IMG/VR virus record: IMGVR_UViG_3300021233_000230
Location: 1 to 23,126 of that record
DNA length: 23,126 nucleotides
Reading direction: 5' to 3' (one strand)
From: a virus
Positions 1 to 23,126 of this stretch are shown one piece after another. Under the pieces are notes generated by a model. It made no database searches and was not told the DNA's origin. It was given only the letters and a program-made list of their open reading frames with translations. Both the position numbers and the translations under genes were made by a program. Position 1 is the first letter of the stretch. Every line of letters starts with the position of its first letter.

Positions 1-2
1 CA

Positions 3-131
3 GCGCAGAAGATTGCACTGACAAAGATCGGAACAACTGGGGGAGATTCACTCGTTATCAACGATGCGAAAATTTCACTGACCGAACTTCGCAAAGCACA
101 TACCGAGACTTTCCCGAAGTTGTTTGGATAA
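3..131 (+). CDS. purL: PurL C-terminal fragment (phosphoribosylformylglycinamidine synthase subunit II)
   Basis: This is the 3' end of a gene whose start lies outside the window. PurL is the large synthetase subunit that converts FGAR to FGAM in purine synthesis in the cytoplasm. The 42 visible residues read as a typical PurL tail: KIGTTGGDSLVI, then LTELRKAHTETFPKLFG and a TAA stop. The next two genes are the sterol-carrier-like protein and purF, the usual actinobacterial order, which supports the call. Base composition and codon use are clearly lower in GC than the phage DNA after about 650. The fragment therefore comes from a different genome, probably a low-to-mid-GC actinobacterium, and is probably present through an assembly error. 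Confidence 0.85.
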   Translation, partial: AQKIALTKIGTTGGDSLVINDAKISLTELRKAHTETFPKLFG

Positions 132-136
132 TTTCA

Positions 137-433
137 ATGCGCGATCCACAGGTACTGGCAGAAGTAAAAGAGACCCTTACTATCTTGACTGAACGAGCAC
201 CTGGTCGCGCCATTGAAGTTCGTATTCCGCCATATGCAGCAGTGCAATGTGGAGAAGGACCTACGCATACTCGCGGTACTCCACCGAATGTCATTGAGAT
301 GGATGCCCAGACTTGGCTGGCACTCGCTCGTGGCGAAAAGAGATGGGCAGATGCAATGTCTGCTGGCCTCATCGTTGCATCAGGAGTACGCGCTGATTTA
401 ACCGAACTTCTACCGCTTAGGATGACCCCATGA
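137..433 (+). CDS. Bacterial sterol-carrier-protein-like (SCP) small protein of the purL-purF locus
   Basis: This 98-aa protein lies 5 bases after purL and overlaps purF by ATGA. Actinobacteria commonly carry a small 'sterol carrier family protein' between purL and purF, and the sequence fits that family. It has a central VRIPPYAAVQCGEGPTHTRG segment, the pattern VIEMDAQTWLALARG, and a C-terminal SGVRADLTELLPL helix. The exact biochemical role is not established; SCP-like folds bind hydrophobic ligands. No signal peptide or membrane segment is seen. The ATG at 137 is the only start that suits the length and the spacing from purL. The identification rests on family pattern and gene order. Confidence 0.75.
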   Translation: MRDPQVLAEVKETLTILTERAPGRAIEVRIPPYAAVQCGEGPTHTRGTPPNVIEMDAQTWLALARGEKRWADAMSAGLIVASGVRADLTELLPLRMTP

Positions 434-648
434 GCCGTCGCCCCGATGGATTGCTAAATCACAACGTTCTTGATGACGATAAAGGTCCGCAAGATGCATG
501 TGGAGTCTTTGGCGTATGGGCACCAGGCGAAGAAGTCGCGAAGTTAACTTTCTACGGACTTTATGCACTTCAACATCGCGGACAAGAATCTGCAGGAATC
601 GCAACATCTGATGGCGAACGTATCTTGGTCTATAAAGATATGGGACTT
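430..648 (+). CDS. purF: PurF N-terminal fragment (amidophosphoribosyltransferase), broken at a chimeric join
   Basis: PurF makes phosphoribosylamine from PRPP and glutamine, the first committed purine step. The first 73 codons are unmistakable. A short propeptide is followed by DACGVFGVW, in which the Cys becomes the N-terminal nucleophile of the glutaminase domain after processing. Then come the PurF signature YGLYALQHRGQESAGIA and LVYKDMGL. After Gly-Leu at about 643-648 the frame leaves PurF abruptly and continues in phage structural sequence, so about 85% of PurF is missing, including the whole PRTase domain. The product cannot be a working enzyme. The open frame runs through the join to 876, but the two halves come from genomes of different composition. 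Confidence 0.9.
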
Positions 649-876
649 ACCACCGGCCTGACCATCGGCACGGCGGCCACGCAGAAGCTGGGGTTCTACA
701 ATGCCACCCCCGTAGCGCAGCAGGCCACGACCGGCACCACCACCGGGTTCACGGCCAACAGCGGCACCACAGTCCGCGATGACTCGACCTTCACCGGCGG
801 CAGTGGTACCAAGGCATACAGGGTCAGCGACATCGTATTGGCGCTGAAGAACCTCGGTCTGCTGGCTGCGTCCTAG
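649..876 (+). CDS. C-terminal fragment of a phage structural (head-fibre or decoration type) protein
   Basis: About 75 residues remain of a phage virion protein whose 5' part is lost at the join. It begins near TTGLTIGTAATQKLGFYNAT, runs through a Thr/Gly/Ser-rich linker and ends in YRVSDIVLALKNLGLLAAS. The combination 'GTAxxQKLGFYxATPVxQ' followed by a short 'DIVxALKNLGLLA' helix recurs at the C-terminus of head-fibre, decoration or tail-fibre proteins encoded just before the tail tubular genes of podoviruses. The terminal helix probably drives trimerisation. A strong hairpin follows the stop codon. The specific virion position is inferred from gene order only. The first true phage base is uncertain by about 10 nt. 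Confidence 0.65.
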   Translation, partial: TTGLTIGTAATQKLGFYNATPVAQQATTGTTTGFTANSGTTVRDDSTFTGGSGTKAYRVSDIVLALKNLGLLAAS

Positions 877-881
877 TTACT

Positions 882-923
882 TGCCGCCCATTGCCGACGG
901 GTGATTCTGTCGGCAAGGTGGCA
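882..923. terminator. Strong 15-bp hairpin after the structural gene
   Basis: The arms TGCCGCC (882-888) and TTGCCGAC (891-898) pair with GTCGGCAA (909-916) and GGTGGCA (917-923). Only a 2-base bulge, one G-T wobble and a 10-base loop interrupt the stem. No T-tract follows on either strand, so this is not a classical intrinsic terminator. It may be a pausing, partial-termination or RNase-processing site separating highly expressed head genes from the tail genes. Confidence 0.55.
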
Positions 924-946
924 GTATCCTGCATTGGAGGCCACCC

Positions 947-1126
947 ATGCCCAGCACTAGCGAAGCCCAAGCCCGCCTGATGGCGGCAGCTGCACATGAC
1001 CCGAAGTTCGCCAAGCGCGTAGGCATTCCCGTGAAGGTGGCCAAGCGCTTCAACAAGGAAGACACCGGCACAAAGCTGCTGTCCAAGGCGATGAAGGCTC
1101 GGTCGCTGTTTGATTCCAAGGCCTAA
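947..1126 (+). CDS. Small conserved-looking phage protein (59 aa)
   Basis: The ATG at 947 has an ideal GGAGG six bases upstream (936-940). The protein starts MPSTSEAQARLMAAAAHDP and is basic (several KR pairs), without Cys, signal or membrane segments. Short proteins with this 'xSxAQxRLMxAAAH...F..KxGxPxxVAK.F' pattern are common between capsid-region and tail genes of podoviruses, where their function is unknown. It lies 70 bases after the structural gene and 2 bases before the GTG of the tail tubular gene, so it is probably co-transcribed with the tail module. It might be a minor virion or nucleic-acid-binding protein, but nothing in the sequence proves that. Confidence 0.75.
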   Translation: MPSTSEAQARLMAAAAHDPKFAKRVGIPVKVAKRFNKEDTGTKLLSKAMKARSLFDSKA

Positions 1127-1128
1127 CC

Positions 1129-1680
1129 GTGGCCGCCAAAATCGACATCGTCAATGGTGCGCTCATTGAGCTGGGCGAGACTCCGCTCCAGTCGCTGACC
1201 GAGGACACCGAGTCGGCCATCACGGCCAACTACGTCTACGACCAGGTATATCACGACCTGCTGTCCAAGGCGCCATGGCGGTTTGCCGTGACCAAGCAGA
1301 CGCTGTCGCAGCTGGTGGCTACTCCGCTCAACGAGTGGGCGTACCAGTACCAGATACCGTCCGAATGCGTCCGGGTCATGCGGGTTTACCCCGATCAGGA
1401 CTACGACATCTACGGCACCTCGATCTACGCTCAGTCCAGCGAACTCGCCGTGGACTACGTTGCCAAGGTTGATGAGGCCGTCCTGCCGCCCTACTTCGTG
1501 CGCCTGCTGGTGCTCGAGCTGGCGGTGCGGATGTCCATTTCCATCACGGCCAGCGCCCAGGCAAAGGGGACACTGGTGCAGGAGAAGCAGCTGCAGTTCG
1601 CCGCCGCTCTTGCTGCCGACGCCCAGCAGCGCCCGAACCGCCCGTTCCTGTCCCGCCCGTTCCTTGATGTCAGGTACTGA
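1129..1680 (+). CDS. Tail tubular protein A (T7 gp11-like adaptor)
   Basis: This 183-aa protein is near the normal length for the T7 gp11 family, the ring that joins portal to nozzle and acts as gatekeeper of the podovirus tail. Family marks are the N-terminal IDIVNGALIELGE helix, ALSKAPWRFA-type sequence near residues 46-54 (LLSKAPWRFAVTK), YQYQIPSECVRVMRVY at about 80-95, and a long C-terminal helix. A GTG start at 1129 follows the previous stop by 2 bases. An upstream start would overlap the 59-aa gene and disrupt the conserved N-terminus. The next gene, the nozzle protein, begins 2 bases after the stop. The pairing of gp11-like and gp12-like genes makes the assignment secure. Confidence 0.9.
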   Translation: MAAKIDIVNGALIELGETPLQSLTEDTESAITANYVYDQVYHDLLSKAPWRFAVTKQTLSQLVATPLNEWAYQYQIPSECVRVMRVYPDQDYDIYGTSIYAQSSELAVDYVAKVDEAVLPPYFVRLLVLELAVRMSISITASAQAKGTLVQEKQLQFAAALAADAQQRPNRPFLSRPFLDVRY

Positions 1681-1682
1681 GC

Positions 1683-3818
1683 ATGGCTCAGACCAACCTG
1701 TTCAAGAACAACTTCACCTCGGGCGCACTGGACCCCCGGCTGCACTCGCGCCTCGATATCTCGCACTATGAGAACGGCGCCGAGACGCTGGACAATGTGG
1801 TGGTAATGCCCTACGGCGGCTTGCGCCGGCGCGGTGGCCTGCGCTCCATTTACCACCTGCCCATCGATGCTGGCGGCAATGCCATGCTGGCGCGGTTCGC
1901 GTACAACTCGACCGACCAGCAGTATCTGCTGTGCTTCACCGAGAACCGGATTTACTTCTTCCGTGATGCCGAGGTAATTGCCAACATCAACAGCACGGGG
2001 CTGGACTACATCGCCTCCCCGTGGCCGGTGTCAGTTGCCCGCGACCTGAAGTGGGCGCAGACCGCAGACACCATGATTATCGTCCACGAGGACTACCAGC
2101 CATACAAACTGGTGCGTGGAGCGACAGACAATGCCTGGACGCTGACGGCCATCACCTTCGATGCCCAGCCGCAGATTGATTACAACGACGGTTCCAGCCC
2201 GACTCCGGTTTCCGAGGTGCAGGACATCACCTTCACCACGTTTACGACTGGTAACACCTTCAAGCTGGACCTCGAGAACGTCATCACCGACGCCATCACC
2301 TACGACGCCTCGGCCACTGCCTCGACGGCAGACCGCATCCAGCAGGCGCTGGCCAAGCTCTATGTGGTGCGCAGCGGCGAGGTGTCTTGCGCCTATACCA
2401 GCGGCACCACCTACCGGGTGACGTTCTCGGGTGGGTCGGCCAAGAACTACCAGACGATGACCGGCTACGCGACCAGCGGTTCCGGAACCATTGCCGTTTC
2501 GGGAATCACGAATGGCTCGGTTCGCACCGAGGACGCTTGGAGCGCCACCCGTGGCTGGCCAAAGTCGGTCTGTTTCTACGAGTCGCGACTGGTGTTCGGC
2601 GGGTCCAAGTCCAAGCCGGCCACCGTGTTCCTGTCCAAGACGAACGGCTATTACGACTTCGGGTTGGGCTCGGGGCTGGCCGATGACGGCATCCAGAAGA
2701 CGCTGGACACCGACCAGGTGAATGCCATCGTCAACGTGGTGCCGGGTCGCCACCTGATGATTTTCACCGAGGGTGGAGAGTTCTTCGTTCCTGACTTCCC
2801 CATCACCCCTGAGAACTCAAACTTCCGGCCGCAGACCACCTTCGGGTGCGCCACGCCGGACCCCATCGAGGTCGAGGGTGCGGTGCTGTTTCTGGACCGC
2901 TATGCCCGCGGGCTGCAGCAGTTCCTGTACAACGACGTGGAAGCGGCCTATACCGCCAACAGCATCAGCCGGCTGTCTGGCCACATCATCGATTCGCCGC
3001 TCGACATGGACGTGCAGCGCAGCTCGGCGCTCGAGGACACGAACCTCGTCTACCTCATCAACACCGATGGCACGGCAGCGGTCCTGAATCACCTGCGTGC
3101 CGAATCGATTGCGGCGTGGACCCGGTTCGTGACTGACGGTGCGTTCCTGTCGGTGTCTGCCTTGGGCGAGGAGGTGTACTTCCTTGTGCGCCGTTCTGGC
3201 TCTGCTGGTCCGGCATGGTCCATTGAGCAGTTGAATGACAGCTATTTCACGGACGATGCGGAGCAGCACTTTACCGGGTCAGTCTTGCTGGAAAGCGGCG
3301 ATTATCTGCTCAAGGAAGTGAACGGCAGCACCATCCTGCTTGAGGAAGATGCAGTCGCCCAGACGTGGACCATCGGCAGCCACCTAGATGGCATCGAATG
3401 TCGGGTGCTTGGCGATGGTGCGGTGCTGGAGAACGTGACCCCGAGCGGTGGCCAGTTCACCCTGACCGAGGACGTTACGCAGATCGAGATTGGTCGCAAC
3501 TTCAATACGACCATCACGACCCTGCCGGTATCGATGAACTCCTCACAATTCGGAATGTCGCAGTTGCAGCGCACCCGCCTTGCCAGCATCCTGACTCGCG
3601 TGAAGTCCACGCAGGGCCTGCTGGTGAATGGCCGCTCGCCGCGCCAGCGCAAGATGGATGTCGATGCCTTGGACACGGCCGCCGGCCTGTACTCCGGCAT
3701 CCTCGAGAATCGCTCGACCGGGTGGGGTCGGTTGCAGAACATCACGTTCACCCAGGAGGACCCGCTCCCGCTCCAGCTCCTGGCCATTGAATACGTCGCT
3801 GAAATCAACAACGGGTGA
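1683..3818 (+). CDS. Tail tubular protein B (T7 gp12-like nozzle)
   Basis: The 711-aa protein forms the distal nozzle of the short tail in the T7 family (about 790 aa in T7, so this is somewhat shorter). Typical marks are the N-terminal NNFTSGALDPRLHSRLDI, then YENGAETLDNVVVMPYGGLRRR. An inserted beta-rich domain follows at about 185-275. Next are WPKSVCFYESRLVFGGSKSKP at about 295-315 and the DTDQVNAIVNVVPGRHLMIFT and QTTFGCATPDP segments at about 340-395. It lies 2 bases after tail protein A and 3 bases before the first internal virion protein. No membrane segment is seen. The GC-rich, codon-periodic composition matches the phage backbone. Confidence 0.92.
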   Translation: MAQTNLFKNNFTSGALDPRLHSRLDISHYENGAETLDNVVVMPYGGLRRRGGLRSIYHLPIDAGGNAMLARFAYNSTDQQYLLCFTENRIYFFRDAEVIANINSTGLDYIASPWPVSVARDLKWAQTADTMIIVHEDYQPYKLVRGATDNAWTLTAITFDAQPQIDYNDGSSPTPVSEVQDITFTTFTTGNTFKLDLENVITDAITYDASATASTADRIQQALAKLYVVRSGEVSCAYTSGTTYRVTFSGGSAKNYQTMTGYATSGSGTIAVSGITNGSVRTEDAWSATRGWPKSVCFYESRLVFGGSKSKPATVFLSKTNGYYDFGLGSGLADDGIQKTLDTDQVNAIVNVVPGRHLMIFTEGGEFFVPDFPITPENSNFRPQTTFGCATPDPIEVEGAVLFLDRYARGLQQFLYNDVEAAYTANSISRLSGHIIDSPLDMDVQRSSALEDTNLVYLINTDGTAAVLNHLRAESIAAWTRFVTDGAFLSVSALGEEVYFLVRRSGSAGPAWSIEQLNDSYFTDDAEQHFTGSVLLESGDYLLKEVNGSTILLEEDAVAQTWTIGSHLDGIECRVLGDGAVLENVTPSGGQFTLTEDVTQIEIGRNFNTTITTLPVSMNSSQFGMSQLQRTRLASILTRVKSTQGLLVNGRSPRQRKMDVDALDTAAGLYSGILENRSTGWGRLQNITFTQEDPLPLQLLAIEYVAEINNG

Positions 3819-3821
3819 CAT

Positions 3822-4349
3822 ATGTCAGGCGCTGAAATCCTCTTTGCAGTCGCAACCGCCGCCGGTGCCTACGGTCAGGTACAGGCCGGCAAGGCACAGG
3901 CGTTCCAGTACAAGGCCGAGGCCCAGCAGGCTAAGACTCAGGCGCGAGACGCCGAAATAGCTCGTCGGCAGAAGCTGCTGCAGGCCATGGCCGAGCGGCA
4001 GGTAGCGACAGCTGCGGGTGGCGCTACGCTCGAGGGTACGCCCGGCGTGCTCATCAACGAGTCCGAGCGACAAGCGAACCTCGATGCCCTGAGCCTCGAG
4101 GGTATGACGGCCAGCCGCGTCAGCGCGTTGAACGCTGCCGCCCGCAACGCTCGAACAACGGCCAACATTGGCGCATTTGCCACCATCGCGCAGGGCGCAT
4201 CTGCTATTGGCGGCGGGGGCGGGGGCGCTACAGTCAGCAAGAGTTCCATCGGCACTGGCAGTAAGGCTGGCGGCAGCGCCATTTCTGCCGGCAAGAGCAT
4301 CAGCAAGGGGCCCATCTCTGGCGGCACCGTGCCCAAGATTTCCGGCTAA
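3822..4349 (+). CDS. Small internal virion protein (T7 gp14-like ejection protein)
   Basis: This 175-aa Ala/Gln-rich helical protein follows the nozzle gene by 3 bases. The N-terminus, AEILFAVATAAGAYGQVQAGK, is a short hydrophobic helix that could insert into the host outer membrane, as T7 gp14 does at infection. Residues 22-60 are a Gln/Ala/Lys amphipathic helix. The stretch GGATLEGTPGVLINES at about 66-81 is typical of this family ('G.t.eGSP..v...'), and the C-terminal 45 residues are Gly/Ser-rich and probably flexible. Position and size fit the first of the ejection proteins that form the channel across the host envelope. The family assignment rests on pattern and gene order. Confidence 0.8.
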   Translation: MSGAEILFAVATAAGAYGQVQAGKAQAFQYKAEAQQAKTQARDAEIARRQKLLQAMAERQVATAAGGATLEGTPGVLINESERQANLDALSLEGMTASRVSALNAAARNARTTANIGAFATIAQGASAIGGGGGGATVSKSSIGTGSKAGGSAISAGKSISKGPISGGTVPKISG

Positions 4350-4358
4350 GGGGGCTCC

Positions 4359-5909
4359 ATGGCCGACTATGACCGCTTCATCCGTTACCAGGCACAGTCC
4401 CAAGATACCGGGCAGGCGCAGGTTTTCGCCACCCTGTCTGACCGCTTGCGCGACTTCTCCAACCAGATCTACGAGACGCAGGTTGCCCCGGCCATCAAGG
4501 CCAAGGCACAGGCAGCTGGTGCTGAAGCTGGCGCAGCTGGCACTCCGCAACTGAAGTCCAGCTTCACGCTGTACGGTCGCGCCTACAATGACTCAGCGAT
4601 TCGCGCCTATGCCATGTCCCAGTATTCGGACATCGAGCAGACCATGGGCCAGTTCGAGGTTGAGGCTGGCACCGATGCCGCCAAGTTCACCGCGAAGGTC
4701 GAGGGATACCGCAACGGGGCGCTGCAAGGCGTCATCCCCGAGGCCCGTCCGTTCATCCAGCAGATGGTGCAGGAGCGCTCTCAGGAGGGCCTGAGCCGCA
4801 TCACGACGGCCGCTCGAGTGCAGCAGAGGGAGACGGTCCGCACGCAGATTGCCGCCGGTCTCGATGTCATGGCGGGCAGGGCGTCCAAGTACTTCCTCGA
4901 ATCCACAGACGATTCCATCGCCAAGGCGCAGGCCACCGGGCAGGCGTACCTAGATATGGTCGATGCCTCGGTAGCCGATGGCACGTTCAGCCCCAAGGAA
5001 GGTCAGGCGCTCAAGGACAACCACCTGCGGAACAGCATCGAATGGCTGGCCGCTGGCCGTCTCGAGGCCGAGTACAGTCTGCCGAACGGCAACCCGGTAA
5101 ACGTCATCAAGGCCATTCTGGCCAACCCGGCGCTTGATGATGGCGACCGCCAGCAGGTTGCTCGTAATTTGTTCAACCGCCTGAACCTGCTGCAGACCGC
5201 CGACCGAGAGGCCAGCGCCCGCAGCGATGCCGAGTTCAAGGCAGAGGCCGAGGCGGCAGACCGCGACCTTACCAGCCTGCTGCTGCGCGGTAGATTGACG
5301 ATTGGCATGGTTGACGAGGCCGTTCGCCTGCGCGGGTTGAGCACCAGTCGTGCTACCGTTTTCATGGAGAAGCTGAATGCAGGCCCCGGTGGCGACGATG
5401 ACCGCGAGCGGTTCCGAGTAGAAACCAACCTGCTTACCTACACCCGCGAAGAGATTACCAACAATCCGCGCTTGAGTTGGGCCACCAAGCGTGCGCTCAT
5501 CGAAAAACTGGATTCCCGGCTGGGCGGGTGGCAGGACAGCAATCCGTCGCAGGAAGCCCGTCGGCGCATCGACAATTCGCTGGGCATCGTGCAGGGCATC
5601 CCCAACCCCCTGCTGACAGCTGAGATTGCCGCCAAGCGTGGCGAGGCGCTCACGGCATGGTACGACGCCATGGCACTGGTGCCTCCCGCCGAACGCGACG
5701 CGAAGGCCCTGATCATTGCTGACCAGGTAATCAATACCACCACCAGCAAGTTCAAGGCGAAGAACGACGTGGCCCGTCTGACCAATCGTCTGACCAGATT
5801 GCGGGCGCAACTTGCCGAAACCAAGGGCAAGGAAGCCAGGGCTACCATTGAGGCTGAAATCGCTACCGTGAGCAGCAACCTGACTGCCGCACAGGGGAGA
5901 CTGCAATGA
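4359..5909 (+). CDS. Internal virion (ejection) protein, T7 gp15-like
   Basis: This 516-aa protein is almost wholly alpha-helical, rich in Ala, Gln and Arg, with no membrane segment or enzyme motif. It begins MADYDRFIRYQ and contains the recurring segments QIYETQVAPAIKAKAQ at about 38-53 and KSSFTLYGRAYNDSAIRAYA at about 66-85, typical of internal core proteins of T7-like and related podoviruses. The C-terminus is a long predicted coiled coil (about 455-510). A good AAGGGGG site precedes the ATG. The stop overlaps the start of the next ejection protein (ATGA). It is likely a middle-layer core protein that lines the periplasmic channel during genome ejection. Confidence 0.78.
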   Translation: MADYDRFIRYQAQSQDTGQAQVFATLSDRLRDFSNQIYETQVAPAIKAKAQAAGAEAGAAGTPQLKSSFTLYGRAYNDSAIRAYAMSQYSDIEQTMGQFEVEAGTDAAKFTAKVEGYRNGALQGVIPEARPFIQQMVQERSQEGLSRITTAARVQQRETVRTQIAAGLDVMAGRASKYFLESTDDSIAKAQATGQAYLDMVDASVADGTFSPKEGQALKDNHLRNSIEWLAAGRLEAEYSLPNGNPVNVIKAILANPALDDGDRQQVARNLFNRLNLLQTADREASARSDAEFKAEAEAADRDLTSLLLRGRLTIGMVDEAVRLRGLSTSRATVFMEKLNAGPGGDDDRERFRVETNLLTYTREEITNNPRLSWATKRALIEKLDSRLGGWQDSNPSQEARRRIDNSLGIVQGIPNPLLTAEIAAKRGEALTAWYDAMALVPPAERDAKALIIADQVINTTTSKFKAKNDVARLTNRLTRLRAQLAETKGKEARATIEAEIATVSSNLTAAQGRLQ

Positions 5910-8227
5910 CGGACCTGACCTCTCAGTTCATGACCTCGGCCCCGGTAGATCCGGACGAGGCTGCATTCGAGCGCAAGCTGTCCATCGCCCGTGCCACCGA
6001 CGCCGCCGGCGAAGAATCGCCGTTTGCCGCCATGCTTGGTCCCATCGGACAGAGGGCATTTACCGGGTACGTCAAGACCGCCGTGCAGACGATGGGTATG
6101 ACCAACCGCATGGCGGCAGGATTAGCAGAGGCCGCGCTGCAGGTTTACAACACGGTGGGAAGCGCCGTGGATGTCGTTACCGAAGCCGTGGTGGGCGAGC
6201 AACCCAGCCAGACCACCATGGCAGACATTGTCACAGGGCAGAAGAAGCCGCCGGCACCAGCCACACCAACCCCAGTTTCAGCAGTTCCGGCACCAACAAC
6301 GACAGCAGCTCCGCTGGCTGGCTCGACATGGGACGATGCCCCCATCAAGGAGGCGCTGACCCGCCTGCGCGACGAAAGCCGCGCCGAGGCAGGCCGCCAG
6401 CTGGCCGGCGAGGACAGTATCGCTGGTAATCTGACCGAAGGCACCGTGCAGTTCATGGTCCCGTTCTCGATGGCACTCAAGACCATGGGTGGGTTGAAGG
6501 CTGGCGCCACGGCGGCAAATATCACCAAGGGTGCAGCCGCTGAGGCCGTGACAATGTTCGGCGCGTTCGACCCGCACGCTGGCCGCTTTGCTGATCTGGT
6601 GCGTGCCGTGAGCCCCGACGGTCTGGCATCTAACCGATACATCGACTATCTAACCAACCGCGAAAACGAAGGCGAGTTTGAAGGTCGATTTAAGAACGTA
6701 GTGGACAGTTTGTCAGGTTCCGCTGCAGTAGCTGGAGCACTGAAAGTCGGCGGCACCACGCTCCGCGCAGCACACCTAGCAGCCACGACCCCGTCGCCTA
6801 CCAAACTGCAGGCGCAACGTGGGTCAATTGATTTAAGAAAACTCAGCCCAGAGCAGGCTGCAATAGCAGAGCGTTCCCGCAATTTGTGGAGTTCCGGTTC
6901 AACGCCAGAACTTGTGCCTCAATTGCTTGGCCCGGATAACACGCCGTTGACCGAGTACTTTGCTCGCAATCCTGAAATAAAGACATTTGTTGACCAAAAT
7001 CCGGGGATTGTTTCAACTAGGCTTCCCACCGCAATAAATGCCAAAGAAAACCGAAATTCTCAGAATTTGCTTATTGATTACTCTGTTGCAAAGAGCGACC
7101 CAAAATCATTTGATAAAAATATTGGGATGATGTCTCAATATCCAAACTTCAAAATTGATGAGGGTCTGAGTCCAGACCAACAATCAGAACAAATGATTGA
7201 CCAGATGAAGAGCAATCTACTGTTTCTTCATGACACCATGCCTCAAAACTACAGGGACCGTTCGCACCTGTGGTATGTCGGTGCAAGAAACATCGTTGAT
7301 TCGTGGGCTCCTAAATACGAGCTTCCAGATCAGGCTATATCTGGCGTTCTTGCTGTCCTCAGTCCGCAAAAAGACTGGTTTCAGAATGTTTCTTTGGCAG
7401 AACGTGTCCTTGACATCAGCAGAAACCAAAGAGACTTCTCTTGGAATAGCAAGATGGACGCCAAGGCATCTGAGATATGGGACGCAAAATATGCACCAAT
7501 CTTGGACTTGGTACGAAACAAAACTTTTGGCGAGTTAACTTCGCCAGAAGAAAAGGCTTTGTGGTTGAGGACCTATGACCAGGCATTCAATTCACCAGAT
7601 CACCTTGTGGTAAGTCCGGAAGGAAACTTTGAAGGTCCGCGCCTTACGGATTCTGGTGGCCGTCGAAAGATTGCGTGGGGCTCTCTGAACGAAATCGGCA
7701 AGGCTGTTGCCATTGTGGACAATCCGGAAATTGCAAATATCAGCAGACTGCTTGGTGATATGCACAAGGTTCGCAGCTTCTACAGCAACATCTACGCGCC
7801 GTTTGACCCCCGTGGTGCAGCCACCATTGACACCCACGCAGTTGCCGCGGCAATGCTTCGGCCACTGAGCGGCAAGTCAAGGGAAGTTCTTCACAACTTC
7901 GGAAGCGGCATCGTAGGAGAGGGCGGTCCCGGAAAGAATAGCCTGCTTGGAGTAAACGGAACTTACGGTATAATTTTGGAAGCGTACCGTCGAGCCGCGG
8001 CAGAGCGAGGACTGCTGCCCCGTGAGCTGCAATCAATCACTTGGGAAGGTGTGCGCGGATTGTTCCCGGACAAGTGGAAAAGGCCCCAGAACGCAGCATC
8101 AATTGATGCGATTTGGAACAAGTACCGCAACGGCGAAATGACACTTCAAGAGGCCCAGAATGAAGTTATCCAAGCAAGCCCCAACAAAGGCACCGGAACC
8201 CCAGAATGGGCCAGAGCCGCAAAGTGA
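5906..8227 (+). CDS. Ejection protein with a C-terminal DUF7178-like (HhH-glycosylase-resembling) domain
   Basis: The 773-aa protein has two parts. Residues 1 to about 245 are a GC-rich, helical, Ala/Pro-rich virion-protein region with a hydrophobic stretch GTVQFMVPFSMALKTMGG near 175-195, continuing the ejection-protein series. From about residue 245 the DNA becomes clearly AT-richer. The C-terminal domain shows LWYVGARNIVDSWA at about 455-468, ISGVLAVLSPQKDWFQN at about 478-494, KVRSFYSNIY at about 621-630, ATIDTHAVAAAM at about 637-648, and ELQSITWEGVRGLF near 711-724. This is the pattern of a phage family I recognise as DUF7178-like. Its TIDTHA motif resembles the catalytic VDTHV region of HhH-GPD DNA glycosylases. 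Enzymatic function is inferred, not shown. It overlaps the preceding gene by ATGA. Confidence 0.7.
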   Translation: MTDLTSQFMTSAPVDPDEAAFERKLSIARATDAAGEESPFAAMLGPIGQRAFTGYVKTAVQTMGMTNRMAAGLAEAALQVYNTVGSAVDVVTEAVVGEQPSQTTMADIVTGQKKPPAPATPTPVSAVPAPTTTAAPLAGSTWDDAPIKEALTRLRDESRAEAGRQLAGEDSIAGNLTEGTVQFMVPFSMALKTMGGLKAGATAANITKGAAAEAVTMFGAFDPHAGRFADLVRAVSPDGLASNRYIDYLTNRENEGEFEGRFKNVVDSLSGSAAVAGALKVGGTTLRAAHLAATTPSPTKLQAQRGSIDLRKLSPEQAAIAERSRNLWSSGSTPELVPQLLGPDNTPLTEYFARNPEIKTFVDQNPGIVSTRLPTAINAKENRNSQNLLIDYSVAKSDPKSFDKNIGMMSQYPNFKIDEGLSPDQQSEQMIDQMKSNLLFLHDTMPQNYRDRSHLWYVGARNIVDSWAPKYELPDQAISGVLAVLSPQKDWFQNVSLAERVLDISRNQRDFSWNSKMDAKASEIWDAKYAPILDLVRNKTFGELTSPEEKALWLRTYDQAFNSPDHLVVSPEGNFEGPRLTDSGGRRKIAWGSLNEIGKAVAIVDNPEIANISRLLGDMHKVRSFYSNIYAPFDPRGAATIDTHAVAAAMLRPLSGKSREVLHNFGSGIVGEGGPGKNSLLGVNGTYGIILEAYRRAAAERGLLPRELQSITWEGVRGLFPDKWKRPQNAASIDAIWNKYRNGEMTLQEAQNEVIQASPNKGTGTPEWARAAK

Positions 8228-8357
8228 TGGCAGCGAGGACTATGTGGTAAAGCTGCTGAAAAAGGCAGGCTTACCGGTTACTCGTGAAAACTACATTGGA
8301 TTGGCTTATCCCGAAGGATTGCCAGAAGACTTTGGGGAAGAGCAAATCCCCGTGTAA
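8160..8357 (+). CDS. Small acidic protein (65 aa), AT-rich cassette
   Basis: The ATG at 8160 lies inside the end of the ejection gene and has AAGAGG six bases upstream. The first about 25 residues are a Pro/Gln/Lys-rich tail encoded in the overlap. The compact part is VVKLLKKAGLPVTRENYIGLAYPEGLPEDFGEE. The 'PVTRENYxxLAYP.G.P' pattern occurs in small phage and bacterial proteins of unknown function. An alternative GTG start at 8244 has GAGG five bases upstream and would give only 37 residues, with just the conserved part. The composition matches the AT-rich C-terminal domain of the gene before it, so the two probably arrived together. The large ejection gene starts 17 bases later. Confidence 0.65.
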   Translation: MKLSKQAPTKAPEPQNGPEPQSDGSEDYVVKLLKKAGLPVTRENYIGLAYPEGLPEDFGEEQIPV

Positions 8358-8374
8358 TTTAAGGAAAGTGACCC

Positions 8375-11197
8375 ATGCCTGACTTTGGCCTAACCAAGCT
8401 GGTCCTCCGCGCAGCCCGCGAAGCGAAGGTGACGCGCCCCGCTGCTGAGGCGCTGCCGACGGCCATTGCTGGCGCTGCTACCCCGCCGACTGCTGCCGTT
8501 CCCGGTGCGCCCCCGGCGTCGGTTATTGCAGGCCCTGCCCCTGCTCAGGTTCCCAACCCCACGCCTGCAGCCCCTGCGCGGCCTTCTGCGGCCCCTGCTG
8601 CCGCTACCGTGCCAACGCCTGCCGCTGCCGTTGTCGAGCCTCCTGCGGGCGCTGCGGCGCCTGTAGAGGTCCCGGTCACTCCTGCCGCTCCGCGCCTGCC
8701 GTCTCCGCTCATGCCGGAGGTCAACATCGACGAGCGTGCCAGGGCGGTGAGCCGGGCGAACCTCGGCGAGTTTGACCTTGACGCCACGCATCAGACGAAC
8801 TTCGACACCATCACCACGACGGACGATGTGAAGGCCGTCATTGCCGAGGCTGCCGACCGTAATGCCCCGCTCATCGAGGAGTCCCGCCGTGGGACCATCT
8901 CGAACGAGCAGCTAAAGGGACTGGCCGCCGACCTGAACATGGAGCAGGACATTGTCCGCGCCGTGCTCGAGCGCGAGTCTGGCGGCGTCCTGCGGCCTGA
9001 GGTCATCCTCGGCGCTCGTCAGGTGCTGAACGCCTCGGCAGATAGAGTTCTGCAACTGGGTAAAAAGATTTCTAGCGGGCAAGCCACCGATATCGAACGG
9101 CTTCAGTTTCGCCGGCAGGTGCAATTCCACGACGAGTACCAGCGCCAGTTCATGGGCGCTCGCGCCGAGACTGGCCGCGCCCTGAATGCGTTCGGAATCC
9201 CGGTCGGTATCGACAACGAGCCGATGCGCCTCAAGGCGTTGCAGCAGGCCGTCGATACCATGCATGGCGCCGATACCGATGCGCTGGCTGCAATGGTCGC
9301 ACAGCTCGATACCGCCGAAGGCATTGGGCGATTCACCCGCGAGTACAGCCGCAGCCGGGTTGCCGGCGTCCTGCAGGAGCTGTTCATCAATTCGCTGCTG
9401 TCCGGCCCCAAGACGCATATCATCAATGCCCAGGGCAATGCCCTGTTCTCGATGATGAATGTCTTCGAGACGGCCGTCGCTGCCCGCCTTGGCAAGATGC
9501 TGCCGGGCGCCGACCATGTCGAGATTGGCGAGGCTTCGGCCATTCTGTTTGGCCAGATGACCGGGTTCCGCGATGCGATGCGGGTGGCTGCCAAGTCGTT
9601 CCGCGAAGGCCGGGCGCTCGATGCCGCCATGAAGTACACCGGCCACACGGACCGGGCTATCTCAACGGCCAACCTGTTCCGCGATAGCCAACCCCACCCG
9701 AGCGTGGCGGCGGCGCTGGATCTGGTCGGTGCGGCCATCCGTCTGCCGACCGAGCGGGTCATGGCCCCGACGGACGAGTTCTTCAAGATGATGGCCTTCC
9801 GTGGGGAACTGGCACGAAATGCCTACCTGCACGCCATGGATGTCACCCAGTCCAAGGTAATGACCGAGGACGAGATTGCCCAGGTCATCAAGGACTTCAT
9901 GGAGAACCCGCCGCAGCGGGTGCTGTCGGTCGCCGAAGACCAGGTGCAGGTGATGACGTTCCAAGAGCCGCTGGGTCCGATAGCCTCGAAGTGGCAGGCC
10001 GCGCTCAGTAAAACCCCCGGCGCCTTTTTCATTGCCCCGTTCATCAAGACCCCGGTCAATATCTTCAAGGCTGGCCTGATGGAGCGCAGCCCGCTGGCGC
10101 TGTTCTCCGAGAAGGTCCGCCGCGATATCGCTGGCGGTGGCCGAGCTCGTGACATGGCACTGGCCAAGCTGTCCATGGGCAGCCTGACGGTAGGCACGGT
10201 GGCGGTCATGGCCGCTTCCGGTTCCATCACCGGCGGCGGCCCGCAGAATCCGGACGCTCGCCGAGCCCTCGAGGCCGACGGCTGGCAGCCGTACAGCTTC
10301 GCCATCCCGAACGAGGATGGCACGGTGACGTACCAGTCTTATGCCCGTGCCGAGCCGCTGGCCTATGTCATCGGCGCCACCGCGGATGCCGTCGAGGTCG
10401 GTGCCTATCTTGATTACGATGACGAGACCAAGGACGAGGCACAAGCGACCAACGACGCCCTTGCCGCAGTGGTGGCCGGCGTGGCAAATAACACCATGTC
10501 GAAGACCTTCCTGCAGGGTGTGGCCGACTTCTCGGAGGCCATGGCAGACCCGAAACGGTACATGACCCAGTTCCTGACCTCGACCGGCACGGCACTGATT
10601 CCCTATTCCGCCTTCCGCCGGCAGGCTGCCCAGATTCAGGACCCGGTAATCCGCGAGGCGTGGACCTTGTCTGACAAGCTCGCTGCGTCCAGTGGTATTC
10701 CCGGCTGGAGCGAAAAGGCACCCCCGCGGCGTGACATATTCGGCGAGCCGATGTACCGCAAGGGTGGCTCCCTGATGGGCGTCATGTCTCCATTCCCTGA
10801 GAGCACCACCAAGGGCGACCCGGTCATGGATGAGGTGCTGTCGGTCATAAATCAGACCCGCACGGTCCCGGTCGCAATGCCTGGTCGACGCATCGAGAAC
10901 CTGAAGCTGACGGTCGAGGAGTACGACGAGCTGGTGACGTACAGCCGCCGCGACCCCCTGCCGGATGGGCTCACCTTCAAGGAGCACCTGCAGGATTTGT
11001 TTGATTCGCAGGCGTACCAGCTGGCCACCCCGGATTACCGGGTGGTGCTTATCAAGCAGGTTCAGAACGTGGCTGACCAAGTGGGTCGTGCCATGCTCGA
11101 GCAGAACAACCCCGGTTTCTCCGACCGGCTGGCCGACCGCCGCCTCCTGAAACAGAAGAAGATGTTCGGCGCCGAGGCAGTTATAGAGGCGCCATAG
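8375..11197 (+). CDS. Large internal virion (ejection) protein
   Basis: This 940-aa protein is the last and largest of the ejection series. After MPDFGLTKLVLRAAREAK comes a Pro/Ala linker (about 25-115) and then a long helical body. Marks shared with large core proteins of many podoviruses are NSLLSGPKTHIINAQGN at about 345-361, ERVMAPTDEFFKMMAFRGEL near 457-476, FFIAPFIKTPVNIFKAGL at about 550-567, a hydrophobic segment LTVGTVAVMAASGSI near 607-621, and GWQPYSFAI at about 638-646. No lysozyme or transglycosylase motif was seen, unlike T7 gp16. An AAGGAAAG site precedes the ATG. It probably travels into the host with the DNA and spans the inner membrane; that role is inferred from family and position. 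Confidence 0.75.
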   Translation: MPDFGLTKLVLRAAREAKVTRPAAEALPTAIAGAATPPTAAVPGAPPASVIAGPAPAQVPNPTPAAPARPSAAPAAATVPTPAAAVVEPPAGAAAPVEVPVTPAAPRLPSPLMPEVNIDERARAVSRANLGEFDLDATHQTNFDTITTTDDVKAVIAEAADRNAPLIEESRRGTISNEQLKGLAADLNMEQDIVRAVLERESGGVLRPEVILGARQVLNASADRVLQLGKKISSGQATDIERLQFRRQVQFHDEYQRQFMGARAETGRALNAFGIPVGIDNEPMRLKALQQAVDTMHGADTDALAAMVAQLDTAEGIGRFTREYSRSRVAGVLQELFINSLLSGPKTHIINAQGNALFSMMNVFETAVAARLGKMLPGADHVEIGEASAILFGQMTGFRDAMRVAAKSFREGRALDAAMKYTGHTDRAISTANLFRDSQPHPSVAAALDLVGAAIRLPTERVMAPTDEFFKMMAFRGELARNAYLHAMDVTQSKVMTEDEIAQVIKDFMENPPQRVLSVAEDQVQVMTFQEPLGPIASKWQAALSKTPGAFFIAPFIKTPVNIFKAGLMERSPLALFSEKVRRDIAGGGRARDMALAKLSMGSLTVGTVAVMAASGSITGGGPQNPDARRALEADGWQPYSFAIPNEDGTVTYQSYARAEPLAYVIGATADAVEVGAYLDYDDETKDEAQATNDALAAVVAGVANNTMSKTFLQGVADFSEAMADPKRYMTQFLTSTGTALIPYSAFRRQAAQIQDPVIREAWTLSDKLAASSGIPGWSEKAPPRRDIFGEPMYRKGGSLMGVMSPFPESTTKGDPVMDEVLSVINQTRTVPVAMPGRRIENLKLTVEEYDELVTYSRRDPLPDGLTFKEHLQDLFDSQAYQLATPDYRVVLIKQVQNVADQVGRAMLEQNNPGFSDRLADRRLLKQKKMFGAEAVIEAP

Positions 11198-11207
11198 CCC
11201 GCAGGCC

Positions 11208-11230
11208 GGGGGGAGGGTAGGCTTCCCCCC
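11208..11230. terminator. G6/C6 hairpin between ejection and tailspike genes
   Basis: GGGGGGAGG (11208-11216) pairs with CTTCCCCCC (11222-11230) around a 5-base loop, with one G-T wobble. No T-tract follows on either strand, so it is probably an attenuating or processing hairpin in the 92-base gap. The gap otherwise holds only the tailspike ribosome site (GGAGG at 11280-11284). Confidence 0.5.
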
Positions 11231-11289
11231 ATAAGAACGAGCGCCAAGCGCCTCTCCGACATTGCCCGATTTCCGGGCTGGAGGCGTTG

Positions 11290-13566
11290 ATGGCTAATCC
11301 GACGATTGGGGCTACGACGCCTCGCATTCAATACACCGCGACCGCGAGCCAGACGGTGTTCACCGTCCCGTTCGAGTTCCTCGCCAATGCTGATCTGGCG
11401 GTGTACGTCAATGGCACGCTCAAGACCCTGACCACGGACTACACCCTGACCGGGGCTAACACCACCGGCGGCGGTTCGCTGACCTTCGTCACGGGCAGGA
11501 CGGCCGGCGACATTGTCACTATCCTCGGCAACCTTGCCTACAGCCGCAACACCAACAAATACACCAAATTCGGGCTGTTGCCGGCTGAGGTCCTCGAGGC
11601 CGACTTCGATGCCCTGCAGGTTCAGGCCAAGCAGCTGGCGCTGGCCGACCAGTTTGCCATTCGCGCCCCGCTGACCGACACCGGCAGTCCCGCCATGACC
11701 TTGCCGGTCAAGGCTACTCGTGCCAGCAAGGCGCTGGGGTTTGATGCCAATGGCAACCCGACAGTCAGCACTAGTTCCTTAGCTGACATCGACTCGACCG
11801 TGCAGATCATCGACACGTTGAATGCTTTGCCTGCAGGAAGCTCTGCAAACGTCAGTTATTTGCCCGCTGGTGTTGGCGCTGTAATCAGTACGGTGCAAAC
11901 AAAGCTACGCGAAACTGTCAGCGTCAAAGACTTTGGAGCAGTCGGAAACGGTTCTACCGATGACACGACGGCCATTCAAAAAGCAATTAATGAAGTGGTT
12001 TCTCGCGGCAGCGGAATGATTTATTTTCCGCCCGGAATTTATAAAACCACATCCGCTCTTACAATTACCAATGCCAAAGGCATTGGAATGTTTGGCGACG
12101 GTTCTGACCGAACAATGATTGATGCCGTAAACGGAAATGTTGCGGTTCAGTGCAATGGTTTGTGGCGAAGTGTATTTAAAGGCTTGACGTTTAGAACTAG
12201 CGGAACTGCGCTTGTCAACAAAGCAACCTTTGAACTCGACGGTAATTACGATGGCGTAAATACTCAGGGAGTTCAGGGAAATATTTTCATGGAATGCGCG
12301 TTCCAAGGAAGCGGCATTGCTACATATGCGTTTGCCGTTTGCAGGCAGGGTGGAGCCTCTGGTCAAGGCAGCGAAAATATATGGATTGGCTGCACTTGGT
12401 ACGGTGCAACCGAAGCGTGTTTTCTAGTAAATGGTTTTAACGCGCTAAACAATACTATTGTTGGCGGAAACTTTCAAAGTTATTCCAAGCATGGAGCTGC
12501 AAATTACGCAGGGTCTGTCGCGTTTTATTCCGTCGGATTTCAAAGCACGACCTCATATACTCAAATTCTTAATAATGGCTACGACATCTTTACCGGAACG
12601 ACTGGCGCAAAAGAACCAATAGTTGTAAGCGGCTGCAGAACTGAGTCACTGCGATTTTTCTATGGTTCGCAAACGCAGCCTCCCGTTATATTTGGAAACG
12701 TGCAACTTCCGGCGCTTAACAGTTCATGGCAGGCTAATTCAGCAAGAGCACTGAATTACGCAATCAATAAAAATGCCCCGTCTGGTACGGCAAAGTTGTA
12801 TGTCGCAACGACCGGTGGAACCACTGGCGCAGTTGAACCAACATGGCCTGAAACTGGAACTGTGGCAGATGGCAGTGTTGTGTGGACTGTCACGGAATTT
12901 GATGTTGTACGCATTGATAACCTTTCATCCGGTAGACCAGTCACTGCATTTACAGATTTAAGAACTAACTCTTTTACGCTTGGCAACGTAAATGCAAGAA
13001 CTAAAAATGACAAAGCGTGCGTTGAGATTATTGGTCCAACGACGTACGCAGCAAAACAAGGCGACGAAATAATTTTGGTTGACGCATCTGCTGGTGCGGT
13101 AACTATTACTCCATATTTTGCATCACCAACCACTCCATCTGCCTACCCTGTTGGACATGAAGTAACCGTTTCAAAGGTTGATACATCAATCAATGCTGTT
13201 ACTGTAACTAGTGTTGGCGTGATTCCAGGAGGAGGCAAAGGATTTGTAACCTTTGCCCTATCTGGCGGAAGTTTCTCTACCGGGTATTACGTCACCTCAT
13301 CCAGCAATCACCTTGGGCCAAGCGGATCTGCAACGTATGACCCAGCAAACCTACTCGATGGTGCTGGCGCTACCACCACTGTCACTGTCACTGGTGCTCG
13401 ACTTGGCGATTACGCTGAGGCGTCATTCAGTTTGGATTTGCAGGGCATTACTGTGACGGCATGGGTCAGCGCAAATGACACAGTCAGCGTCAGGTTCCAG
13501 AATGAGACTGGCGGTGCCATTGACCTTGCGTCTGGTACTTTGCGAGCACGGGTCAGAAAGCCATGA
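11290..13566 (+). CDS. Tailspike with T7-type N-terminal anchor and pectate-lyase-fold body
   Basis: The 758-aa protein is the host-recognition spike. Residues 1 to about 155 match the T7 tail-fibre N-terminal anchor (TVFTVPFEFLANADLAVYVNG, then TTDYTLTGANTTGGGSLTF). From about 210, VKDFGAVGNGSTDDTTAIQKAI opens a pectate-lyase-superfamily beta-helix, with YFPPGIYKTTSALTI after it, probably a depolymerase acting on capsule or LPS. Near 500-535, TTGGTTGAVEPTWPETGTVADGSVVWT is a common tail-fibre surface module. The last about 80 residues (YDPANLLDGAGATTTVTVTGA to the end) are a widespread C-terminal trimer module. The ATG has GGAGG five bases upstream; TTG at 11287 is an alternative. The body is AT-richer than either end, a sign of domain exchange. 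Confidence 0.88.
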   Translation: MANPTIGATTPRIQYTATASQTVFTVPFEFLANADLAVYVNGTLKTLTTDYTLTGANTTGGGSLTFVTGRTAGDIVTILGNLAYSRNTNKYTKFGLLPAEVLEADFDALQVQAKQLALADQFAIRAPLTDTGSPAMTLPVKATRASKALGFDANGNPTVSTSSLADIDSTVQIIDTLNALPAGSSANVSYLPAGVGAVISTVQTKLRETVSVKDFGAVGNGSTDDTTAIQKAINEVVSRGSGMIYFPPGIYKTTSALTITNAKGIGMFGDGSDRTMIDAVNGNVAVQCNGLWRSVFKGLTFRTSGTALVNKATFELDGNYDGVNTQGVQGNIFMECAFQGSGIATYAFAVCRQGGASGQGSENIWIGCTWYGATEACFLVNGFNALNNTIVGGNFQSYSKHGAANYAGSVAFYSVGFQSTTSYTQILNNGYDIFTGTTGAKEPIVVSGCRTESLRFFYGSQTQPPVIFGNVQLPALNSSWQANSARALNYAINKNAPSGTAKLYVATTGGTTGAVEPTWPETGTVADGSVVWTVTEFDVVRIDNLSSGRPVTAFTDLRTNSFTLGNVNARTKNDKACVEIIGPTTYAAKQGDEIILVDASAGAVTITPYFASPTTPSAYPVGHEVTVSKVDTSINAVTVTSVGVIPGGGKGFVTFALSGGSFSTGYYVTSSSNHLGPSGSATYDPANLLDGAGATTTVTVTGARLGDYAEASFSLDLQGITVTAWVSANDTVSVRFQNETGGAIDLASGTLRARVRKP

Positions 13567-13910
13567 AAACGGCCGCTTGGCAGCGCAAGGAAGGGCAGGA
13601 CCCCGAGGGCGGGCTGAACGCCAAGGGTCGAGCCTCGTACCATGCCGAGACTGGTGGCGAACTGCGGCCGCCAGTCAAGGGTGCACCAAAGAGCGAGGAT
13701 GACCTCAAGCGCAAGGGCGCGTTCCTCGTCCGCATGGGCAGCTCGAAAGGGCCGCTCTTCAAGGATGGCGAGAAGACCAGGCTAAAGCTGTCCCTCGAGG
13801 CGTGGGGCCACCGCGGCGACAAACGAACTGCCGTGGCCAAGGGCCGCCGGCTGCTCGAGCGGTATTCGCTGTTGGACGTAAAAGAGCACGGAGGCGGCGA
13901 AGATGAGTAA
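13563..13910 (+). CDS. DUF6321-like phage protein
   Basis: This 115-aa basic protein overlaps the tailspike stop by ATGA and returns to GC-rich composition. Segments AAWQRKEGQDPEGGLNAKGRASY, GELRPPVKGAPK, KRKGAFLVRMGSSKGP and TRLKLSLEAWGHR follow the pattern of the DUF6321 family. That family is frequent in cyanophage, pelagiphage and other aquatic podophage or myophage genomes near tail or lysis genes. The function is unknown. The many Lys and Arg residues and the absence of membrane segments suggest nucleic-acid or virion association, but that is a guess. Its 3' end overlaps the holin start by 8 bases. Confidence 0.75.
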   Translation: MKTAAWQRKEGQDPEGGLNAKGRASYHAETGGELRPPVKGAPKSEDDLKRKGAFLVRMGSSKGPLFKDGEKTRLKLSLEAWGHRGDKRTAVAKGRRLLERYSLLDVKEHGGGEDE

Positions 13911-14079
13911 CCCAGCAAGCACTAGGGTGGCCGATGCTGCTGCCGCCACCAGTTCGCTCGGCTGGCTGGCCTCTGTTGCCACCGATACCCTGCCCATATT
14001 CCAGCTGCTGGCCGCACTGGTGGCTATTGTGGCCGGCGTGTTCGCCATCGCCTACCACTGGCAGCGGCTCAAAAAATGA
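13903..14079 (+). CDS. Holin, single-membrane-segment type
   Basis: This 58-aa protein has a short polar N-terminus, a weakly hydrophobic stretch LGWLASVATDTL (about 18-29) and one clear membrane segment, FQLLAALVAIVAGVFAIAY (about 32-50). It ends in a positively charged tail HWQRLKK, the usual cytoplasmic end of small holins. It overlaps DUF6321 by 8 bases, and its stop overlaps the endolysin start by ATGA. Placement directly before the endolysin supports a holin role: timed pores in the inner membrane that release or activate the endolysin. A second, larger holin-like gene follows the endolysin, so this one could be a pinholin or a regulator. Confidence 0.75.
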   Translation: MSNPASTRVADAAAATSSLGWLASVATDTLPIFQLLAALVAIVAGVFAIAYHWQRLKK

Positions 14080-14543
14080 GCGCCTTTGACCGGGCGCTGG
14101 CACTGGTGCTGCGCCACGAAGGTGGGCTAGTCAGCGATGAACGCGACCCCGGCGGGATTACCAACTTCGGCATCAGTCAGCGGGCGTACCCCGACCTAGA
14201 CATTCGCAACCTAAAGGTTGCAGATGCAGCGAATATTTACCGCACGGACTATTGGGACGCTATCAAGGGCGACCAGCTGCCCGACGGATTGGCCATCTGC
14301 GTGTTCGATGCTGCAGTGAACATGGGCACCGACAAGGCCATCAGGCTCCTGCAGAAGGCCTGCTCGGTGCAGGTCGATGGCTTGATTGGTCCTAACACCC
14401 TACGAGCCGCCAGCCGCCTGCCAGACGCTGTGGCGCGGTTCTCTGCCGATAGGGTAATTGCTTACACCGGAATCAGGAACTTCGACCTGTACGGTCGTGG
14501 ATGGTTACGGCGTACCATCGCCACTGCAATGGAGGCAGCATGA
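14076..14543 (+). CDS. Endolysin, GH108 N-acetylmuramidase
   Basis: This 155-aa protein cleaves the glycan strands of peptidoglycan. The N-terminal catalytic part has RHEGGLVSDERDPGGITNFGIS, in which Glu15 in HEGG is the family's catalytic acid and the DPGG-TNFGI stretch is the signature. YRTDYWDAIKGDQLPDGLAICVFDAAVNMG follows at about 55-85. The C-terminal part (about 85-140: AIRLLQKACSVQVDGLIGPNTLRAA) is a PG_binding_3-type module. No N-terminal signal or anchor segment is present, so export should depend on a holin. It overlaps both flanking holin genes by ATGA, forming a compact lysis cassette. Length and motifs agree with full-length phage GH108 enzymes. Confidence 0.93.
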   Translation: MSAFDRALALVLRHEGGLVSDERDPGGITNFGISQRAYPDLDIRNLKVADAANIYRTDYWDAIKGDQLPDGLAICVFDAAVNMGTDKAIRLLQKACSVQVDGLIGPNTLRAASRLPDAVARFSADRVIAYTGIRNFDLYGRGWLRRTIATAMEAA

Positions 14544-14956
14544 CCCCAATCCTTGGTGGCATCCTAGATGCCGGTCTAAAGATTTTGGACAAGGTCCTGC
14601 CTGACCCGCAGGCCAAAGCCGCCGCCCAACTCGAGCTGCTCAAGCTCCAGCAGGCCGGCGATTTCAAGCAGCTTGAAGCCGACCTGCAACTTGCCCTGGC
14701 ACAAACCAAAATCAACGAGATCGAGGCGGGCAGCCCTGACCTGTTCCGCGGTGGCTGGCGCCCGGCTGCCGGCTGGGTCTGCGTGGCTGGCCTTGCCTAT
14801 CAGTTCCTGTTCCAACCGCTGGCGGCATGGTCCGGTGGCGTTCAGGGCTGGGCCCCACCGCCCGTGCTGGACCTTGGCGATCTGATGGGCCTGCTGTTTG
14901 GCCTGCTCGGCCTCGGCACCCTGCGTACGGTCGACAAGCGGAACGGGAAGGGATAG
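14540..14956 (+). CDS. Second holin, GTA 3-TM type
   Basis: This 138-aa protein starts at the ATG overlapping the endolysin stop. The N-terminus MTPILGGILDAGLKILDKVLPDP and the Gln/Leu-rich helix at about 28-65 precede FRGGWRPAAGWVCVAGLAYQFLFQPL at about 73-98 and a last hydrophobic segment LMGLLFGLLGLGTL near 117-130. This is the 'holin of 3TMs, for gene-transfer release' pattern (first hydrophobic segment weak). An in-frame ATG farther upstream inside the endolysin is less likely, because the overlapping start matches its neighbours. No spanin gene was recognised here. It may be the main holin, with the 58-aa protein as partner, or the reverse. Confidence 0.78.
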   Translation: MTPILGGILDAGLKILDKVLPDPQAKAAAQLELLKLQQAGDFKQLEADLQLALAQTKINEIEAGSPDLFRGGWRPAAGWVCVAGLAYQFLFQPLAAWSGGVQGWAPPPVLDLGDLMGLLFGLLGLGTLRTVDKRNGKG

Positions 14957-14958
14957 CC

Positions 14959-15273
14959 GTGGCCGCCTCCCCAAAGACGAGGCGGGCGCAGATTCCCAAG
15001 GCGTTCCATGTGATGGGTCACACCATCACCGTCAAGCGTATTCCTAAGACGCGCTGGAAAGCCGGAAAGAACTGCGTCGGCTATTTCGACCCCGCGGCCA
15101 TGACCATTGCCGTCTGCTCCAGCATGGCCGCATCCGCCCAGGAGCAGACCTTCTGGCATGAGGTCACGCACTGCATTCTTTTTGCCCTCAACTCGCCAAA
15201 GTACGAGGACGAGGAGTTCGTCGACCAGATTGGCGGGCTGCTGCATCAAATCATTACGTCAATGGAGTTTTGA
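14959..15273 (+). CDS. Tiny HExxH zinc-metallopeptidase-like protein
   Basis: A GTG 2 bases after the holin stop starts a 104-aa protein with basic N-terminus. HEVTH at residues 67-71 is a canonical HExxH zinc motif (two His ligands, Glu as general base). YEDEEFVDQIGGLLHQ at 82-97 supplies Glu residues that could be the third ligand, in gluzincin or ImmA/IrrE-like fashion. The protein is at the lower size limit for a peptidase. Homologous small phage proteins of this pattern are often unannotated. It is co-transcribed between the lysis genes and the metallophosphoesterase. Target and activity are unknown; host-regulator cleavage or envelope work are both possible. Confidence 0.65.
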   Translation: MAASPKTRRAQIPKAFHVMGHTITVKRIPKTRWKAGKNCVGYFDPAAMTIAVCSSMAASAQEQTFWHEVTHCILFALNSPKYEDEEFVDQIGGLLHQIITSMEF

Positions 15274-15276
15274 CCT

Positions 15277-16275
15277 GTGCCTAAAAAAGTCACGGATGAG
15301 CAGCTGATTGCCAGCTGGAATAGGCATCAGTCGCCGACGCTGGTGGCGCAGGAACTGGGAATGACCCCGCGTGCCATCATGGAACGGCGCGTCAGCGTAG
15401 AGGCGCGGCACGGGATTGTGCTCAAGACTCGCGTCACCAAAAAGCGCAGCGCAGCCGGGCCGGATTCTGTCCGGGCAGCAGTTGAGAAAACCGCCGAAAT
15501 CCGCGCCACCCACCTTGAGCAGGTCATCCCAGCCGAAGTGAAGGACGGCACGGTGCTGGTATTTTCGGACGCCCACTACTGGCCCGGCGAACCGACCGTC
15601 GCGCACCGCGCCTTGCTTAAATTGGCGCAACAGTTAAAACCTGCTTTGATTATCGCCAATGGGGACGTGTTCGATGGCGCCACCATCAGCCGCCACCCCC
15701 GCATGGGCTGGGAGCAGCGGCCATCGGTGAAGGAAGAGATTGAGGTGGTCTGCCTGCGGATGCGGGAAATTGAGAAGGCCGCCCCAAAAGCGCAGCTGCT
15801 GCGCACACTCGGGAACCATGACTCCCGGTTCGAGAACTACATCGCGGCGAACGCGCCGGCGCTCGAGGGCGTGCACGGCACCAGTCTGTTTGACTTCCTG
15901 CCTCGCTGGCGTGGTGCGTTCGCGGTTCACATCAACCAGGGCACGGATGGATGGACCGTGGTGCGCCATGTCCATGTGGCCGGCGGGGTTCACTCGGCCT
16001 ATAACTCTACCGTCAGGGCAGGGACACATTATGTCCATGGACATCTGCACAAGCTGCAAGCGACTCCTTTTGGTGACTATCGCGGTCGCCGGTATGGTGT
16101 GGACACTGGCACACTGGCCGACCCGGCAGGCTCCCAGTTCACCTACACCCAAGCAGGACCCCTGAACTGGTGCAGCGGGTTTGCCGTCCTGACCTACCGC
16201 GACCACCAGCTAATCCACCCCGAGCTGGTGGAAGTGGTGAATGGTGTGGCATGGTTCCGGGGCGAGCGGCTATAG
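15277..16275 (+). CDS. Metallophosphoesterase with N-terminal helix-turn-helix-like segment
   Basis: This 332-aa protein has the full calcineurin-type set. SDAHY (Asp98, His100), GDVFD (Asp130), GNHD (Asn180, His181, Asp182), a later His-rich stretch, and GHLH (His256, His258) together bind two metals for phosphodiester or phosphomonoester hydrolysis. The first about 55 residues (DEQLIASWNRHQSPTLVAQELGMTPRAIMERR) look like a helix-turn-helix or Sigma-70 region-4-like fold, so the enzyme may act on DNA. The start is a GTG at 15277, 3 bases after the metallopeptidase-like gene. Similar enzymes occur late in many podovirus genomes with undefined substrates. No signal peptide is present, so action is cytoplasmic. 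Confidence 0.88.
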   Translation: MPKKVTDEQLIASWNRHQSPTLVAQELGMTPRAIMERRVSVEARHGIVLKTRVTKKRSAAGPDSVRAAVEKTAEIRATHLEQVIPAEVKDGTVLVFSDAHYWPGEPTVAHRALLKLAQQLKPALIIANGDVFDGATISRHPRMGWEQRPSVKEEIEVVCLRMREIEKAAPKAQLLRTLGNHDSRFENYIAANAPALEGVHGTSLFDFLPRWRGAFAVHINQGTDGWTVVRHVHVAGGVHSAYNSTVRAGTHYVHGHLHKLQATPFGDYRGRRYGVDTGTLADPAGSQFTYTQAGPLNWCSGFAVLTYRDHQLIHPELVEVVNGVAWFRGERL

Positions 16276-16374
16276 TGAAATTTGGGAAATTAGCGATTAT
16301 CGATAATTATTGTTTATTATTTCGACGGCGATAATTGCATCCTTGCAAATCGCCCACCTGCTGGACAATTTACA
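16276..16374. promoter_or_regulatory. AT-rich intergenic control region with palindrome and hairpin
   Basis: This 99-base gap is strikingly AT-rich in a GC-rich genome. A perfect 12-bp palindrome, ATTATCGATAAT, lies at 16296-16307. The CGATAATT half recurs at 16329-16336, 28 bases away. GCGAT (16328-16332) and TTGCA (16335-16339) pair with TGCAA and ATCGC (to 16353) in a bulged hairpin. A possible sigma70 promoter is TTGGGA (16282-16287), 17 bases, then AATTAT (16305-16310), which would drive DUF3310. The palindrome overlaps its -10, so it may be an operator. Confidence 0.45.
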
Positions 16375-16605
16375 ATGACCGATAACGTGAACCACCCCGC
16401 CCACTACAAGCGGGCTGGCGGCATGGAGTGCATTGAGGCCATCGAAGCCATGGTTGAGGGATGGCCGCCGGAGACCGCCTACCGGCTAGGCAATGCCCTG
16501 AAGTACCTATGGCGCCACAAAGAAAAAGGAGGGACAGAGTCCCTCCGAAAAGCCATTTGGTATATCGAGCGAGAACTCAGCGAGCCCGGCGATACCACCA
16601 GCTGA
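16375..16605 (+). CDS. DUF3310 protein
   Basis: This 76-aa protein matches DUF3310, common in phages and sometimes labelled nucleotide-kinase-like, without proven function. Marks are VNHPAHYKRAGGMECIEAIEAM at the N-terminus, GNALKYLWRHKEKGG at about 39-53, and SLRKAIWYIEREL. The ribosome site is weak (GGA about 9 bases before the ATG). It stands behind its own AT-rich control region, separate from the late operon. Its 3' end overlaps the last leftward gene tail-to-tail by 29 bases, and its coding sequence also contains the intrinsic terminator of the leftward operon, so one stretch of DNA serves two purposes. Confidence 0.85.
   Translation: MTDNVNHPAHYKRAGGMECIEAIEAMVEGWPPETAYRLGNALKYLWRHKEKGGTESLRKAIWYIERELSEPGDTTS
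16518..16546 (-). terminator. Intrinsic terminator of the leftward operon, inside the DUF3310 gene
   Basis: On the minus strand GGAGGGA (16546-16540), loop CTCTG, TCCCTCC (16534-16528) form a perfect 7-bp stem, followed at once by TTTTTCTTT (16527-16519). This is a textbook Rho-independent terminator. It lies 30 bases past the stop of the last leftward gene. On the plus strand the stem is followed by GAAAAGCC, so it works only leftward. Confidence 0.85.
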
Positions 16606-16702
16606 CCAGGGCGAACGGCGCCAGCAGGATGACGCTGGCAAGCGTCACAACACAGGCTAGCGCCACCGATACGGACATTGCCACCCTCAGGACCCAGTGC
16701 AT
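16577..16702 (-). CDS. Tiny membrane protein (41 aa), last gene of leftward operon
   Basis: The sequence MHWVLRVAMSVSVALACVVTLASVILLAPFALVSWWYRRAR has one long hydrophobic span (about 8-36) and a strongly positive C-terminus, so it should sit in the inner membrane with the tail inside. Its ATG overlaps the end of the preceding 45-aa gene by 16 bases, and its 3' end overlaps DUF3310 on the other strand. No family is recognised. It belongs to a cluster of three tiny membrane proteins at the operon end, a position where phages often carry host-takeover or superinfection-exclusion genes. That role is only an inference. Confidence 0.55.
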   Translation of the reverse strand: MHWVLRVAMSVSVALACVVTLASVILLAPFALVSWWYRRAR

Positions 16703-16824
16703 TTTTCTGCCAGATCCCGCAGGCCATTGACCGCCGCCATGGCGATGACCCCTAGGATAAGTGCCCAAATTGCCACGCAGGCCGCCGTCAGCATAACGGC
16801 CGTCACCATAATAAATGTCACCAT
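16687..16824 (-). CDS. Tiny membrane protein (45 aa)
   Basis: The 45-aa product MVTFIMVTAVMLTAACVAIW-ALILGVIAMAAVNGLRDLAEKCTGS is one hydrophobic helix (about 3-31) with a short polar, cytoplasmic-looking C-terminus. Its ATG overlaps the TGA of the 27-aa gene (sequence TGATGG), and AGGGGGG lies about 8 bases upstream, a strong ribosome site. Cys16 sits in the membrane region; no lipobox with a signal peptide is convincing, although TAAC is faintly lipobox-like. No known family is recognised. Translational coupling and the strong ribosome site argue that it is real despite its size. Confidence 0.55.
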   Translation of the reverse strand: MVTFIMVTAVMLTAACVAIWALILGVIAMAAVNGLRDLAEKCTGS

Positions 16825-16907
16825 CAGCGTTCCCCCCTGAAAAAGTACCAGTGCCACACTACGAAACCGGTCACCAAACCGGCCACGAATATCAACAGTT
16901 CTTTCAT
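16824..16907 (-). CDS. Micro-membrane protein (27 aa)
   Basis: The 27-aa protein begins MKELLIFVAGLVTGFVVWHWY and ends FFRGER. A single hydrophobic segment is capped by aromatic residues and a charged tail. A G-rich run (GGGGGG) lies 3 bases before the ATG, somewhat too close for ideal spacing. The coiled-coil gene ends 10 bases upstream, and the next gene starts inside this stop codon. Its coupling with its neighbours supports expression, but size alone makes it the least certain of the three. No family is recognised. Confidence 0.45.
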   Translation of the reverse strand: MKELLIFVAGLVTGFVVWHWYFFRGER

Positions 16908-16917
16908 GTGCCCCCCA

Positions 16918-17109
16918 TTAAAGGCCGGATTTCAGTTCCTCAACCTGCTGCTCCAGCCGGCCAATTTGCTGGTGCAGCATCTGAATTATTTGCCGCTGAA
17001 CGGCGATGGTTTCAGCCTGACTGCGGAGCCCGTCACGCTGCGCGTCGATGGTGTCATCGGCACGGGAGCAAGCCTCTCGGTATTTGGCAAGCAGAACGTC
17101 GGCATTCAT
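16918..17109 (-). CDS. Small coiled-coil protein (63 aa)
   Basis: The 63-aa protein begins MNADVLLAKYREACSRADDTIDAQ. From about residue 25 to the end it is a heptad-rich helix (TIAVQRQIIQMLHQQIGRLEQQVEELKSGL), so it should form a parallel or antiparallel coiled coil. The start overlaps the stop of the upstream zinc-binding protein gene by ATGA. No membrane segment or signal is seen. No family is recognised. It may be a scaffold or partner for the other coiled-coil protein of this operon (17444-17758). It lies upstream of the three tiny membrane genes in the same transcript. Confidence 0.65.
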   Translation of the reverse strand: MNADVLLAKYREACSRADDTIDAQRDGLRSQAETIAVQRQIIQMLHQQIGRLEQQVEELKSGL

Positions 17110-17447
17110 GCGTCACCCCGACAGATGTAACACAGCGCCACGGCCGCGCTGGCTCCGGTCTTGTTCCGACAGCACCAGCAGGCCGTCCCATTCTTCGGGT
17201 GCCGCAGCGGGATTTTGTGGGAGTTCTGTACGGCCTTGGCTTTCTGGTGGCGAGCTTTCATCATCGCGGCGTGCCGCTTGTACCTGGTACACCCACAGGA
17301 TCTGTAGGTGTCCGTCCGCAAAGCCCCGCCATCAAAATAGCGCTCTGTGCCGCAGTCACACCTGACGCGCCAGCCAAGTCCACGCTCATGCCCCAAGACA
17401 GACAACATTCCATATCGACTGGCTACAGACTTGACTTCTCGAGTCAT
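17106..17447 (-). CDS. Putative double zinc-binding protein (113 aa)
   Basis: Two Cys clusters are evident. Cys30/Cys32 with Cys51/Cys53 occur in WRVRCDCGTERYFDGG and YRSCGCTRYKR, the front-end pattern often seen in phage homing-endonuclease-like or DNA-binding proteins. A second ribbon has Cys90, Cys93, Cys106 and Cys109 (CWCC ... CYIC). The middle is very basic (about 54-86). No HNH or GIY-YIG catalytic motif was found, so nuclease activity is not supported; nucleic-acid binding is the more cautious reading. It overlaps both neighbours by ATGA. It may bind early transcripts or phage DNA alongside the recombination proteins encoded upstream. Confidence 0.65.
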   Translation of the reverse strand: MTREVKSVASRYGMLSVLGHERGLGWRVRCDCGTERYFDGGALRTDTYRSCGCTRYKRHAAMMKARHQKAKAVQNSHKIPLRHPKNGTACWCCRNKTGASAAVALCYICRGDA

Positions 17448-17758
17448 GCCATCTGCCCACGAATTGCGGCCGCCACCTTGCGAATGGATTCGGTGTCCAA
17501 CCCCACTGCGGCAATGTCCTCCCTCAACCTGGTCAACTTCATATCCGTGATGAGCAGCTCGTCGCGCAATCGCTGATTCGTGGTGCGCAGTCGAGACAAT
17601 TCCTGCTCACCGGTTTCCACGCCAGCCGCAGGTTCCTCGATTTGCGACTTGTTCCTCCACCTCAGCCGGATATTCTCGGCACGCAACAGGGCGGTATCGA
17701 TGCTGAGTGCCTCGATCTCGGAATGCAGACGGGCCAGTTCCTGCTCTGTCGTTTCCAT
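17444..17758 (-). CDS. Coiled-coil protein (104 aa)
   Basis: The 104-aa protein is mostly two helical heptad regions. One is at about 3-40 (ELARLHSEIEALSIDTALLRAENIRLRW), the other at about 50-85 (EQELSRLRTTNQRLRDELLITDMKLTRLREDI). They are joined by a short polar linker with Pro. The internal similarity (TxEQELxRL near residues 3-10 and 49-57) suggests an old duplication. No Cys, membrane span or signal is present. Start and stop overlap both neighbours. No family is recognised. It may pair with the 63-aa coiled-coil protein encoded downstream. Confidence 0.65.
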   Translation of the reverse strand: METTEQELARLHSEIEALSIDTALLRAENIRLRWRNKSQIEEPAAGVETGEQELSRLRTTNQRLRDELLITDMKLTRLREDIAAVGLDTESIRKVAAAIRGQMA

Positions 17759-17946
17759 CAGCGCAGCTCCTCAGGTTTTGGTTTGGACCCGGCCTTGTGC
17801 CCTTCAAGCCACGCCCTCTCCAGCAGGTTCAGGGTGGCATTGAACGGCCAGCGGACGCCGGTGCGGTCACTGTCTAGGAGACGGACCGCGGCAGATGCCG
17901 CGGCCTCGACCAGTTCCCGACGGTAGTCAGAACGGGATTTCATCAT
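17758..17946 (-). CDS. Small hypothetical protein (62 aa)
   Basis: This 62-aa protein starts at ATGATG (17946 or 17943), just inside the SSB 3' end, and its stop overlaps the next start by one base. It reads MMKSRSDYRRELVEAAASAA, then VRWPFNATLNLLERAWLEGHKAGSK. The product is probably two or three helices with a basic N-terminus. No motif, membrane span or family is recognised. Overlap with SSB (20 bases) indicates translational coupling. Codon use matches the phage backbone. Confidence 0.6.
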   Translation of the reverse strand: MMKSRSDYRRELVEAAASAAVRLLDSDRTGVRWPFNATLNLLERAWLEGHKAGSKPKPEELR

Positions 17947-18361
17947 CGAGGCTCTGCTCGGTGGGTGGCGCCGGGCGGGACTGCTTGGGAGCGCTCCACG
18001 TCGACGGAGTCATGAGAGGCTTGGCAGGGCCGGGGGATTCGGTCTGCTCGGCTTCACGGCCGCCCTGTAGCGTCAGGCGCTGCACGTCGCAGGTGATGGT
18101 GGCGCCGGCCGACCCGTCCTTCTTCTCGAAGGTCCGCAGGTTGAAATCGCCGGCCAACGTGACCGACTTCCCTTTGACCAGGTAAGGCTGGAGTTTGGCG
18201 GCCCGCTCGCCCCACAGGGCGCAGTCAATCCACAGGGTGGTCTTGTTGTCGCCCCGACCGATGTCCACGGCGACGGCGAAGTTCACCACCTCCTTCCCGG
18301 ACTGTAGCACCTTGTGTTCGGCGTCCCGGCCCAAGCGGCCGGCAATCGTAATCAGGTTCAT
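17927..18361 (-). CDS. ssb: Single-stranded DNA-binding protein
   Basis: This 144-aa protein binds ssDNA during replication and recombination. An OB fold spans about 1-105: MNLITIAGRLGRDAE, then VVNFAVAVD, LWIDCALWGERAAKLQPYLVKGKSVTLAG and ATITCDVQRLTLQGG. A disordered Pro/Ser/Gln-rich linker follows, and the C-terminal tip DDEIPF is the acidic peptide by which SSB recruits partner proteins, including host enzymes. Length is normal for a bacterial-type SSB (slightly short). The start overlaps the ERF gene by ATGA, with GGAGTCGAA as ribosome site. It forms a recombination module with the ERF annealing protein and the YqaJ nuclease. Confidence 0.95.
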   Translation of the reverse strand: MNLITIAGRLGRDAEHKVLQSGKEVVNFAVAVDIGRGDNKTTLWIDCALWGERAAKLQPYLVKGKSVTLAGDFNLRTFEKKDGSAGATITCDVQRLTLQGGREAEQTESPGPAKPLMTPSTWSAPKQSRPAPPTEQSLDDEIPF

Positions 18362-18951
18362 TCGTTCGACTCCTTGGCCGTGAGTGCGGCCTTGCGGTTG
18401 GTGAAAGCATCGATGGCCGCAGCCCGGTCAGGACCGACCAGCGTTCGGATCTGTTCGCGCAGCTGCTCGAGCTGCTCGTCTGTGCCGGCGTCCGTGATGG
18501 CCGTCAGCAGCAGCGGCAAGCCAGACGAGCGGCGCGGGGCGACAGGCTTATTGTGGGAGGCGGAGTTGCCGTCATCGTCTTCCTGCGCCACGCCAGCCAT
18601 GGCGGCCAGCCCGTAGCGGCGGAGGTAGGTGGTGGCTGCACCGATGCCCTGAGCGTCGGCCTTGGCCGGTACGCAACTGGCAGTCGAGGTGACGTAGCCG
18701 CCATCCTTGTGGACGATGGCTGTGGTCACAAACACCACACCCGGCTCGGCCGAGGTGGACTGGACGATGGCCAGCCCGTACTTGGCAAAGGTGGGGCGCA
18801 CCGTGTTCAGGACCTCGGCAAGGTCGGCGTAGCTCGGCTTGCCGTTCTTGCTGAACCCGCCGTTGACGGAGTTCTTGGTGGCGTTCTCGATCTCGCCCTG
18901 GGCGAGGGCAAGGGCCGCGAACAGCGGCGCATTGGCGTGGTCAAGATTCAT
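18358..18951 (-). CDS. ERF-family single-strand annealing protein
   Basis: The 197-aa protein matches the ERF family of phage P22-type annealing recombinases, which anneal complementary strands after end resection. Marks are the N-terminal LFAALALAQGEIENATKN, SYADLAEVLNTVRPTFAKYGLAIVQS at about 40-65, and the signature IGAATTYLRRYGLAAMAGVAQEDDDGN at about 103-129. The tail (about 130-197) is variable and probably binds partners. Start and stop overlap YqaJ and SSB by ATGA, so the three are translated together. Length is normal for the family. Host-independent recombination and genome circularisation or repair are the expected jobs. Confidence 0.9.
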   Translation of the reverse strand: MNLDHANAPLFAALALAQGEIENATKNSVNGGFSKNGKPSYADLAEVLNTVRPTFAKYGLAIVQSTSAEPGVVFVTTAIVHKDGGYVTSTASCVPAKADAQGIGAATTYLRRYGLAAMAGVAQEDDDGNSASHNKPVAPRRSSGLPLLLTAITDAGTDEQLEQLREQIRTLVGPDRAAAIDAFTNRKAALTAKESNE

Positions 18952-19571
18952 TGCTTCGACTCCTCAATCTGTCGGATGGTGGCCTCGACCTCACGGTCGA
19001 ATACCTCAATTTCGCGCTTGAGCATTTCGATGAACGGCTCGTCGCGCTCGACGCGCTGAACGAACAACTGGTACTCGGCGGGGACGCGCGGGTCCCAGCT
19101 AATAAAGTCGCACCATTCCCGGCCAGTGACCCACATCACGCCCTGCACTTGGGCGTAGTGCTCGTCCGGCATCCCATCAAGAATGGTCTGGACATGGGTC
19201 CGAGTGTTCGGTGCCTTGATCTCGATGCAGCCGTCAATCCCAACCAGTCCGTCCGGACTCCCGCCGGCGGCAGCCTTGAGGTTATCGAGTACAACGATGA
19301 ATCCGGCCTGCTCGACGGTCTCGCCGTACTTCGCCTCATAGGCGACGCGGGCGAACTCTTCCTGGTCGATGCCCCATTGCATTGCCTGGTTGACGAAGTG
19401 GTGCGTCGGCTGCCCGGTCAGGCGTTCGCAGACCAGTTCCATCAGGTAATCCTGACGAGCCTGCGCCGGCTGGCCGTTCTTCAGGCGGGCCAGCACGGCC
19501 TTGAACCGGCTGGCGGTGATGCGGCCGACACGTTCGGCCAGCCACCCATCGGTGCGTTGTTCAACGGACAT
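18948..19571 (-). CDS. YqaJ-type viral recombinase/exonuclease
   Basis: This 207-aa PD-(D/E)XK nuclease is the lambda-exonuclease relative that resects duplex ends for the annealing protein. RTDGWLAERVGRITASRF at 6-23 is the family N-terminus. Next are GIDQEEFARVAYEAKYG at about 67-83, SPDGL with Asp107, and CIEIKAP with Glu117 and Lys119, completing the catalytic core. HYAQVQGVMWVTGREWCDF near 136-154 follows. The ATG at 19571 has AAGGGGA upstream. An earlier in-frame ATG would add about 27 residues within the neighbouring gene and does not look conserved. It overlaps the ERF gene by ATGA and the upstream small membrane gene by 11 bases. Confidence 0.9.
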   Translation of the reverse strand: MSVEQRTDGWLAERVGRITASRFKAVLARLKNGQPAQARQDYLMELVCERLTGQPTHHFVNQAMQWGIDQEEFARVAYEAKYGETVEQAGFIVVLDNLKAAAGGSPDGLVGIDGCIEIKAPNTRTHVQTILDGMPDEHYAQVQGVMWVTGREWCDFISWDPRVPAEYQLFVQRVERDEPFIEMLKREIEVFDREVEATIRQIEESKQ

Positions 19572-19722
19572 TACGATTCCCCTTCTTGAAAGTGGCCATC
19601 GGCTTGCGACGCTGGCGCAAACGCTCGATGGCAGATGAAACCATGGTGGCAACGAAGCCGACCAGGAACACCAACCCCAGCCACATCAGGGCAAGGATTT
19701 CGTAGTCATCAAAAGTCTGCAC
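19561..19722 (-). CDS. Small membrane protein (53 aa)
   Basis: A GTG start gives a 53-aa protein: VQTFDDYEILALMWLGLVFL, a single membrane span of about 20 residues (about 9-31), then a basic tail IERLRQRRKPMATFKKGNRN. This is an N-out or N-in single-span inner-membrane protein with a positively charged cytoplasmic end. Start and stop overlap the neighbouring genes. No family is recognised. A longer frame with ATG at 19782 exists but would be out of step with the overlapping 69-aa gene, so GTG at 19722 is preferred. It is the fourth tiny membrane protein of this operon. Confidence 0.55.
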   Translation of the reverse strand: MQTFDDYEILALMWLGLVFLVGFVATMVSSAIERLRQRRKPMATFKKGNRNVR

Positions 19723-19918
19723 GGTAGATCTCCGGGTTCGGGTCAAAGCGCAGGTGCTTGGGCACGAACGAGTCGTGCACAATGCCGTCCTGCAGGTACT
19801 CGTTCGCCTGGCAGATGACCAGACCGCCTTTGCCGTCGGACTTCAGGGTCAGGCCGCAGCGGGCCAGTCCCTGCACCAGCTGCACCACGGGGGTGCTGGG
19901 GTCGACAGTGATTTTCAC
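19709..19918 (-). CDS. Hypothetical protein (69 aa)
   Basis: This 69-aa protein uses a GTG start embedded in the stop of the upstream gene (CTGTGA), with GGAGG about 6 bases before it. It reads VKITVDPSTPVVQLVQGLARCGLTLKSDGKGGLVICQ, followed by HDSFVPKHLRFDP. The pattern suggests a small alpha/beta fold. No motif or family is recognised, and no membrane span is seen. Coupling to its neighbours and a good ribosome site support it as real. Confidence 0.6.
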   Translation of the reverse strand: MKITVDPSTPVVQLVQGLARCGLTLKSDGKGGLVICQANEYLQDGIVHDSFVPKHLRFDPNPEIYRADF

Positions 19919-20427
19919 AGGGCCTCCACCGCGGCGTCGCAGAGAGCCTCGATCAGGCTGTCGTTCCCCTCGAGCAGCTCGTCGGCGTTTATCCACTTGC
20001 CGTAAGGGTCGGTGGCGCAGAAGAACTGGCTTTCGCAATACTCGCCTTCGGTGACTACGGTCTCCCAATGCAGGCCGAGCTTTTCAAATTGCACCAGCTG
20101 CTCGGGCACCCCTTTGTTCCGGATGTTCAGCTCCGCGATGCGAGCCTTGTGCAGAGACACGATCTGACGGTCCACCAGTTCGGCGGTAAAGTCATCCTTG
20201 CGGCGCAGGATGTCGCAGCGTTCGTTGACCATGTCGTACAACTGCTCGTCGCTGCGGATAGCCAGCAACATGGCATTGCAGACAGACTCGTGGTTGGCGT
20301 ACAGACCCAGCATCTGGCCGCGCAAAGACAGTTCCCACAGGACGGGAGCGCCGCCGCTGCTGTTCTCGGCGTGGCCAATGATGCGCAGCGTGGTGGTCTT
20401 CAGGTCGATGGAATTGATGTCGGTCAT
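19915..20427 (-). CDS. Hypothetical early protein (170 aa)
   Basis: The 170-aa acidic protein starts MTDINSIDLKTTTLRIIGHAE, chosen because GGAGA lies seven bases upstream; an in-frame ATG 18 bases earlier has no such site. It contains a helical region DEQLYDMVNERCDILRRKDDFTAELVDRQIVSLHKARIAELN and a C-terminal stretch SQFFCATDPYGKWINADELLEGNDSLIEAL. No catalytic motif, membrane span or known family is recognised. It is the second gene of the leftward operon, so it should be made very early in infection. It ends in the GTG start of the next gene. Confidence 0.65.
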   Translation of the reverse strand: MTDINSIDLKTTTLRIIGHAENSSGGAPVLWELSLRGQMLGLYANHESVCNAMLLAIRSDEQLYDMVNERCDILRRKDDFTAELVDRQIVSLHKARIAELNIRNKGVPEQLVQFEKLGLHWETVVTEGEYCESQFFCATDPYGKWINADELLEGNDSLIEALCDAAVEAL

Positions 20428-20447
20428 CGTAGTTCTCCGTGGCATCG

Positions 20448-20487
20448 GTTGTAGATAATTTCGAGACTAGTTGTAGATACGCTCGAG
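20448..20487. repeat. 22-bp tandem near-duplication at a gene end
   Basis: GTTGTAGATA-ATT-TCGAG (20448-20465) and GTTGTAGATA-CGC-TCGAG (20470-20487) are identical at 15 of 18 positions with a 22-base period. The second copy encodes the end of the 63-aa protein; the first lies in the 39-base gap before the next gene. It looks like a small duplication of the gene's 3' end. Confidence 0.6.
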
Positions 20488-20658
20488 GCCGTTGTGCGGC
20501 ACGAACGAATAGAGTTTGTCGCCCTTGAGCGACTCGAGGATGTACTCGTCGGGGCGGAAGTCGCCGGGAGTGGCGATAGCGCGGACCACTCGCAGCGTGA
20601 GGAAGCCTACCTTGACGGTGGCGCCGGGGGTCCAGTTCTGCTTGCTGTTGCTGATCAT
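20467..20658 (-). CDS. First gene of leftward operon, hypothetical (63 aa)
   Basis: The 63-aa protein MISNSKQNWTPGATVKVGFL, then TLRVVRAIATPGDFRPDEYILESLKGDKLYSFVPHNGLERIYN, is probably a small beta-barrel or SH3-like fold ('G..V.VGFL.l.V.......pg...pd.y.L'). This is inferred from its alternating hydrophobic pattern only. A GAGG about 9 bases before the ATG serves as ribosome site, and the strong leftward promoter lies about 45 bases upstream. No family is recognised. As the first gene behind a very strong promoter it should be among the most abundant early products. Confidence 0.6.
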   Translation of the reverse strand: MISNSKQNWTPGATVKVGFLTLRVVRAIATPGDFRPDEYILESLKGDKLYSFVPHNGLERIYN

Positions 20659-20702
20659 CTGGTTCGTCCTCGTTGGAGCAGCACATCGCTGCCATGGGTC
20701 GT

Positions 20703-20731
20703 AATGTAAACGAGCGTTTTGCGGATGTCAA
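20703..20731 (-). promoter_or_regulatory. Leftward early promoter (PL-like)
   Basis: On the minus strand, TTGACA (20731-20726, perfect -35) and TACATT (20708-20703, 4 of 6 for -10) are separated by exactly 17 bases. Transcription should start near 20696, about 38 bases before the first gene. This is a strong host-sigma70 promoter for the fourteen-gene leftward operon. An AAACG-AG-CGTTT dyad lies in its spacer (20708-20719). Confidence 0.8.
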
Positions 20732-20743
20732 CAGGGGTTGATA
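20726..20743. promoter_or_regulatory. Operator-like dyad overlapping the leftward -35
   Basis: TGTCAAC (20726-20732) and GTTGATA (20737-20743) form an inverted repeat with one mismatch and a 4-base centre, covering the -35 box of the leftward promoter. It is the natural candidate for a Cro-like repressor site, since the regulator gene starts 32 bases away. The second half-site TTGATA could also serve as the -35 of a rightward promoter with CATCAT (20761-20766). Confidence 0.6.
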
Positions 20744-20774
20744 AATATTTTTTTAGGGTGCATCATCTCCACCC

Positions 20775-20996
20775 ATGAATACCGCCGCAGCAGTCGCCCA
20801 CTATGGGTCGAAGTACGCCATCGCTCAGGCACTGGGCATCAAGCCGCAAGCCCTCAGCCGCTGGGGCGCCAGCGTTCCACTCAAGTGGGCGCTGGTGCTG
20901 GAGCGCATCACCGATGGCGAACTGCGCGTCACTGACGAGTTCCTCGAGCAGCAGCTCGGGAAGACGGCCCGTTCGTCTGGGCCGGGGCAGGCGTAA
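20775..20996 (+). CDS. Cro-like transcriptional regulator
   Basis: This 73-aa protein matches small Cro/YdaS-type helix-turn-helix proteins: AVAHYGSKYAIAQALGIKPQALSRWGASVPLKWALVLERITDGEL. The HTH is at about 14-33 (YAIAQALGIKPQALSRWG), with helix 3 as the reading helix. It starts divergently from the leftward operon and precedes the replication gene, exactly as cro does in lambdoid phages. It should repress the leftward promoter, and its own, as infection proceeds. The best -10-like hexamer lies about 8 bases before the ATG, so its mRNA could be leaderless. No CI-type partner is seen in the window. The C-terminal 20 residues are probably disordered. Confidence 0.85.
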   Translation: MNTAAAVAHYGSKYAIAQALGIKPQALSRWGASVPLKWALVLERITDGELRVTDEFLEQQLGKTARSSGPGQA

Positions 20997-21048
20997 AACT
21001 CACCCCGGCAATTTTCCCAACCCCACGAAGTAACGGAGCGTGGCCACA

Positions 21049-23025
21049 ATGCAGACCAAAGCAGGACCAGTCGGCGTCGCCGACATCGATAGAGTCCTTG
21101 AGATCGCGAAGAAACTCCCGGTGTTCCCATGCGGAACCGACAAGCGGCCGCGAGTCGCCAAGGGTTTCCACGCAGCAACTCAAGACGAACAACAGATCCG
21201 GGACTGGTGGCGCCAGTGGCCAGATGCCCTCGTCGGCGTGCCCACCGGGCAATCCACCCGGCTGGTGGTCGTAGACTACGACCCGGACAAAGCCAACCAG
21301 GCAACCAACAATTGGCTGGCAGAGAACACCGAGCTTCTGCTCAGCACTCGCAGCCACAAGACCCCCCGCGGTGGCCGGCACTATTTGTTCCGCTCGACTG
21401 AGCGGTTCATGACCGGTGTCGACCTGACACTGGGCGGCACGGCACGCCGCGGTATCGACCTGCGGGCAAATGGCGGGTACGTCATCTGGTGGCCGGCGCA
21501 TCTCGCGCAGACCGATGACACCCCGGTCGCACCACTTCCCGCCAGCCTCATCGACGAGCGACGGTTCGATACTAAGCGTGACATGGCGCCATTGCCGAGT
21601 AATGCGCCAGAAACTTGGCGCATAGAGCGTCACAAAGTTGACGCCGCCCTGACGCACATCCCGCCGGACGGTTACGAAAATTGGATTCGTGTAGGCATGG
21701 CCATCCACGCCGGGTCCGGTGGGTCAGACGAAGGGTTTGAAGCATGGCACGCCTGGTCATTGACCGGGGACAGCTACGACAGCGCTGAGGACTGCCGCTA
21801 CCACTGGGCATCCTTCGGCAGGTACGGCGGCCGCGGGCTGCATCTCGGCACGCTCTATGCTGCCGCCAAGGAGAAGGGCTGGATGACCTCGACACCGGTC
21901 GCAGGACCGCCTGTAGACCCGCTGGAGGCGAGCGCAGCGCCAGTCGATGATAAGGGAAGGACCCCGCTCAACTGGGGTGCCCTATCCAAGTCAGAGCCGC
22001 CCCAGCGCAAGTGGGCCATCCCGCATTGGCTGGGGCTCGGGTACATGACCCTGCTCGCTGGTCCCGGTGGCGTAGGCAAGACCCTGCTGGCGCAGCAGCT
22101 GGCCGCAGGGCTGGCCACCGGCGAGTGCTGGCTCGAGCAGATCGAGCGCCCCTTGCGTGTTCTGATGTGGGCTGGCGAGGATGACCACGACGAACTGTGG
22201 CGCCGGCAGTATCAGATTGCATGGGGCCAACGCCGGGACCTGACCGACTACTCGAACCTCATCATCGAGTCCTATGCCGGGCGAGACTGCAGCCTGGTCG
22301 AACCCATCTATGGCCACCTGACCCCAACCAAGATGATGACCGAACTGCAAGAGCAGGTCGCCGACTACAAGGCCGACGTGGTCATACTCGACAACGTGGC
22401 CCGTATGTATGGCGGCGACGAGAACGTTCGGCACCAAGTCACCCAATTCGTCAACTGGGTCTCCGGCGCCTGCAATGCCCACCACCCCACCGCGCAACTG
22501 CTGCTCGCACACCCCGCCAAGATAGGCGGCAGCGAGTATGCCGGCAGCACGGCATGGGAAGCGGCCGTCCGCTCGCGCTGGTTCTTCGGCCGCACCCCGC
22601 CCGATGACGAGAACCCGCCGCAGGACGAGAACGTCCGCTACCTGTCACGCCGCAAGTCGAACTACAGCGGACTCGACCAGGTGAAGCTGGAGTTCGACCA
22701 CGTCCGTCTGATATTCAAAAAGGCAGAAGAGGAAGCCTACGATAATCGCAAAACGATTAACTCAGGACGCGCAGAGAAAATGGTTACGGATGCCATTAAG
22801 GATTTTGCAAAGCAGGGAATCATTACCTCCGACGGCAACCGGCAGGCGAACTACATCGTCAAGGAAATGTCCCGGCGTGAGATGTTCCCGCACCGTCAGG
22901 CACGCCTGATCGAGCAGGCCCTGTTCCGTCTGATGGAGACTGGCAAGGTGCGCCGTGAGGTGGTCGGTACGTACAAAAACCGTACCCCGAGAGAGGGCTT
23001 GGTAGTCGTGGAGTCTGCACAATGA
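21049..23025 (+). CDS. Prim-Pol / RepA-like primase-helicase
   Basis: The 658-aa protein combines three parts. A Prim-Pol domain spans about 8-165, with Asp76 and Asp78 (VVVDYDPD), His111 (GGRHYLF) and Asp137 (GIDLR), matching the primase-polymerase metal and nucleotide-binding set. A PriCT-2-type linker follows at about 195-275 (DGYENWIRVGMAIHAG ... AEDCRYHWASFG). Then comes a RecA-fold helicase with Walker A GPGGVGKT at 338-345 and Walker B VVILDN with Asp448. A winged-helix-like tail is at about 570-650. It should prime and unwind the phage origin. ATG 21049 is preferred because GGAG sits 10 bases upstream; GTG 21040 would have no room for a ribosome site. Confidence 0.9.
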   Translation: MQTKAGPVGVADIDRVLEIAKKLPVFPCGTDKRPRVAKGFHAATQDEQQIRDWWRQWPDALVGVPTGQSTRLVVVDYDPDKANQATNNWLAENTELLLSTRSHKTPRGGRHYLFRSTERFMTGVDLTLGGTARRGIDLRANGGYVIWWPAHLAQTDDTPVAPLPASLIDERRFDTKRDMAPLPSNAPETWRIERHKVDAALTHIPPDGYENWIRVGMAIHAGSGGSDEGFEAWHAWSLTGDSYDSAEDCRYHWASFGRYGGRGLHLGTLYAAAKEKGWMTSTPVAGPPVDPLEASAAPVDDKGRTPLNWGALSKSEPPQRKWAIPHWLGLGYMTLLAGPGGVGKTLLAQQLAAGLATGECWLEQIERPLRVLMWAGEDDHDELWRRQYQIAWGQRRDLTDYSNLIIESYAGRDCSLVEPIYGHLTPTKMMTELQEQVADYKADVVILDNVARMYGGDENVRHQVTQFVNWVSGACNAHHPTAQLLLAHPAKIGGSEYAGSTAWEAAVRSRWFFGRTPPDDENPPQDENVRYLSRRKSNYSGLDQVKLEFDHVRLIFKKAEEEAYDNRKTINSGRAEKMVTDAIKDFAKQGIITSDGNRQANYIVKEMSRREMFPHRQARLIEQALFRLMETGKVRREVVGTYKNRTPREGLVVVESAQ

Positions 23026-23077
23026 TTGCACAACCGTTAGTAAACGCAGGTAGAGAAAAGCGCACAATCCTGCACAA
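23017..23077. repeat. Four GCACAA repeats with about 11-bp phasing (iteron-like)
   Basis: GCACAA begins at 23017, 23028, 23062 and 23072; three of the four read GCACAAT. Spacings are 11, 34 and 10 bases, close to one, three and one helical turns, so all copies face about the same side of the DNA. They straddle the 3' end of the primase-helicase gene, the usual place for a replication origin that its product recognises. Confidence 0.5.
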
Positions 23078-23094
23078 TCGTGCTTGCTCGCTCT

Positions 23095-23115
23095 CCCCCC
23101 CCTACTACCCCCCCC
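23095..23115. repeat. Twin C8 tracts at the window's right end
   Basis: Two runs of eight C (23095-23102 and 23108-23115) are separated by TACTA. The minus strand therefore has two G8 runs that could stack in a G-quadruplex or simply hinder sequencing and assembly. No gene is seen from 23026 to 23126. Confidence 0.7.
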
Positions 23116-23126
23116 TATATCCACGG

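Follow-up and report, generated by a model that had tools for sequence, protein, structure and literature searches.

Predicted single-helix membrane microproteins conserved at the end of a probable early operon in an uncultivated phage

Introduction

The superinfection-exclusion protein PfsE (PA0721) of the filamentous phage Pf4 is an inner-membrane protein of 30 amino acids with an aromatic cluster. It carries the motif YXWGW, binds PilC and blocks type IV pili, and 30 residues with an aromatic cluster suffice for exclusion via an inner-membrane partner (PMC8764522). P22 SieA and HK97 gp15 are described as prophage-encoded inner-membrane exclusion proteins that stop incoming DNA, SieA blocking DNA entry by acting on ejection proteins; P22-like and T7-like phages are described there as building an ejection conduit across the inner membrane (PMC10883804). 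In phage lambda, the small exo-xis genes orf60a, orf63, orf61 and ea22 follow exo on the early leftward transcript. Of these, orf60a, orf63 and orf61 are described as early genes with a pro-lytic tendency, and the exo-xis products as small soluble folds, coiled-coil proteins or zinc binders (PMC8614690).

Here we analyse the 23,126-base record of a virus, a fragment of an uncultivated phage whose whole length is called the window below, in which three overlapping short frames (mp27, mp45 and mp41) close a block of minus-strand genes. Phage proteins of fewer than 50 amino acids are often overlooked by gene finders. The position of this trio, downstream of an exonuclease gene on an early leftward-type operon, matches that of the lambda exo-xis genes by positional analogy only, and the soluble products described for lambda are unlike the membrane helices predicted here. 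For mp27, mp45 and mp41, no PHROG match at E below 0.1 links them to those genes. Compared by description, mp27 resembles PfsE in its 27 amino acids and in the sequence WHWYFF near its end; Pf4 is filamentous, however, PfsE acts in a pilus context, and inspection of three mp27 sequences found no YXWGW motif as given for PfsE (PMC8764522). Likewise by description, SieA and gp15 are prophage-encoded, whereas the trio consists of three microproteins ending a recombination operon, and any likeness of mp45 and mp41 to that type would lie in predicted helix and hydropathy alone.

Results

Gene layout of the window

The tail genes, the tail fibre gene, the lysis cassette, the metallophosphoesterase gene and the DUF3310 gene are all encoded on the plus strand. 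Tail and internal-protein genes have the size and order of the T7 type, the internal-protein names being those we presume for such a block. An overlapping block of minus-strand genes faces this set, and beyond the block the plus strand resumes with a Cro/DicC-like gene (a weak match, below its cut-off) next to a putative primase/helicase-like gene named by reading of its sequence. Matches to the tail and recombination genes are scattered across many bacteria and do not pin the host. The features on which the analysis relies are as follows.

13903..14956, plus strand: lysis cassette, comprising a 58-aa single-helix holin candidate, a GH108 endolysin and a 3-TM holin (endolysin and 3-TM holin by Pfam/PHROGs)
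16375..16605, plus strand: convergent DUF3310 gene (Pfam DUF3310, 2.8e-14)
16546-16528, minus strand: hairpin terminator GGAGGGACTCTGTCCCTCC followed by the T-run TTTTTCTTTG (scan; fold energy −14.8 kcal/mol)
16702-16577, minus strand: mp41, open reading frame of 41 aa, last gene of the operon
16824-16687, minus strand: mp45, open reading frame of 45 aa, ATG start
16907-16824, minus strand: mp27, open reading frame of 27 aa, ATG start
16918..17109, minus strand: open reading frame for a 63-aa coiled-coil-type protein, upstream of mp27
17106..17447, minus strand: zinc-ribbon/HNH-like protein of 113 aa (PHROG 374, HNH endonuclease, 1e-6)
17444..19571, minus strand: remainder of the early operon, encoding a 104-aa coiled coil, a 62-aa protein, an SSB-like protein, an ERF-like annealing protein and a YqaJ-type exonuclease
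19722-19561, minus strand: mp53, open reading frame of 53 aa, GTG start, just upstream of the exonuclease gene
20731-20703, minus strand: promoter-like site TTGACA-17-TACATT (10 of 12 consensus positions)

The ERF-like assignment comes from tblastn to phage recombinase/Erf-like records and the exonuclease assignment from annotated exonuclease/YqaJ features beneath a DNA match; the putative SSB-like protein was named by reading of its sequence, with no library result behind it. Orthologues of the genes in 17444..19571 are present in the same related contigs as the microproteins. The C-terminal half of the zinc-ribbon/HNH-like protein is 76-84% identical in L004-L007, and its gene is the usual upstream neighbour of the microproteins. 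Between it and mp27 sits the gene for the 63-aa coiled-coil-type protein, which gave only weak and unspecific library matches and no match in five relatives. In the lysis cassette, the 58-aa single-helix frame (13903-14079, plus strand) lies between DUF6321 and the endolysin, is 91-97% identical in relatives and is likely a small holin besides the 3-TM holin.

The four frames are conserved as proteins

A reading of the sequence alone had proposed head-to-tail overlapping frames of 27, 45 and 41 aa, each with one hydrophobic helix and two of them with good ribosome sites, and a fourth frame of 53 aa; these proposals are borne out. Adjacent frames overlap by 1 nt (mp27/mp45, the mp45 ATG sharing the A of the mp27 TGA in a TGATG junction) and by 16 nt (mp45/mp41). 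Ribosome sites were found for the whole trio, with strong Shine-Dalgarno sequences for mp27 (ATGGGGGGCAC-ATG) and mp45 (AGGGGGGAACGCTG-ATG) and a weak one for mp41, which relies on its overlap with mp45. The 53-aa frame is present with its GTG start and has orthologues in relatives. The search among relatives advised in that reading yielded orthologues with start, stop and frame kept; none of the relatives has lost a frame while preserving its DNA, and where mp27 is absent the entire gene is absent.

To gauge chance occurrence, we counted ATG frames 25-60 aa long that hold a hydrophobic stretch of membrane grade. Among 5000 dinucleotide shuffles of the region, not one had three such frames (3 had two, 284 had one and 4713 had none); of 1518 sliding 360-nt windows along the two strands of the whole window, 1 had three. 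The conservation seen in relatives is better evidence than both of these counts. The start and stop of mp45 and mp41 are kept in six contigs despite nucleotide differences of up to 40%, and the core codons (2 to 37 of mp45, 7 to 31 of mp41) contain neither stops nor gaps. Variable columns at the first, second and third codon positions number 18/12/30 for mp45, 13/8/17 for mp41, 11/5/8 for mp27 and 17/9/23 for mp53. Per 2000 column shuffles, the observed protein score was reached 0 times for mp45, 5 for mp41, 0 for mp27 and 1 for mp53. Judged by sequence comparison, mp27, mp45, mp41 and mp53 are genuine genes.

Gene order in related contigs

Scans based on the metallophosphoesterase and on the exonuclease kept 80 and 14 loci, respectively. 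Translated searches placed mp45 and mp41 side by side in five of five related viral contigs (L004, L005, L006, L007 and L010), and with the window included the pair occurs in 6/6 contigs of a clade that comprises six contigs only, several of them short. Identity to the window in the five contigs is 58-61% for mp45 and 59-76% for mp41. mp27 was found in two of the five (78% identity in L007, 63% in L010), and mp53 in L004, L006 and L007 at 57-58%, that is, in all three contigs reaching that point, since L005 and L010 stop short of its position. Across these contigs, mp27 is optional and mp45 with mp41 forms the constant core.

In the contigs lacking mp27 (L004, L005 and L006), the zinc-ribbon gene is joined directly to mp45 by TGATG. 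L010 has a different upstream gene, methylase-like by eye, yet the order mp27-mp45-mp41 is unchanged. In L005, L006 and L007, mp45 is four codons shorter (41 aa) and mp41 starts via a 4-nt ATGA overlap, not 16 nt. The last codons of the gene preceding mp45 coincide with the mp45 ribosome site in the window (16824-16840, minus strand), in L004-L007 and in L010: RGER-stop of mp27 or KGER-stop and EGNY-stop of the zinc-ribbon gene double in this way, and RGKR-stop is a further form. Conservation of those last residues is therefore partly a constraint on DNA. Cassettes appear, from these sequences, to have been swapped at the stop/start junction before mp45.

Predicted membrane helices

The maximum 19-residue hydropathy is 1.85 for mp27, 2.60 for mp45, 2.62 for mp41 and 2.46 for mp53, all in the membrane range. 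AlphaFold models based on six-sequence alignments predict a single helix for mp45 (residues 2-42, mean pLDDT 94.3) and for mp41 (residues 2-40, mean pLDDT 85.5). The C-terminus of mp41 is basic (YRRAR) and mp53 has a basic tail; such basic C-termini suggest a C-terminus-in orientation. A mid-helix cysteine is invariant in all six contigs in both mp45 (residue 16) and mp41 (residue 17). Paralogy of the two proteins, considered on account of this shared cysteine, was dropped when hhalign aligned two columns only.

Bounds of the transcript

The trio had been placed at the end of what looks like an early operon, and a promoter-like site and a conserved hairpin terminator indeed bound the unit. The promoter-like site has a counterpart, identical in hexamers and spacing, at position 11442 of L006, the one relative in which it was found. 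The hairpin lies 30 nt past the mp41 stop codon, in antisense of the DUF3310 coding sequence; the 3′ end of the DUF3310 gene runs 29 nt into mp41. All six contigs retain the hairpin and its T-run, with a G-T pair in L010; no hairpin was found in seven metallophosphoesterase relatives without the trio, two of which had only 74 and 908 bases beyond the gene. In the scan, terminator-like sites were no commoner in the region than in shuffles (4 versus a mean of 4.0), so the terminator claim rests on conservation. The conserved hairpin after mp41 and the promoter-like site place the trio last on what is probably a single early transcript of roughly 4.2 kb; gene content and divergence from the Cro-like gene suggest the early timing.

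Rates of change

Relative to L006 and L007, identity is 97-99% for the 58-aa holin candidate (97% in both), the endolysin and the 3-TM holin, 83-94% for SSB, ERF and exonuclease, 68% for the metallophosphoesterase and only 60-63% for mp45, mp41 and mp53. The metallophosphoesterase gene (15277-16275, plus strand) stands at 68% next to genes just upstream at 95-99%, a drop that suggests a recombination breakpoint in these sequences. Whole-gene dN/dS between the window and its relatives ranges over 0.15-0.45 for mp45, 0.26-0.75 for mp41 and 0.19-0.20 for mp53. The corresponding ranges are 0.08-0.21 for SSB, ERF and exonuclease and 0.06-0.12 for the 58-aa holin candidate, which by hydropathy is likewise a single-helix protein. 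The 69-aa neighbour at 19709-19918 shows equal relaxation (0.50-0.59). For core codons, the values are 0.07-0.55 for mp45 (15 pairs), 0.18-1.17 for mp41 (15 pairs, of which one, L005-L007, is above 1), 0.40-0.63 for mp27 (3 pairs) and 0.18-0.44 for mp53 (6 pairs).

Replacement and silent changes were compared by Fisher tests with a pool of soluble genes (cc104, p62, SSB, ERF and exonuclease). For L007, L006 and L004, in that order, the p values are 0.053, 0.009 and 0.021 for mp45, 0.004, 0.0015 and 0.19 for mp41, and 0.054, 0.013 and 0.017 for mp53; these nine tests share sequences and are non-independent, the p values are uncorrected, three of the nine exceed 0.05, and the mp41 ratio comes from few changes. 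The microprotein rates fit conflict-driven change and loose constraint on a hydrophobic helix alike, the latter because hydrophobic residues can stand in for one another.

Homology searches

For mp27, mp45 and mp41, no match at E below 0.1 was obtained in PHROGs, Pfam, NCBIfam or PADLOC; mp53 gave a weak PHROG match (0.06) and a match to LapA_dom (E 0.0011, 19.3 bits) below the cut-off of 28. The GenBank phage collection contained no match to mp41 or mp45 with the low-complexity filter on, a setting that may hide hydrophobic queries. Profiles of all four microproteins run against the 19433 stop-to-stop frames of the gathered loci retrieved the five relatives only, of 48 whole records selected from those loci, 5 contained mp41 (the same five contigs), viral-contig scans with the A2 and A1 queries returned the same five, and a scan for the pattern WHWYFFRG returned two of them. 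Across family libraries, GenBank phages and profile searches, the microproteins showed no homology to exclusion proteins or to anything named. By these comparisons, mp45, mp41, mp27 and mp53 are new small families of a well-known type.

Three candidates were rejected. An mp41 match in genome contig L100, a Deltaproteobacteria MAG, covers only 29 residues and is antisense to a topoisomerase-VI-like frame (named by reading). A 44-base plasmid match from Azospirillum was taken as chance. Homology of mp45 to helices of 41-47 aa in L003, L009 and L034 was set aside since decoys scored better, and these frames are kept as an analogy.

A slot for helices in the wider phage group

We surveyed the metallophosphoesterase loci that extend 900 bases or more past that gene for minus-strand ATG frames no longer than 75 aa that combine a ribosome-site-like motif with high hydropathy. 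One or more such frames were present in 25 of 74 loci; the 74 include the window's own (L001), the loci are non-independent, and the count has no chance control. Nine loci carry one family (starting MPVGG or MPVDG) and four another. The MPVGG frame of L036 follows an HNH-position gene (by reading) with a 1-nt overlap, downstream of ERF and exonuclease. The frames of 44-47 aa in L036, L034, L009 and other phages of the group are similar to mp45 and mp41 in size, in having a single hydrophobic helix and in belonging to a convergent operon that lies downstream of the metallophosphoesterase gene; the L036 frame occupies the same slot. They differ from mp45 and mp41 in that the best forward profile match has an E value of 1.3, while reversed-sequence decoys reach 0.065. 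Together, these observations suggest a slot for single-helix proteins that different families fill.

A distinct set of minus-strand frames of 40-44 aa with a hydrophobic N-terminus and the motif EPCDGHSCD occurs in L036 (10676-10798, adjoining the ERF/exonuclease genes) and also in L022, L024, L031, L040 and L072. From their sequences, they look like small secreted or lipid-anchored proteins.

Discussion

The reading we favour, and hold tentatively as a whole, is that mp45, mp41 and optionally mp27 are translated early membrane microproteins that modify the inner membrane, superinfection exclusion being their likeliest role. Their genes, at the 3′ end of a single pL-like operon of 4.2 kb, would be expressed early, and coupling of mp41 translation to that of mp45 would ensure that both are made together. 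Each would insert in the host cytoplasmic membrane as a single helix, its basic C-terminus probably inside, and act early as an accessory that alters the inner membrane or a machine in it. We infer the early timing, membrane location, orientation and joint action from the data above; exclusion as the function is a guess by analogy, as was the view in the sequence-only reading that such clusters are typical for superinfection exclusion. Several observations count for the favoured reading. Faster protein change than in the soluble operon genes is as expected for proteins in host or phage-phage conflict and speaks mildly for a role in such competition. Known exclusion proteins act at the inner membrane, which the T7-type conduit crosses, and this counts for exclusion. 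Elsewhere in the phage group, too, unrelated single-helix microproteins fill a comparable slot. Counting against it, the searches showed no homology of the microproteins to exclusion proteins, their fast change may also reflect weak constraint, with one mp41 core-codon pair above 1, and the clade is small.

The early position, inner-membrane helix form, rapid change and gain or loss of mp27 fit equally well with helices for anti-defence or host takeover, which would aid their own phage by silencing a host inner-membrane protein (a defence sensor, transporter, protease or cell-division part) or by dissipating the membrane potential. The absence of PADLOC matches for the four microproteins is compatible with this alternative. 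No known partner or family points to it, however, and mp45 and mp41 are kept together in 6/6 contigs, a constancy that many anti-defence genes do not reach; we regard this explanation as possible but rather unlikely. Lysis timing by a holin, antiholin or spanin component, expressed early to delay or tune lysis, is improbable. Holins and antiholins are usually small single-helix proteins, as the microproteins are predicted to be, and no obvious spanin was noticed near the lysis genes. Lysis inhibition, which had been proposed from the sequence, is nevertheless unsupported. A lysis cassette of the phage's own sits on the plus strand and evolves very differently (97-99% identity in L006/L007 versus 61-63% for mp45 and mp41), and homologues of the 3-TM holin occur in L002, L003 and L009, where the frames are absent; both facts disfavour lysis control. 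The microproteins are not encoded with the endolysin, as a holin or antiholin would be, but on the opposite strand, in an operon of their own that has a separate promoter-like site and terminator. Inspection of mp27, mp45, mp41 and mp53 found neither a lipobox, in the pattern we take to define it, nor a periplasmic coiled coil of the spanin type.

Given their place on the transcript, with an exonuclease followed by small coiled-coil, zinc-type and tiny proteins, the frames could also be developmental modulators like the small lambda exo-xis genes, which follow the recombination genes on the early leftward transcript. The exo-xis models are described as soluble folds, though, as opposed to the membrane helices predicted here, and neither an integrase nor a CI-type repressor was seen in the fragment, which is possibly incomplete; we consider this role improbable as well. 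Still less probable is that the frames are near-neutral, translated but kept mainly for ribosome sites and for translation up to the terminator. The RGER-stop and KGER-stop codons that form the mp45 ribosome site and the dN/dS ratios, relaxed relative to other genes, are in keeping with it; protein-level conservation of mp45 and mp41 that beats shuffles, and retention of both starts and stops in six contigs although nucleotide differences reach 40%, argue against it.

An extension of the favoured reading, which we put forward as speculation with a low chance of being right, is that the early-operon end in this phage group is an exchange slot, occupied by unrelated helices in different phages, in which mp45 and mp41 of this clade would form a co-translated two-part device that excludes sister phages via the ejection conduit and changes fast to match rivals. 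For the biology of these phages, the comparative evidence indicates that at least four microproteins are genes, two of which always travel together and change faster than the rest of the operon. Should a role in exclusion or anti-defence prove true, the microproteins would rank with the smallest proteins of that sort and would be convenient for probing targets in the inner membrane.
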